Source of the DNA: Pseudomonas rubra
Lineage (GTDB): Bacteria; Pseudomonadota; Gammaproteobacteria; Pseudomonadales; Pseudomonadaceae
Direction: 5' to 3'
DNA length: 64,000 nucleotides
Assembly (NCBI RefSeq): GCF_028656935.1
Contig: NZ_JAMDGZ010000027.1
Span: 1-64,000, forward strand
In this document: positions 1 through 64,000 of the stretch, one piece after another
Position numbering within the stretch: position 1 is the stretch's first letter
Layout: each line of letters begins with the position of its first letter
Translations under genes and position numbers: made by a program
The notes under the pieces: model-generated
Databases searched by the model: none
What the model saw: only the letters and a program-made list of their open reading frames with translations
What the model was told of the DNA's origin: nothing

Positions 1-121
1 GCTTGATTTCAAGTTTGGAATTTTTCAGTCTGATGAGCTCATCACGGTCATCGTGATGAACAACCAGCTCAGCTTTGGCAACATCCACGCCCACGATCAA
101 CTTATCTACCCGCATTGCCAT
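1..121 (-). CDS. IS110-family transposase, N-terminal part (cut by window edge)
   Basis: The reverse strand encodes an open frame beginning MAMRVDKLIVGVDVAKAELV, which continues off the left edge after about 40 codons. The GVDVAK motif is the first acidic motif of the RuvC-like DEDD domain of IS110/IS1111 transposases, and its Asp is the expected catalytic residue. The ATG at 121 is chosen because AGGAG lies 7 bases upstream on the reverse strand. The family moves circular intermediates without ordinary terminal inverted repeats. A REP palindrome lies about 200 bp upstream, consistent with REP-targeting Pseudomonas IS110 elements. Only the N-terminus is visible, so the exact subgroup (IS110 or IS1111) cannot be decided. 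Confidence 0.85.
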   Translation of the reverse strand, partial: MAMRVDKLIVGVDVAKAELVVHHDDRDELIRLKNSKLEIK

Positions 122-327
122 GGACGGCTCCTGAGGTTATGGTTTTTTCGGCTTGAAGGGGTTTCACCAAGAGGCGCTGGCTTGCTTCTATCGTCGCTTG
201 AAAACGATGCATTCTTTATCGGCGCTTTGGTGGAAGGGGTGGGGCGATGTCTCCCACGGTCTGTACTGCTGTGAACAGTCAGAATCGGGCATTTAGTCCC
301 ACCACCCCTTCAAGTCTTACCATACAA
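122..327 (-). mobile_element. Noncoding end of the IS110 element, candidate bridge-RNA region
   Basis: About 200 bp separate the transposase start from the REP. No convincing ORF is present. The segment holds an 11-bp inverted repeat, CTTGAAGGGGT (152-162) against ACCCCTTCAAG (304-314), and a related AAGGGGTGG copy near 234-242, so the transcript can fold. IS110-group elements are known to encode a structured target- and donor-recognising RNA in the noncoding end upstream of the recombinase. Assigning such an RNA here is inference. The outer boundary of the element is taken as the REP edge and is approximate. Confidence 0.5.
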
Positions 328-345
328 GCGGGCTTGCCCCGCGAT
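328..345 (+). repeat. REP sequence beside the IS110 end
   Basis: The core GCGGGCTTGCCCCGCGAT matches the REP palindrome seen again at 47207 and, as variants, at 7018 and 53571. The usual upstream bases (TGTAGGA) are not present here, which fits an IS inserted at the REP edge. A second small palindrome, GAGCGC-AAA-GCGCTC, follows at 346-360. Confidence 0.75.
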
Positions 346-379
346 CGAGCGCAAAGCGCTCGCCACCGGGTCGACGCTG

Positions 380-1675
380 ATGATTGATCTTCACACCAAG
401 CTTGCCCCCTACCTGAACGCCCCCTCCTGGACCATCGCCCTCTCCGGCGGCCTGGACTCCACCGTCCTCCTGCACTTGCTGGCAACCCTTTCACGTCAGC
501 AAACCTTGCCCCCGATCCGCGCCATCCACATCCACCACGGCTTGCAAGCTGCGGCTGACGCCTGGCCATCGCATTGTCAGCGCCTGTGTGACGATCTGGG
601 CGTCGAACTGCAGATCATCAGGGTCAGGGTCACCCCTGGTGCCAGCATCGAGCAGGGTGCTCGTGACGCGCGCTACGCAGCCTTTGCCGAGGCCATGGCC
701 ACTGGTGAAATCCTGCTGACCGGCCAGCACCGCGAAGACCAGGCCGAAACCTTGCTGTTTCGCCTGTTGCGCGGTGCCGGCCTGCGCGGCTTGAGCGCCA
801 TGCCTGCGCAGCGGCCGTTGGGCCAGGGCATGCTGGTGCGGCCTTTGCTGGGCGTTTCGCGCAATGAGCTGCAGCGCTACGCTCAAGCACAGCAGTTGTC
901 CTGGATCGAGGATCCGTCCAACGACGACACGCAGTTCTCCCGCAATTACCTGCGCCACCAGGTGTTCCCCGCGTTACTGCAGCGTTGGCCGCAAACGGCG
1001 CAAAACCTGGCGCGCAGCGCTGAACACCTGAGCGGGGCTCAGGGCCTGCTTGATGAGCTGGCCCTGGAGGATCTGGCACGGGCCGCAACTGCGGCACCAT
1101 TCGGCTGGCTTGGCCTGGACTCGCTCGACCTCGAGGTACTGCGCCAGCTATCCCCGGCCCGTCAGCACAACGCCCTGCAGTACTGGCTGGCCCAGCGCAC
1201 ACGCTTGCCCGATAGCCGTCACTGGGCCGGCTGGGACGCCCTGCGCGACGCGGCATCCGACGGACGGCCACTGTGGCGCCTGACCGACGGTGAACTGCAT
1301 CGGGCCAACGCACGTATCTGGTGGCTGGCCGGTGGCTGGCTCAAGCCTGTGGGCGTTCCTCAAGGGTGGCCTGAACCGGGCAAGCCGCTGTCGTTGGGCG
1401 ACAATGGCAGTGTCAGCCTCAGCGGCACGTTGCCGCAGGGGCCGTTGCGCATTGCCTACCGCCAGGGCGGCGAAACCCTGGCAATCAACGGCCGTGGCCA
1501 GCGCGACCTGAAGCGCCTGCTCAACGAGTCGCAGCTGCCGTTGTTTGCGCGCGGGCGCCTGCCGTTGCTGTACTGCGGCGAACAATTGCTGGCCGTGGCC
1601 AATCTGCCGGGGTTGAGCCAAGGCGACTGGCAATTGCACTGGCATGCACCGACGAGCGAGCAAGGTTTGAGATGA
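380..1675 (+). CDS. tilS: tRNA(Ile)-lysidine synthase TilS
   Basis: TilS ligates lysine to the wobble cytidine of the tRNA-Ile CAU anticodon, changing decoding from AUG to AUA; it acts in the cytoplasm and is essential in most bacteria. The N-terminal PP-loop ATP pyrophosphatase motif SGGLDS is at residues 22-27, followed by the HHGLQ and GQHREDQAETLL segments typical of TilS. The C-terminal half contains the substrate-binding TilS-C region. The length of 431 aa is normal. It precedes pyrG, as in other pseudomonads. No strong ribosome-binding site precedes the ATG at 380, so the start is less certain than the identity. The gene normally found upstream (accA) is not in view, and the IS110 end lies only 50 bp away. 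Confidence 0.95.
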   Translation: MIDLHTKLAPYLNAPSWTIALSGGLDSTVLLHLLATLSRQQTLPPIRAIHIHHGLQAAADAWPSHCQRLCDDLGVELQIIRVRVTPGASIEQGARDARYAAFAEAMATGEILLTGQHREDQAETLLFRLLRGAGLRGLSAMPAQRPLGQGMLVRPLLGVSRNELQRYAQAQQLSWIEDPSNDDTQFSRNYLRHQVFPALLQRWPQTAQNLARSAEHLSGAQGLLDELALEDLARAATAAPFGWLGLDSLDLEVLRQLSPARQHNALQYWLAQRTRLPDSRHWAGWDALRDAASDGRPLWRLTDGELHRANARIWWLAGGWLKPVGVPQGWPEPGKPLSLGDNGSVSLSGTLPQGPLRIAYRQGGETLAINGRGQRDLKRLLNESQLPLFARGRLPLLYCGEQLLAVANLPGLSQGDWQLHWHAPTSEQGLR

Positions 1676-1925
1676 AAGGCACTTTCGGGTAGACTACGCT
1701 CCCTTCTTGATACAGCTTCTGTGGCTTCCCCGAAATCACAGCAGTTGCCGATTACCAAGCAGTTTTTTGCTGGGCGATTCTAAAAATGTTTAGCGAGCTC
1801 CTAACCGGGTATCCAAGCCCCGGTGTGACCAGACGCGGCAGTTTTTTAAGATGCACTGTGATTGACGCAGGTGATCGGGGGCTTCGGCCTTCCTTCGCTT
1901 TCCCCGGCGGCACTGACCGCTTTAA

Positions 1926-4424
<2,499 letters not shown>

Positions 4425-4442
4425 TCCTCGATTCTCCGGTAA

Positions 4443-5867
<1,425 letters not shown>

Positions 5868-6028
5868 GCAAGAGATGGTAAAAAGACAGCAGCAAAGCGG
5901 CGCCGGGCGGTCATACTGATCGTTCAGAAGCCCTTGCTGCAGGTGTCTGAACACAAAGCCTGGCTTCGGCCAGGCTTCGTGCCATCAGCGACCTGCAGAT
6001 GTGGCGGTCTTTTCCACTGGATACCCTG

Positions 6029-6307
6029 ATGCGCAGTCCTTATTGGTTGTTCCTCGTCTTGCTCCTGCTGCTCGGTGGCCTGCAGTATCGTCTGTGGGTG
6101 GGCAACGGCAGCTTGGCCCAGGTCACCGAACTCAAGCAACAGATCGCTGACCAGCACGCTGAAAACGAGCGTCTGCTGGAGCGTAACCGCGTGCTTGACG
6201 CCGAAGTGCTGGAGTTGAAGAAAGGTATGGAAACCGTTGAAGAACGGGCTCGCCACGAACTGGGTATGGTCAAGGAGGGTGAAACCCTCTACCAGCTTGC
6301 CCAATGA
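6029..6307 (+). CDS. ftsB: Cell division protein FtsB
   Basis: FtsB is a small bitopic inner-membrane protein that pairs with FtsL and FtsQ in the divisome. The 92-aa product has a short cytoplasmic tail, one membrane segment (about residues 5-22, WLFLVLLLLLGGLQY), and a periplasmic leucine-zipper coiled coil (about 30-75). The ATG at 6029 is preferred because it places the membrane segment at the usual distance from the N-terminus; an upstream ATG at 5999 is possible, and neither has a strong ribosome-binding site. The last codons overlap ispD by 4 bp (ATGA), the eno-ftsB-ispD arrangement common in gammaproteobacteria. Confidence 0.93.
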   Translation: MRSPYWLFLVLLLLLGGLQYRLWVGNGSLAQVTELKQQIADQHAENERLLERNRVLDAEVLELKKGMETVEERARHELGMVKEGETLYQLAQ

Positions 6308-7011
6308 ACCAGACCTTGCCGGCCTTCTGGGCCGTGATTCCCGCCGCGGGTGTCGGTGCCCGCATGGCTGCCGACCGTCCCAAACAGTACCTGCAACTGG
6401 GTGGGCAGACCATTCTCGAGCATAGCCTCGACTGTTTTCTTGATCACCCCCGCGTCAAAGGGGTGGTGGTCAGCGTTGCCGCTGACGATCCTTACTGGCC
6501 CGGTTTGCGCTGCGCCAGCGATACACGCATTCAGCGCGCCGAAGGTGGCCGTGAGCGCGCAGGCTCCGTGCTCAATGCGCTGTTGCTGCTGCACGCCCAG
6601 GGCGCGGCAGACAACGACTGGGTGCTGGTGCACGACGCCGCCCGGCCGAACCTGGCACGCAGCGACCTCGATCGCCTGCTGGCCGAGCTTGCCGATGATC
6701 CGGTGGGCGGCCTGCTGGCGGTGCCGGCGCGCGATACCCTCAAGCGTGCGGATGCCAATGGCCGGGTAAGCGCCACCATCGACCGTAGCACAGTGTGGCA
6801 AGCCTATACCCCGCAGATGTTTCGCCTTGGCGCCCTGCACCGGGCCCTGGCCGACAGCCTGGTGGCTGACGTGGCGATCACCGACGAGTCTTCGGCCATC
6901 GAGTGGGCGGGGCAAGCGCCACGGTTGATCGAAGGCCGTAGCGACAACATCAAGGTCACCCGCCCGGAAGATCTGGAGTGGCTGCGCCAGCGCTGGGCCA
7001 AGCGCGGCTGA
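6304..7011 (+). CDS. ispD: 2-C-methyl-D-erythritol 4-phosphate cytidylyltransferase
   Basis: IspD transfers CMP from CTP to MEP in the non-mevalonate isoprenoid pathway. The 235-aa protein carries the CTP-binding motif IPAAGVGARMAADRPKQYL near the N-terminus, and the VHDAARP, TIDRSTVWQAYTPQ and DESSAIE motifs. It overlaps ftsB by 4 bp and is separated from the LysR gene by a REPIN. ispF, the next-but-one pathway step, lies about 3 kb downstream instead of adjacent, the usual Pseudomonas arrangement. Confidence 0.97.
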   Translation: MNQTLPAFWAVIPAAGVGARMAADRPKQYLQLGGQTILEHSLDCFLDHPRVKGVVVSVAADDPYWPGLRCASDTRIQRAEGGRERAGSVLNALLLLHAQGAADNDWVLVHDAARPNLARSDLDRLLAELADDPVGGLLAVPARDTLKRADANGRVSATIDRSTVWQAYTPQMFRLGALHRALADSLVADVAITDESSAIEWAGQAPRLIEGRSDNIKVTRPEDLEWLRQRWAKRG

Positions 7012-7017
7012 GAATCT

Positions 7018-7083
7018 ATCGCGGGTCAAGCCCGCTCCCACAGGGATGATGGAGATCCTGTAGGAGCGGGCTTGACCCGCGAT
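7018..7083. repeat. REPIN (inverted pair of REP sequences)
   Basis: Two REP copies face each other: ATCGCGGGTCAAGCCCGCTC at the left, and its reverse complement ending GACCCGCGAT at the right, with a loop of about 18 bp. It fills the gap between the convergent ispD and LysR genes, a typical place for these non-autonomous elements mobilised by RAYT transposases. Confidence 0.9.
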
Positions 7084-7088
7084 GCCTT

Positions 7089-9204
<2,116 letters not shown>

Positions 9205-9212
9205 GGTCTGCC

Positions 9213-10067
9213 ATGAGCCTGGAAAACATCTCCTGTCAGAAAAGCTTCGGCGGCTGGCATAAACGCTACCGCCATCGCTCCCAGGTGCTCGGTTGCGACA
9301 TGGTGTTTGCCGTGTACCTGCCTCCGCAGGCCGAGCAGGGCGGCACGTTGCCAGTGCTGTACTGGCTGAGTGGCTTGACCTGTACCGATGAGAACTTCAT
9401 GCAAAAGGCCGGTGCCCACAAGCTTGCGGCCGAGCTTGGCATGATCATCGTCGCCCCCGACACCAGCCCGCGTGGCCCACAGGTGCCTGCTGACCCGGAG
9501 GGCGCCTGGGACTTCGGCCTGGGTGCCGGGTTCTACCTCAACGCCAGCGAGCAGCCGTGGGCCCAGCACTACCGCATGCACGACTACGTGGTGAAGGAAT
9601 TGCCGGCCCTGGTCGAGGCGCATTTTCCGGCGTCCGGGCAACGGAGCATCAGCGGCCACTCCATGGGCGGCCATGGTGCGCTGGTCTGCGCCCTGCGCAA
9701 TCCCGGGCGTTATCGTTCGGTGTCGGCGTTCGCGCCGATCAGCAACCCGATGGATTGTCCGTGGGGGCAGAAGGCATTCAGCCGTTACCTGGGCGAGGAC
9801 CGGGCACGCTGGCGCGAGTGGGATGCCAGTGTGTTGCTGGCCGAGGCGAGTGAACGCTTGCCGTTGCTGGTTGACCAGGGTGATCGCGATGACTTTCTCG
9901 ATAACCAGCTCAAGCCACAGGTGCTCGAACAGGCGGCGAAAGCGGCGGACTATCCGTTGACCTTGCGGTTGCAGCCGGGCTACGACCACAGCTACTACTT
10001 CATCGCCAGCTTCATCGACGACCACTTGCGTCATCATGCCGCAGCGCTGACAGGTGAGGGTAACTGA
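9213..10067 (+). CDS. fghA: S-formylglutathione hydrolase
   Basis: This alpha/beta hydrolase releases formate and glutathione from S-formylglutathione, completing glutathione-dependent formaldehyde oxidation. The 284-aa esterase-D-family protein has the nucleophile elbow [10 protein letters not shown], an Asp in [10 protein letters not shown] and a His in PGYDHSYYF. It is translated from an ATG 8 bp after frmA. A strong terminator hairpin follows 42 bp after its stop. Confidence 0.96.
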
Positions 10068-10102
10068 TCCTACAAATCAAGCCCAAGCGCCGGCAAAGCA
10101 GG

Positions 10103-10138
10103 TAGAATCACGCCCTGACTCAATCAGGGCGTTTTTTT
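10103..10138 (+). terminator. fghA terminator overlapping the ispF leader
   Basis: A perfect 9-bp stem ACGCCCTGA/TCAGGGCGT (10110-10118 and 10124-10132), a 5-nt loop and a run of seven T residues at 10132-10138 form a textbook intrinsic terminator. The T-run ends directly at the ispF ATG (10139), leaving no room for a ribosome-binding site. A TAGAAT box at 10103-10108 could be a -10 element whose transcript would start inside the left arm of the stem. See the findings. Confidence 0.85.
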
Positions 10139-10612
10139 ATGCGTATTGGCCACGGCTACGATGTGCACCGCTTCGCGGAAGGCGATTTCATCACCTTGGG
10201 TGGGGTGCGCATTGCGCACAAGTTCGGGCTGCTGGCTCATTCTGATGGCGACGTCGTGTTGCACGCCCTGAGCGATGCCCTGCTCGGCGCAGCCGCACTG
10301 GGCGATATCGGCAAGCATTTTCCCGACACCGATCCGCAGTTCAAGGGCGTCGACAGCCGCGTGCTTTTGCGCCATATCGTGAAGATCGTTCAGGCCAAGG
10401 GCTGGAAAGTCGGCAATGTCGACGCCACCATCGTTGCCCAGGCGCCGAAGATGGCCCCGCACATCGACACCATGCGCCAGTTGATCGCGCAAGACCTGCA
10501 GATCGAGCTGGACCAGGTCAACGTCAAGGCCACTACCACCGAAAAACTCGGTTTTACCGGGCGTGAGGAAGGCATTGCCGTTCACGCTGTTGCCCTGTTG
10601 CTGCCGGCATGA
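10139..10612 (+). CDS. ispF: 2-C-methyl-D-erythritol 2,4-cyclodiphosphate synthase
   Basis: IspF cyclises CDP-ME-2-phosphate to MEcPP with loss of CMP in the isoprenoid pathway. The 157-aa protein begins [11 protein letters not shown], with the zinc ligands Asp and His of GYDVH, and has the [14 protein letters not shown] and [10 protein letters not shown] motifs and the C-terminal [14 protein letters not shown]. The start at 10139 is fixed by the conserved N-terminus although there is no Shine-Dalgarno sequence. The stop overlaps truD by 4 bp. Confidence 0.97.
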
Positions 10613-11654
10613 CCGAACTCGAACTGCTGGGCCCTCGGGCAGCGGGCGAAGCGCTGGGCAGCGCAATTCTCAAGGCCACCGCTGAAGACTTCCAGGTCGA
10701 TGAAGTACTCGATATTCCCCTGAGCGGGACAGGTGAGCACTTGTGGCTGTGGGTCGAAAAGCGTGACCTCAACACCGAAGAGGCAGCCCGCCGCCTGGCC
10801 CGTGCCGCCGGGGTACCCCTGCGCAGCATCAGCTACGCCGGTCTCAAGGACCGTCAGGCCCTGACCCGCCAGTGGTTCAGCCTGCACCTGCCGGGCAAGG
10901 CTGACCCGGACCTGAGCGCTGCGCAAAACGAAACCCTGAGCATCCTCAAACAAACCCGTCACTCGCGCAAATTGCAGCGTGGTGCGCATTCGGCCAATGG
11001 TTTCACCTTGCGCCTGACCGGCCTTACGGCCGAGCACGCGGCACTGGATACGCGGCTTGAGCAGATTCGCAGCCAGGGTGTGCCGAACTATTTTGGTACC
11101 CAGCGCTTCGGTCATGGCGGCGGCAATGTTCATGATGCCCGTGACTGGGCCGGCCGCCAGGCGCTGCCGGAGCAGCGCAACGTACGCTCACGGCTGCTTT
11201 CCAGTGCCCGCAGCTACCTGTTCAACCAGGTGTTGGCCCAACGTGTGGCCGACGGCAGTTGGCAGCAGGCACAGGTTGGCGATCTGCTGGCGTTCACCGA
11301 CAGCCGCAGCTTTTTCCCAGCGGGCGAGGCCGAATGTTCCGATCCTCGCCTGGCGATTCTTGACCTGCACCCCACCGGCCCGCTGTGGGGCGAGGGCCAG
11401 TCCGGTGCCATAGGCGTAACCGGTGAGCTCGAACAAAACATCGGCGAACAGCACGCGGCGTTGTGCCAATGGCTGGCGCGAGCGGGCATGAGTCACGAAC
11501 GGCGCATCCTGCGACTGCCCATTGGCGGTCTGACGTGGCATTATCCCGAGCCTGATATCCTGCAACTGGAATTCGTCCTTCCGGCCGGATGCTTCGCCAC
11601 CGTGGTGGTGCGCGAGCTTGTTGATCTGGTGCCGGCAGGGCAGACGGACAGCCC

Positions 11655-11667
<13 letters not shown>
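10609..11667 (+). CDS. truD: tRNA pseudouridine(13) synthase TruD
   Basis: TruD converts U13 of tRNA-Glu to pseudouridine. The 352-aa protein has the family motif [13 protein letters not shown], whose Asp is catalytic, the [10 protein letters not shown] motif, and the large TRUD insertion domain in the middle. It overlaps ispF by 4 bp and surE by 13 bp, within the ispF-truD-surE-pcm-nlpD-rpoS block found across gammaproteobacteria. Confidence 0.96.
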
Positions 11668-13081
<1,414 letters not shown>

Positions 13082-13259
13082 CCCGGATTATTTTCGCCCC
13101 GGACGAATTCCTGCGGCATTGCCCTGTCTATCTGGCGGGCTACCATAATCTGTTGCAGATCACGTTTGGCAATGCCTGACGTCCGCGGCGCGGCGAGCTC
13201 GGGTATAATTGCAACAATATTGCATTTTTGGCATCGGTCACCATTAGAGGGAGCGGCGG

Positions 13260-14156
13260 GTGGGGCACACAATCATTCGGCAGCGCAAAGGGCTATCGAA
13301 CTTCAAGCTTCTGCTGATTGCACTGGCTGTAGGCACGCTGGTGACGGGGTGCTCGAGCACGTCCTCGAACAGTGTCCGGGTGGTCGATCGCAACAACGCA
13401 GCCCCTAAGCGCCCCGTGGTCACTACCGGCCAGTACGTGGTGCGCCCGGGCGACACCCTGTTCTCCATCGCCTTTCGTTATGGTTGGGACTACAAGGCCC
13501 TGGCTGCCCGTAACGGCATCGCCCCGCCGTACACCATCCGTCCCGGCCAGGCGATTCGTTTTGACGGGCGCTCAAGCGCTCCGGCTGCAACAGGAACTAC
13601 CACGGTCGTCACCAGTACGCCGTCCTCCTCGAGCAAGACCACGGTTTTCAAGCGGCCGCTGGACAGTTCTGGTAAGCCGGTCGCCCCCCCTGCGACAGTG
13701 CCTGAAACCACACCAAACACCCCTCCGGTTGCCCCGGTTGTAGCCACCACGACACCCGTCCAAGTGCCCCCAGCAGGGCGTTCCACGGCCGGCTGGGCCT
13801 GGCCGGCCAATGGTGTGCTGATTGGGAAATTTGCTTCAAACGGTAGTTTGAATAAAGGCATTGATATCGCCGGTGATTTGGGACAGCCTGTTTTTGCTGC
13901 ATCTGATGGTTCAGTTGTCTACGCCGGGAGTGGCTTGCGGGGCTACGGCGAGCTGGTAATCATCAAGCACAACGATACCTACGTCAGTGCCTACGGCCAC
14001 AACCGCAGGCTTTTGGTTCGGGAGGGACAGCAGGTCAAGGTAGGGCAGACAATTGCCGAAATGGGGTCCACGGGTACTGACCGGGTGAAACTTCATTTTG
14101 AAATTCGCCGCCAGGGCAAACCTGTCGATCCGCTGCAATTCCTGCCACGTCGTTGA
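13260..14156 (+). CDS. nlpD: Murein hydrolase activator NlpD (LysM + LytM/M23 lipoprotein)
   Basis: NlpD is an outer-membrane lipoprotein that activates amidase AmiC for daughter-cell separation. The 298-aa protein starts at a GTG with GAGGGAG upstream. It has a lipobox, LVTGC (Cys about residue 31), then a LysM peptidoglycan-binding domain (YVVRPGDTLFSIAFRYG, about 59-102), a Pro/Thr/Ser-rich linker and a C-terminal LytM domain (about 175-298). The zinc-ligand positions are degenerate (GIDIAGDLGQPV where active M23 enzymes have a His), as is usual for NlpD activators. In pseudomonads the main rpoS promoter lies inside nlpD; I did not locate it. Confidence 0.95.
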   Translation: MGHTIIRQRKGLSNFKLLLIALAVGTLVTGCSSTSSNSVRVVDRNNAAPKRPVVTTGQYVVRPGDTLFSIAFRYGWDYKALAARNGIAPPYTIRPGQAIRFDGRSSAPAATGTTTVVTSTPSSSSKTTVFKRPLDSSGKPVAPPATVPETTPNTPPVAPVVATTTPVQVPPAGRSTAGWAWPANGVLIGKFASNGSLNKGIDIAGDLGQPVFAASDGSVVYAGSGLRGYGELVIIKHNDTYVSAYGHNRRLLVREGQQVKVGQTIAEMGSTGTDRVKLHFEIRRQGKPVDPLQFLPRR

Positions 14157-14262
14157 TTGCTAGGCCCGGCCTGTTCCTCGCGTAGAGGGGACAGGCTCCA
14201 GCGCTGCCAAGGATTAAGGCGTCGCTCGAGTCTGAGTTCGAACTCAGCAAAGGACTATAACA

Positions 14263-15270
14263 ATGGCTCTCAGTAAAGAAGTGCCGGAGTTTGACATCGA
14301 CGATGAGGTTCTCCTGATGGAGACCGGCATTGTTTTGGAAACGGATGTGATGTCAGACGAACCTGCTGTATCTACGGTTCGGACCAAGGCTAAACAGGGC
14401 TCAACGCTCAAGCAGCACAAGTACATCGACTACACCCGTGCACTTGATGCGACCCAGCTTTACCTTAATGAAATCGGCTTTTCGCCTTTGCTTTCACCGG
14501 AAGAGGAAGTTCACTTTGCGCGTCTGTCGCAACGTGGCGACCCCGCCGGGCGCAAGCGCATGATCGAAAGCAACCTGCGCCTGGTGGTTAAAATCGCCCG
14601 ACGTTATGTCAACCGGGGGCTTTCGCTGCTCGACCTGATCGAGGAGGGCAACCTCGGCCTGATTCGTGCGGTTGAGAAGTTCGACCCCGAACGCGGCTTT
14701 CGGTTCTCTACCTACGCCACCTGGTGGATCCGTCAGACCATCGAACGGGCGATCATGAACCAGACCCGGACGATTCGCCTGCCCATTCACGTGGTCAAGG
14801 AACTTAACGTCTATCTGCGCGCCGCCCGCGAACTGACCCAGAAGCTCGATCACGAACCGTCCCCGGAAGAGATCGCCAGCCTGCTGGAGAAACCGGTCGG
14901 CGAGGTCAAGCGCATGCTTGGGCTCAACGAGCGGGTATCCTCGGTGGACGTGTCCCTGGGGCCGGATTCGGACAAGACTCTGCTCGATACCCTGACCGAT
15001 GACCGTCCTACTGATCCGTGCGAGCTGCTTCAGGACGATGATCTGTCGCAAAGCATCGACCAGTGGCTCAGCGAGCTGACCGACAAGCAGCGAGAGGTAG
15101 TAATTCGCCGCTTTGGCTTGCGCGGCCACGAGAGCAGTACCTTGGAGGATGTTGGCCTGGAAATCGGCCTGACCCGCGAGCGGGTACGGCAGATCCAGGT
15201 GGAGGGGCTCAAGCGTCTGCGTGAGATCCTCGAGAAGAACGGCCTGTCCAGCGAGTCGCTGTTTCAGTAG
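14263..15270 (+). CDS. rpoS: RNA polymerase sigma factor RpoS (stationary phase / general stress)
   Basis: RpoS directs transcription of stationary-phase and stress genes. The 335-aa protein has region 1.2 ([14 protein letters not shown]), region 2 ([34 protein letters not shown]), region 3, and the region 4 helix-turn-helix ending [18 protein letters not shown]. An AAAGGAC ribosome-binding site precedes the ATG. The gene is directly downstream of nlpD, and the regulatory RNA RsmZ lies just downstream, so two major post-exponential regulators are neighbours. Confidence 0.98.
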
Positions 15271-15294
15271 AAGCTGCGGTATTGCTGTGAAGAG

Positions 15295-15319
15295 CGCCCC
15301 GACTTGTCGGGGCGTTTTT
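15295..15319 (+). terminator. rpoS terminator
   Basis: CGCCCCGAC-TT-GTCGGGGCG followed by TTTTT, 24 bp after the rpoS stop. Strong intrinsic terminator. Confidence 0.9.
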
Positions 15320-15425
15320 GTTTCTGGCTGACGCTGAAGGCCCCGAGAACCTTTTCCCCTTGGTGCTGATGAAACATCCGGGTTTGAGCGCGATCCGACG
15401 ACAATGTTGGTACTGTTCTAGTTCA

Positions 15426-15443
15426 TGTAAGTCATTGCTTACA
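15426..15443 (+). promoter_or_regulatory. GacA upstream activating sequence of rsmZ
   Basis: TGTAAG-TCATTG-CTTACA is an exact match to the known palindromic GacA box TGTAAG-N6-CTTACA. It lies about 185 bp upstream of the predicted rsmZ start, the characteristic spacing. An extra half-site TGTAAG occurs at 15449. The interval between box and gene is very AT-rich (15470-15550), as expected for the region bound by H-NS-like proteins at this promoter. A TAATAT -10 box is at 15604-15609. Confidence 0.92.
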
Positions 15444-15613
15444 TGTCGTGTAAGCCTTAGCTGTACACTTTAGTAAATCGTTGTCGTTTTTACTGTGCGC
15501 TTTTATATAACTATCTGATTAATATAAATTTATTTGTTTATGACAGTTATGTTGCCGCAGCTTTTTGAGAGCTTTGTGCAGTTGTGAGGAATCTTGGAAA
15601 CGCTAATATTTGT

Positions 15614-15748
15614 CCTGTGTCTACGGACTGACACAGGCTTTCAAGGATGGAGGCCAAGGACATCGCAGGATGCGATTCATCAGGATGATGAAAGGGAACA
15701 AAGGGACTACGGAAAAAATGTGGGCGGGTTAAACCGCCCCTTTTTTTT
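15614..15748 (+). ncRNA. rsmZ: Small regulatory RNA RsmZ
   Basis: RsmZ sequesters the translational repressors RsmA/RsmE when the GacS/GacA system is active, and so de-represses secondary metabolism and secretion. The segment starts with a hairpin CCTGTGTC/GACACAGG displaying GGA in its loop. It contains about nine GGA motifs, several between short stems such as CATCGCAGGATGCGATT, and ends in the GC-rich terminator GGGCGG...CCGCCCC plus eight T residues. Position between rpoS and fdxA, the GacA box upstream and the repeated GGA motifs match RsmZ of other pseudomonads. The 5' end is predicted from the -10 box and could shift by a few bases. Confidence 0.92.
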
Positions 15749-15763
15749 GCCTGCTAAAACATG

Positions 15764-15790
15764 AAAAAAGGCCCTCGAAGGGCCTTTTTT
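15764..15790 (-). terminator. fdxA terminator (bidirectional)
   Basis: AAAAAA-GGCCCT-CGA-AGGGCC-TTTTTT is a symmetric hairpin with A and T tracts. It ends fdxA on the reverse strand and backs up the rsmZ terminator on the forward strand. Confidence 0.88.
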
Positions 15791-15804
15791 GTTGATCGGG
15801 GCGC

Positions 15805-16128
15805 TTAGCGCTCCAGATCGGCGATCTTGCCGGTCTTGCCATCCCACTCGGCGGCGTCTGGCAGCGAATCTTTCTTTTCGGTGATGTTCGGCCAGATTTC
15901 CGCAAGCTCGGCATTGAGCTCGATGAAGTTCTCCATGCCGGCTGGCACTTCGTCTTCCGAGAAAATGGCGACGGCGGGGCATTCAGGCTCGCACAGTGCA
16001 CAGTCGATGCACTCGTCCGGGTGAATGACCAGGAAGTTCGGGCCTTCGTAGAAGCAGTCCACCGGACAGACTTCTACGCAGTCGGTGTACTTGCACTTGA
16101 TGCAGTTGTCGGTGACGACGAAGGTCAT
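15805..16128 (-). CDS. fdxA: Seven-iron ferredoxin FdxA
   Basis: A 107-aa low-potential electron carrier with one [3Fe-4S] and one [4Fe-4S] cluster. The Cys pattern is visible in [20 protein letters not shown] and [18 protein letters not shown]. It has the C-terminal extension typical of the Azotobacter/Pseudomonas 7Fe ferredoxins. It is transcribed toward rsmZ and follows mutS on the same strand with about 139 bp between them. Confidence 0.96.
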
Positions 16129-16267
16129 TTCTAATTCTCTCCTCAGGCGACGGCAGCGTACCCTTCCAGACAGGGCCGCTCGGTTTGGTTGTTCGGCTGC
16201 AGGCCAGGCTAGTAACCTGCAGCGCCACCAAACCGCGCGGGATTCTATCAGCTTGTGCGGGCCCGCG

Positions 16268-18838
16268 TTATAACAGAGTCTTTAGTGTATAGAGCATTTC
16301 GATAGCTTGACGCGGCGTCATGTTGTCCAGGTCCAGCTTTCCGAGCTTCTCGATGGCCGGATGCGGCAGGCTGGCAAACAGGTCGCTTTGGTGCGGTACT
16401 GCAGGTGCACCTTGGTGCTGCTGCACAGGCATTTCATGGGGTAGGCTGGCGGTTTCCAGGCGGCCCAGGTGTTCACGGGCACGCTGGATGACCGGCGACG
16501 GCACGCCAGCCAGTTGCGCTACCGCCAGGCCGTAGCTCTGGCTGGCTGGCCCGGGCAGCACATGGTGCAGGAACACGATCCGCTCATTGTGCTCGGTGGC
16601 GTTCAGGTGCACGTTGGCTACCAGCGGCTCGTTATCGGGCAGAACCGTCAGCTCGAAGTAGTGGGTGGCGAACAGGGTATAGGCACGCAATTGCGCCAGG
16701 CGCTCGGCGGCAGCCCAGGCCAGCGACAGGCCGTCGAAGGTGCTGGTGCCGCGACCGACTTCGTCCATCAGCACCAGGCTGCGCTCGGTGGCGTTGTGCA
16801 GGATGTTGGCGGTTTCGCTCATCTCGACCATGAAGGTCGAGCGGCCACCGGCCAGGTCGTCGCTGGAGCCGATGCGGGTGAAGATGCGATCGACCAGCGA
16901 CAGCTCGCAGGCGGCAGCCGGGACAAAACTACCGATATGCGCCATCAGCACGATCAATGCGGTCTGGCGCATGTAGGTGGACTTACCGCCCATGTTCGGG
17001 CCGGTGATCACCAGCATCCGGGTGTTGTCATCCAGGGCCAGGTCGTTGGCCACGAACGGCGTGGTCAGCACCTGCTCGACCACCGGGTGACGGCCCTGGG
17101 TGATGCGCATGCACGGCTCGTCGACAAAGCTTGGGCAGTTCAGGTCCAGGTTCAGCGCGCGTTCGCCAAGGTTGCTCAGCACGTCCAGCTCGGCCAGGGC
17201 CGCAGCAGTGTCCTGCAACGGTGCCAGGTGCCCGATCAGGTTTTCCAGCAAGGCATCGTAGAGCATCTTCTCACGGGCAAGTGCGCGGCTTTTGGCCGAC
17301 AGCGCCTTGTCTTCGAAGGTTTTCAGCTCCGGGGTGATGAAGCGCTCGGCGCCCTTGAGGGTCTGGCGTCGGATATAGTCAGCGGGCGCCTGCTCGGCTT
17401 GCTTGCTCGGCAACTCGATGAAGTAGCCGTGCACCCGGTTGTAGCCGACCTTGAGGTTGGCCAGGCCCGTGCGGGCTTTCTCGCGGGCTTCCAGGTCGAT
17501 CAGGAACTGGCCGGCGTTCTCGCTCATGGACAGCAGTTCGTCGAGCTCGCTGTCGTAGCCGGTCTTGAGCACGCCGCCGTCGCGGATCACCGCAGGTGGG
17601 TTGTCGATGATGGCTTTGGCCAGCAGGTCGGCCAGTTCCGGGTAAGTGCCGGCAATGGCCGCCAGGCGCGCCAGGTGCGGCGCCTCAAGCTCGGCCATGG
17701 CGTTTTGCAGTTCAGGCAGGGCACCGAGGGCATCGCGCAGGCGCGCCAGATCGCGAGGACGGGCGTTACGAAGGCCGATACGGGCAAGAATCCGCTCGAT
17801 GTCGCCGATTTCCTTGAGCTGTGGCTGCAGCTTTTCGAAACGATAGCCATCGAGCAGGCAGCGAATCGACCCCTGACGTGCCTGCAGGACTTTCAGGTCG
17901 CGCAGCGGGCGGTTCAGCCAGCGGGTCAGCAGACGGCTGCCCATGGCGGTCTGGCAGCGGTCGATGACCGACTGCAGGGTGTTGTCACGGCCACCGGCCA
18001 GGTTCACGTCCAGCTCAAGGTTGCGACGGCTGGCGCCATCGAGCACCACGGTGTCGTCCAGGCGCTCATGCTTGAGGCTACGCAGGTGCGGCAGGGCGGT
18101 ACGTTGGGTTTCCTTGGCATAGCCGAGCAGGCAGCCGGCAGCGCCGATGGCCAGGGTCAGCTTCTCGCAGCCAAAACCCTTGAGGTCTTGGGTGGCGAAT
18201 TGCTGACAAAGACTTTTACGTGCCGAATCGCGGTCAAAATCCCACGGTGCACGGCGACGTGTACCACGGCGTTTTTCCGCAGGCAGGCCCTGGGGCCAGT
18301 CATCCGGGATCAGCAACTCGACCGGATTGATGCGTTCGAGCTCAGCCAGCAGGTTTTCCCAGCCCTTGATCTCCAGCACGCTGAAGTTGCCGCTGGTGAT
18401 ATCCAGCACGGCCAGGCCGAAAAGGCGTTCGTCACCCAGTACCGCAGCGATCAGGTTGTCGCGTCGCTCGTCGAGCAACGCCTCGTCGCTGACCGTCCCG
18501 GGGGTGATGATCCGCACCACCTGGCGCTCCACGGGGCCCTTGCTGGTGGCCGGGTCGCCGATCTGTTCGCAGATCACCACCGACTCGCCCAGCTTCACCA
18601 GCTTGGCCAGGTAGCCCTCGGCCGCGTGGTAGGGGATACCGCACATGGGGATCGACTGGCCCGCCGACTGCCCGCGGGCGGTCAGGGTGATGTCCAGGAG
18701 TTTTGCGGCTTTCTTCGCATCTTCGTAGAAGATCTCGTAGAAGTCGCCCATGCGGTAGAACATCAGCTGGTCCGGGTGCTGGTTTTTCAGCTTCCAGTAC
18801 TGCTGCATCATCGGGGTGTGTGCGGAAAGATCGCTCAT
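16268..18838 (-). CDS. mutS: DNA mismatch repair protein MutS
   Basis: MutS recognises mismatches and small loops and recruits MutL. The 856-aa protein has the N-terminal mismatch-binding motif [12 protein letters not shown] (Phe and Glu of F-x-E), the connector and lever domains, and the C-terminal ABC-type ATPase with Walker [15 protein letters not shown] and the [16 protein letters not shown] Walker B region. The ATG at 18838 is chosen because it begins the conserved [15 protein letters not shown]; the longer frame from 18880 adds unconserved residues. It marks the left border of the tailocin island, a known integration site for tailocins in fluorescent pseudomonads. Confidence 0.97.
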
Positions 18839-18948
18839 TGCAGAAACAGGGCTCGCAGTGTCGTTGTAGACCAAAGGCAAGCGGGCAATGGTACAGGGAT
18901 TTTATTCGGGCTGCCGAGGGCAAACGGGCGGGCGCGACCATTTGTCCG

Positions 18949-19012
18949 TGCATATCCATGCATAACCGGGTTTGCATTCTGTTACAGGCCCCGGCATTAT
19001 GCATTTTATGCA
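18949..19012. promoter_or_regulatory. Candidate operator cluster upstream of the island repressor
   Basis: Two dyads of the half-site TGCAT/ATGCA are present: TGCAT-ATCC-ATGCA at 18949-18962 and TGCAT-TTT-ATGCA at 19000-19012. The second overlaps the start codon of the repressor gene. The same half-sites recur downstream of the gene at 19838-19896. Autoregulation by the S24-type repressor is inferred. Confidence 0.6.
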
Positions 19013-19742
19013 AAAACGCAACGTAGCATCCGTCCTCAGAGCACTGCTCGATCGCCACGGTCTCTCCCCCACGGAGTTGCACCGGCGTACTGGCGTGCCG
19101 CAATCCACCCTGTCGCGCATTCTCAGCGAGAAGATCGTCGACCCGTCGGATAAGCATGTGTCGAAAATCGCCGAGTATTTCGGCGTGAGCACCGACCAAC
19201 TGCGCGGTCGAGTCGAGCTGGGTGACAGCCGCGAAGCCGCGCCTGCGCGCAGCCACGCCGAGTTGAACGATATCAGTCTGTGGGATGACGACACACCCGT
19301 CGAGGACGACGAGGTGTCCATTCCATTTCTTCGCGAGGTCGAGTTGGCAGCAGGATCAGGAAGATTCGTAATCGAAGAAAGCGAGAAGGCCAGCCTGCGT
19401 TTCGGCAAGCGTAGCCTGCGCCACAACGGCGTGCAGTTCGACCAGGCCAAGTGCGTGACAGTGCGTGGCAACAGCATGTTGCCGGTGTTGCGTGACGGCG
19501 CCACGGTGGGTGTCAACGCCGGCAAGAGCGGTATCGGCGACATTGTCGACGGCGACCTGTACGCCATCAACCACAATGGCCAACTGCGGGTGAAGCAGCT
19601 GTATCGCCTGCCCACCGGCATTCGCCTGCGCAGCTTCAACCGCGACGAGCACCCGGATGAAGACTACAGCTTCCAACAGATGCAGGAAGAGCAGATCAGC
19701 ATCCTCGGGCACGTGTTCTGGTGGGGCATGTACGCCCGCTGA
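18999..19742 (+). CDS. CI/PrtR-type self-cleaving repressor of the tailocin island (XRE HTH + S24 peptidase)
   Basis: The 247-aa protein has an N-terminal helix-turn-helix (residues about 23-45, LSPTELHRRTGVPQSTLSRI), an acidic linker, and a C-terminal LexA/CI S24 peptidase domain. The cleavage-site Ala118-Gly119 in VELAAGSG, the nucleophile Ser159 in RGNSMLP and the general base Lys199 in RVKQLYRL are all present. Such repressors are inactivated by RecA filaments, so DNA damage should switch the island on. It occupies the position of PrtR in R-pyocin clusters; no prtN activator gene is visible in the window. Start codons at 18999 or 19008 are both possible and neither has a clear ribosome-binding site. 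Confidence 0.93.
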   Translation: MHFMQKRNVASVLRALLDRHGLSPTELHRRTGVPQSTLSRILSEKIVDPSDKHVSKIAEYFGVSTDQLRGRVELGDSREAAPARSHAELNDISLWDDDTPVEDDEVSIPFLREVELAAGSGRFVIEESEKASLRFGKRSLRHNGVQFDQAKCVTVRGNSMLPVLRDGATVGVNAGKSGIGDIVDGDLYAINHNGQLRVKQLYRLPTGIRLRSFNRDEHPDEDYSFQQMQEEQISILGHVFWWGMYAR

Positions 19743-19759
19743 GTAGTCCGACTCCTCAG

Positions 19760-19785
19760 AAAACCCGCTTCGGCGGGTTTTTTTT
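19760..19785 (+). terminator. Terminator of the repressor gene
   Basis: AAAACCCGC-TTCG-GCGGGTTTT followed by more T residues, 18 bp after the stop codon. The UUCG tetraloop makes it very stable. Confidence 0.92.
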
Positions 19786-19837
19786 CGCCTGCAGAAAAGC
19801 GATCCAGCCCAGGCAGGGCAAGGCCTACATGCGCAGG

Positions 19838-19896
19838 TGCATTTTCTCATGCATAAATATTTCCATAAATGCATTGACTGCATATGCATCAATGCA
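19838..19896. promoter_or_regulatory. Candidate operator/promoter region for the island
   Basis: Within 59 bp there are TGCAT-N6-ATGCA (19838-19853), a perfect TGCATATGCA dyad (19879-19888) nested in a larger imperfect palindrome starting ATGCATTGA and ending TCAATGCAT, and TGCAT-CA-ATGCA (19885-19896). The half-sites are identical to those before the repressor gene. The region is AT-rich and lies after the repressor terminator, where the damage-inducible promoter of the island would be expected. Binding by the repressor is inferred. Confidence 0.65.
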
Positions 19897-19943
19897 TAAT
19901 CTCTGTCTCAAGCCGGTCGACACCGGTAGCGACAAAGGCAGCG

Positions 19944-20201
19944 ATGAACAGGCCTGAACTGTTCAGAGGGTTGGCAACTGGCCCGGGTGTGCAGCGTAAA
20001 GCACCACAAGCAGTTATCCGGCGGGCAGGTGGCCGCGGTCGGAGGAACAATTTGAAGCGGAGTCGCCCTGCGCACCAGTCGTGGCGGGCGGTTCGACAAC
20101 GCATTACTGAAAAGCCTGGGGAGGCCGGGCTTTTTGGAATGCCGAGTGATCGGTTTTGCAGTGAACGCTGTTGGCAAGAGGCCGAGCAGCGTCAATTCTG
20201 A
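19944..20201 (+). CDS. Questionable 85-aa ORF or leader segment
   Basis: An ATG with AAAGG five bases upstream opens an 85-codon frame beginning MNRPELFRGLATGPG and ending FCSERCWQEAEQRQF. I recognise no family. The product is Arg-rich in the middle and the frame runs through a terminator-like hairpin at 20110-20135, which argues against an ordinary gene. R-pyocin loci carry small regulatory genes at this place, so a decayed relic is possible. The segment may simply be the untranslated leader of the following bacteriocin gene. Confidence 0.25.
   Translation: MNRPELFRGLATGPGVQRKAPQAVIRRAGGRGRRNNLKRSRPAHQSWRAVRQRITEKPGEAGLFGMPSDRFCSERCWQEAEQRQF
20110..20135 (+). terminator. Terminator-like hairpin ahead of the first bacteriocin
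   Basis: AAAAGCCTGG-GGAGG-CCGGGCTTTTT forms a 10-bp stem with one G-U pair, followed by T residues. It sits between the operator cluster and the bacteriocin start at 20215, so transcripts from 19838-19896 would have to pass it. Confidence 0.7.
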
Positions 20202-20214
20202 AAGGGAGTTTTAC

Positions 20215-21234
20215 ATGGCACTAGAACTGGCAACGACCATCATCTACGGTGATGGATCTGTTGAATTTATCAGTCTCAATCCTGGCCAGGTCCGGGGCAG
20301 TATTCTGGGTAACTACCCAATGGGCAACCCGATGCTGGGTGCTGTCATTGGCATCGAAAATGACTACAAAGCGGCGCACGCCAACCTGGAAATCAACCTG
20401 CAGAAAGAATTGGACGTGTTGTCCAGCCAGTTTCCACCGCTGACAGATACTGCAGCGATTGCCGGGCTGCAAAGGCAGGTGGCGGTGATCAATTCGCTGA
20501 TGGTTCGCAAGAACAGTGAACTGCAGACCGAGTTGAAGGCGGTCAAAAGCAGCCGCAGCATTGGCAAGCTGATGGCTACTTACAACGCAAAACTGCTTAA
20601 TGAACAGGTCGCTAGCCTGTTGGCGCGGGTAGGCAAACTGGATGCCGAGATCACTCGGCAGCAACAGGCGAATGACGCCAAGGCCGAAGTTGATTACAAG
20701 GCCGCGGTAAAATTCACCGCAGACTTTTACAAAGAGCTGACATCGAAAGTAGGTGGGCAGTTGGCAACTGAGGCGCAAGCCTTGGCGGCGGGCGTCCAGG
20801 GCAAGCGTATTGGCAATGCCAAGGAGGCCATGGCCGCGTATGAACAATACAAAGATGCGTTGAACAAAAAATTCAGTGCCAAGGATCGAGAGGCCATTGC
20901 CAAGGCGTTGGACTCGCTGAACAAAGAGCAACTGGCGAAAAACCTGGAACAGTTCAGCAAGGCGTTCGGCTATGTGGGTAAAGCCATGGATTACGCTGAC
21001 CTGTTGGTCGAGATCAAAAAAGGCTACGCGACAGGAGAGTGGGGTAGCACCTTTTTGAAGATCGAAACGCTGTTGGCTGGCAATGCCGCAGGTGCACTGC
21101 TTGCGTTTGCATTCGGTGTGGCGGCGTCGACGGTCATGGGGGCTATTGCATTCGCCATGATCATGGCAGTGACCAGCGCCTATATTGATGAGGCGCGGGT
21201 CAAGAAGTTCAACGATGCGCTGCTTGCGCTCTGA
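20215..21234 (+). CDS. Pore-forming colicin-like bacteriocin (short, 339 aa)
   Basis: The C-terminal about 180 residues look like the channel-forming domain of colicins Ia/E1: amphipathic helices, the conserved segment GYATGEWGSTFLKIE (270-284), and then a 38-residue hydrophobic hairpin (about 286-323) before YIDEARVKKFNDALL. Such domains insert in the inner membrane of target cells and depolarise it. The N-terminal 160 residues are mostly coiled coil, lack the Gly-rich translocation tail of many colicins, and resemble nothing I can name, so the receptor and uptake route are unknown. At 339 aa it is much shorter than classic pore colicins (about 500-620). AAAGGGAG precedes the ATG. A convergent immunity gene follows, and the island repressor probably controls it. 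Confidence 0.82.
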   Translation: MALELATTIIYGDGSVEFISLNPGQVRGSILGNYPMGNPMLGAVIGIENDYKAAHANLEINLQKELDVLSSQFPPLTDTAAIAGLQRQVAVINSLMVRKNSELQTELKAVKSSRSIGKLMATYNAKLLNEQVASLLARVGKLDAEITRQQQANDAKAEVDYKAAVKFTADFYKELTSKVGGQLATEAQALAAGVQGKRIGNAKEAMAAYEQYKDALNKKFSAKDREAIAKALDSLNKEQLAKNLEQFSKAFGYVGKAMDYADLLVEIKKGYATGEWGSTFLKIETLLAGNAAGALLAFAFGVAASTVMGAIAFAMIMAVTSAYIDEARVKKFNDALLAL

Positions 21235-21241
21235 AGTGACG

Positions 21242-21574
21242 CTACCGTTTCGTCAGTAGATAGACACAGTAGGTGCCACCCAGCGGAATCGCTGTTGCCA
21301 TGCACAGCAGATAAAAAAGCGCATAGAGGCCGTTTTTACCTGGGGTCTCGACAAAAAGGCCGCGGTTCCAGAATGCTGAAGAAGAGAACTTCAAAGCGCT
21401 CTGTTCAATCAACTTTCTCGAAAATGGGAACAACAACAGACTCGCACTGGAAAGCAGCAAGTAAATCAGGTTTTCCCGGGTTGAGAATGAATTGTCGTAC
21501 CACCAGATTGCTGTGCCTATCGCAAACAGGCTCAGTGCGAGCAAGAGGTTTTTAACATAGTAGTTTTTTTCCAT
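21242..21574 (-). CDS. Immunity protein for the pore-forming bacteriocin (E1-like, 3 TM)
   Basis: A 110-aa basic membrane protein encoded convergently to the bacteriocin, with 7 bp between the stop codons. Three hydrophobic segments are evident (about residues 9-25, 37-53 and 83-106). Size, three transmembrane helices and opposite-strand position match the colicin E1/Ia immunity class, which blocks the channel in the inner membrane of the producer. Opposite-strand coding allows constitutive immunity independent of bacteriocin induction. Assignment rests on context and topology; I do not recognise a specific sequence motif. Confidence 0.78.
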   Translation of the reverse strand: MEKNYYVKNLLLALSLFAIGTAIWWYDNSFSTRENLIYLLLSSASLLLFPFSRKLIEQSALKFSSSAFWNRGLFVETPGKNGLYALFYLLCMATAIPLGGTYCVYLLTKR

Positions 21575-21771
21575 AGCGTCCGCTGTGGTTCGAGATATCT
21601 GGGGTCGTCATTGAAGCCTGGCGAATCGCTATTGGCATCGCTGGCCTCTGGGCGTGTCCTTGCAGACGCGTGTCGACGGGTGAACTTTACCTTTTTTTAC
21701 CTCGCAGAGGTGATCGATACAAAAACGCCGCTGGCACGTTGCCAAGCGGACTTATCCAAGGAGACAGGACA

Positions 21772-22119
21772 GTGACGAACGAACAACAGACGTTACTGGA
21801 AATGCCGATCTGGCTGGTGATCGTCCTGGCGTTGCTGGGCGGCGTATCCGGCGAGATGTGGCGGGCGGACAAGGCAGGAGCCCGTGGTTGGGCGCTGTTT
21901 CGGCGCCTGGTGTTGCGTTCGGGGGCCTGTATGGTCTGCGGCGTGTCCACGGTGATGCTGCTGTACGCCAGCGGCATGTCGATCTGGAGCGCCAGCGCTT
22001 TTGGTTGCCTGACCGCCATGGCCGGTGCCGATGTCGCCATCGGACTTTATGAACGCTGGGCGGCGAAGCGCTTGGGTGTTGAGCCTGCGAGCGGGGCAAA
22101 GGGCGAGAGTGAGAGCTGA
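21772..22119 (+). CDS. Tailocin holin
   Basis: A 115-aa membrane protein starting at GTG 21772 with AAGGAG 7 bases upstream; the longer ATG-started frame from 21670 has no such signal. Hydrophobic segments lie at about residues 10-27, 45-65 and 69-88, followed by a charged C-terminus. It matches the holin found just after the repressor in Pseudomonas R-type tailocin clusters (PIWLVIVLALLGGVSGEMWR near the N-terminus). It should permeabilise the inner membrane to let the GH19 endolysin (35509-36054) reach the murein. The 197 bp upstream carry no TGCAT operator half-site; the promoter is unresolved. Confidence 0.85.
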   Translation: MTNEQQTLLEMPIWLVIVLALLGGVSGEMWRADKAGARGWALFRRLVLRSGACMVCGVSTVMLLYASGMSIWSASAFGCLTAMAGADVAIGLYERWAAKRLGVEPASGAKGESES

Positions 22120-22250
22120 GCGTTCAGCATCCGCATACGTCAGCCCGGTGAAGAGGGGTAAACGGATCATCTTCGTCGTCGACCCGAACGGCTGTTTCTG
22201 AGGTAATCAGGACGCCTATTACTGAAACTGTTCCATGTTAGGGTGACGGA

Positions 22251-22277
22251 GGCCCAAGGATGGTGGGCATCTTTTTT
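22251..22277 (+). terminator. Weak terminator hairpin before the membrane-protein cassette
   Basis: GCCCA-AGGATGG-TGGGC, then ATCTTTTTT. The stem is only 5 bp and the T-run starts three bases late, so it is weaker than the others in the island. Confidence 0.55.
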
Positions 22278-22297
22278 GCGGAAAAAGTGAAGGGTGT

Positions 22298-22846
22298 ATG
22301 TCTGATTCTTGGCTGTCGTTGTTTCGTGAAAAAACTGTCTACGAGCAAATCAGGGTTCTGCTAGGGATGGCAGGCGTATTTTTGTTGATGGGGCTCGCCT
22401 TCCTGCTTTTTGTTCAATCATTTGACGAGCAAGGGGATGAGGCAGCAGCTCTGTTCGAAGGGCAGATTACAAGTGCGCCCTCCACGCTGCGCCAAGACAG
22501 TTCAATTGTGTATTTTCAGGTTCGACTGACTGAAGCGAACTTCCGTCCCTCGTCCAGACAGGTTGTTTATGTCGCGAAAGAACTCTACCAGGAAGCCGGC
22601 CTGACGCCCGGCGCGAGGGTGGATGTTTATGCGAGTGGTGGGGGGGATGAACTGAAGATACACAAAGTTTTGAACACTGACGGGCGTGTTGTCTTTGATG
22701 AGCAGTTTGAACGTCAGATCACTTCAATCAAGAATGACGAGCTGCTTCGCTATTTTTCCTTCTTTATGATTTTGACGCTTGTCTGCTGCAGCAGTGCCGG
22801 TGTGCTCTGGTTTCGCCATACCCGTTTGATACAGGCTGGACGATAA
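22298..22846 (+). CDS. Two-TM membrane protein of unknown function, cassette inserted in the tailocin cluster
   Basis: I do not recognise this 182-aa protein. It has a hydrophobic segment at about residues 22-43, an external-looking beta-rich middle (about 50-145) and a second membrane segment at about 150-170 with a Cys-Cys pair. This topology resembles DUF3592-type proteins, but the similarity is not strong enough to assign. The gene is visibly less GC-rich than its neighbours and has a terminator-like hairpin on each side (22251-22277 and 22889-22916), so it looks like a self-contained moron cassette between the holin and baseplate genes. GAAGGG is near its ATG. Confidence 0.75.
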   Translation: MSDSWLSLFREKTVYEQIRVLLGMAGVFLLMGLAFLLFVQSFDEQGDEAAALFEGQITSAPSTLRQDSSIVYFQVRLTEANFRPSSRQVVYVAKELYQEAGLTPGARVDVYASGGGDELKIHKVLNTDGRVVFDEQFERQITSIKNDELLRYFSFFMILTLVCCSSAGVLWFRHTRLIQAGR

Positions 22847-22888
22847 CTGCCAGGCACTCCATTAGGAGCCTTAACAACAGCGTCAATG

Positions 22889-22916
22889 AACCCGTCTCAG
22901 GACGGGTTTATTTTTG
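22889..22916 (+). terminator. Terminator after the membrane-protein cassette
   Basis: AACCCGTC-TCAG-GACGGGTT followed by TATTTTTG. The 8-bp stem and T-rich tail make a good terminator, 42 bp after the stop and 52 bp before the next start. Confidence 0.85.
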
Positions 22917-22967
22917 CCTTTTTTCTGCCACAAGAGCCTCTGCGAGCTCCAGGATACAGGACTGATC

Positions 22968-23486
22968 ATGAGTGAACTGAACCGCTTGCACGAGGCGATC
23001 AGCGCGACTATCAAGGCCGCCTTGCCTCAGTTTGAAACCGTCGAGGCCTACGTATCGGCGGACCACACTACAGTGCTGCCAGCACTGTTTCACTCCATTA
23101 CCGGCTTGAAGCCGGGAGACGACCCTGGCGATGGTCGTGTGCGTGTCATCGCGACCTTCGACGCGCGTATTTTCGTTGCCTCCGCTAGCCAGCATGCAGC
23201 CTTGGAGGCAGTCACGCTGGCCAGTCAGGTGACTGTGCTGTTGCGTAAACAGTTCTGGGCTCAGGACTTTGTCGACGAAGCGCAGGCGGTTCAGGCACGG
23301 CCTGTTCAAGCGCCAGCGGACGCGGTAGTGCCGCACAGTTGGACAGTGCAGTGGGAGCAGGCCCTGTACCTGGGGGAACGGCAGTGGCCATGGCCCGATG
23401 AACCGGGTCCGCTGGCCTTCGCCTTCAGCCCTGACACCGGCCCGAGCTTTGAAGCCGATTACCAGACGTCGGAGGACCTGCAATGA
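22968..23486 (+). CDS. Conserved tailocin protein at the head of the baseplate genes (PA0615-like position)
   Basis: A 172-aa protein starting MSELNRLHEAISATIKAAL. It lies directly before the gpV baseplate gene, where R-pyocin clusters have a conserved protein of similar size and unknown function. The middle and C-terminus are acidic and Trp-containing (YLGERQWPWPDEPGPLAFAF). It has no signal peptide or membrane segment. Its stop overlaps the gpV start (ATGA), so the two are translationally coupled. Assignment is by position and general character. Confidence 0.75.
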   Translation: MSELNRLHEAISATIKAALPQFETVEAYVSADHTTVLPALFHSITGLKPGDDPGDGRVRVIATFDARIFVASASQHAALEAVTLASQVTVLLRKQFWAQDFVDEAQAVQARPVQAPADAVVPHSWTVQWEQALYLGERQWPWPDEPGPLAFAFSPDTGPSFEADYQTSEDLQ

Positions 23487-24043
23487 GCTACGCCAGTGCC
23501 ATGCACGATCGCATGCTCGCCGGCCTAGTGATTCCCTGTCGAGTGGTGGCCGTAGACCTTGCCGCCGCCCGGGTGCGGGTGTCCGATGGCGCCGGCTGGA
23601 CCAGCGCCTGGTTGCGCTGGCACAGCCAGGCCGCTGGTAAGGCCCGCCACTGGCGGGCACCGAGCCTGGGTGAGCAGGGTGTTTTGCTCAGCCCCAGTGG
23701 CGAGCCGGCCCAGGGTACGTTCATACCTGGCCTGTACGGCAATGCCGGCGACCCGCCGGACAACCGCGAGCATGTCGAGGTCTGGCGCTTCGACGATGGC
23801 GGCTCGCTGGTCTATGACTGGCAGGGCCGCAGTTACAGCATCGAGCTGCCCAGCGGTACCGTCAGCATCAAGGTCGGCGGCAGCTCGGCAGTGGTAACCG
23901 ATCAAGCCATCACCGCCAACGCTGCGAGCATCACCCTGACCGGCGAGGTGCAGATCAACGGCCCGCTGCGGGTAACCGGCGACATTCTCGGTGGCGCCAA
24001 GATCATCGATACCGGTGGCAACACCGCCAACCACAAACACTGA
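23483..24043 (+). CDS. Baseplate assembly / central spike protein V
   Basis: A 186-aa protein of the P2 gpV family, which forms the membrane-piercing needle under the contractile tube. The N-terminal OB-fold region is followed by the SYSIELPSGTVSIKVGG segment and a repetitive beta-helix tail (QINGPLRVTGDILGGAKIID) ending in TGGNTANHKH, whose C-terminal His residues could bind a metal at the tip as in P2-like spikes. It overlaps the preceding gene by 4 bp and is followed by a terminator hairpin. Confidence 0.9.
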   Translation: MSYASAMHDRMLAGLVIPCRVVAVDLAAARVRVSDGAGWTSAWLRWHSQAAGKARHWRAPSLGEQGVLLSPSGEPAQGTFIPGLYGNAGDPPDNREHVEVWRFDDGGSLVYDWQGRSYSIELPSGTVSIKVGGSSAVVTDQAITANAASITLTGEVQINGPLRVTGDILGGAKIIDTGGNTANHKH

Positions 24044-24047
24044 ACCC

Positions 24048-24071
24048 AGCCCGCCCACTGCGGGCTTTTTT
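24048..24071 (+). terminator. Intra-operon terminator hairpin (gpV-gpW)
   Basis: AGCCCGC-CCACT-GCGGGCT followed by six T residues, 4 bp after the gpV stop and 17 bp before the gpW start. Confidence 0.85.
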
Positions 24072-24088
24072 ACGCCTGGAGAACATCA

Positions 24089-24415
24089 ATGATCGGCATG
24101 GATCGCCGGAGCGGCCAGCCGTTATCCGGCCTTGCACATTTACGCCAGTCCATCGAAGACATCCTCACCACGCCACTGGGCAGCCGACGCATGCGTCCGG
24201 AATACGGCAGCAAGCTGCGCCGCTTTGTCGACCTGCCGGTCAACGAAGGCTGGAAAAGCGCGGTACAGGCGGAGGTGGCGCGCGCCCTGGGGCGTTGGGA
24301 GCCACGTTTGAAGCTGGAGCGGGTCAGGGTAACGGCAGTGGTTGGCGGGCAGATTACCTTGCAACTCACCGGGCAATACCTGAACGCCAGCCAGACCCTG
24401 GAGGTGACGGCATGA
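24089..24415 (+). CDS. Baseplate wedge protein W (gp25-like)
   Basis: A 108-aa protein of the P2 gpW/T4 gp25 family, the sheath-nucleating wedge of contractile tails. It has the family pattern LSGLAHLRQSIEDILTTPLGSRRMRPEYGS near the N-terminus. CTGGAG lies upstream of the ATG. Its stop overlaps the gpJ start by 3 bases (ATGA). Confidence 0.92.
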   Translation: MIGMDRRSGQPLSGLAHLRQSIEDILTTPLGSRRMRPEYGSKLRRFVDLPVNEGWKSAVQAEVARALGRWEPRLKLERVRVTAVVGGQITLQLTGQYLNASQTLEVTA

Positions 24416-25293
24416 GTAGTGTGGATCTATCGGCGTTGCCCGCGCCGCAGGTACTGGAAGACCTCGATTTCGAGGCCATCTACCAGGCTGACCTGGCGAC
24501 CTTCCGGTCGCATATGGGCGACAACTGGGACGCTGCTGTCGAAAGCGACCCGGTGAACAAACTGCTGGAAGTCGGCGCTTACCGCAAGCTGCTCAACCGT
24601 GCGCGGGTCAACGATGCCGCCAAGGCACTGTTGCTGGCCTATGCGCAAGGTGCCGACCTGGATCAACTGGCCGCCAATGTGCAACTGCAGCGGCTGGTGG
24701 TGCAGGCTCAAGACACCAGCAGCGTACCGCCCACCCCGCAGGTGCTGGAGGAAGACGATGCGCTGCGCGAGCGGGTGCAACTGGTTTATGAAGGGTTGAC
24801 CACGGCCGGCCCGCGCAACAGCTACATCCTGCATGCCCGTAACGCGTCCGGCCAAGTGGCCGATGCGACGGCCGAAAGCCCGTCGCCGGCCGAGGTGGTG
24901 GTGACCGTGCTGACGCTCGAAAGCGTTGGCGACGCCGGACCGCAACTGCTGGAGACCGTGCGACGCAAGCTCAATGACGATGACGTGCGCCCGGTGGGCG
25001 ATCGTTTGACGGTGCAAGGTGCGCAGATCCTGCGCTACCGCATCGACGCAGTGGTGCACATGAGCGGCAGCGGTCCGGAGATCGAGGCGACGCTTGCCGA
25101 GTGCAAACGCCGCCTGCAAGCCTGGATCAATCCGCGCCGGCGCCTGGGTGTTGAAGTGGCCCGCTCGGGCGTGGATGCCCAGTTGCATATCAACGGCGTC
25201 AGCCGCGTCGACCTGAACAACTGGACCGACATTCGCCCGACCCAGGCACAAGCGGCCTGGTGTGAAGGGATCAGCGTAACGCGGGGGAGCTGA
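24412..25293 (+). CDS. Baseplate wedge protein J
   Basis: A 293-aa baseplate J-like protein (P2 gpJ / T4 gp6 family). It starts SSVDLSALPAPQVLEDLDFE and includes the conserved AYRKLLNRARVNDAAKALLLAYA and PTPQVLEEDDALRERVQ regions. The ATG at 24412 overlaps the gpW stop; an ATG at 24295 extends an unrelated frame and is not used. It forms the inner wedge with W and I. Confidence 0.93.
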   Translation: MSSVDLSALPAPQVLEDLDFEAIYQADLATFRSHMGDNWDAAVESDPVNKLLEVGAYRKLLNRARVNDAAKALLLAYAQGADLDQLAANVQLQRLVVQAQDTSSVPPTPQVLEEDDALRERVQLVYEGLTTAGPRNSYILHARNASGQVADATAESPSPAEVVVTVLTLESVGDAGPQLLETVRRKLNDDDVRPVGDRLTVQGAQILRYRIDAVVHMSGSGPEIEATLAECKRRLQAWINPRRRLGVEVARSGVDAQLHINGVSRVDLNNWTDIRPTQAQAAWCEGISVTRGS

Positions 25294-25294
25294 C

Positions 25295-25900
25295 ATGGAC
25301 AGTCTGCTCCCGCTCAACAGCACTGATCTGGAACTGGCCATCGAGGCGGCCGGATGTGAAACCACCGAAGTACCGCTACGGACGCTGTACAACCCCGACA
25401 CGTGCCCTGCGCACCTGTTGCATCAACTGGCCTGGGCCTGGTCAGTGGACCGCTGGGATGAAACCTGGCCAGAGGCAATCAAGCGTTCGGTCATTCGCTC
25501 GGCATTCTACGTACATGCGCACAAAGGGACCATTGGTGCGCTGCGCCGGGTGGTGGAACCGCTGGGTTACCTGATCGAAGTAAAAGAGTGGTGGCAAACG
25601 GCGCCGCAAGGCGTGCCGGGCACTTTTGCGCTGCAGGTCGGGGTACTGGAGAACGGAATCTCCGAAGAAATGTACCTGGAGCTGACCCGGCTTATCGATG
25701 ACGCCAAGCCGGTTAGCCGCCATCTGATCGGGCTTGCGATCACGCTCGCCACCACCGGACATTTGCGCTTGGCGATGAGCGTGTCCGAAGGCGATGAAAT
25801 TGACGTGTTCCCTCCAGCGTCCCTCGACATTGAAGTCAAGGGCGGCTTCGGCCCTGTAGGTCGAACACACCACATCGAAACTCTGGACGTTTATTTATGA
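25295..25900 (+). CDS. Baseplate/tail protein I
   Basis: A 201-aa protein of the P2 gpI family, which connects the wedge to the tail fibre. It starts MDSLLPLNSTDLELAIEAAG and contains CPAHLLHQLAWAWSVDRWDE and RSAFYVHAHKGTIGALRRVVE, both strongly conserved in phage tail protein I. It begins 1 bp after gpJ and overlaps the tail-fibre gene by 4 bp. Confidence 0.93.
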   Translation: MDSLLPLNSTDLELAIEAAGCETTEVPLRTLYNPDTCPAHLLHQLAWAWSVDRWDETWPEAIKRSVIRSAFYVHAHKGTIGALRRVVEPLGYLIEVKEWWQTAPQGVPGTFALQVGVLENGISEEMYLELTRLIDDAKPVSRHLIGLAITLATTGHLRLAMSVSEGDEIDVFPPASLDIEVKGGFGPVGRTHHIETLDVYL

Positions 25901-28185
25901 CTGATCAAAACAGCCAGTTCTTTGCCATCCTCACGGCGGTAGGTGAGGCCAAACAGGCCAACGCCGATGCCTTGGGTGTGCCTTGGACCTTTATGCAAAT
26001 GGGCGTAGGTGATGCCAACGGCACTGAGCCTACGCCGTCTAGAACCCAGACCCGACTGATCAACGAGCGTCGCCGCGCGCCGCTCAACCAGCTCAAGGTT
26101 GACCCTGCCAACGCAAGCATCGTGATTGCCGAACAGGTTATCCCTCCGGATGTCGGCGGCTGGTGGATTCGGGAAATTGGCCTTTACGATGCCGAGGGTG
26201 ACCTGGTAGCCGTTGCCAACTGTGCACCGAGTTTCAAACCACTGCTCAACCAGGGCACCGGCAAGACCCAGGTCGTGCGGATGAACTTCATTGTCACCAG
26301 CGCGGCTAACGTGACCTTGAAGATTGACCCGGCGGTGGTGTTGGCAACGCGCGAGTTTGTAGAGCTGCGGCTGTCCGAGGAAATCGGCAAGCTTGATAGT
26401 AAAAACAGTGTGCGCGCTGCAACCACAGGCCCGATCGATCTGGGTGGTTTGCCGGTACTGGATGGTATTGCAATCCGTGCAGGGGACCGGGTGCTGGTCA
26501 AGGATCAGGTGCAGGCCAGGGAGAATGGCATCTACATCGCCAATGTGGGGTTATGGCAGCGGGCTGCGGATGCGGACAGCATTGCCGACGTTACGCCAGG
26601 CCTGACCGTTACCGTTGAACAAGGCACAAAGCTTGCGGATACGCAGTGGAAACTGGTCAGTGATGGTCCACTGGTGTTGGGTGTGGACCCGCTGGTGTTC
26701 GAGAACGTTGCCGCTGGCTACAACGGAATCGCGCCTCGCAACGTCAGTGGCCCGATCAGTGCTGCTGAAGCCGGAAAGCTGATCTATTTCTACGGAACTA
26801 CCGTCGGACAGACTCTAACGTTGCCAAGTGCAACTGATCTGCCGACGGGCGGGAAGCTCAACCTGCAGAGCATGGCCGGCGTGCCTGTGGAGATCAGCGC
26901 GTATGGCACGCAGAAAATCTGGGTAGGGGGCAGCACACTCTCGAGTGTGACGATGTATCCCTGCACTGAGCTGGAACTGGTTCGTGTCAGTGGTACGGAG
27001 TGGTTCGCCCAGGGGACCGGTACATTGCACCGCTTGAACAGCATGCCGACCCTACCCGCTGGCGCCCAGGATGGGCGTTTGGCGAGCGCCGGATTTGTCC
27101 AGCAGGAACTGGCCAATGAACGCGGTACTGCGGCTCCATTGATGGATGGTGTAGCTACGGTTGGAGTGTCAGCGAAAAAAGCCCGAGAGGATCATCGGCA
27201 CCCTGTTGATTCCAGCAGAGCTCCTGTGGACTCGCCTAACTTTACCGGAATGCCCAAGGCCCCTACGGCGGGAGTCACTGCCACCGGAAACCAGATAGCT
27301 ACGCTGGATTTTGTCCGACGGCAGTTGACAGATCTGGTCGGGTCTTCGCCCGCTGCGCTCGATACGCTCAACGAGTTGGCTGCTGCACTGGGTAATGATC
27401 CGAATTTTGCTGCGACAATGACCAATCATTTGTCGCTCAAGGCACCGCTCGAGTCGCCAGCCCTGACAGGTGTTCCAACGTGCAAGACAGCACCGGTTTT
27501 TTCCACTGATACGCATATTGCGAACACCGACTGGGTAACGCGTCGTGGTGTCCAGTACAGCAACTTCTTTTCGTTTACAGGCGTTGTCAGTGGAACCATT
27601 GCCCATGTAGGTGGCGTTGCGCACTTCTGGCATGCGGCGTCTGCTCCAACCGCCAACGCGTATAGCCTGCCCAACTCGATAACCAACAAGATCCCTCGGG
27701 GTGCGACGATCAGGGTGCAGAATTGGGGCGTCTACAACATGACGCTCGACCGGCAGGGCGTCGATCTGATGCAGGAAAACATCGACGGTGCGTGGACTGC
27801 TACCACCCGCATCATTCCACCCGACTCTTATGTGGATTGCTTGTATGTGGACGATAATTGCTGGCTTCTCACTGGCACGGGAGTTATGGGCAAAACCCGC
27901 CCCTTCCAGGCGTCGTTGGCTACGAACGGTTTCCAGAAGCTCCCGTCGGGGCTCATCATGCAATGGAATCGAGTCACTGTGGTACAGCAGCAAACGGTGA
28001 CGTTTGCGCTGCCCATTGTTTTTCCAAATGCATTTCTCGCTTGTACAGCCATCAAAGGTTACGCGATTGGCGCTGCTGAGTATTCGTTGGGTGCTGATGG
28101 AACGGTAAGCAGTATCAGTATTACAAACACCGGCCCAAACGTTGGTATGAACCAAGGCAGTATGTATATCGCAATTGGCTATTGA
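25897..28185 (+). CDS. Tailocin tail fibre (receptor-binding protein)
   Basis: The 762-aa fibre starts with a conserved baseplate-attachment module (about residues 1-165, FFAILTAVGEAKQANADALG) typical of Pseudomonas contractile tailocins. It continues with fibre shaft repeats (PNFTGMPKAPTAG, ALTGVPTCKTAP) and the ALDTLNELAAALGNDPNFAATM segment shared by many phage fibres. It ends in a receptor-binding tip resembling the gp53-like C-terminal domain (NGFQKLPSGLIMQWNRVTV). The tip decides which LPS types are killed and is usually the most variable part. A dedicated assembly chaperone follows. Confidence 0.9.
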   Translation: MTDQNSQFFAILTAVGEAKQANADALGVPWTFMQMGVGDANGTEPTPSRTQTRLINERRRAPLNQLKVDPANASIVIAEQVIPPDVGGWWIREIGLYDAEGDLVAVANCAPSFKPLLNQGTGKTQVVRMNFIVTSAANVTLKIDPAVVLATREFVELRLSEEIGKLDSKNSVRAATTGPIDLGGLPVLDGIAIRAGDRVLVKDQVQARENGIYIANVGLWQRAADADSIADVTPGLTVTVEQGTKLADTQWKLVSDGPLVLGVDPLVFENVAAGYNGIAPRNVSGPISAAEAGKLIYFYGTTVGQTLTLPSATDLPTGGKLNLQSMAGVPVEISAYGTQKIWVGGSTLSSVTMYPCTELELVRVSGTEWFAQGTGTLHRLNSMPTLPAGAQDGRLASAGFVQQELANERGTAAPLMDGVATVGVSAKKAREDHRHPVDSSRAPVDSPNFTGMPKAPTAGVTATGNQIATLDFVRRQLTDLVGSSPAALDTLNELAAALGNDPNFAATMTNHLSLKAPLESPALTGVPTCKTAPVFSTDTHIANTDWVTRRGVQYSNFFSFTGVVSGTIAHVGGVAHFWHAASAPTANAYSLPNSITNKIPRGATIRVQNWGVYNMTLDRQGVDLMQENIDGAWTATTRIIPPDSYVDCLYVDDNCWLLTGTGVMGKTRPFQASLATNGFQKLPSGLIMQWNRVTVVQQQTVTFALPIVFPNAFLACTAIKGYAIGAAEYSLGADGTVSSISITNTGPNVGMNQGSMYIAIGY

Positions 28186-28196
28186 AAGGAGTCCCC

Positions 28197-28673
28197 ATGA
28201 ATACTGAAGGGCTTGCAAGTGCACCCTCCGCATCAATCGAGAACATGTACTACTCACCGTCGGTCAACGGCTTTTATGTACAGTCGATTCATGGTGCTTC
28301 TGTGCCTGATGACGTGCGGCCAATTGACTATGAGACGTATCTGTCATTGTTTGAAGGACAGAGTCGATCAGGCAAGCGAATCATGCCCGACGATCAAGGT
28401 AATCCGGTTTTGATGGCTCAGGAACCACCTACTCTGGAGCAACGCAAAGCGTCTGCCTTGAGTTGGCGCGCCAATCAGTTGGCTGAGACGGATGGCCTGG
28501 TCGCCCGTCATCGAGACGAGCTTGAGACAGGTGGCACAACGTTGGATACCGTGCAGTATCAGACGCTTCAGATCTACCGCAAAGCCCTGCGCGACTGGCC
28601 ACAGTCCGAGCGTTTTCCCGACAGTGAGTTTCGGCCCACTCCACCCACCTGGCTCAGCACCCAAACCCAATAA
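28197..28673 (+). CDS. Tail fibre assembly chaperone
   Basis: A 158-aa protein that would help trimerise or fold the fibre. The ATG at 28197 is chosen because AAAGGAG stands 6 bases upstream and the N-terminus MNTEGLASAPSASIENMYYS then follows. The SVNGFYVQSIHG and WRANQLAETDG patterns resemble caudovirus tail fibre assembly proteins. It usually co-evolves with the fibre tip and should be treated as part of the specificity module. Two terminator hairpins follow. Confidence 0.85.
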   Translation: MNTEGLASAPSASIENMYYSPSVNGFYVQSIHGASVPDDVRPIDYETYLSLFEGQSRSGKRIMPDDQGNPVLMAQEPPTLEQRKASALSWRANQLAETDGLVARHRDELETGGTTLDTVQYQTLQIYRKALRDWPQSERFPDSEFRPTPPTWLSTQTQ

Positions 28674-28698
28674 AGCCCCGCACCGCCGGGGCTTTTTC
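28672..28698 (+). terminator. Intra-operon terminator hairpin (fibre module end), first
   Basis: AAAGCCCCG-CACCGC-CGGGGCTTTTTC overlaps the stop codon of the fibre chaperone. Strong stem with a T-run. Confidence 0.88.
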
Positions 28699-28721
28699 TT
28701 ACCCGCAACAAACCCTCTGAA

Positions 28722-28743
28722 GGCCCCGCACCGCGGGGCTTTT
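28722..28743 (+). terminator. Intra-operon hairpin (fibre module end), second
   Basis: GCCCCGC-ACC-GCGGGGC with four T residues, 24 bp after the first hairpin and 21 bp before the sheath start. The tandem arrangement shares the AGGCCCCGCACCG core with the first, which suggests a duplication. Confidence 0.75.
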
Positions 28744-28763
28744 GCATTTCTGGAGACTTACTC

Positions 28764-29930
28764 ATGAGTGGATTTTTCCACGGCGTTACCGTCACCAACG
28801 TCGACACTGGTGCACGCACCATTGCGTTGCCTTCTTCCTCGATCATCGGCCTGGTCGATACCTTCACTCCCGGGCCTACCGCCAGTGCCAAGGCCAACGA
28901 CCTGGTGCTGATCACCAGCGAGCGTGAAGCGGTTGCCGCGTTCGGCGCCGATGCGGCGATCACCCGGGCCTGCCAGGCCATCTACAGCCGTGCCAAAGCG
29001 GTCATCGTTGCCTGCGGCGTAGCCAAGCTCGACGAAGAGGCGGCGCAGACTTCGGCAATCATCGGCGGTGTGCTGGCCGATGGCAAACGCACCGGCCTGC
29101 AGGCGCTGCTCGACGGCAAGAGCCGTTTCAACGCCCAGCCGCGCCTGCTGGTCACGCCCAAGCACAGTTCCACCCTGGCCGTTGGTACCGCCCTGGTGGC
29201 CCTGGCTGACAAGCTGCGTGGCCTGGCCATCATCGATGGCCCGAATACCACCGACGAGGCGGCCATCGCCTACGCCGACAACTTTGGCGCCAAGCGTGCC
29301 TACCTGATCGACCCGGGCGTGCAGTACTGGGACACCGGCAAAAGCGCAACCCTCGATGCCCCGGCATCGGCCTGGGTGGCTGGCCTGTTCGCCTGGACCG
29401 ACAGCGAGTACGGCTTCTGGGCCTCGCCATCGAACAAGGAATTCGTTGGCATCACCGGCACCAGCCGCTCGATCGAGTACCTGGATGGCGATGCCACTTG
29501 CCGGGCCAACCTGCTCAACAACGCCAACATCACCACCGTGATTCGCGATGACGGCTATCGCCTGTGGGGCAACCGCACCCTGAGCAGCGACCCCAAGTGG
29601 GCTTTCGTCACCCGCGTGCGGACCATGGACATCGTCATGGACGCCATCCTCTACGGCCACAAGTGGGCCGTGGACCGTTCGATCACCGCGACCTACGTCA
29701 AGGATGTCACCGAAGGCCTGCAGGCGTTCATGCGTGATCTCAAGGCCCAGGGCGCAATCATCAATTTCGAAGTGTTCGCCGACCCCGAGCTGAACACCGC
29801 CAGCCAGCTGGAGCAGGGCAAGGTCTACTGGAACATCCGTTTCACCGACGTGCCGCCCGCCGAGAACCCGAATTTCCGTGTCGAAGTCACCAACCAGTGG
29901 TTGACCGAAGTCCTCGACCAAGCCGTTTAA
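28764..29930 (+). CDS. Contractile tail sheath protein
   Basis: A 388-aa P2 FI-type sheath protein. It begins SGFFHGVTVTNVDTGARTIA and contains SSIIGLVDTF, the subtilisin-like sheath core (GTALVALADKLRGLAIIDGPN, VAGLFAWTDSEYGFWASPSN) and the C-terminal handshake region EGLQAFMRDLKAQGAIINFE. Presence of a sheath establishes an R-type (contractile) tailocin instead of an F-type. A good ribosome-binding site (TGGAG) precedes it; the tube gene follows after 12 bp. Confidence 0.96.
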   Translation: MSGFFHGVTVTNVDTGARTIALPSSSIIGLVDTFTPGPTASAKANDLVLITSEREAVAAFGADAAITRACQAIYSRAKAVIVACGVAKLDEEAAQTSAIIGGVLADGKRTGLQALLDGKSRFNAQPRLLVTPKHSSTLAVGTALVALADKLRGLAIIDGPNTTDEAAIAYADNFGAKRAYLIDPGVQYWDTGKSATLDAPASAWVAGLFAWTDSEYGFWASPSNKEFVGITGTSRSIEYLDGDATCRANLLNNANITTVIRDDGYRLWGNRTLSSDPKWAFVTRVRTMDIVMDAILYGHKWAVDRSITATYVKDVTEGLQAFMRDLKAQGAIINFEVFADPELNTASQLEQGKVYWNIRFTDVPPAENPNFRVEVTNQWLTEVLDQAV

Positions 29931-29942
29931 GGAGCAACAACC

Positions 29943-30452
29943 ATGGCAATGATTCCCGAAACCCTGGCCAACCTGAACCTGTTCGTCGATGGCGTCAGCT
30001 TTCAAGGTGACGTCCCCAGCCTGACCCTGCCCAAACTCACCCTGAAGATGGAGGAACACCGTGCCGGCGGCATGGACATGGCGATCGAAATCGATCAGGG
30101 CATGGAGAAGCAGGAAGCCGGCTTCGTCACCACCGGCGTGCGCCGCGAGTCGCTGAAGTTCTTCGGCCTGGCTGACGGCTCGGCATTCAACGGCACCTTC
30201 CGCGGTGCCTTCAAAGGCCTCAAAGGCAAAATCACCCCGGTCATCGTCACCCTGCGCGGGGCGCTCAAAGAGGTCGACATGGGCGACTGGAAACCGGGCG
30301 ACAAGGCCGAGATCAAGCACAACGTCGCCGTGACCTACTACAAGCTCGAAGTCGACGGCCGCCTGGTCTACGAAATCGACCCGCTGGGCATGAAGCGCGT
30401 CATCAACGGCGTCGACCAGCTCGCCGCTCAACGTTCGGCCCTGGGCCTTTAA
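29943..30452 (+). CDS. Tail tube protein
   Basis: A 169-aa P2 FII-type major tail tube protein that stacks in hexameric rings inside the sheath. Key regions are IPETLANLNLFVDGVSFQGD at the N-terminus and GGMDMAIEIDQGMEKQEAGF; the C-terminal half carries the KHNVAVTYYKLEVDG strand. AAGGAGC precedes the ATG. It is the second of the two abundant structural genes and is followed after 9 bp by gpE. Confidence 0.95.
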   Translation: MAMIPETLANLNLFVDGVSFQGDVPSLTLPKLTLKMEEHRAGGMDMAIEIDQGMEKQEAGFVTTGVRRESLKFFGLADGSAFNGTFRGAFKGLKGKITPVIVTLRGALKEVDMGDWKPGDKAEIKHNVAVTYYKLEVDGRLVYEIDPLGMKRVINGVDQLAAQRSALGL

Positions 30453-30461
30453 GGAGCTCCC

Positions 30462-30764
30462 ATGCAGCAAGCAAACAAGACACCGAGCTGGCTGGCGGTG
30501 AGCGCCGAGCGCGTCGTCGTGACCTTGAGCAAACCCTGCCAGGCCAATGGCGTTCAAGTCGACAGTCTGGCGCTGCGCGCGCCGACCGTGCGCGATATCC
30601 GTACTGCGCAGTCACAAGCCAGTGGCGATGACGAGCAGCGGGAGCTGAACCTCTTCGCCTCCCTGGCCGAAGTCGGGATCAAGGATCTCGAGGAACTGCC
30701 GCTCAAGGATTACGGCCGCTTGCAGGCGGGCTATTTTCGTCTGGTGCAAGACGACGAGCTTTGA
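30462..30764 (+). CDS. Tail assembly chaperone gpE (zero-frame product)
   Basis: A 100-aa protein of the P2 gpE type that binds the tape measure and delivers tube subunits. It ends ...LVQDDEL-stop, with the last sense codon and stop reading CTT TGA (30759-30764). Position between tube and tape measure matches R-pyocins and P2-like tails. AAGGAG lies upstream of the ATG. The stop is probably bypassed in part by ribosomal frameshifting; see the extended product. Confidence 0.88.
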   Translation: MQQANKTPSWLAVSAERVVVTLSKPCQANGVQVDSLALRAPTVRDIRTAQSQASGDDEQRELNLFASLAEVGIKDLEELPLKDYGRLQAGYFRLVQDDEL

Positions 30765-30876
30765 TCCCAGGCTGCAGAAGGCGGCGGCAAAGCGGCTCGC
30801 CAAAGAGCTGAACTTTACCGCCGCCCAGATCATGACCATGTCGTACAGCGACATGGTCTGGTGGCTCACGGATTGA
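30462..30876 (+). CDS. Extended chaperone gpE+E' made by +1 frameshifting
   Basis: Directly after the gpE stop, the +1 frame is open for 38 codons (30760-30873, stop TGA 30874-30876), reading FDPRLQKAAAKRLAKELNFT... and ending MSYSDMVWWLTD. That ending resembles gpE' tails of P2-like phages, and the segment has no start codon before its distal Met residues. The -1 frame stops within about 16 codons. Fusion therefore requires a +1 (or -2) shift at CTT TGA (30759-30764), the same slippery pair used in the release-factor-2 gene. No long SD-like stimulator is visible upstream, only GACGAG. The shift is inferred. Confidence 0.72.
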
Positions 30877-30904
30877 GCGTATAGCCATGCAAAAGGGGGA
30901 TCAG

Positions 30905-33328
30905 ATGGCGAGCAAACTGGCGCAAGCGCAGGTGATTGGTGCCATCGTCAAGCCGACGCTAGGAGTGGTTTTCAAGGCGGTCCTGGAGCGAATCAACATT
31001 TTCAAACAGGCCGATCAGAACACTCTTGGCAAGACCCAGAGGCCGCGCGAGGAACAGCACGGGACAGGTTCAGATGAATTGGCTTCGACTGATGATTCGG
31101 CAGCGGGGCAGGACGCTAAGGTGCCAACGCAGTCGAACAGCAGCAACCCGTTGGTGGTAAAAATTGCGGGCCTTGATGTGCTGTCACTGGGCTTGATGAA
31201 GTTGGTCTTAGGGTTGAAGTCAGGCGCAGGCCAGGCTGAAGCTCGCCCGGGTGGGTCCAGCAAGGCACAGCCAGGTCTTGGCCTGGCCCCATCGGGCAGC
31301 AATACAACACAAGCAGCAGTGCCGGAAGTTGATTGGCTTTCCCTGGGCGCGATGACAATGGCCCTTGGCAAACAAGTGGGCAAGGTTCGCCCAGGTAAAG
31401 CGAGCAAGGCTCACGCAAAGGCGCGTTCAGGCGGGCCTGAGCAACGTTCCGCAGCCAAGAAAGAAACCCAACCCACCGGGTCTGGAAGTGCGCACCAGCC
31501 GCCTGCAGAGCAACCTCCTCGCACTGAAACATCGCACGACCCGTCAGCGAAACCGGACGATGCTGCTGAGCGGTGGGGTAAGCGTCTTGATTATCTGGAG
31601 GCGGGATACGATATTTTCAGTATCTATACCAGTGACCAGTCACCTGAAGAAAAGGCCAAGAGTTATGGTGAAACCCTGGGCAAGCTCGCAGGGGCACGGT
31701 TCGGGGGCTGGGTTGGAGGCAGACTCGGTGGGCCGACCGGGGCTGTATTCGGCGAACGGGGCGGCGAACTGATTGGCGAATGGGGCGGCGGTTTGGCGGG
31801 CGAAGGCTTGGGTACGTATCTGGGAAAACGCCGGATGAGTGACCCGGAAGCATCAGCTCCAGCTTCAAGGCTTGCAACAGGCCAGGCCGAAGCTCGTCCG
31901 GGTGCGTCCAACAAGGCACTGCCAGGTCCTGGTCTGGCCCCATCGGGCAGCAATACAACACAAGCAGCAGTGCCGGAAGTTGATTGGCTTTCCCTGGGCG
32001 CGATGACAATGGCCCTTGGCAAACAAGTGGGCAAGGTTCGCCCAGGTAAAGCGAGCAAGGCTCACGCAAAGGCGCGTTCAGGCGAGCCTGAGCAACGTTC
32101 CGCAGCCAAGAAAGAAACCCAACCCACCGGGTCTGGAAGTGCGCACCAGCTGCCTGCAGAGCAACCTCCTCGCACTGAAGCATCGCACGACCCGTCAGCG
32201 AAACCGGACGATGCTGCTGAGCGGTGGGGTAAGCGTCTTGATTATCTGGAGGCGGGATACGATATTTTCAGTACCTATACCAGTGACCAGTCACCTGAAG
32301 AAAAGGCCAAGAGTTATGGTGAAACCCTGGGCAAGCTCGCAGGGGCACGGTTCGGGGGCTGGGTTGGAGGCAGACTCGGTGGGCCGACCGGGGCTGTATT
32401 CGGCGAACGGGGCGGCGAACTGATTGGCGAATGGGGCGGCGGTTTGGCGGGCGAAGGCTTGGGTACGTATCTGGGAAAACGCCGGATGAGTGACCCTGAG
32501 GCACCAGCGCCAGCTTCAAGGCCTGCTCAGGCGCTGCCACCGATATCCTTGTTGCGCAAGGACAGTGGCAATGTCACGGCGGATGGACCGATGCCGGTGC
32601 TGACGAGGCTGTCATCTGTGCCGTCGCCAATACCAGGGGCCGGCCCTTTGCCAAGTGCATCCTCGGGGCAGCCTGCGCATGACGGTTTGAGTGGCTGGAT
32701 GGCGAAGCGCTGGTTTGCTCCCCCAGCAGACACGTGCAAACCATGCCCCAGCGAGCTGGGCAAAACCACACCCGCCGTAGGCCAAGCACCGACTAGAGCT
32801 GATGAGGACGACAAACTCATGAAGTTTGTCAGCGCATCAGTGACCGGGGCATTGCTTGGGTCGGCGCCAGGCGTGCCTGTTCTGCTGCCAAGCCGGGAGT
32901 TTGGCGCATGGGTGGGGGGGCATCTCGCAGGTACGCTTGACAGCAAACAGGCCGGATCGCTCGCCACCCCCGCCCAGGACAGGGGACAGGCCCCGTCAGC
33001 CGCCCGGCAACCCTTGAGCTTGCAGCGTTCCAAGGATGACGCTGGCATTGCCGTCGGGCGAATCGGCAACACTGTTCGTGGGATGGAGCCTGCGGCAGAC
33101 CAGCCAGGCGTGCTTTCCATGGCACCCGGGATGGAACAGCCTGGCGCCAGCCAACAGCCGCAGCTAGTTCAGCAAATCACCTTTTCACCCACCATCACGG
33201 TTCAGGGCGGGATGAGCGATCCCTTGCAGCTTGCCCAGCAAGTCGGTGCCATTGTCCGGCGGGAGTTCGAGGATCTGCTCCGTCAATCCACCAGCCGTCA
33301 GCTGTACGACGTTCCTCATGTTGCTTAA
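30905..33328 (+). CDS. Tape-measure protein with an internal 217-residue tandem duplication
   Basis: An 807-aa product in the tape-measure position. Its start MASKLAQAQVIGAIVKPTLGVVFKAV and its end, with QITFSPTITVQGG and VGAIVRREFEDLL, are typical of P2-like tape measures. The middle is atypical: Ser/Pro/Gln-rich linkers and two nearly identical 217-residue units (residues about 109-325 and 326-542). Each unit contains WGKRLDYLEAGYDIFS and a glycine-zipper segment (GARFGGWVGGRLGGPTG and following). The protein has little of the long coiled coil usually seen. The ATG at 30905 is preferred to 30887 because AAGGGGG precedes it by 5 bases. The protein should set tailocin length. Confidence 0.85.
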   Translation: MASKLAQAQVIGAIVKPTLGVVFKAVLERINIFKQADQNTLGKTQRPREEQHGTGSDELASTDDSAAGQDAKVPTQSNSSNPLVVKIAGLDVLSLGLMKLVLGLKSGAGQAEARPGGSSKAQPGLGLAPSGSNTTQAAVPEVDWLSLGAMTMALGKQVGKVRPGKASKAHAKARSGGPEQRSAAKKETQPTGSGSAHQPPAEQPPRTETSHDPSAKPDDAAERWGKRLDYLEAGYDIFSIYTSDQSPEEKAKSYGETLGKLAGARFGGWVGGRLGGPTGAVFGERGGELIGEWGGGLAGEGLGTYLGKRRMSDPEASAPASRLATGQAEARPGASNKALPGPGLAPSGSNTTQAAVPEVDWLSLGAMTMALGKQVGKVRPGKASKAHAKARSGEPEQRSAAKKETQPTGSGSAHQLPAEQPPRTEASHDPSAKPDDAAERWGKRLDYLEAGYDIFSTYTSDQSPEEKAKSYGETLGKLAGARFGGWVGGRLGGPTGAVFGERGGELIGEWGGGLAGEGLGTYLGKRRMSDPEAPAPASRPAQALPPISLLRKDSGNVTADGPMPVLTRLSSVPSPIPGAGPLPSASSGQPAHDGLSGWMAKRWFAPPADTCKPCPSELGKTTPAVGQAPTRADEDDKLMKFVSASVTGALLGSAPGVPVLLPSREFGAWVGGHLAGTLDSKQAGSLATPAQDRGQAPSAARQPLSLQRSKDDAGIAVGRIGNTVRGMEPAADQPGVLSMAPGMEQPGASQQPQLVQQITFSPTITVQGGMSDPLQLAQQVGAIVRREFEDLLRQSTSRQLYDVPHVA
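31229..31879 (+). repeat. 651-bp tandem repeat, copy 1 (inside the tape-measure gene)
   Basis: From GGCCAGGCTGAAGCTCG at 31229 to the start of copy 2; period 651 bp, exactly 217 codons, so the frame is kept. The two copies differ at only about eight to ten residues, clustered at the edges, so the duplication is recent or homogenised by recombination. Confidence 0.95.
31880..32530 (+). repeat. 651-bp tandem repeat, copy 2 (inside the tape-measure gene)
   Basis: Direct continuation of copy 1, beginning GGCCAGGCCGAAGCTCG and ending near CTTCAAGGCCTGCTCAGG. The same landmarks (for example GGGTACGTATCTGGGAAAAC) occur at 31810 and 32461, 651 bp apart. An assembly collapse or expansion here would change the copy number. 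Confidence 0.95.
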
Positions 33329-33337
33329 GGAGGTGCC

Positions 33338-34183
33338 ATGACCTACATGGATCAGTTGCAATCAGGGCTTGGCGCCCTGGTGGCGGCGGGTGAGGCAGGG
33401 CGGCGCAGCGCTGATGAAATGCTGGCGCCGGTCAAGGATGCCGCCGCCGAGTTCATCGGTGCCGCCGCCGAACTAGAGGCGTTGCCCTTTGTCGGGCCTG
33501 CCATTGGTGCCAAGCTGCAGCGTAGCTTGCGGGCGATCAACAAGGCTCAGTCCAGCGTCGACCAGGCGCTGGCTAAGTACGATCGGGCCGTGGCGGTGGT
33601 GGCGCAGGTACGTGACGGCGTCGCCACGGTGAAGGCCCAGGTCGGCCGGGTCAGCGCCGCGATCAATCGGTTGGCGGGCAAGATCAGTCCGTCCCTGGCC
33701 AATATCCTGCCGACCAGCAGCTTTGCCCCTGAAGTAACGCCGGCGGCAGAAGCGGTCAAGCCGTTCCCGCATTTGCTGATTCTGCAGCCGCTCAAAGCCC
33801 AGTCACCGGCCTATTACTTCAACCTCGATACCGCAGCATTCGATGAACTGCGTCGGCAGACCAGTTTTCGCTGGGCGGGCCAGGAGCGTCTGACCCGCAG
33901 CACTGCGCAACAGGCAGTGGGTCTGGGTGATGAGAAGATCAGCATCAAGGGCGCGATTTTCCCTGGCTTCAAGGGCGGGCTTGGCCAGTTGCAGGCGTTG
34001 CGCAGCATCGGCCGGCAACTGCAACCCTTGACCCTGACCAGTGGTTACGGCGAGGTGTTGGGCACCTGGTGCCTGACCGGCGTCGATGAAGACCAGAGCA
34101 ATCTGCTGGCCGGGGGCATCCCGCGAAAACAAGGTTTCTCACTGGAGTTTGTGAGCTATGGCGACGACCTGCAGAACCGCTGA
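33338..34183 (+). CDS. Tail protein U (terminator of the tail tube) with N-terminal extension
   Basis: A 281-aa protein whose C-terminal half (about 140-281, PFPHLLILQPLKAQSPAYYF to GFSLEFVSYGDD) matches the P2 gpU family. The N-terminal 130 residues form an Ala-rich helical extension absent from P2 gpU, as in R-pyocin homologues. AAGGAGG precedes the ATG 9 bp after the tape measure. It overlaps gpX by 26 bp. Confidence 0.88.
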   Translation: MTYMDQLQSGLGALVAAGEAGRRSADEMLAPVKDAAAEFIGAAAELEALPFVGPAIGAKLQRSLRAINKAQSSVDQALAKYDRAVAVVAQVRDGVATVKAQVGRVSAAINRLAGKISPSLANILPTSSFAPEVTPAAEAVKPFPHLLILQPLKAQSPAYYFNLDTAAFDELRRQTSFRWAGQERLTRSTAQQAVGLGDEKISIKGAIFPGFKGGLGQLQALRSIGRQLQPLTLTSGYGEVLGTWCLTGVDEDQSNLLAGGIPRKQGFSLEFVSYGDDLQNR

Positions 34184-34364
34184 GGGCGACGTGCTCGACA
34201 CCTTGTGTCAGCACTACTACGGCCACCTGAACGGCACCGTCGAGGCCGTGTTGGCAGCCAATCAAGGCCTGGCCGAGCAACCGCAACCGTTTTGCTCCGG
34301 GGTATTGATCCTGCTGCCGGAGCTGCCGACAACGAGCGATGCCACGGTGCAACTGTGGGATTGA
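34158..34364 (+). CDS. Tail protein X (LysM-like)
   Basis: A 68-aa P2 gpX-type protein with a LysM-like fold: GDVLDTLCQHYYGHLNGTVE followed by VLAANQGLAEQP and LLPELP. It probably sits at the baseplate hub. The start inside gpU suggests translational coupling. A terminator hairpin follows. Confidence 0.9.
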   Translation: MATTCRTAEGDVLDTLCQHYYGHLNGTVEAVLAANQGLAEQPQPFCSGVLILLPELPTTSDATVQLWD

Positions 34365-34389
34365 TGCCTGTCGTTAACTGTGATGACCA

Positions 34390-34418
34390 GGCCCCGCCGT
34401 GTGCGGGGCCTTTCTTTT
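34390..34418 (+). terminator. Intra-operon terminator hairpin (gpX-gpD)
   Basis: GGCCCCGC-CGTGT-GCGGGGCC followed by TTTCTTTT, 25 bp after the gpX stop; the next gene starts with CTGGAG and an ATG at 34433. Confidence 0.85.
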
Positions 34419-34432
34419 CTGGAGCCTGAACC

Positions 34433-35485
34433 ATGCAGCCAGTGTTTCGCCTCGTTGCCGATGGCAAGGACATTACCGAACTGATCAACGATCGCTTGCT
34501 GTCATTGCGTACCTCGGACAAGCCTGGAATGGACTCCGACGAGTTCGAGTTGCGCATTGACGATCGCGACGGCGCCGTGACCCTGCCTGCCAGAGGGGCT
34601 CTGATCGAAGTGCACCTGGGCTACGCCGGCCAGGTCTTGACGCGCCTGGGGCGCTATACCGTGGATGAGATCGAATTGTCCGGTCCGCCCGACAGTATCG
34701 TCATCCGTGGCAAAGCCAGCGACATGCGTGGTACTGGCAAGAGTATCCGCAGCGGTAGCTGGGAGGACGTGCCACTGCAGCAGATCGTGAGGGACATTGC
34801 CGCGCGCAACGGCTGGCAGCCGGTCTGTCCGGTGAGCACACGGGTGCTACGGGTCGATCAGTTCAACGAGTCGGACTTCAACTTCATTACCCGCCTGGCC
34901 AGGCAGTACGACTGTACGGCCAAGGTCGGTGACGGCAAGTTGCTGGTGCTGTCGCGTCAGGCCGGGCGCAGCGCCAGTGGGCAGGCCCTGGGGGTCGTTA
35001 CCCTAAACCGCAGCGATGTGAGCCGCTGGCAGATTCGCTTGGCCGACAAAGGCACGCACAAGGCTGTGCAAACCCGGCATCAGGATCCCAAAAGCGGCGG
35101 GCTGAAGATTATCGACCTGGCCAATGACGACTCGCCGGCCGGGTTGCAGCCGGTGCACAGCGACCGTCATCTCTACCCCAACAAAGCTGCTGCCGAGCAG
35201 GCTGCCAAGGCGCGCCTGGCGGCGTTCAACCGCAGCACTGCCAGCGTGCGGCTGGAAATGGCCGGACGCACCGATCTGTTTGCCGAGCGCCTGATTCTTG
35301 CCCAGGGCTTCAAGGACGGCCTGGACGGTGAGTACCTGATCGAGTCGGTCGAGCACAGTTTCAGCGCCAGTGGCTGGGGAACGACGGTCGACTGCAACGG
35401 TGGCAGCCAAGGCAAAGCCAGAGCCAAAGGCAAGAAAGCCAAAAGCAGGCCGGGCCTGAAGACGATTCAGCTGCACCCCATTTGA
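34433..35485 (+). CDS. Baseplate hub protein D (late control / gp27-like)
   Basis: A 350-aa P2 gpD-family hub protein. It starts MQPVFRLVADGKDITELIND and contains DSDEFELRIDDRDGAVTLPA, DQFNESDFNFITRLARQYDC and the C-terminal hub region (GEYLIESVEHSFSASGWGTT), ending in a Lys-rich tail. It forms the central hub that holds the spike. Confidence 0.93.
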   Translation: MQPVFRLVADGKDITELINDRLLSLRTSDKPGMDSDEFELRIDDRDGAVTLPARGALIEVHLGYAGQVLTRLGRYTVDEIELSGPPDSIVIRGKASDMRGTGKSIRSGSWEDVPLQQIVRDIAARNGWQPVCPVSTRVLRVDQFNESDFNFITRLARQYDCTAKVGDGKLLVLSRQAGRSASGQALGVVTLNRSDVSRWQIRLADKGTHKAVQTRHQDPKSGGLKIIDLANDDSPAGLQPVHSDRHLYPNKAAAEQAAKARLAAFNRSTASVRLEMAGRTDLFAERLILAQGFKDGLDGEYLIESVEHSFSASGWGTTVDCNGGSQGKARAKGKKAKSRPGLKTIQLHPI

Positions 35486-35508
35486 ACCCCAAGGATGAGG
35501 AACCTTAC

Positions 35509-36054
35509 ATGACGCTGGAGCAACTTGCTGCCGTGTTCCCCAACGCCCGCCTGAATGCGGGCGTTTTTCTACCGGCCTTGAACCTGGCCATGGCCCGCTG
35601 GGACATCGATACCCCACGGCGCATGGCAGCCTTTCTCGCCCAGATCGGCCACGAATCTGGTCAGTTGCGCTATGTCAAGGAGCTGGGCAATGACCGCTAC
35701 CTGGCGCGCTACGACACCGGCAGCCTGGCCTTGCGTTTGGGCAACACCCCCGAAGCGGACGGTGATGGCCAGTTGTATTGCGGCCGCGGCCTGATCCAGG
35801 TGACCGGGCGCAACAACTACCGGGCTTGCAGCATGGCCCTGTTCGGTGACGAGCGTTTGCTCAAGCTGCCACAACTGCTCGAACAACCGCAATGGGCGGC
35901 CGAGTCGGCGGCCTGGTTCTGGCACTCGCGCGGCCTCAACCAACTGGCCGACCTGGACGAGTTCAACCGCATCACCCGGCATATCAATGGGGGGCTCAAC
36001 GGCCTTGAAGACCGCCTGAAACTCTGGGCGCGGGCCCGCGAGGTGCTGTGTTGA
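35509..36054 (+). CDS. GH19 endolysin (chitinase-like lytic enzyme)
   Basis: A 181-aa lysozyme-type enzyme of glycoside hydrolase family 19, as in the R-pyocin lytic gene. The catalytic Glu is in IGHESGQLRYVKE and the substrate groove carries YCGRGLIQVTGRNNY and WFWHSRGLNQLAD. It has no signal peptide, so it needs the holin (21772-22119) for export. The ATG at 35509 with GAGGAA 6 bases upstream is preferred; a TTG at 35482 overlapping the gpD stop would add nine residues. The stop overlaps the Rz start. Confidence 0.93.
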   Translation: MTLEQLAAVFPNARLNAGVFLPALNLAMARWDIDTPRRMAAFLAQIGHESGQLRYVKELGNDRYLARYDTGSLALRLGNTPEADGDGQLYCGRGLIQVTGRNNYRACSMALFGDERLLKLPQLLEQPQWAAESAAWFWHSRGLNQLADLDEFNRITRHINGGLNGLEDRLKLWARAREVLC

Positions 36055-36551
36055 GCCGCCTGCAACGGGGCGCCGTTGCACTGCTGATGTTGCTGGCCTG
36101 TGCGCTGACCTGGCAGGTCCAGGGCTGGCGCATGGGGAAAAAGCTGGCAGAGCAAGCGCAACAGCACGAGCAGGAGTGGTTGGCACAGGCCGAAGCCGCT
36201 GCCGCGCAACTGGTCGCCGAACGCCTGCAACGCCAAGGACTGGCGCAGCAACTGGCGGTCAGTGAGCAACGACATTATCAGGAGCTACTCGATGCCCAAC
36301 AGACTCAGGCACGCCTGCGTGATCGCCTGGCTACTGCTGACGTGCGGCTGTCAGTCCTGGTCGAGCGCGACGCCGCCGGTTGTTCCGGCCTGCCCGCCGC
36401 CCCCGGCACCAGCGGCCTGGATCATGGCCCCGTACGCGCCCGACTTGACCCGGCGCATGCTCGACGAATTGTCGCCATCACCGACGACGGTGACCGTGGA
36501 CTGATCGCCTTGCGTGCTTGCCAGGCCTACGTGCGCGGGCTGATGCCCTGA
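36051..36551 (+). CDS. Inner-membrane spanin Rz
   Basis: A 166-aa protein with an N-terminal signal-anchor (about residues 7-24, GAVALLMLLACALTW) and a long Gln/Glu/Ala-rich periplasmic coiled coil (about 30-100), the i-spanin architecture. The start overlaps the endolysin stop: TTG at 36051, or GTG one codon upstream, so it is probably translated by coupling. The outer partner Rz1 is embedded in its 3' half. Confidence 0.85.
   Translation: MSRLQRGAVALLMLLACALTWQVQGWRMGKKLAEQAQQHEQEWLAQAEAAAAQLVAERLQRQGLAQQLAVSEQRHYQELLDAQQTQARLRDRLATADVRLSVLVERDAAGCSGLPAAPGTSGLDHGPVRARLDPAHARRIVAITDDGDRGLIALRACQAYVRGLMP
36292..36504 (+). CDS. Outer-membrane spanin Rz1 (lipoprotein embedded in Rz)
   Basis: A 70-aa protein in the +1 frame wholly inside Rz. 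AGGAG precedes its ATG. It has a short signal peptide with a Cys-containing lipobox (LLLTCGCQSW) and a Pro-rich mature segment (VVPACPPPPAPAAW), the hallmark of Rz1 o-spanins. With Rz it would fuse inner and outer membranes in the last lysis step. Confidence 0.88.
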   Translation: MPNRLRHACVIAWLLLTCGCQSWSSATPPVVPACPPPPAPAAWIMAPYAPDLTRRMLDELSPSPTTVTVD

Positions 36552-36657
36552 GCGTCGGGGCCGCGCAAAAGATTTCCTGTTTCAACCAACCACATGAGGA
36601 CGGCCAGCACGGCTGTGTCCTCGCTATCAATTGATTCAACAAAAAAGGACTTTAAAC

Positions 36658-37959
36658 ATGGCTGAAAAAAATATCATCGTCGACCGTGGCATTCCCCCGA
36701 GCGGCAATAGCGGCGGCGCCGCAGGTGGCAATGTCTTCGGCGGCTTCTGGGGCGGCGGCGACATGAGTAGCGTGGTCGGTTCGGTGACGGTGTCGATCGA
36801 TGGCGTCAGCAGGCCCAGCGGCCCAAGTTTTAACGCGGCGGCGGTGTTCAACTCCACGATCGTCGAATCGGTGCTGTCAGGGGATGGCTGGCCGAGTATC
36901 GAGGCGTACTACGACCTGGGCATGAGTGTCTGGGGCATTCTGCCCTACCAGATCCTCGAGGTACGTGACGAGGTCCGCGACAACTTCTTGCGCAAGGAAC
37001 GCGCCCTACCGGCCACCCTTGACGCCGAACAGCGCGCCGCCGAAGCCGCTGCCGGCAGCAATGCGGCCCTGAGTCCGGGGCAGCGCCTGGAACGCTCCAT
37101 CGGCATCGTCAAAGCCATGATGGCCAAGCGCGACGAGTTGATCAAATTCAATCGTCTGCGCCTGTCCACGTCGCCGGGCAGTGAGGTGCTCGAACGCAAT
37201 ATCGACAAAATGGTCGCCGAATTGAAAAAACTCGATGACGAGCAGATTCCGCCCGCCATCGACCAGGTCCTGGATATGCTGAGCGCAGGCTTGAGCCTGC
37301 ACGGCGACCTGAGTGCAAACGCGATGCTCCAGGAGAAACTCGACAAGCTGCAGGCCCAAGCCCGGGAAGTGGCGGAGCAGGAGGCATACAAAAGCGCAGT
37401 GAGTTTTGCCAGCGATGTCGGCAAAGAGGTCGCCAGCCGCTTCGGTACGCAGATGGCCAAGGCTGCCGACGAACTGAAGAAGGATATCGCCGGCAAGACG
37501 GTCAAGAGCTACGACCAGGCCATGCAGGCGTTTGAAAAGCTTGCGCGCAACCCGGGCTTCAAGATGAACCAGAAGGACACTGCCGCCATCGTTCAGGCCC
37601 TCAATGCCCTGGATGTGGCAACCTATGCCGACAACGCCATGCGCTTGGGCAAAGCGTTTGGTGTAACGGGCAAGGCTGTGCAGGCAACGACCCTGGCGCA
37701 GAAGGCGGCCAGTGGTTTCAGCACCGGTGAATGGAAGCCGTTCTTTCTGGAGCTGGAAAGCATTGCCGTGGGCGCTCTGGTAGGCGCTGCCGCCGGCGCC
37801 GTACTGGGTGCAGGCCTGGCGCTGGTGCTGGCACCTGGTTTGGCCGCAGGTGCAGGTATCATTGCCACCGGGGTGATTCTGGCTGCCGTGTCGTCCTACA
37901 TCGACGCCCAGGCAATGGAGTCGTTCAACCAGATGGTGCTCAATGCAGTAGCATCCTGA
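36658..37959 (+). CDS. Second pore-forming colicin-like bacteriocin (433 aa)
   Basis: The first 50 residues are Gly/Ser-rich (SGNSGGAAGGNVFGGFWGGG), like colicin translocation domains. A middle region of about 300 residues is helical. The C-terminus is a channel domain with FSTGEWKPFFLELES (about 354-368), followed by a Gly/Ala/Leu hydrophobic hairpin (about 371-414). The GxxTGEWxxxFLxxE pattern is shared with the bacteriocin at 20215-21234, but the two proteins are otherwise diverged. AAGGAC precedes the ATG. It follows the lysis genes without a terminator, so it is probably co-transcribed with the tailocin and released by the same lysis. Confidence 0.82.
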   Translation: MAEKNIIVDRGIPPSGNSGGAAGGNVFGGFWGGGDMSSVVGSVTVSIDGVSRPSGPSFNAAAVFNSTIVESVLSGDGWPSIEAYYDLGMSVWGILPYQILEVRDEVRDNFLRKERALPATLDAEQRAAEAAAGSNAALSPGQRLERSIGIVKAMMAKRDELIKFNRLRLSTSPGSEVLERNIDKMVAELKKLDDEQIPPAIDQVLDMLSAGLSLHGDLSANAMLQEKLDKLQAQAREVAEQEAYKSAVSFASDVGKEVASRFGTQMAKAADELKKDIAGKTVKSYDQAMQAFEKLARNPGFKMNQKDTAAIVQALNALDVATYADNAMRLGKAFGVTGKAVQATTLAQKAASGFSTGEWKPFFLELESIAVGALVGAAAGAVLGAGLALVLAPGLAAGAGIIATGVILAAVSSYIDAQAMESFNQMVLNAVAS

Positions 37960-38008
37960 AAAGATGGGCTGGGGGGAGCCGCCGTGCTGCTGCCCCTGGC
38001 CCGGCTCA

Positions 38009-38596
38009 ATGGACGCAGTGAATATGAATGTGATGAAAGCCGACCCGCAGCAGGGTGCCCACCTGCATATCCCGTACCTGTTGATTGGCGTGAGCCTGGC
38101 GCCGATCATCCTGCTTGCCTGGCTGGTACCGGCCGCGGCAGATCAGGGCTTTTACGCCGAACTTGAGCGGTTTCTCGATGATTGCCTGTTCGGCCGGGTG
38201 GGCGTCTGGTCATCGATGTTCCCCCTGACAGCCAAGGCGATCGGCAATTACGTTGCCGTGGCCGCGCCGCTTTTTTCCTTGTGGATTACTGTCTGCATCA
38301 TGCGGCGATCGTTGCTGCGGCCGGGGCCACCGGCGCAGGTGGCACTGGGCAGATATGCATTGATTGCCGCAGGCTGTGTGCTGCTGGATGCTTTTCTGAT
38401 CTACCAGAATTTTTTTACCTTCACCGACTTTGCCGCTCACTCGAGAAAGTTCCGCTTTTTTGGCCTGAGCGTGGTGTTCTTTCCGTTTATCGCGATGGTG
38501 TCCCTGTTGGCGCTCTACGTGATGACATTCTTCAGCTACAACCTGCTGTTGCGCTTCCCTCGCGAGGTGCTGGCGCAGCGCAGGCAGCGGCATTGA
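38009..38596 (+). CDS. Immunity protein for the second bacteriocin (colicin A-like, 4 TM)
   Basis: A 195-aa membrane protein with four hydrophobic segments (roughly residues 22-40, 75-97, 113-135 and 148-172). Four helices and this size match the colicin A/B/N immunity class, unlike the 3-TM partner of the first bacteriocin. It is encoded on the same strand just downstream of the toxin, whereas pore-colicin immunity genes are usually on the opposite strand. The start is uncertain (ATG 37964, 38009, 38024 or 38033 in frame; none has a clear ribosome-binding site). Function is inferred from position and topology. Confidence 0.72.
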   Translation: MDAVNMNVMKADPQQGAHLHIPYLLIGVSLAPIILLAWLVPAAADQGFYAELERFLDDCLFGRVGVWSSMFPLTAKAIGNYVAVAAPLFSLWITVCIMRRSLLRPGPPAQVALGRYALIAAGCVLLDAFLIYQNFFTFTDFAAHSRKFRFFGLSVVFFPFIAMVSLLALYVMTFFSYNLLLRFPREVLAQRRQRH

Positions 38597-38610
38597 CCAA
38601 GGAGCTTGGC

Positions 38611-39093
38611 ATGGACCCGATCACTGCACTTTCCGCCCGACTGGGGGAGCATCTGCGCCGTTTCAATGCCCAGGTGACCACTGCCGAGTCCTGCACCGGC
38701 GGCGGCATTGCCGAGGCCATCACGCGGGTCCCGGGCAGCTCGGCCTGGTTCGAGGCCGGTTACGTGACCTATTCCAACCGCCAGAAGACCCGTCAGTTGG
38801 CGGTGCCCGAAGCGTTGTTCGCGCAGGTCGGGGCCGTCAGCCAGGACGTGGTCGAGGCCATGGTGCGGGGCGCCCAGGCCGCCAGCGGCGCGCGTTTTGC
38901 CGTAGCGGTCAGCGGCGTGGCCGGGCCCGATGGCGGTTCGCCGGCAAAACCGGTGGGCACCGTTTGGCTGGCCTGGGCCGATGGCAGCCACGTCAGCAGC
39001 GAGCGCCGGCACTTCGACGGTGACCGTGACGCGGTGCGCCGACAAACGGTAATCGCCGCGCTAGAGGGCTTGTTACAGCTTGGAGCAGAGTAA
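38611..39093 (+). CDS. cinA: Nicotinamide-nucleotide amidase (CinA C-terminal domain protein, PncC)
   Basis: A 160-aa single-domain CinA-C protein that deamidates NMN to nicotinic acid mononucleotide in NAD recycling. It shows the family motifs TTAESCTGGGIAEAIT (catalytic Ser/Thr region), GYVTYSNRQKTRQL and VSGVAGPDGGSPAKPVGTVW. AAGGAG precedes the ATG by 6 bases. It borders the island on the right and precedes recA, the usual Pseudomonas order. The N-terminal MocF-like domain of long CinA proteins is absent, as normal in this lineage. Confidence 0.94.
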   Translation: MDPITALSARLGEHLRRFNAQVTTAESCTGGGIAEAITRVPGSSAWFEAGYVTYSNRQKTRQLAVPEALFAQVGAVSQDVVEAMVRGAQAASGARFAVAVSGVAGPDGGSPAKPVGTVWLAWADGSHVSSERRHFDGDRDAVRRQTVIAALEGLLQLGAE

Positions 39094-39138
39094 ATCGCAC
39101 ATCGGGGGTAGGCGCGAAGAAAACCCTGTGGAATAATA

Positions 39139-39154
39139 CTGGCTACTTATACAG
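39139..39154 (+). promoter_or_regulatory. LexA box (SOS box) of recA
   Basis: CTG-GCTACTTATA-CAG fits the LexA consensus CTG-N10-CAG with an AT-rich centre, 42 bp before the recA start. Repression by LexA is inferred from the match and from recA biology. Confidence 0.85.
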
Positions 39155-39196
39155 GTGTTCTGGCCGTCAGGCCCTATCGATTACGTGAGGACTTCA

Positions 39197-40264
39197 ATGG
39201 ACGACAACAAGAAGCGCGCCTTGGCTGCGGCCCTGGGGCAAATCGAGCGTCAATTCGGTAAAGGCGCGGTCATGCGCATGGGCGACCACGAGCGCCAGAC
39301 AATTCCGGCCATTTCCACCGGCTCCCTGGGCCTGGACATCGCCCTGGGCATTGGCGGTCTGCCAAAAGGCCGTATCGTCGAAATCTACGGCCCGGAGTCG
39401 TCCGGTAAAACCACCCTGACCCTGTCGGTGATCGCCCAGGCACAAAAAGCAGGCGCTACCTGTGCCTTCGTCGACGCCGAGCACGCTCTGGACCCGGAAT
39501 ACGCCGGCAAGCTGGGCGTCAATGTCGACGACCTGCTGGTCTCGCAGCCGGACACCGGCGAGCAGGCCCTGGAAATCACCGACATGCTGGTGCGTTCCAA
39601 CGCGGTTGACGTGATCATTATCGACTCCGTGGCGGCCCTGGTACCCAAGGCCGAGATCGAAGGCGAAATGGGCGACATGCACGTGGGCCTGCAGGCTCGC
39701 CTGATGTCCCAGGCGCTGCGTAAAATCACCGGTAACATCAAGAACGCCAACTGCCTGGTGATCTTCATCAACCAGATCCGCATGAAGATCGGCGTGATGT
39801 TCGGCAGCCCGGAAACCACCACCGGTGGTAACGCGCTGAAGTTCTACGCGTCGGTCCGTCTCGACATCCGCCGTACCGGCGCGGTGAAGGACGGCGACGA
39901 AGTGGTCGGCAGCGAAACCCGGGTCAAGATCGTCAAGAACAAGGTGGCTCCGCCATTCCGTCAGGCTGAATTCCAGATCCTCTACGGCAAGGGCATCTAC
40001 CGCAACGGCGAGATCATCGACCTGGGCGTACTGCACGGTTTCCTGGAAAAATCCGGTGCCTGGTACAGCTACCAGGGCAGCAAGATCGGCCAAGGCAAGG
40101 CCAATTCGGCCAAGTTCCTCCAGGAAAACCCGGAAATCGCCGCGACCCTCGAGAAGCAGATCCGCGACAAGCTGCTTAATGCCGGTGCTGTTGAAGCCGC
40201 TGGCAAAGCCGCAGTAGCCGATGCCGAGCCGGAAGACCTGGCTGACGCTAACGCTGACTATTGA
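39197..40264 (+). CDS. recA: Recombinase RecA
   Basis: RecA forms filaments on single-stranded DNA, drives homologous recombination and stimulates self-cleavage of LexA and of CI-type repressors such as the one at 18999-19742. The 355-aa protein has the Walker A motif [10 protein letters not shown] (about residue 67), the [15 protein letters not shown] region and the acidic C-terminus. The ATG at 39197 gives the canonical [21 protein letters not shown]. recX follows after 8 bp. Confidence 0.99.
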
Positions 40265-40272
40265 TTGACCCC

Positions 40273-40740
40273 ATGTCCGCCGTACTCGATACCCCCGTCG
40301 CCGTCAGGCGGACAGCCATGGACCTGCTCGCACGTCGCGAGCACGGTCGAGTCGAGCTGACGCGCAAGTTGCGTCAGCGTGGCGCTTCCCCCGAATTGAT
40401 TGATCAGGAGCTCGACCGTCTGACGGAAGAGGGCCTGCTCAGTGAAGCCCGTTATCTGGAAAGCTTTATCAGCTACCGTTCTCGCTCAGGCTATGGCCCC
40501 GCGCGTATTCGCGAAGAGCTGGGCCAGCGCGGTCTGCACCGTGGTGATATCGACCAGGCCCTGCGTGAATGTGGGGTGGACTGGTCAGCCCGGTTGCTGG
40601 AGGTCTGGCAGCGCAAGTTTGCTGGCCAACTGCCCATCGATCCGCGCAGCCGCGCACAGCAAACCCGTTTTCTGGTTTACCGTGGCTTTTCCATGGAGTC
40701 GGTCGGCCGCCTGTTGAGCGGCCGAGGGCTGGACGACTGA
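40273..40740 (+). CDS. recX: RecA modulator RecX
   Basis: RecX binds RecA filaments and limits their growth. The 155-aa helical-repeat protein has the family motifs [21 protein letters not shown] and [21 protein letters not shown]. It starts 8 bp after recA and is surely co-transcribed, giving SOS induction together with recA. A MITE begins 10 bp downstream. Confidence 0.95.
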
Positions 40741-40750
40741 GCGACGCTAG

Positions 40751-40902
40751 GGCTGCACGAAATATCGCCGAGCGGCGCTTAGGCAAGGCGAAAACAGGCG
40801 AGGAACGGCGGGGGTCGCGCACGACTTTACTGGCTGTCAATGAGCATTCCGAGCCTGTTTTCAACGCAGCATAAGTGTCGCGCAGGCATATTTCGTGCAG
40901 CC
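40751..40902. mobile_element. 152-bp MITE with IS5-like ends and CTAG target duplication
   Basis: Perfect 15-bp terminal inverted repeats, GGCTGCACGAAATAT (40751-40765) and its complement (40888-40902), enclose about 120 bp without a gene. The element is flanked by CTAG on both sides (40747-40750 and 40903-40906), the 4-bp CWAG-type duplication known for the IS5 subgroup. It sits between the convergent recX and LOG-family genes. Confidence 0.88.
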
Positions 40903-42021
40903 CTAGGTGACTTTTAGTGCCTCGCGTGCCCTTTGGGTAGTGTGCATCGGTTGAGGCTTGGCCCAGTTCTCCGAGAGGTTTATGAAGTCCACCAGCTCGC
41001 GCAGGCGTCCCTGGTCACGCCCGTTGAAGGCGAAGGTCAGGCGCGTCAGGTGGCTGAAGCGGGCCTCGTCATGCTGCTCGCCACCATAGGCGTGCTGGTA
41101 GAAGTTGCCACTCAGGCGCAAATCAGCAAAGCCTTCCTGCACGTCAAACAGCGCGGCTTCGCTCAGAGGGTGCTGCATGCGGATCACAAACTGGTTTTTC
41201 AGCCAGCGGCTGGAGTGGTAGTTGCTGTAGAACTGGTTGATTTCCTCCACCGCCTCGTCGGCGCTGTACACCAGGCGCAGCAGTTTCATGTCGCTGGGCA
41301 GGATATAGCGGTTCTCTTCCAGTTGGCGGGTGATGAAGTTCAGGGCTTCCTGCCAGAAGCTGCCACCGGGTGAGTCCAGCAAAACGATCGGCACCAGCGG
41401 GCTTTTACCGGTCTGGATCAGCGTGAGCACTTCCAGCGCTTCATCCAGCGTACCGAACCCACCCGGGCACAGTACCAGGGCATCGGCTTCTTTGACGAAA
41501 AACAGCTTGCGAATGAAGAAGAAGTGGAACGGCAGCAACTTGTCGGTGCCATCCACCGTGGCATTGGCGTGTTGCTCGAAGGGCAGGGTGATGTTGAAAC
41601 CCAAACTGTGCTCCACGCCTGCGCCTTCATGGGCGGCGGCCATGATGCCGCCACCGGCGCCGGTAATGACCATCAGGTTCGAGCGTGCCAGGGTCGCCCC
41701 CAGTTCCCGGGCCAAGGCGTACATCGGGTGTTCGACCGGGGTGCGGGCCGAGCCAAACACCGTGACCTTGCGGCGGCCCTTGTATTGTTCGAGGGTGCGA
41801 AAGGCATGATCGAGCTCACGCAGGGCCTGCAGGGTGATCTTGGCGTTCCAGCGGTTGCGGTCATCATGTGCCATGCGCAGGACGGTCAGCATCATGTCGC
41901 GGTACAGCGGCAGGTTGGGGCTGTTTGGCGCAACCAGGCTCAGTTGCTCATCGATCTTGCTCAGGTCGATGTCGTTGTTCTTGAAGTGACTCGATAGCAG
42001 TTCGTTCGGTTTGTAAGGCAT
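40903..42021 (-). CDS. LOG-family Rossmann-fold nucleotide-binding protein
   Basis: A 372-aa protein of the TIGR00730/LOG group, related to cytokinin-activating phosphoribohydrolases and to nucleotide nucleosidases. It shows GSARTPVEHPMYALARELG, ITGAGGGIMAAAHEGA and the signature PGGFGTLDEALEVLT (PGGxGTxxE). The long N- and C-terminal extensions point to the larger bacterial subfamily, whose exact substrate is uncertain. The stop codon TAG lies entirely inside the right CTAG target duplication of the MITE, so the coding sequence is intact but its 3' neighbourhood has been replaced. Confidence 0.88.
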   Translation of the reverse strand: MPYKPNELLSSHFKNNDIDLSKIDEQLSLVAPNSPNLPLYRDMMLTVLRMAHDDRNRWNAKITLQALRELDHAFRTLEQYKGRRKVTVFGSARTPVEHPMYALARELGATLARSNLMVITGAGGGIMAAAHEGAGVEHSLGFNITLPFEQHANATVDGTDKLLPFHFFFIRKLFFVKEADALVLCPGGFGTLDEALEVLTLIQTGKSPLVPIVLLDSPGGSFWQEALNFITRQLEENRYILPSDMKLLRLVYSADEAVEEINQFYSNYHSSRWLKNQFVIRMQHPLSEAALFDVQEGFADLRLSGNFYQHAYGGEQHDEARFSHLTRLTFAFNGRDQGRLRELVDFINLSENWAKPQPMHTTQRAREALKVT

Positions 42022-42415
42022 TCAAACGTCTCCTTCTGCAGCAAAACCTCTGACCGGGTGGCAATGCGCTACCCGGCCGCGACACTGCATGTGTCGCTGG
42101 CTGCCGTGGCTCGAGTGTGGCCCCCGAGCATTGCAGTAGACCTGCAAGGTCTTATCGCAGTGGTAATGGGTCCATACAACTTATTGTTGTTCAACGCTGC
42201 ACGTGCATCGCAGCACGTCGATGGGCAACCCCCTTTGCTTGCCCGAAAAGTATGGGATGGTTGCTATCAATCTAGACCCTGGCGCGGGTTTATGCAGAAG
42301 GGTTCCACTGCGTTCGCTGCCGACGGCAGGACCACTCGTCAGCTGGGATCCAATCATTGCGCAGGTCTGGTTAACTGAAGTTCAGCGAGTTCGCGCGGTG
42401 CAGGGAGGCTGCAGC
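42022..42415. other. 394-bp intergenic region without recognised gene
   Basis: Between the divergent LOG-family and small RHH-like genes. It should contain both promoters. A hairpin-capable TGGCAATGCGCTACCCGG stretch lies near 42060; I see no RNA gene, terminator or convincing coding sequence. An upstream in-frame extension of the next gene (from 42203) has no conserved features. Confidence 0.6.
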
Positions 42416-42616
42416 ATGCAACGGCTTAACCTGGAGCTTGACGAGCAGTTGTTCCGGTTGCTCGAGAATGCGGCGCAGGCCAATAACCTGAGCCTTGAAC
42501 AGGAGTGCCTGCGACGGCTGGGGGGAGGGGAGCGGCACTCGCGGTACATCCAGGCCCTGGTGGCAGAACTGCGCGCCGATGAAAAACAGCGGCGCGACAG
42601 GGAACGGGTAGCCTAG
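42416..42616 (+). CDS. Small ribbon-helix-helix-like protein (66 aa)
   Basis: A 66-aa protein starting MQRLNLELDEQLFRLLENAA, with a short beta-strand-like start and two predicted helices (about 8-20 and 26-34), the pattern of Arc/CopG-type DNA-binding dimers, followed by a charged Arg/Glu tail. AGGGAGG precedes the ATG by 7 bases, which supports real translation. No toxin gene is adjacent, so it is not evidently an antitoxin. Function is unknown; the fold is an inference from pattern. Confidence 0.65.
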   Translation: MQRLNLELDEQLFRLLENAAQANNLSLEQECLRRLGGGERHSRYIQALVAELRADEKQRRDRERVA

Positions 42617-42621
42617 AGCCG

Positions 42622-43038
42622 TTACTTCTTGAGCTTCAGGCCACAGCTGGCGGCATTGAATGCCTGTTCGCTGACTGGGCGGTTGGTCTTGTACTCGGTG
42701 AAGCGATAGGTCAGCACCGCGCCTTTTTCCAGCAGTTGGCGGTAACCGGTGTTCTTGCACACGCTATCACCCAGTTGGCTGCGCACGCGGTTCGGGTCGG
42801 CCTGCATTTTTTGCGCATGGCTAGGGAGCACGCTCAGGTGATTGATCAGTTGCTTGCCTTCAACGGTGTAGCCCTGATCGAGGATGTCCTCGTTGATCGC
42901 CCGCGGCGTGCCGACGCTGCTTTGTGTGGCAACTTGTTGCAGCATTTTGCTTAGCTCGAATTCCTGCTTGGAGGCGGCGTTGGCTGCCAGAGGCAAGGCG
43001 AGCAACAGGCTCAGGGACGGGGCGATGAAGCGCAGCAT
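42622..43038 (-). CDS. Secreted/periplasmic protein of the quorum-sensing-regulated virulence factor family (PA3611-like)
   Basis: A 138-aa protein with a Sec signal peptide (residues 1-21, LSLLLALPLAANA|A). The mature part resembles the PA3611 family of P. aeruginosa (QSregVF), a small secreted protein of known structure and uncertain role. Two Cys residues (in VCKNTGY and ASCGLKLKK) may form a disulfide. It is convergent with the small RHH-like gene, 5 bp from its end, in the recA-downstream block where pseudomonads carry this family. Confidence 0.82.
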   Translation of the reverse strand: MLRFIAPSLSLLLALPLAANAASKQEFELSKMLQQVATQSSVGTPRAINEDILDQGYTVEGKQLINHLSVLPSHAQKMQADPNRVRSQLGDSVCKNTGYRQLLEKGAVLTYRFTEYKTNRPVSEQAFNAASCGLKLKK

Positions 43039-43275
43039 GAATCTCTCCTGGTTCGGTAACTGGCAGTTGGACCGACAACGGCGCGCGGTGTTCCGTCACG
43101 GGCGCAACGGCAATGCCAGCGGGTAGCGACAGGCTGAGGATTATAGGGGAGTCGGCGCGCTTGCTGCACGGCAAATCCCCTCAACCCGTCGGCAGGCTCT
43201 GATAAACTGCGCGGGTTTTCCGTCTTGCCGAGTCCGTGCAGTGTCATCCCTTTCTTGCCCACGTTGTGCCCAGCC

Positions 43276-43986
43276 ATGAGCCATGCCGTATCGCGCCTGC
43301 GCGCCGAGCGCCTGGCGCACAGTGTCAAACCCTTCGTTGCCCGCGGTGCCCGGGCGCCCCGCTGCCCTAAGTGTCGGGTGATTTTCAGTTACTGCCTGTG
43401 CGCCTGGCGCCCGCTGGTGCCGACCGATTCGGGCATGTGCCTGTTGATGCATGACACCGAGCCCTTGAAACCGACCAACACCGGCTGGCTGATCGCTGAC
43501 CTGATTGCCGATACCTCGGCGTTTGGCTGGCAGCGTACGGCGGTCGATGAAGCGTTGCTGGCACTGCTCGACGATCCGCAGTGGCAGCCCTATATCGTGT
43601 TTCCTGGCGAGTTCGTCGAGCCTGAGCGGGTGGTCAGCGAGGTCGTGCGTACGCCGGGCAAGCGTCCTTTGTTCATTCTGCTGGATGCCACCTGGACCGA
43701 AGCACGCAAGATGTTTCGCAAGAGCCCGTACCTCAATCGCTTTCCGGTATTGAGCCTGCAACCTGAGCAGATCTCGCGCTATCGCTTGCGTCGCTCCAAG
43801 CGTGACGATCACTTCTGCACCGCCGAAGTGGCGGCCATGTGCCTGGAACTGGCCGGCGACAATCGCGCGGCCCAAGCGCTGGATGCGTACCTGGATGTAT
43901 TCACCACCCACTACCTGAGCGCCAAGCATCAACTGCCGCTGGATGAGCACGATAGCGTGCACCAGCGTTTGCATACCTTCCTATAG
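43276..43986 (+). CDS. DTW-domain tRNA-uridine aminocarboxypropyltransferase
   Basis: A 236-aa member of the DTW family, which installs acp3U in tRNA using S-adenosylmethionine. The D-x-T-W motif is DATW (residues 137-140, LLDATWTEARKM). An N-terminal cluster of Cys residues (30, 33, 40, 42: CPKC...YCLC) looks like a zinc site. The ATG at 43276 begins MSHAVSRLRAERLA. E. coli relatives are TapT/YfiP; the exact tRNA position modified here is inferred. Confidence 0.88.
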   Translation: MSHAVSRLRAERLAHSVKPFVARGARAPRCPKCRVIFSYCLCAWRPLVPTDSGMCLLMHDTEPLKPTNTGWLIADLIADTSAFGWQRTAVDEALLALLDDPQWQPYIVFPGEFVEPERVVSEVVRTPGKRPLFILLDATWTEARKMFRKSPYLNRFPVLSLQPEQISRYRLRRSKRDDHFCTAEVAAMCLELAGDNRAAQALDAYLDVFTTHYLSAKHQLPLDEHDSVHQRLHTFL

Positions 43987-44246
43987 TACAAGGGGCAGGC
44001 GCGTCACTTTGCTTCATAATGGCCAGATTGGTGGCCAGGGTGGGCGAGCATGGGGGGTGTTGAACTTGACCACCCGGTCCTGGCTCGGCATCCTTGGCGC
44101 CGATTCGGGCACAACGAAGGCTTGAAACGCTGTTTTTCCTGGCCTCGACGTGCCTTTGGGTTTGCGGCGTTGCCGTAAGCCTCGTGTTGCCCGCCAGGCG
44201 CTTATCCTTCCTTCCTGCGCCTGCACAGAACAGGATCATTAGATCG

Positions 44247-44897
44247 ATGGCCACATACGAAATCCTGATAGCCGATGACCACCCGCTGTTTCGCAGTGCG
44301 CTGCGCCAGGCTGTTACCTTGGGCCTGGGCCCTGATGTGCGCCTGGTAGAAGTAGCGAGCATCGCCGAGCTGGAAACCCGCCTGAGCGAGAAGGCCGACT
44401 GGGACCTGGTTCTACTGGACCTGAACATGCCGGGCGCCTACGGCTTTTCCGGGCTGGTGCTGTTGCGCGGGCAGTACCCGCAGATTCCGGTGGTAATGGT
44501 GTCGGCGCAGGAAGAAGCAGCGGTAGTGGTCAAGTCGCGGGAGTTCGGCGCCAGCGGTTTCATTCCCAAATCAAGCTCGCTGGAAGTGATTCAGGACGCT
44601 GTGCAGAAGATTCTGGACGGTGAGGTCTGGTGGCCGCCGCAAGCGTTCGAGAAGGTCGATGTGTCCGCTGAGGCCAAGGCCGCCAGCGAGGGCCTGGCCA
44701 GCCTTACCCCACAGCAGTTCCGGGTGCTGACCATGGTCTGCGAAGGTTTGCTGAACAAGCAGATCGCCTATGAGTTGAGCGTCTCGGAAGCGACCATCAA
44801 GGCCCACGTGACGGCGATTTTCCGCAAGCTTGGCGTGCGTACCCGTACACAGGCCGCCTTGTTGCTGCAACAACTGGAATCGGTTTCAGCCAGCTAA
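44247..44897 (+). CDS. LuxR-family response regulator (ErdR-like)
   Basis: A 216-aa two-component response regulator with an N-terminal receiver domain (Asp-Asp at DDHPLF, phospho-acceptor Asp in LVLLDLNMPG, Lys in GFIPKSSS) and a C-terminal NarL/LuxR helix-turn-helix (LTPQQFRVLTMVCEGLLNKQ to TIKAHVTAIFRKLGVRTR). Directly followed by dgkA, it corresponds to the ErdR regulator of ethanol/acetate metabolism genes in P. aeruginosa and P. putida. No sensor kinase gene is adjacent, so the partner is elsewhere. Confidence 0.87.
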   Translation: MATYEILIADDHPLFRSALRQAVTLGLGPDVRLVEVASIAELETRLSEKADWDLVLLDLNMPGAYGFSGLVLLRGQYPQIPVVMVSAQEEAAVVVKSREFGASGFIPKSSSLEVIQDAVQKILDGEVWWPPQAFEKVDVSAEAKAASEGLASLTPQQFRVLTMVCEGLLNKQIAYELSVSEATIKAHVTAIFRKLGVRTRTQAALLLQQLESVSAS

Positions 44898-44972
44898 GGC
44901 CATTGGCCTTCACGCTTTTTTGACCCGATCTACACTAGCCTGCAGCACGTTCAGTGGATGAAGTGAGTTTTT

Positions 44973-45338
44973 ATGTCGTCGCCTTTCAAGGGCCAGACCG
45001 GTCTCAAACGTATTTTCAATGCCGCCGGCTATTCGTTCGACGGCCTGCGCGCCGCGTTCACCGGTGAGGCGGCGTTCCGTCAACTGGTGCTGCTCAACGT
45101 CATATTGATCCCGGTGGCATTCTGGCTGGATGTCAGTCGCGCCGAGCGGGCGATCCTGATCGCCGTGTGCTTGCTGGGGCTGATCGTCGAGCTGCTGAAT
45201 TCGGCGGTGGAGGCGGCGATCGATCGTATCTCCCTCGATCGCCACCCGTTGTCGAAGAACGCCAAGGACATGGGCAGCGCCGCCCAGTTCGTGGCCTTGA
45301 GCATGGTCGGCCTGACCTGGGCGGTAATTCTGCTCTAA
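44973..45338 (+). CDS. dgkA: Diacylglycerol kinase
   Basis: DgkA phosphorylates diacylglycerol to phosphatidic acid, recycling lipid by-products of membrane-derived glucan synthesis. The 121-aa integral membrane enzyme has an amphipathic N-terminus, three transmembrane helices and the active-site signature VELLNSAVEAAIDR. Its TAA stop overlaps the convergent finR stop codon (TAAG/CTTA at 45335-45338). Confidence 0.95.
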   Translation: MSSPFKGQTGLKRIFNAAGYSFDGLRAAFTGEAAFRQLVLLNVILIPVAFWLDVSRAERAILIAVCLLGLIVELLNSAVEAAIDRISLDRHPLSKNAKDMGSAAQFVALSMVGLTWAVILL

Positions 45339-46261
45339 GCGATGGTTGGCAGGACGATTTCGTCACTGCGGCTGACGCCAGCAGTAAAGCTGCGGCACAG
45401 CTCGAGAAACTCGCGCATGGCGGTCGTCTGGTATTTCTGCTTGTGCCAGATAAAGTAGAACTGCCGGGCCAGGTCCAGCTCGGAGGTTTCCACCGGCACC
45501 AGGCTGCCGCGACGAAAGGCATCGCGCAGGGCCAGGCGCGAGATACAGCCGATTCCCAAGCCCGACTCGACCGCCCGCTTGATCGCTTCGGTGTGTTCCA
45601 GCTCCAGGCGGATATTGAGGGTCGAGCGGTGATGACGCATGGCCTGGTCAAAGGTCAGGCGGGTGCCCGAGCCTTGTTCACGCAGGATCCAGGCCTCATG
45701 AGTGAGGTCTTCCATGCTCGCCTGGCCGCGTTTTGCCAACGGGTGCTGGGGCGCACAGAACACCACCAGCTCATCTTCGACCCAAGGCTGCACTTCCAGA
45801 TTCGGGTGGTTGCAGTCACCTTCGATTAGACCCAGATCAATTTCGTAATGGGCAACCTGTTGCACGATATGCGCAGTGTTCTGTACATGCAGCTTGACCT
45901 GGCTTTCCGGGTGGACCTGCATGAAACTGCCGATTAGCAGCGTGGCCAGGTAGTTGCCAATGGTCAGGGTGGCGCCCACCGCCAGCGAGCCAAAGCCGGA
46001 CTTGCCGTTGAGCAGGTCCTCGATTTCCTTGGCCTGGTCGAGCAGGGCGACCGCCTGGGGCAGCAGTTGATGGCCCAGGGCGTTGAGGCTCAGGCGTTTG
46101 CCGGCGCGGTCAAACAGCTGGCAACTGGACTGGCGCTCAAGTTCGGTGATCGAGGTACTGGCGGCCGATTGCGATAGCGCCAGTATTCCAGCGGCCCGCG
46201 AGACGCTTTGGTACTGGGCCACGGCAACGAACACCTGGAGCTGGCGAAGGGTAAATCGCAT
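45335..46261 (-). CDS. finR: LysR-family regulator FinR
   Basis: A 308-aa LysR regulator with an N-terminal helix-turn-helix (VSRAAGILALSQSAASTSIT) and a co-inducer domain. It is divergent from fpr with 119 bp between starts, the arrangement of FinR, which in P. putida activates the ferredoxin-NADP reductase gene under superoxide stress and sulfur-related conditions. The operator should lie at 46262-46380, where ATATCT/AGATAT-type repeats are present near 46262-46310. Naming rests on this synteny. Confidence 0.87.
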   Translation of the reverse strand: MRFTLRQLQVFVAVAQYQSVSRAAGILALSQSAASTSITELERQSSCQLFDRAGKRLSLNALGHQLLPQAVALLDQAKEIEDLLNGKSGFGSLAVGATLTIGNYLATLLIGSFMQVHPESQVKLHVQNTAHIVQQVAHYEIDLGLIEGDCNHPNLEVQPWVEDELVVFCAPQHPLAKRGQASMEDLTHEAWILREQGSGTRLTFDQAMRHHRSTLNIRLELEHTEAIKRAVESGLGIGCISRLALRDAFRRGSLVPVETSELDLARQFYFIWHKQKYQTTAMREFLELCRSFTAGVSRSDEIVLPTIA

Positions 46262-46380
46262 ATCTATATAACCGATAAGACATATCTTGATAATTCAGTT
46301 AACAGATATTGTCGCTGGCACTAAACTATTGCGCAATCGCGCTCTCGCTTAGCGCCGCGTTTTTCTTCAGGAGCCCGTAC

Positions 46381-47160
46381 ATGAGCAACATGAACCACGA
46401 ACGTGTCCTCAGTGTTCACCACTGGAACGACACCCTGTTCAGCTTCAAGTGCACCCGCGATCCGGGCTTGCGCTTCGAGAACGGTCAGTTCGTGATGATC
46501 GGCCTGCAACAGCCAAACGGCCGCCCGCTCATGCGCGCCTACTCGATTGCCAGCCCGAACTGGGAAGAGCATCTGGAGTTCTTCAGCATCAAGGTGCAGG
46601 ACGGCCCACTGACCTCGCAGTTGCAGCACCTGAAGGAAGGCGATGAAATCATCATCAGCAAGAAGCCTACCGGCACCCTGGTGCTCGACGACCTGAACCC
46701 GGGCAAGCACCTGTACCTGCTCAGCACCGGCACTGGCCTGGCGCCGTTCATGAGCGTCATCCAGGACCCGGAAACCTACGAGCGCTTCGAAAAAGTGATC
46801 CTGGTTCACGGCGTACGCTACGTCAACGAAGTCGCTTACCGCGAGTTCATCACCGAGCACCTGCCGCAGAACGAGTTCTTCGGCGAAGCGCTGCGTGACA
46901 AGCTGATCTACTACCCGACCGTGACCCGCGAGCCGTTCGAGAACCAGGGCCGCCTGACCGACCTGATGCGCAGCGGCAAGCTGTTCAGCGACATCGGCCT
47001 GCCACCGATCAACCCGCAGGACGACCGTGCAATGATCTGCGGTAGCCCAAGCATGCTCGACGAGACCAGCGAAGTGCTCGACAGCTTCGGCCTGAAGATC
47101 TCGGCCCGTATGCGCGAGCCGGGTGACTACCTGATCGAGCGTGCATTCGTCGAGAAGTAA
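46381..47160 (+). CDS. fpr: Ferredoxin/flavodoxin-NADP reductase
   Basis: A 259-aa FAD enzyme that shuttles electrons between NADPH and ferredoxin or flavodoxin, used in oxidative-stress defence and Fe-S cluster supply. The FAD motif MRAYSIAS, the LLSTGTGLAPFMS nucleotide-binding region, ICGSPSMLDE and the C-terminal YLIERAFVEK are all standard for bacterial subclass I Fpr. The ATG at 46381 has an AGGAG 9 bases upstream; the longer frame from 46309 is not conserved. Confidence 0.96.
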   Translation: MSNMNHERVLSVHHWNDTLFSFKCTRDPGLRFENGQFVMIGLQQPNGRPLMRAYSIASPNWEEHLEFFSIKVQDGPLTSQLQHLKEGDEIIISKKPTGTLVLDDLNPGKHLYLLSTGTGLAPFMSVIQDPETYERFEKVILVHGVRYVNEVAYREFITEHLPQNEFFGEALRDKLIYYPTVTREPFENQGRLTDLMRSGKLFSDIGLPPINPQDDRAMICGSPSMLDETSEVLDSFGLKISARMREPGDYLIERAFVEK

Positions 47161-47177
47161 GCAGTACCGACACAAGA

Positions 47178-47202
47178 AAGCAGGCCTCGGCCTGCTTTTT
47201 TT
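47178..47202 (+). terminator. fpr terminator
   Basis: AAGCAGGCC-TC-GGCCTGCTT followed by further T residues, 17 bp after the stop. Confidence 0.9.
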
Positions 47203-47206
47203 GTAC

Positions 47207-47408
47207 CTGTAGGAGCGGGCTTGCCCCGCGATTGGAGATACCTGAAGCGTTGACGATACTGGCCTCATCGCGGCATAGGTATCTACACATCTCTAATCCT
47301 GATCGATGAAGATGGCTCCTGGTTAGGCACGCATATCAAGAGCCAATAGGCTGACTTGCTAGAGATGTGTAGATACCGATGCTCATCGCGGGGCAAGCCC
47401 GCTCCCAC
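47207..47408. repeat. REPIN interrupted by a 108-bp palindromic element
   Basis: A REP (CTGTAGGAGCGGGCTTGCCC..., 47207-47232) and an inverted REP (ending GGGCAAGCCCGCTCCCAC, 47385-47408) form a REPIN pair. The right REP arm is interrupted: a direct repeat CTCATCGCGG occurs at 47264-47273 and 47382-47391, and excising 47274-47381 restores an uninterrupted REP. Confidence 0.88.
47274..47381. mobile_element. 108-bp MITE-like element with 21-bp inverted ends and 10-bp target duplication
   Basis: Ends CATAGGTATCTACACATCTCT and AGAGATGTGTAGATACCGATG are inverted repeats with one mismatch. The element has no gene and is bordered by the 10-bp direct repeat CTCATCGCGG. I cannot assign it to a transposon family. 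Confidence 0.8.
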
Positions 47409-47447
47409 TCGCTCGTCATTCAGCGCTTGTGAAAAGCAGGACAGTGC

Positions 47448-48143
47448 CTACAGATCTTTCACCACTTCCAGCACCCGGATCTGATCCGCTTGCGGGTAGT
47501 GCCAGCGCACCTGTACATCCCAGAACTTCACCCCATACACGCGCTCGGGTGGCGGTATCTGGTAGGCCGGGCGCGGGTCCTGGGCCAGACATTGCTCGAT
47601 TAGCTCAAGCAACGGCTCACAAAGGCGCAGGCCATGCTCGCGGGCCTGGATCAAGGCAGCATCGCTCCAGTTCACCGCGATCGGTGCAGGCGGCGCGTCT
47701 GCCATCTGGTTGACCGCTGTGCTCAAGGCATCGGCATAGGGCACGTAGGGTTTGATGTCGAGCACCGGTGTGCCATCGAGCAGGTCGATGCCCGACAACC
47801 ACAAGCGGCCAGCCTCGACCTTTTCCAGCCGGACTACCGACTGACCGATGCCGTTGGGCCGGTGGGTTGCGCGAGTGGCGAACACGCCCATGGACTTGTT
47901 GCCGCCCAGCCGTGGTGGGCGCACCTTCAGCCGTGGCTTGTCTTCCAGGGCCTGGTGAAACAGGAACAGCAGCCAGACGTGGCTGACCTGTTCCAGGCCG
48001 GCCACTGCCTCGCCAGTGTCGTAGGGTGGCAGTAGCTCCAGCACCCCACGGGCGGCCGGCGCCAATTGCGGCTGGCGCGGAATGGCAAACTTTTCCTTGA
48101 AGCAGGAGCGGACGTAGCCGACCGGTGCGACGCTGTAGTTCAT
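47448..48143 (-). CDS. trmO: tRNA (N6-threonylcarbamoyladenosine37-N6)-methyltransferase TrmO
   Basis: A 231-aa protein of the YaeB/TsaA family that methylates t6A37 of tRNA-Thr using S-adenosylmethionine. It shows the beta-barrel motifs VGYVRSCFKEKFAIPRQPQL, FATRATHRPNGIGQSVVRL and DIKPYVPYADAL. The ATG at 48143 fits family N-termini; a GTG at 48158 overlapping the upstream gene is the alternative. It follows the DUF1456 gene closely and is probably co-transcribed with it. Confidence 0.93.
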   Translation of the reverse strand: MNYSVAPVGYVRSCFKEKFAIPRQPQLAPAARGVLELLPPYDTGEAVAGLEQVSHVWLLFLFHQALEDKPRLKVRPPRLGGNKSMGVFATRATHRPNGIGQSVVRLEKVEAGRLWLSGIDLLDGTPVLDIKPYVPYADALSTAVNQMADAPPAPIAVNWSDAALIQAREHGLRLCEPLLELIEQCLAQDPRPAYQIPPPERVYGVKFWDVQVRWHYPQADQIRVLEVVKDL

Positions 48144-48150
48144 CGCCGGC

Positions 48151-48612
48151 TCAGCCACGAACCCGCAGGGTCAGGCCCTTGAGGAAGTTACGTAGCAACT
48201 GGTCGCCGCAGGGGCGATAGTTGTTGTGCCCGACCTTGCGGAACAAGGCGCTGAGTTCCGGTTTTGACACCGGGAAGTCGGCGGCCTTGAGGATTGCGTG
48301 CAGGTCGTCTTCCTTCAGCTCGAAGGCTACGCGCAGCTTTTTCATGACGATGTTGTTGGTCACTGGCAGCTCGATCGGCAGCGGCGGACGGCTGTCGTCC
48401 TTGCCGCGCTTGAAGATCACCAGGCCATCGAGAAAGTGGGCGATGACCTCGTCGGGGCAACGCACGAACCCTTCCTCTTCTTCCTTCTTGAGGTAGGAGG
48501 CGATATCGGCGGTTGACACGTCGAAACCGCTCAGCTTGATGATGTCGGTGAGCTTGGCGTCGTTGACGTCCAGCAGGTAGCGCAGGCTGCGCAGGGCATC
48601 GTTGTGAATCAT
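48151..48612 (-). CDS. DUF1456 family protein (YehS-like)
   Basis: A 153-aa cytoplasmic protein with two copies of the DUF1456 module (N-terminal MIHNDALRSLRYLLDVNDAK and internal NNIVMKKLRVAFELKEDDLH), each followed by a short acidic/aromatic segment. Homologous to E. coli YehS, function unknown. It lies just upstream of trmO on the same strand. Confidence 0.9.
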   Translation of the reverse strand: MIHNDALRSLRYLLDVNDAKLTDIIKLSGFDVSTADIASYLKKEEEEGFVRCPDEVIAHFLDGLVIFKRGKDDSRPPLPIELPVTNNIVMKKLRVAFELKEDDLHAILKAADFPVSKPELSALFRKVGHNNYRPCGDQLLRNFLKGLTLRVRG

Positions 48613-48661
48613 GGGGACAATCCTGTTCAGGGGCGCCGCCTGAGTGACGGCGCCATGTTGC

Positions 48662-49372
48662 TTAGAATTTTTCGCTGGCTGCCAGGTAGCGCCACTGGCC
48701 CAGTGGCAGCTTGCTCATGGCGACGCCGCCGAGGCGGATCCGGCGCATGCTCACCGGGGTGACCCCGACACTGCTGCAGAGCAGGTTGATGAGCCCGGCT
48801 GGCGGGTTTTTCAGAACCATGCGCAAGCGTGTTTCGTTCTGCCAGCTGGCCTTGATCTTCGGCAGTTCGTTGCCTTTCCAGTTGAAGCCGCGATTGAGCC
48901 GCTCCAGGCCATGGGCAATCATATCGCCACTGACTTCGACGATGTATTCCTGCTCCAGTTTGGCCAGGTCGGCGCTGAGCTTGCGGGTAATCCGCCAGTC
49001 CTGGGTAAACACCTGCAGGCCGCTGGCGCCTTCCTGAAGCGGCGCAGCACAGCTCAGGCGGGCGAAGTGCGCCCTGAGCGGGCGGCGGCTGTAGCTGTGC
49101 TCGGGCGACAGGCTGTCGGCACCGATGCTGGCGCAGGCGCTGTCGAGGTCGAGGTCGGCCGGCTGGTTGAGCAGCAGGGTGACCGGCTCCAGCGCTTCGG
49201 CCTTGGCGCCGGGGCGCAATTCGACCTTGTGTTCGGTGACCTTGAACTGCGGTTCGTCGATCACGGTGCCGTTAACGGTAACCCAGCCGCCCTCGATGTA
49301 CAGTTCGGCCTCCCGCCGGGAGCAACCGACCAGTTCGATGAGGCGTTTGGAAAGGCGAATGGGTTCAGACAT
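48662..49372 (-). CDS. RsuA/RluF-like pseudouridine-synthase homologue lacking the catalytic Asp
   Basis: A 236-aa protein with an N-terminal S4 RNA-binding domain (IRLSKRLIELVGCSRREAEL, residues 5-24) and a pseudouridine synthase fold (KLEQEYIVEVSGDM, RLNRGFNWKGNELP, VGVTPVSMRRIRLGG). At the place of the usual G-R-L-D-x-x-T-x-G-L motif it reads APLQEGASGLQVF, putting Gln113 where the catalytic Asp belongs. So it may be inactive, act as an RNA-binding protein, or use a different residue. The ATG at 49372 begins MSEPIRLSKR; a longer start at 49390 is less likely. Confidence 0.85.
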   Translation of the reverse strand: MSEPIRLSKRLIELVGCSRREAELYIEGGWVTVNGTVIDEPQFKVTEHKVELRPGAKAEALEPVTLLLNQPADLDLDSACASIGADSLSPEHSYSRRPLRAHFARLSCAAPLQEGASGLQVFTQDWRITRKLSADLAKLEQEYIVEVSGDMIAHGLERLNRGFNWKGNELPKIKASWQNETRLRMVLKNPPAGLINLLCSSVGVTPVSMRRIRLGGVAMSKLPLGQWRYLAASEKF

Positions 49373-49502
49373 GACGACAGCCGTAGGCACAGGGAAAGGT
49401 GCCTATTGTAACTGCCTGGACGGGCTTGGGGCCGGGAACATTCTTTGATCCGGCCATTAATCTTCAGTTTGGCGGTATTTCGGAGGTGGATTACATAGTC
49501 CT

Positions 49503-49973
49503 TCAGCCGGTGCGGACAGACTGCGTACGAATTAGCCTCATGTGGAGTAGGGGGTAGGGTTGCCCCATGCCGTCTGTTTCCGAGCGACCGACCACTTCAA
49601 AGCCCTGGCGCAGGTAGAAGCCCAGGGCCTGGGCGTTCTGCTCGTTGACGTCCAGTTGCTCGGCGTGCAGCTCATCGATGGCCACCCGCAGCAGCCGCGA
49701 GCCCAGGCCCTGGCCACGTGCCTGGGGGTCGATGAAGAGCATTTCCACCCGCCCGCAGGCGACCCCGGCAAAGCCGCGGATTCGTTGTCTGGGATCCTTG
49801 CAGCAGATCAGCATCACCGCGTCCAGGTACTGGCTCAGCAGCAGCTCGCGCAGCAGACAGATATAACTGTCGGGAAGAAAGTCGTGGGTGGCGCGCACCG
49901 ATGCCTCCCACACGCGTACAAGCTCCGGGTAGTCGCTGAAGCTGGGCGTCTGCACGGTGATGTGCCTGCGCAT
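49503..49973 (-). CDS. GNAT-family acetyltransferase
   Basis: A 156-aa single-domain N-acetyltransferase with the acetyl-CoA loop DPQARGQGLGSRLL, the substrate-binding strand before it (VEMLFID), and the C-terminal NAQALGFYLRQGFEVVGRS motif. The substrate is unknown. It is transcribed away from rimO's terminator on the same strand. Confidence 0.9.
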   Translation of the reverse strand: MRRHITVQTPSFSDYPELVRVWEASVRATHDFLPDSYICLLRELLLSQYLDAVMLICCKDPRQRIRGFAGVACGRVEMLFIDPQARGQGLGSRLLRVAIDELHAEQLDVNEQNAQALGFYLRQGFEVVGRSETDGMGQPYPLLHMRLIRTQSVRTG

Positions 49974-50014
49974 TGCGGTGGTCTCCTCGGGGCAATTGAG
50001 GAAACGATAGTTGT

Positions 50015-50050
50015 AAAAAAAGGCCCCGCCATCGCTGGCAGGGCTTTTTT
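50015..50050 (-). terminator. rimO terminator
   Basis: On the reverse strand GCCCTGCCA-GCGA-TGGCGGGGC followed by a run of seven T residues, 12 bp after the rimO stop. Confidence 0.88.
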
Positions 50051-50062
50051 AACAGCGCCGAA

Positions 50063-51400
50063 TCAGATCGGTTCGGCCCACATGTCGTACTCGTCGGCGT
50101 CGGTCACCCGGCAACGCACTGTGTCACCCGGCTTGAAGCCGTGGCTGCCGTCGATGAACACATTGCCGTCGATTTCCGGGGCATCGAAGAAGCTGCGACC
50201 GACCGAGCCTTCGTCTTCGACTTCATCGATCAGTACGTCGATTTCCTTGCCGATGCGCAGTTGCAGGCGCGCGGTGCTGATCGCCTGCTGGTGGGCCATG
50301 AAGCGGTCCCAGCGCTCCTGCTTGATGTCATCCGGTACGTCGTCCAGGCCCAGGTCGTTGGCCGGGGCGCCTTCGACCGGGGAATACTGGAAGCAGCCAA
50401 CGCGATCGAGCTGGGCTTCGGTCAGCCAGTCCAGCAGGTACTGGAAGTCTTCCTCGGTTTCACCCGGGAAGCCGACGATGAAGGTTGAACGGATCACCAG
50501 CTCAGGGCACTGTTCGCGCCAATTCTTGATGCGTGCCAGGGTGCGGTCTTCGAACGCCGGGCGTTTCATCGACTTGAGCACTTTGGGGCTGGCGTGCTGG
50601 AACGGGATGTCCAGGTACGGCAGGATCTTGCCGGCTGCCATCAGCGGGATCACGTCGTCTACGTTCGGGTACGGGTAGACGTAGTGCAGGCGCACCCAGG
50701 CGCCCAGGCTGCTCAGCGCTTCACACAGCTCGAGCATGCGCGTCTTGACCGGGCGACCGTTCCAGAAGTCGGTCTTGTACTTGACGTCAACACCATAGGC
50801 GCTGGTGTCCTGGGAGATCACCAGGATCTCCTTGACCCCGGCCTTGACCAGGCGCTCGGCCTCGCTCAGCACTTCGCCGACCGGGCGGCTGACCAGTTTG
50901 CCGCGCATCGACGGGATGATGCAGAAGCTGCAGCTATGGTTGCAGCCTTCGGAAATCTTCAGGTAGGCGTAGTGGCGCGGGGTCAGCTTGACGCCCTGGG
51001 GCGGCACCAGGTCGATCAACGGGTTGTGGTCCTGGCGCGGCGGCACGACTTCGTGCACGGCGTTGACCACCTGCTCGTACTGTTGCGGGCCGGTCACCGA
51101 CAACACGCTCGGGTGGACGTCGCGGATGCTGCCTTCCTCGACACCCATGCAGCCGGTGACGATGACCTTGCCGTTTTCCTTGATGGCTTCGCCAATCACT
51201 TCCAAGGATTCGGCCTTGGCGCTGTCGATGAAGCCGCAGGTGTTGACCACCACCACGTCGGCGTCCTCGTAGGTGGGCACGACTTCATAACCTTCCATGC
51301 GCAGCTGGGTCAGGATGCGCTCGGAATCGACCAGGGCCTTGGGGCAACCCAGGGATACGAAGCCGACCTTGGGCGCGGTGGGCATAGGGGTGGTGGACAT
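50063..51400 (-). CDS. rimO: Ribosomal protein S12 methylthiotransferase RimO
   Basis: RimO is a radical-SAM enzyme that adds a methylthio group to the conserved Asp of ribosomal protein S12. The 445-aa protein has the N-terminal MTTase domain with Cys residues ([27 protein letters not shown]), the radical-SAM cluster CNHSCSFC and a C-terminal TRAM domain. The ATG at 51400 gives [19 protein letters not shown]; the 26-residue upstream extension is unconserved. Confidence 0.97.
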
Positions 51401-51666
51401 GACTAACCTCGGTATTGAAGGGTTTGCCGGCCATGGCAGCGGGCAAACCTGACGGGCGCTTTGGGCGCCTCTGATCAAAAAGTGCGCAATTCTAGCGAGC
51501 GCAAAGTCACTTGACCAGCAGAAATACGACGAACGCTCAGCTATGCTTCGCGGCGATATGCCTGTGTTTGCATCGGGCTAAGGCCGCTGCGGCGCTGCAG
51601 GTGCGTAAAGCATAGCGTCCGGGGTGAATTTTACCGGCTCACAAGGCCTGGTTGCGGGAGTGGTGG

Positions 51667-53565
51667 ATGGTTCAGGCAAGCAGTCAGACTGATACCGGGC
51701 ATTCGTCGGCCAAGCCGCTGAGCTTGCTGGTGGCGGCGGTGGGGGTGGTCTATGGCGATATCGGCACCAGCCCCTTGTACACCCTCAAAGAAGTGTTTTC
51801 CGGTGGTTATGGCGTGCCGGTCAACCACGATGGCGTGCTCGGTATCCTGGCGCTGATCCTCTGGTCGCTGATCTGGGTGGTATCGATCAAGTACGTGGTG
51901 TTCATCCTGCGCGCCGACAACCAGGGCGAAGGCGGCATTATGGCCCTTACCGCCCTGGCCCGACGTGCCTCGGCGCCGTACCCGAAACTCAAGGCACTGA
52001 TGGTTGGCTGTGGTCTGATCGGCGCGGCGCTGTTCTATGGCGATAGCATGATCACCCCGGCAATCTCGGTGTTGTCGGCGGTAGAGGGTTTGGAACTGGC
52101 GTTTGACGGCATCGATCACTGGGTGATTCCAGTGGCGTTGATCGTGCTGGTCGCGCTGTTCCTGATCCAGAAGCATGGCACTGCGCGCATCGGCATTCTC
52201 TTCGGGCCGGTAATGGTCACCTGGTTCGTGGTACTTGGCGCCCTGGGTGTACATGGCATCCTTCAGAGCCCGGAAGTGCTCAAGGCCTTCAATCCGGTCT
52301 GGGCGGTGCGTTTCTTTATCGTCCACCCGGGCATGGGCGTGGCGATTCTCGGCGCCGTAGTGCTGGCCCTGACCGGCGCCGAAGCGCTGTATGCCGACAT
52401 GGGCCACTTTGGCCGCAAGCCCATTGCCCGCGCCTGGTTCGCCCTGGTGCTGCCGGCGCTGGTACTCAACTACTTCGGGCAGGGCGCATTGTTGCTGCAG
52501 AACCCTGAGGCGGCACGCAATCCGTTCTATTTGCTGGCGCCAGGTTGGGCGCTGATACCGTTGGTCGGTTTGTCTACCCTGGCCACCGTAATTGCCTCTC
52601 AGGCGGTGATTTCCGGGGCTTTCTCCCTGACCCGGCAGGCCATTCAACTGGGCTATGTGCCACGCATGCAGATCCAGCACACCTCCAGTGACGAGCAGGG
52701 GCAGATCTATATTGGCGCGGTGAACTGGTCGCTGATGGTCGGGGTGATCCTGCTGGTGATCGGCTTCGAGTCTTCTGGTGCGCTGGCCTCGGCCTATGGC
52801 GTGGCGGTGACCGGGACCATGCTGATGACCACCTTGCTGGTGTCCACGGTGATGCTGCTGTTGTGGAAATGGCCGCCGTTGCTGGCGGTACCGGTGCTGT
52901 TGGGCTTTTTGCTGGTCGATGGCCTGTTTTTCGCCGCCAACGTGCCCAAGGTGGTGCAGGGCGGGGCCTTTCCGGTGCTGGCGGGGATCGTCCTGTTTGT
53001 CCTGATGACCACCTGGAAGCGCGGCAAGCAAATCCTCGTCGAGCGCCTGGACGAAGGCAGCCTGCCGTTGCCCTTGTTCATCGGCAGCATTCGCGTGCAG
53101 CCGCCGCACCGGGTCGAGGGTACGGCAGTGTTTCTCAGCGCGCGGCCTGATGCGGTGCCTCATGCGTTGTTGCATAACATGCTGCACAACCAGGTCCTGC
53201 ATAAGCAGGTGGTGCTGTTGACCGTGGTCAGCGAGGACACGCCGCGGGTAGCGGCCCAGCAGCGCTTTGAAGTGGAAGCCTATGGCGAGGGTTTTTATCG
53301 GGTGTTGCTGCACTTTGGCTTCATGGACGAACCGGATGTGCCGGCGGCGTTGAAGCTGTGCCATCTGGAAGGGCTGGACTTCAGCCCGATGCGCACCACC
53401 TATTTCCTCAGCCGCGAGACGGTGATCGCCTCGCGACTGGTGGGCATGTCGCGCTGGCGGGGCTTGCTGTTTGCCTTTTTGCTGAAGAACGCTAACGGTA
53501 ATTTGCGCTTCTTCAATTTGCCGTTGAACCGGGTGATCGAGCTGGGGACTCAAGTCGAAATCTGA
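51667..53565 (+). CDS. kup: Low-affinity potassium transporter Kup
   Basis: A 632-aa K+/H+ symporter of the KUP family. About twelve transmembrane helices follow the conserved start [25 protein letters not shown], with [27 protein letters not shown] and a C-terminal cytoplasmic domain. The ATG at 51667 follows GGGAG; a slightly longer frame from 51652 exists. The 266-bp gap upstream holds no gene but has a 9-bp inverted repeat GCTATGCTT/AAGCATAGC (51540-51548, 51608-51616). Confidence 0.96.
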
Positions 53566-53570
53566 GGCGC

Positions 53571-53631
53571 CATCGCGGGACAAGCCCGCTCCTGCAGTAG
53601 CACTTTGTAGGAGCGGGCTTGTCCCGCGATG
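53571..53631. repeat. REPIN between kup and acvB
   Basis: Inverted REP pair CATCGCGGGACAAGCCCGCT and AGCGGGCTTGTCCCGCGATG with a short loop, lying between the convergent kup and acvB stops. Confidence 0.9.
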
Positions 53632-53637
53632 GGGCGT

Positions 53638-54933
53638 TCAGTTCTGTTCCGCGACGCTGGTCTTGCCCTGGCGGTTCTCGATATCGCCGATCAAGCGCTT
53701 GGCCAGCGCCGGGTAGTTCTCGTCAAAGTGGTGCCCACCGGGCAGCTTCAGGCGCTCGCCAACGGCGCTGTGGTCGGTGCAGCCACTCTCGTCTGCCTCT
53801 TCCTCGCCGTACACGCAAACCACCTTGGAGGCCGGCAGCCTGGCCATTTCCGGGCCAGTGGGCGCTTCCTTGCCGGCGTTGCCCAGCCAGCCCTCGACCT
53901 CGATCTCGAAGCTGCCGCTGCGGGCAAAGGCCAGCAGGATCACCGCATCGATACGTTGCTGGTCTTCGGCTGGCAGGCGGTTATAGATCGCTGGCAGCAC
54001 ATCGGCACCAAACGAGTAACCGGTCAGCACAAAGCGTTTGGTGCCCCATTTCTGCCGGTAATGCTGCATCAGCTCGGATAGGTCGATGGCGCTCTGTTCC
54101 GGGGTCTTGTGCTGCCAGTAGTAACGCAGGGTGTCGATGCCGACCACCGGGTAGCCGAGCTTGGCCATCTCCCCGGCCACGTCGCGGTCCAGGTCACGCC
54201 AGCCACCGTCACCGGACAGGAACAGGGTCACGGTGTCGGTGGTTTGTCCGGCGGGCACTTCGACCACAGGGATGCTCATGGCGTTGCCATCTTCGCCTAC
54301 CAGCGCCTGGGTCAGTTGTGCCTTGAGCACTTGCGGCAGGTGAATGTCGTAGTCGCTGATGCTGGTTTCGGCGTTCGGCTGGTCACGCACGAAGGCGGCG
54401 CTGGCGTCGTCCGGGTTGTCGTTCCAGACCACGCTCCAGTGACCGTGGGCAGCGGACTTGGGCAGTGGGGTGGCGCAGCCGGGCTGTTCGAGGGTGAAGT
54501 CCACCGAGATCGCCTGGGCCTTGTCATCACTCTGCTGGGCCAGCCAACGCCAGGCCTGGGCTGCGCCTGGGCCGATACCGGCCACCAGGGTCGGGGCGCC
54601 CTTGAGTTGCTGCAGGGCTTGCTGCAGGGCCTGTTGCTGCTTGCTGCAATCGGCGGGCGGAAGGATTACCTGGACCATCTGTGCTTCACCGCTCTGGCTC
54701 AGATCGAGCAACTGCTTCTCGCTCAAGGCCTGCTCCTGGGGCACGGCGATCGCCACCCGGGCCTTGGCCTGGGTGCCCGGGTTGACCTTTATCAGGCTGC
54801 TGCCATCGCTCAGGTTCAGGTGCTCAAGGGTGGCTTCAGGTGCCGGGCGCGTCCACAGCCAGAAGCCCAGGGCAGCGGCCAATAGGGCGAGTAGCAGGGG
54901 AACCAATACATACAGCCAGTAGCGTCGAATCAT
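53638..54933 (-). CDS. acvB: AcvB/VirJ-type alanyl-phosphatidylglycerol hydrolase
   Basis: A 431-aa periplasmic serine hydrolase anchored by an N-terminal membrane segment (residues about 6-27, LYVLVPLLLALLAAALGFWL). The catalytic-domain nucleophile elbow is TGYSFGADVLP, and a second half-domain precedes it (VTLFLSGDGGWRDLD). In P. aeruginosa the homologue hydrolyses alanyl-phosphatidylglycerol made by the neighbouring MprF-type synthase. Its ATG overlaps the mprF stop by one base, so the synthase and its hydrolase are one translational unit. Confidence 0.9.
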   Translation of the reverse strand: MIRRYWLYVLVPLLLALLAAALGFWLWTRPAPEATLEHLNLSDGSSLIKVNPGTQAKARVAIAVPQEQALSEKQLLDLSQSGEAQMVQVILPPADCSKQQQALQQALQQLKGAPTLVAGIGPGAAQAWRWLAQQSDDKAQAISVDFTLEQPGCATPLPKSAAHGHWSVVWNDNPDDASAAFVRDQPNAETSISDYDIHLPQVLKAQLTQALVGEDGNAMSIPVVEVPAGQTTDTVTLFLSGDGGWRDLDRDVAGEMAKLGYPVVGIDTLRYYWQHKTPEQSAIDLSELMQHYRQKWGTKRFVLTGYSFGADVLPAIYNRLPAEDQQRIDAVILLAFARSGSFEIEVEGWLGNAGKEAPTGPEMARLPASKVVCVYGEEEADESGCTDHSAVGERLKLPGGHHFDENYPALAKRLIGDIENRQGKTSVAEQN

Positions 54934-57575
54934 CAGCGTTTCACCAATCCAGTCAGGCCGCCCGCGATCAGGGCGGCGGTATCGGCCAGTGCCACCAGCG
55001 GATCGAGTCCGGCCGGCACGGCCATATAACGAGGTTCCCAGTCCGGTTGGAACTTGTCTTTGAAGCGGCGCAGGCCCTGGAAGTTGTACAGCTGCTCACC
55101 GCGCTGGAACACCATCGAGCCCAGGCGTTGGGTCAAGGGCGCGCCGCGCCGTGGTTGCAGCCCAGAGAGTGGCACCATGCCCAGGCTGAAGCGGCCATAA
55201 CCGTGCTGCTTATAGTGTTGGATCAGGCCGATCATCATGAATTCCATGGTCAGCTTCGGCGCGTCGGGGTGGGCACGCATCAGATCAAGGCTGGCCAGCT
55301 CCAGTCCGCGTGTTTCCAGCAAGTTGGCAAACGCCACCGGCCGGCCTTCGAAGCGGATCAGGGCAATGCGAAAGTGCTGCAGGTAGTCGGGGCTGAAGCG
55401 GCCGAGGGAGAAGCCTTTCTCGCGCACGTTCTTGCCGCTGAGCCAGGCATCGGAAATGCTCTTGAGCTCGTGCAATGGCGCCTGTCCGGGTTCGTGAACT
55501 TCCAGGCTGAGGCCATCGCGGCCACCCCGGTTCCAGGTGTAGCGCAGGTCTTTCATCTCCTTGCCCTTGGCTTCCAGGTCAAAGCGCTTGAGGTCTACCC
55601 GGGCTTCTTCGCCCAGTTTGATCGCGGTCAGGCCGATGTCCATATAGAACGGCAGGTTCTCGGCGCGGACCTGGTAGAACACCGGGCGGGCATGGTGCAC
55701 ATCGCACAGGTCGCGGAATTGCCAGATCATCTCGGCGCGTTCATGGGCCGGGCCGATCGGGTCATACAGCGCCACCAGGCTGCGGCCGCGGCGGGCATAC
55801 ATGAGAAAGGCATCGTTGTTGGGGTGAAACAGCAACGCTTTGTCGCCGGTCAGTGCCAGGCCGCCGTCAGGCTGGTCGGATGCTTGCAGGATGGCATTGG
55901 CGCGTTGCAGTTCCTCGGCGCTGGGCAAGTGAATCACCGGACGGGCAGTGCGCAGCAACCAGGTCAGGGCGACGATCACCAGCAGCACCGCACTGCCCAG
56001 GGCCGAGCGCAGGCCGCGTGGAGCATCGGCGTCGAGGGTGAACTGCCACCACAGTTGGTGGCTGTAGGGCACATCCTGATAGGCAAACAGCAACAGCCAC
56101 ACCGAGGCGCCCAGTACGCAGGCACTGGCGGCAAGGTAAACCGGTGAGAACGGTAGTTCGAGCAAGCGGCTGGGACGGTAGAACGAACGGCGGAAGACTG
56201 CCAGCAAGCAGGCGGTGAAGGTCAGGATGCTGGCCTCTTCCCAGTCGAAGCCTTTGAGCAGCGAGAGCAGAGCGCCGACCAGCAGCAGGATGGTGGTCAG
56301 GATCCAGGCCGCCGACAGGCGCCGCCGCAGGCCTTGAGCCAGCAGCAGGCACAGCACGCCAATCAGGCTGGCGCCGAAATGCGAGGCATCAATCAGCCGG
56401 TGTGGCACCAAAAAGCCCAGGTGCTCCAGGCGCTCGTCGATTTCCGGCGTGGCCCCGGAGAACAGCAGCACCACACCAGACAGAAACACCAGTACCGCCA
56501 GCACTGGCGCCGCCAGGCCGGAAGCGGCCCGGATCGCCTGCTGGGCAAACAGCAAGCGCCGGGCTTCGCTGGCAAGCAGCAGGATGCAGGCCAGCAGCAG
56601 CGGCAGCACCACATAGATCAGGCGATAGAGTAGCAGTGCGGCAGCCAGTGGCGCGGCGCCCAGCTTGTCGGCAAAGGCTGCCAGCAGGATCGCCTCGAAC
56701 ACCCCGACGCCCCCAGGCACATGGCTGAGAACTCCGGCGGCCAGGGCCAGCAGGTAGACCAGCAGGAAGGCGCCAAAGGGCGGAGCCTCTGGCAACAGCA
56801 GGTAAAGCACGGTGGCGGCAGCGGCAACATCAAGGGCAGTAATGAGCAACTGCAACAGGGTCAGGCGTGCACCTGGCAAGCGCAAAGTGCGCCGGCCTAC
56901 TTGCACCAGCAGGTTGTCTGCCAGGGGTTGTTCGGGCAGCCGTCGACGGTACAGCCCGTAGACCAGCGCCGCGCTCAGGCCCAGTACTGCCAGGGCGATC
57001 GCTGCCAACAGCGCAGGCGCGAGGTGCAAGGCCGAAGCGGCAGCAGGCAGGTTGCTCAAGGTCGCTAGGGCCGCGAGCGGCGGCAGAGCGCAGCCCAGGG
57101 AAAGGCTGGCGAACAGGGTCATCCGCGCCACTTCCGCGGCACCGATGCCGTGACGGGCATACAGGCGATAGCGTACCGACCCCCCGGACAGCAGCGACAG
57201 GCCAATGGCATTGCCGATGGCAAAGGCGCTGAAGCCGCCCATCACCAGGGTGCGCGGCGGCAACTGCACGCCGGCATAGCGGCTGGCCGACCACTCATAA
57301 CCAAGCAGAATGACAAAGCCGATCACCGTGGCCAGCAACGCACCGATCAGCGATGTGGGCGGCACACTGAGCAGCGAATCATGCAGGGCATAGATGTCCA
57401 GTTCGCTAAGCAAGTGGCGGCAGGCGATCAGGGCAACGGTAAACAGCAGCAAGGTCACGCCCAGGCCGATCGGCTGGCGATACTTGCTCAGGCGCTCAAG
57501 CCAGCGCAAGCGATGCTCGGCAATCGGTAGTGCGGCAGTAACGGGGGCTTGTGTTTCAGGTGTCTGGGTGCGCAT
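54933..57575 (-). CDS. mprF: Phosphatidylglycerol aminoacyl-transferase/flippase MprF
   Basis: An 880-aa bifunctional membrane enzyme. The N-terminal about 500 residues form a multi-helix flippase; the C-terminal about 330 residues form the GNAT-like synthase (YDPIGPAHERAEMIWQF, FDLEAKGKEMKDLRYTWNRG, MRAHPDAPKLTMEFMMIGLI). It transfers an amino acid (alanine in the P. aeruginosa homologue) from aminoacyl-tRNA to phosphatidylglycerol, lowering membrane charge and raising resistance to cationic peptides and acid. The ATG at 57575 follows GAGG. It is immediately upstream of, and coupled to, acvB. Confidence 0.93.
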   Translation of the reverse strand: MRTQTPETQAPVTAALPIAEHRLRWLERLSKYRQPIGLGVTLLLFTVALIACRHLLSELDIYALHDSLLSVPPTSLIGALLATVIGFVILLGYEWSASRYAGVQLPPRTLVMGGFSAFAIGNAIGLSLLSGGSVRYRLYARHGIGAAEVARMTLFASLSLGCALPPLAALATLSNLPAAASALHLAPALLAAIALAVLGLSAALVYGLYRRRLPEQPLADNLLVQVGRRTLRLPGARLTLLQLLITALDVAAAATVLYLLLPEAPPFGAFLLVYLLALAAGVLSHVPGGVGVFEAILLAAFADKLGAAPLAAALLLYRLIYVVLPLLLACILLLASEARRLLFAQQAIRAASGLAAPVLAVLVFLSGVVLLFSGATPEIDERLEHLGFLVPHRLIDASHFGASLIGVLCLLLAQGLRRRLSAAWILTTILLLVGALLSLLKGFDWEEASILTFTACLLAVFRRSFYRPSRLLELPFSPVYLAASACVLGASVWLLLFAYQDVPYSHQLWWQFTLDADAPRGLRSALGSAVLLVIVALTWLLRTARPVIHLPSAEELQRANAILQASDQPDGGLALTGDKALLFHPNNDAFLMYARRGRSLVALYDPIGPAHERAEMIWQFRDLCDVHHARPVFYQVRAENLPFYMDIGLTAIKLGEEARVDLKRFDLEAKGKEMKDLRYTWNRGGRDGLSLEVHEPGQAPLHELKSISDAWLSGKNVREKGFSLGRFSPDYLQHFRIALIRFEGRPVAFANLLETRGLELASLDLMRAHPDAPKLTMEFMMIGLIQHYKQHGYGRFSLGMVPLSGLQPRRGAPLTQRLGSMVFQRGEQLYNFQGLRRFKDKFQPDWEPRYMAVPAGLDPLVALADTAALIAGGLTGLVKR

Positions 57576-57758
57576 CAACCACCTCGTGGCTTGCGCGCGA
57601 CAGCTAGGCTGTATCCGGTCAAAGTACCAATCCCTATGGATGCGTGATGTCCGATATGATCGGGCCGCTGAGCACCTTGAGGATAGTTAAAGAAGTTTCA
57701 TATTGCCTGAGCGGCGGTGCGCGATAGCGCGAAAGGGAATGACCTGAATTGCAGACGC

Positions 57759-57790
57759 AAAAAAGGCCGCTTTTTTCAAAGTGGCCTTTT
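57759..57790 (-). terminator. Terminator after the left initiator tRNA gene
   Basis: On the reverse strand AAAAGGCCAC...GCGGCCTTTT with flanking A/T runs, directly downstream of the tRNA at 57799. Confidence 0.8.
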
Positions 57791-57798
57791 CTGTTGTT

Positions 57799-57875
<77 letters not shown>

Positions 57876-57967
57876 TCTGTGGGGCGGATTCTACAGCGTT
57901 GAGCTTTGCTGTCAACGCTTAATTGTTGATTTACAATAAAAAAGTGCCTGGGACTTTATTTCAGGCA

Positions 57968-57998
57968 AAGAAAAAGGCCACTCGTTAGAGTGGCCTTT
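57968..57998 (-). terminator. Terminator between the two initiator tRNA genes
   Basis: On the reverse strand AAAGGCCACTC-TAAC-GAGTGGCCTTT followed by TT and a T-rich run. It means the two tRNA genes are separate transcription units. Confidence 0.85.
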
Positions 57999-58006
57999 CC
58001 TTGATT

Positions 58007-58083
<77 letters not shown>

Positions 58084-58301
58084 TCTGTGGTGCTGATTCT
58101 ACAGTTCTGCCTGTGGCTGTCAATAGCTAATTTTCAGAAATCCTTTTTCCTTCAATCGCTTAGCGTCTGGAAAATGGGCTGCGGGGCAGCAGGGGCGGGC
58201 CTTGCAGGGCGTCTTCGAGGCGAAAAATTAGTTGTGATGCATGGCGCACGATCGGGTGAGATACTGCTTACATCACTTTAAACCTGTACTTACGTTCACT
58301 T

Positions 58302-59366
58302 ATGTCCCAACGCAAGATCATCCATATCGACTGCGATTGCTTCTACGCCGCCATCGAGATGCGCGACGACCCGCGCCTGGTTGGCCGGCCGCTGGCAGTA
58401 GGTGGTTCGGCGGAGCGCCGGGGGGTGATCGCCACGTGTAACTATGAGGCGCGGGCCTACGGGGTGCGTTCGGCGATGTCTTCGCGTCACGCGCTCAAGT
58501 TGTGCCCGGACCTGCTGATCGTCAAGCCACGTATGGATGCCTATAAAGAAGCCTCGCGAGAAATCCACGGCATCTTTCGCCAGTACACCGACCTGATCGA
58601 GCCGCTGTCGCTGGACGAGGCGTACCTGGATGTGTCGCAAAGCACCTGGTTCGATGGCAGCGCCACGCGCATTGCCGCGGACATTCGCCGGCGGGTTGCC
58701 CAGCAACTGCACATCACCGTCTCGGCCGGCGTTGCGCCGAACAAGTTCCTGGCCAAGATTGCCAGTGACTGGCGCAAGCCCAACGGCCTGTTTGTGGTTA
58801 CCCCTAATGAAATCGAGGACTTCGTTGCCGCCTTGCCGGTGAGCAAGCTGCACGGGGTAGGCAAGGTTACCGCCGACAAGATGGGCCGCCTGGGCATCAT
58901 CACTTGTCTGCAATTGCGCGACTGGAGTCGCCTGGCCCTGGCCCGTGAGTTCGGCAGTTTTGGCGAGCGGCTATGGGGGCTGGCGCGAGGGATCGACGAT
59001 CGTCCGGTGCACAACGACAGCCGTCGCCAGTCGGTCAGTGTGGAAAACACCTACGATACCGATCTACCGGACCTGGCCAGTTGCCTGGAAAAGCTTCCGG
59101 AGCTGATGGAAACCCTTGCCGGGCGCATGGCGCGTATCGACGACAGCTATCGCCCGGGCAAGCCGTTCGTCAAAGTGAAGTTCCATGATTTCAGCCAGAC
59201 CACCCTTGAGCAGTCGGGGGCAGGGCGCGACCTGGGCAGCTATCAGCAATTGCTCAGCCAGGCCTTTGCCCGAGGTGGCAAACCGGTGAGGTTGTTGGGT
59301 ATCGGCGTGCGCTTGCAGGATTTGCGCGGTGCCCATGAACAGCTGGAGCTGTTCATGCTGGAGTGA
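58302..59366 (+). CDS. dinB: DNA polymerase IV
   Basis: A 354-aa Y-family translesion polymerase. Catalytic acidic residues are in HIDCDCFYAAIEM and SLDEAYLDV; the steric-gate region and the helix-hairpin-helix VSKLHGVGKVTADKMG are present, and the C-terminal little finger carries VENTYDTDLPDL. The last residues LEQFMLE-like (EQLELFMLE) form the beta-clamp-binding motif. A CTG-TACTTACGTT-CAC sequence upstream resembles, but does not match, a LexA box. Confidence 0.96.
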   Translation: MSQRKIIHIDCDCFYAAIEMRDDPRLVGRPLAVGGSAERRGVIATCNYEARAYGVRSAMSSRHALKLCPDLLIVKPRMDAYKEASREIHGIFRQYTDLIEPLSLDEAYLDVSQSTWFDGSATRIAADIRRRVAQQLHITVSAGVAPNKFLAKIASDWRKPNGLFVVTPNEIEDFVAALPVSKLHGVGKVTADKMGRLGIITCLQLRDWSRLALAREFGSFGERLWGLARGIDDRPVHNDSRRQSVSVENTYDTDLPDLASCLEKLPELMETLAGRMARIDDSYRPGKPFVKVKFHDFSQTTLEQSGAGRDLGSYQQLLSQAFARGGKPVRLLGIGVRLQDLRGAHEQLELFMLE

Positions 59367-59411
59367 GGGGGTTAGCGCCAACAGGTTGGCGCTAACCGGA
59401 TGATGCGGGGG

Positions 59412-60365
59412 TCAGTGCGCGCCGGGATCGGCGACCAGGCGGCCGGCGTCTTTGGTCAGCGCCTTGAGGAATTCCTCTTGCAGCTCCGGATCATTGCGGG
59501 TCAGTTCGATCAGGCTCTGCTCCAGTTCGCTGGCTTCCTCTTCCAGGCCCAGCTCCGACAGGCGCTTGACCCGGTGCACCCACTGGCTGACTTCATCGTC
59601 TTCCAGGTCGTCGAAAATCAGCTCGTGGGCTTCCACCAGTTTGCCGCGCAGGCTGGCGCTGATCAGCAGGCTGGCATCGCCACGTACATTGTTGTCTTCA
59701 TCGGCGACCTGCAGGTGCAGGGTGCCGATATGGGTGAGGTTCTGCTCGCTGAACGGGCTGTCGAGCAGGTTCAGGTGCAGCACGCCGTTGCGGTCGGTGG
59801 TCAGCTCGTGGTTGACCTTGCCGGCCTTGACGGTGACCGGTCGTTCACTCCACGGCACGCTGGTGTATTCCTGACGCTTGTCCTTCTGCACCTCGGTGAT
59901 ACCCGCCAGGTTCTGCTGGGCACGGCCGTTGGACTGAGCGTTCATGAACGGGTTGAGGCCGTCGAAACCATAGCGCAACCAGTCATGGGTCACGCTGTCG
60001 GGCAGGTTGCCCAGGGCAAAGACGTTGACCACGTTGGCGCCGACGCCGGCAACCACCGCCACCGCGCCCAGCGGAATCTCGTAGACTTCGCGCCAGGGCT
60101 GGTAAGGCGTATAGCGATCATAGCGACGGGTAACTTCGAACTCGGTGACTTCGAAATTCTTCTGTTCGTGAATGCGCACACGCCGTTGCGGCAGCTCGAG
60201 TACCTTGGGGTCCCCGACATCGATCTGCAGGCTGTGTTCGAGCAGCTTGCGCTCGATGCGCTCCTCGTGTTCGCTGCGCTGGGACATCTGGTTGGCGCAA
60301 CCGCTGAGGAACAGGGCGCCGCACAGTGCGGCGCCCCCCAGGTTGATGGTACTTCGCTTGAACAT
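59412..60365 (-). CDS. Lipoprotein of unknown function downstream of proS
   Basis: A 317-aa lipoprotein with a signal peptide and lipobox LFLSGC (Cys about residue 23). The mature protein has a charged, heptad-like N-terminus, a short hydrophobic segment (about 98-120, PLGAVAVVAGVGANVVNVFALG) and an acidic C-terminal helix (about 265-305). I do not recognise a domain. It starts 18 bp after the proS stop on the same strand, so it is likely co-transcribed, as in other pseudomonads where a conserved lipoprotein follows proS. Confidence 0.82.
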   Translation of the reverse strand: MFKRSTINLGGAALCGALFLSGCANQMSQRSEHEERIERKLLEHSLQIDVGDPKVLELPQRRVRIHEQKNFEVTEFEVTRRYDRYTPYQPWREVYEIPLGAVAVVAGVGANVVNVFALGNLPDSVTHDWLRYGFDGLNPFMNAQSNGRAQQNLAGITEVQKDKRQEYTSVPWSERPVTVKAGKVNHELTTDRNGVLHLNLLDSPFSEQNLTHIGTLHLQVADEDNNVRGDASLLISASLRGKLVEAHELIFDDLEDDEVSQWVHRVKRLSELGLEEEASELEQSLIELTRNDPELQEEFLKALTKDAGRLVADPGAH

Positions 60366-60383
60366 GATTACTCTTGCGTTGGC

Positions 60384-62099
60384 TTAGCGACGAATGCGGG
60401 CTTGCAGGAACGACAGCACCTGGGCCACTGGCAGCGGCTGTGCGTCACGCTCGGTGCGGTGCTTGTATTCCAGGTTGCCATCGGCCAGGCCGCGATCGCT
60501 GATCACGATGCGGTGCGGGATACCGATCAGTTCCATGTCGGCGAACTTGATCCCCGGGCTGGTCTTCTTGTCACGGTCGTCCAGCAGCACTTCGAAACCG
60601 GCAGCGGTCAGTTCGGCGTACAGCTTGTCGGTCGCTTCGCGAACCTGTTCGGTTTCATAGCGCAGCGGCACCAGGGCGATCTGGAATGGTGCCAGGGCGT
60701 CGCTCCAGATGATGCCGTTGTCGTCGTAGTTCTGCTCGATGGCAGCAGCCACCACGCGCGATACGCCGATGCCGTAGCAACCCATGCTCAGGGTCACCGG
60801 CTTGCCGTTCTCGCCCAGTACCTGGCACTTGAGTGCCTCGCTGTACTTGGTGCCGAGCTGGAAGATATGCCCGACTTCGATGCCGCGCTTGATCACCAGG
60901 GTGCCCTGGCCATCCGGGCTTGGGTCGCCTGCGACGACGTTGCGCAGGTCGGCCACTTGCGGAACCGGCAGGTCACGCTCCCAGTTGACGCCAAAATAGT
61001 GCTTGTCGTCGATGTTGGCACCGATGCCAAAGTCGCTCATCAGCGCGACCGAGCGGTCGATGATGCACGGCAGCGGCAGGTTCAATGGGCCGAGGGAACC
61101 GGCACCGGCGCCAATGGCGTCGCGCAGTTCATCGTCGGTGGCCATGACCAGCGGGCTGGCAACCTCTGGCAGGTTGGCGGCCTTGATTTCGTTCAGTTCA
61201 TGGTCGCCACGCACGATCAGGGCAATCAGCTTGCCCTCTTCGGCAGCGTGGACGATCAGGGTCTTGACGGTCTTTTCGATCGCCAGGTCATAGTTGTCGA
61301 CCAACTGGGTGATGGTCTTGGCGTCCGGGGTGTAGACCAGGCGCAGTTCTTCGGTCGGCGCAGGGCGCACGGTTTCCCGTGGAATGGCCTCGGCTTTCTC
61401 GATGTTGGCGGCGTAGTCGGAGCTGTCGCTGAAGATCACATCGTCTTCACCGGACTCGGCCAGCACGTGGAATTCGTGGGAGTAGCTGCCACCGATCGAG
61501 CCGGTATCAGCCTGCACTGGGCGGAAGTCCAGGCCCAGGCGGGTAAAGATGTTGCTGTAGGCCAGGTGCATGCGATCGTAGGTTTCCTGGAGGGAAGCAG
61601 GATCGGCATGGAAGGAGTAGGCGTCCTTCATGATGAACTCGCGACCACGCATCAGGCCGAAGCGCGGACGGATCTCGTCACGGAACTTGGTCTGGATCTG
61701 GTACATGTTCAGTGGCAGCTGTTTATAGCTGTTGAGCTCGTTACGGGCCAGGTCAGTGATGACCTCTTCGTGGGTCGGCCCCACGCAGAACTCGCGACCG
61801 TGGCGGTCCTTGAGGCGCAGCAGCTCAGGGCCGTACTGTTCCCAGCGTCCGGACTCCTGCCACAGCTCGGCAGGCTGGATGGCCGGCATCAGCACTTCCA
61901 GGGCGCCAGCGGCGTTCATTTCCTCGCGGACCACGGCTTCGACCTTGCGCATCACCCGCAGGCCCATCGGCAGCCAGGTGTAGAGGCCGGAGGCAAGCTT
62001 GCGGATCATGCCGGCACGCAGCATCAGCTGGTGGCTGATGACGACCGCGTCGGAAGGGGTTTCTTTTTGAGTAGCGAGCAAATATTGACTGGTGCGCAT
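60384..62099 (-). CDS. proS: Prolyl-tRNA synthetase
   Basis: A 571-aa class II aminoacyl-tRNA synthetase. Motif 1 and 2 regions ([34 protein letters not shown]), motif 3 ([17 protein letters not shown]) and the large editing (INS) domain between motifs 2 and 3 are all visible, followed by the anticodon-binding domain. The bacterial-type length and ATG at 62099 ([18 protein letters not shown]) are canonical; an upstream in-frame extension to 62213 is not conserved. Confidence 0.98.
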
Positions 62100-62211
62100 G
62101 GGAGGCCGTTGTCGGTTGCTTAAGACTTTGAATGACCCCGCATTGTACGGGGGCGAATCGGTGGCGTACAGGATGCCGGAGCTTGACGGCGTTGTCAGCC
62201 CGAATCGAGAC

Positions 62212-62237
62212 AAGAAAAAGCCCGGCAGTGCCGGGCT
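62212..62237 (-). terminator. Terminator of the oprD-family gene
   Basis: On the reverse strand AGCCCGG-CACTG-CCGGGCT followed by TTTTTCTT, 33 bp after the porin stop. Confidence 0.88.
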
Positions 62238-62269
62238 CTTTCGTACTGGGGATACTGAAAGCCCGAGGC

Positions 62270-63574
62270 TTACAGGATGCTCAGCGGGTACTCGACGATC
62301 AGACGGAAGTCGTTGTTGTCGGCGGTGTAGTCTGCGTTGTACGCATCGTTTGCGCGGTAGATGGCATGACGGACGCGGAACGACAGGTCTTTGGCTGCGC
62401 CTTCCTGGATCACGTACTTGGTCTCGAAGTTGAACTCGTTTTCCTTACCTTCGGTGTTGGACGTGGTCTCGATGTTGTCACCGTGTACATAACGCGCCAT
62501 GAAGCTCAGGCCGGGTACGCCGTAGCTGGCCATGTTCAGGTCGTAGCGCGCCTGCCAGGATTTCTCTTCTTCGCCGATGAAGTCGGAGATCTGGATGGAG
62601 TTGGACACGAAGATGGTGCCGTTACCGTCGACACCGTACAGGTAGGCCGAGTCGCCGGTCGAGCGCTGATAGGCCAGGGTGAACTTGTGAGCGCCCAGGC
62701 TATAAGCGGCTGCCAGGCTCCACAGTTTGTTGTCCAGCTCGCCGTACAGGGCCTGACCCTGGTCCTTGGTGCGGTAGGCGTTGAAGTCGAAGTTCAGCGA
62801 CTGGCTGTCATCGATCGGCAGGGTGTAGTTGAGGTTGATGTACTGCTTCTTGAAGTAGTCATCGACATCGGAAGCTGCCAGGGTACCGACGAAGTTGTCA
62901 GTGAAGGAGTAGGTGGCGCCGGCAATGTTGGCCGAGGTCAGGCCCGGGGTGTGCTTGCCGTTGATGCTGTCCTTGCCCATGCCGGTCTGCGAGCTCAGGG
63001 CGGTGAAGCGACCTGCGCTCAGTTGCAGGCCCTTGATTTCGTCGCTGGTGATCAAGGTGCCTTCGGCGACTTCAGGCAGCAGGCGGCTGTCGTCGGTTGC
63101 GAAAACCGGGCTGGCAACGAACTGGCGACCGTACTTGAGCACGGTGTCGGAGACGCGCAGCTTCACCGCGCCACCGGTCTTGCCTTGTGCGTCTTCTGGC
63201 TTGCCGTCGCTGTCGGTGCGGAACAGGCCGTTGCCGGCACGGCCTTCGCCGCCGTCGAAGCGTGCGGTACCCATGGCCATGGCGTCGACACCAAAGCCAA
63301 CGGTACCCTGAGTGAAGCCGGATTCGTAGATGCCCAGCATCGAAATACCGCTGTCTTCGCGGTAGCCGTTCTTGAAGCCGCTGCTCTTGGTCGCATCAGG
63401 GACGTTGCCGGCGCCATTGCGGAAGTCGCGGTTCATGTACATTGCACGGGTTTTGACAGACAGTTTGCTGTCTTCAATAAAGCCCTTGGACTCGTCCTGA
63501 GAAGAGGCCACTGCCAACTGCGAGGTGCCGGCTGCAACAGCCAGGGCGATAATGCTCCACTTCATCACGCGCAT
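62270..63574 (-). CDS. OprD-family outer-membrane porin
   Basis: A 434-aa porin with a signal peptide (cleavage after about residue 23, [10 protein letters not shown]). The mature sequence is a 18-strand beta-barrel pattern with the OprD-family start [21 protein letters not shown], the [23 protein letters not shown] motif and the C-terminal [13 protein letters not shown]. OprD proteins take up small carboxylates, basic amino acids or peptides; the substrate here cannot be told. AAAGGAG lies upstream of the ATG at 63574. proS follows downstream. Confidence 0.93.
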
Positions 63575-64000
63575 CGTGATTTGCTCCTTTGGTTTTTAGG
63601 AAGAGTACTGCCGTCACTGTTTGGTTTTTTTATCAGTGCGGCTCTTTCTTTTTTGTGTCGGCGGAAATGTATATCACGCTGACCTGCGTTGGCGATATGG
63701 GCGTCCAGAACCTTTCGGTAACTTTACGGTCATGTCGCTAACAGTTATGTCCCTGTCGCAAACCACGCCCCGGGTTTTGCGGGCCGTACAACTCCAGCGC
63801 TGTTTCAAGCGGATTAAGGATAGGTAAAAACAATCTAGCCCCTTGCCCCCGAAACTCCCTGGTTAACCCATGCAGCTGTTGTTATTTGTCGCCTTCCACC
63901 GCATCAATGCAGGTGTCGTGCCGACTGTGGCGGATGACAATGCAACAAGCGTGCACAAAAGCGAACAGCTTCACGAATTTTTCACTTTTGCAGCCTGCAA
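63575..64000. other. Upstream region of the porin gene, no recognised gene
   Basis: About 426 bp to the right edge. The first 80 bp carry the ribosome-binding site and T-rich promoter-like sequence of the porin gene. The rest has no convincing coding sequence: an ATG at 63870 opens a frame to the edge with no ribosome-binding site. The neighbouring gene must lie outside the window. Confidence 0.6.

Follow-up and report, generated by a model that had tools for sequence, protein, structure and literature searches.

Near the middle of a 64,000-nucleotide stretch of Pseudomonas rubra DNA (assembly GCF_028656935.1, contig NZ_JAMDGZ010000027.1, positions 1 to 64,000; hereafter the window), a gene that a sequence-only reading had taken for a tape measure contains the same 217 codons twice in succession. 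This raises the question of what the repeated unit is, how old its duplication is, and whether the number of units bears on the length or the action of the particle. In tape measures of the lambda type, the loss of ruler repeats shortens the tail, and units, duplications and losses in tape measures were reportedly described by Belcaid and colleagues in 2011. Our comparison of the gene with its relatives suggests that the tailocin family on the recA side has replaced the usual ruler core with repeatable, recombining pieces.

The tailocin cluster and the content of the repeated unit

The genes around the duplication most likely encode an R-type tailocin with the 813-residue protein as its tape measure, an assignment made from gene order, locus, the likeness of sheath and tube, and a match to phrog_794. 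Sheath, tube, chaperone, tape measure, gpU and gpD follow one another in this order (Table 1). The contractile tail genes lie between mutS and cinA/recA together with an S24-type repressor, a holin, a chitinase-like lysin and an Rz-like gene that scored slightly below the Pfam cut-off; this locus is a known hotspot of R-tailocins (PMC7815802, PMC8319346). The tape-measure gene follows sheath and tube, with the chaperone on one side and gpU on the other. It matches phrog_794 (E 2.5e-17) over three stretches, and its zipper and C-terminus are also found in relatives. The nearest of 50,697 phage records to the DNA of sheath and tube are OQ658366.1 (75% identical) and phage PS17 (74%). A search of the genome for the P2-type capsid family PF05125, the sole capsid family searched, gave no match.

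The tailocin genes are flanked by two genes that encode a colicin pore-forming domain (PF01024; 20134-21234, E 2.4e-52; 36631-37959, E 6.8e-26). A match to the colicin E1 immunity family (E 1.5e-9) lies at 21242-21574 on the minus strand, and a candidate immunity gene with no Pfam match (37964-38596) adjoins the second PF01024 gene.

Table 1. Positions of the tape-measure gene, its parts and the neighbouring tail genes in the window.
Feature	Position	Strand	Basis or remark
Tail sheath	28764..29930	+	PF04984, phrog_23
Tail tube	29943..30452	+	PF04985, E 1.3e-58
Tail assembly chaperone, gpE type	30462..30764	+	PF10109, E 3.1e-22
Tape-measure gene, 813 aa, without PhageMin_Tail/TP901 core	30887..33328	+	phrog_794 and synteny
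Repeat unit A, 651 bp, 217 codons	31227..31877	+	self-comparison
Linker of unit A, residues 115-223, 79% P/A/G/S/T/K/Q/E	31229..31555	+	no helix in very low-confidence model
Glycine-zipper domain of unit A, residues 224-324	31556..31858	+	local HMM, 77.6 bits, E 4e-24
Repeat unit B, 651 bp, 217 codons	31878..32528	+	self-comparison
Linker of unit B, residues 332-440	31880..32206	+	repeats linker A; one 4-residue helix in very low-confidence model
Glycine-zipper domain of unit B, residues 441-541	32207..32509	+	local HMM, 80.4 bits, E 5.5e-25
Possible degenerate third zipper, residues 645-690, more hydrophobic	32819..32956	+	HMM, 1.1 bits, E 2.6
Conserved C-terminal part of tape measures, residues 726-813	33062..33325	+	relatives match ~27-63%
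gpU-type tail protein	33338..34183	+	PF06995, E 5.5e-34
Baseplate hub gpD	34433..35485	+	PF05954, E 4.2e-18

The tape measure had no Pfam match at E 0.01 and no match to TIGR01760 at E 0.01, and a local HMM for the PhageMin_Tail core was negative on it. With tape measures of the P2/phiCTX/PS17 type (phrog_794; PF10145, TIGR01760), represented in full by L044 of the same genus, it shares the position between gpE and gpU, a similar stretch of the first 60 residues, the zipper and the C-terminus, but it differs from them in having no PhageMin_Tail/TP901 core and two well-formed zippers rather than one. OQ658366.1 (L226), recorded as Pseudomonas phage sp. and by its gene order probably a P. aeruginosa R-pyocin, shares the tail family of the window and the order sheath, tube, chaperone-sized gene, tape measure and gpU-sized gene. 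Its tape measure differs, however, with 741 residues, a core and one significant zipper.

Each unit is composed of a low-complexity linker of ~110 residues and a domain of ~100 residues that other tape measures of the tail family also have. Aligned over 69 rows, the domain has glycines every four residues or multiples of four, with conserved GxxxG spacing, and those at alignment positions 42, 46, 50, 58, 62, 70, 74, 82, 86, 90 and 94 are invariant or present in at least 90% of the rows. By its sequence pattern the domain is a glycine zipper, and both the HMM and the alignment place one in each unit, as had been proposed. An AlphaFold model of the zipper has three helices at low confidence (mean pLDDT 58); in a model of the whole protein (mean pLDDT 32), ~90 of the 217 residues per unit are helical at very low confidence. 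The best match of the zipper model in a viral structure library had E 1.0, and PDB sequence searches with the whole protein or the R-pyocin tape measure as query returned none. The zipper profile matched a tape measure in the PDB (9ki1_g, its residues 590-648, E 0.0014) and one unrelated chain (E 0.062). Downstream of the units, residues 645-690 may be a more hydrophobic remnant of a further zipper; the HMM signal is weak (Table 1), and the similarity to the zipper of unit A was reached by 4 of 2000 shuffles.

Age of the duplication and exchange between the copies

The two units stand head to tail at a lag of exactly 651 bp, in frame and without an indel. They are identical at 633 of 651 bases over the full unit and differ at 11 of 217 residues, which confirms the near-identical tandem duplication of exactly 217 codons that had been described with about ten residue changes; the coordinates given for it, 31229-32530, are correct to within 2 bp. 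The first 300 nt of the unit match at 97%, and the best segment at lag 651 has 630 identities in 645 positions. The self-match of the protein at a lag of 217 residues scores 1071, as opposed to at most 58 in 10 shuffles, so that the duplication is not due to chance. At E 0.001, the unit matches only units A and B in its own genome. Internal repeats were scored by a lag scan, as BLAST self-comparison gave no off-diagonal match, even for the window gene; Tandem Repeats Finder, in which the longest period covered is 500, reported no repeat in the window. We rejected an assembly artefact, since the copies are distinct at 18 sites and a second genome holds the same two-unit gene.

This second genome is a contig of a viral collection (L164), in which the orthologous cluster is 94.9% identical over 9.9 kb. 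Its tape measure also has 813 residues and two units with the same boundaries, and is 92% identical in protein sequence to the window gene. The two copies of L164 are identical to each other at 642 of 651 positions, whereas orthologous units of the window and L164 are identical at only 608 and 611. At 32 sites, evolution has been concerted, both copies of one genome agreeing against both of the other; 4 sites show the same A/B difference in both genomes, all of them at unit positions 620-651, the right edge, and 18 further sites show other patterns (a single deviating copy, or more than two letters). As the copies within a genome are more alike than the orthologues, and 32 concerted sites stand against 4 with a shared difference, the duplication predates the split of the window and L164 and has since been homogenised by exchange between the copies, which has spared the edge. 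In the window pair, 11 of the 15 differences in the first 645 positions lie within the outer 57 and 26 bp (permutation on distance to edge, 236/200,000, p ~0.001), which is the expectation if conversion misses the unit edges. A fresh duplication is rejected by the shared A/B differences and the concerted sites, and an independent duplication in each lineage is disfavoured by the identical boundaries and the four shared differences near the right edge. Thus the copies are nearly identical, as had been noted, but the recency that this seemed to imply does not hold, the duplication being older than it suggests.

A phase-variable repeat should have copies that recombine with each other and a copy number that differs among close relatives. 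The first was found (32 against 4 sites), which bears out the earlier view of the unit as a substrate for expansion and contraction as far as exchange is concerned, and owing to this exchange an in-frame gain or loss of the unit is mechanically possible. The second was not, both genomes having two units (n=2 only). No one- or three-unit version of the gene was found in 398 genomes of the genus (two candidates scored per genome), two scans of a genome contig collection found no relative, three scans of the viral collection found L164 as the sole close relative, and tblastn in phages gave no match. Phase variation, which the sequence-only reading had envisaged, therefore gains no support from the genomes scanned.

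Core absence and zipper number among relatives

In the 398 genomes we took the best 120 of 141 gpU places (window excluded) and read the upstream DNA for tape measures. Two were left out, L140 (207 aa) and L115 (ORF end 647 bp before gpU), leaving 118 relatives and the window, 119 in total; L109, cut by the contig end, was kept and counted with the core class. The zipper HMM was seeded from L044 and the core HMM built from L044 residues 131-500, both being trained on the same set. The core HMM overlaps PF10145 and TIGR01760 in L044, which is positive for the core in Pfam and NCBIfam. On 238 decoys, the zipper HMM gave one match at E 0.019, above the cut of E 0.01, and the core HMM none at E 0.1. 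The core class (n=93) comprises 84 tape measures with at least 300 core residues (median length 882 aa, range 749-1404) and 9 with a partial core (188 residues in L113, 214-289 in the other eight).

The local HMM found the zipper domain in 119 of 119 tape measures. Those with a core signal have exactly one zipper in all 93 cases, whereas the 26 without a core have one in 3, two in 14 (window included) and three in 9 cases (Fisher p 1.2e-21, with kinship left out of account). That extra zippers go with a missing core is a real pattern in these relatives, although not a phylogenetically independent one; in the literature searched, chiefly open-access journals, we found no account of tailocins that lost the core and multiplied the zipper. 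In the 25 core-less relatives, the median length is 497, 608 and 762 aa for one, two and three zippers, respectively (rho 0.80). A simple compensation of total length was rejected, the core-less relatives having 467-769 aa and the window 813, compared with the full-core median of 882.

At least 23 of the 25 core-less relatives share a contig with recA, at a distance of no more than ~17 kb; for the remaining two (G097, G190), recA was not among the matches listed. The recA-side locus also holds seven partial-core tape measures (L045, L046, L077, L131, L132, L142, L095), so the locus alone does not decide the core state. With 214-225 core residues, the partial-core tape measures on this side have the appearance of intermediates in the loss of the core.

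A gpU tree was built from 62 rows, namely the window, L164 and 60 of the 120 relatives, with partial cores counted as core. In this tree a single supported branch (100/94) sets all core-less rows, together with three partial-core rows, apart from the others. On the core-less side, 23 rows form one clade, the window groups with L164 and L052 with L047, with weak support for the order among these groups (84/46, 95/76). The tree requires at least two changes of core state and at least eight of zipper number. The core may have been lost in one event or in several, and one loss with regain in places can also be read from the tree. Since the main clade of 23 core-less rows includes neither the window nor L164, the duplication in these two may be separate from the gain of zippers in that clade, as judged from the gpU sequences.

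Several recA-side tape measures (L074, L089, L111) are like that of the window in having no core, two or three zippers and charged extra copies, with a more hydrophobic last copy. The other recA-side core-less tape measures differ from it in that their gpU belongs to a different clade, and in ten core-less relatives with repeats at lags of 152-186 the copies are ~36-76% alike in protein sequence, less than those of the window.

The split in hydrophobicity extends to the core-less relatives as a group. Their last zippers (25 copies) have a median GRAVY of 0.72, compared with 0.64 for standard zippers (93), and their upstream zippers (31 copies) are more charged, with a median of −0.02 and a range from −0.78 to 0.80. 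The last copy ranks highest in hydrophobicity in 21 of 22 multi-zipper relatives, the exception being L070, and there are extra zippers that match standard ones in this respect (L088, L116, L070, L100). The zippers of units A and B are of the charged kind (22% charged residues, GRAVY −0.29 and −0.30; standard medians 9% and 0.64). Long glutamate-rich runs occur in the inter-zipper linkers of core-less L100, L146, L071 and L074.

Two pairs of relatives combine near-identical gpU with very different tape measures: L071/L072 (gpU path ~0.007; 304 of 580 aligned residues of the tape measures identical) and L070/L075 (316 of 641). In both, the middle of the gene seems from these sequences to have been exchanged as a cassette, so that zipper number there changes by such replacement of the middle and perhaps also by repeat gain.

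Possible roles of the tandem modules

In our favoured reading, which we regard as evenly poised between right and wrong, the tandem modules took over the lumen-filling and ruler role of the lost core in an R-type tailocin tape measure. The standard PhageMin_Tail/TP901-type core would have been lost, and where it was would now stand the tandem pair of 217-residue modules, each made of a low-complexity linker rich in Pro/Ala/Ser/Lys and, after it, an amphipathic GxxxG segment of three predicted helices, a zipper apparently related to the single one of ordinary tape measures. With the core gone and the lumen still in need of filling and measuring, tandem soluble zippers, connected by linkers, are the obvious candidate. 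They would pack against one another inside the tail tube and, together with the linkers, act as lumen filler and ruler modules; the hydrophobic C-terminal zipper would retain any membrane role. Exchange between copies would let the array gain or lose whole modules in frame, and tail length would then change in steps.

The increase in length with zipper number in the core-less relatives supports the ruler reading. Known systems offer parallels. In the diffocin, the tape measure spans the whole tube as a trimer over ~1388 angstrom and is modelled to residue 817 (PMC11329794), which on division gives ~1.7 angstrom per residue. For TP901-1, tail length is reported to drop linearly with the extent of deletion (PMC5099701); the loss of its ruler repeats shortens the tail, but they are 11 or 18 residues long as opposed to a 217-residue unit with linker and domain. 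Tailocins 1 and 2 of P. protegens CHA0 occupy the mutS-cinA/recA locus, as does the window cluster, and two particle lengths are there ascribed to different tape-measure lengths (PMC7815802). From the sequence, we infer that unit number would affect particle length. The gain of ~30 nm per duplication that had been estimated is unsupported: the ~90 residues per unit predicted as helical, at very low model confidence, would as helix alone give roughly 13 nm, and anything beyond this would depend on how far the low-complexity linker is extended.

More tentatively, and with considerable doubt, we propose that after core loss the multiplied soluble zippers came to form a step ruler that can be re-tuned by recombination between copies in domesticated tailocins. 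If so, tail length or potency could vary from one gene, with the sheath, tube and fibre genes untouched. Tape measures are usually compared by length; the comparison of a core with one zipper against no core with mostly two or three suggests that tailocins of one chromosomal niche have a ruler rebuilt from repeated domains.

Alternatively, the expansion might be neutral: in a tailocin, which ejects no DNA, the middle of the tape measure might be weakly constrained, and repeats might arise and vanish with no consequence for length or killing. The rates relative to L164 are as this would predict, with an omega of 0.51 in the tape measure (L164:6001-8442; 74.5 non-synonymous changes; zippers ~0.7) and of 0.00-0.06 in sheath, tube, gpE, gpU and gpD; so is the pairing, in L071/L072, of near-identical gpU with tape measures that are unlike for the greater part. 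The Rz-like gene has an omega of 0.21 and the candidate immunity gene one of 0.12; the row for the bacteriocin gene was excluded, as it was computed across a 3-nt gap. We nevertheless judge neutral expansion unlikely, since frame and glycine spacing have been kept across the 69-row alignment, the gene is open in both the window and L164, and the last zipper is almost always the most hydrophobic, albeit in relatives that are kin and not independent. Several points call for caution over the ruler reading: the omega values of the tape measure and its zippers are also typical of poorly constrained filler, the hydrophobic third zipper of the window is weakly recognisable, and the kinship of the core-less rows, the hydrophobic extra zippers of some relatives, the low confidence of the models and the lack of copy-number variants in the scans all count against it as well.

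The duplicated zippers might instead enter the inner membrane of the target, more copies causing stronger depolarisation. The T6SS effector Tde1, with an N-terminus similar to Paraburkholderia/Burkholderia tape measures, permeabilises the inner membrane by a glycine zipper (PMC10240207); killing by R-type bacteriocins works through the dissipation of ion gradients, and five TM helices are predicted in the diffocin tape measure (PMC11329794); the hydrophobic extra zippers of the four relatives named above would also fit. The charge and low hydropathy of the window zippers, however, make the membrane-active segment of the sequence-only reading a poor description of the duplicated copies, and in TP901-1 a second hydrophobic region is dispensable and the authors doubt a membrane role (PMC5099701). 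By analogy, a membrane function would suit the hydrophobic last zipper better than the charged duplicated ones, and a dose effect of the latter appears quite improbable.

We also think very little of diversifying selection, in which the tape measure would be targeted by bacterial resistance or immunity, through a blocking protein or a partner in the inner membrane, and module shuffling would alter its contact surface. In its favour, the tape measure is the fastest-changing of the proteins compared with L164 (the tail fibre being outside the comparison), tailocins with near-identical gpU have very different tape-measure middles, and carotovoricin tape measures of Pectobacterium vary in 9 homology groups (PMC13195805), but omega is below 1 in every section of the gene.

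The pattern of cores and zippers also offers strain pairs in which tail length, tube filling and membrane action can be separated. Along with the tail fibre, the tape measure is, given its rapid change relative to L164, a candidate target of selection when bacteria compete. Large internal repeats also occur in other tape measures, at lags of 60 (L159), 61 (L162), 66 (L096) and ~186 (L074 group). L159, L162 and L096 have a full core and 1135-1404 aa, and their repeats at lags of 60-66 are 70-87% identical, a second kind of ruler expansion.
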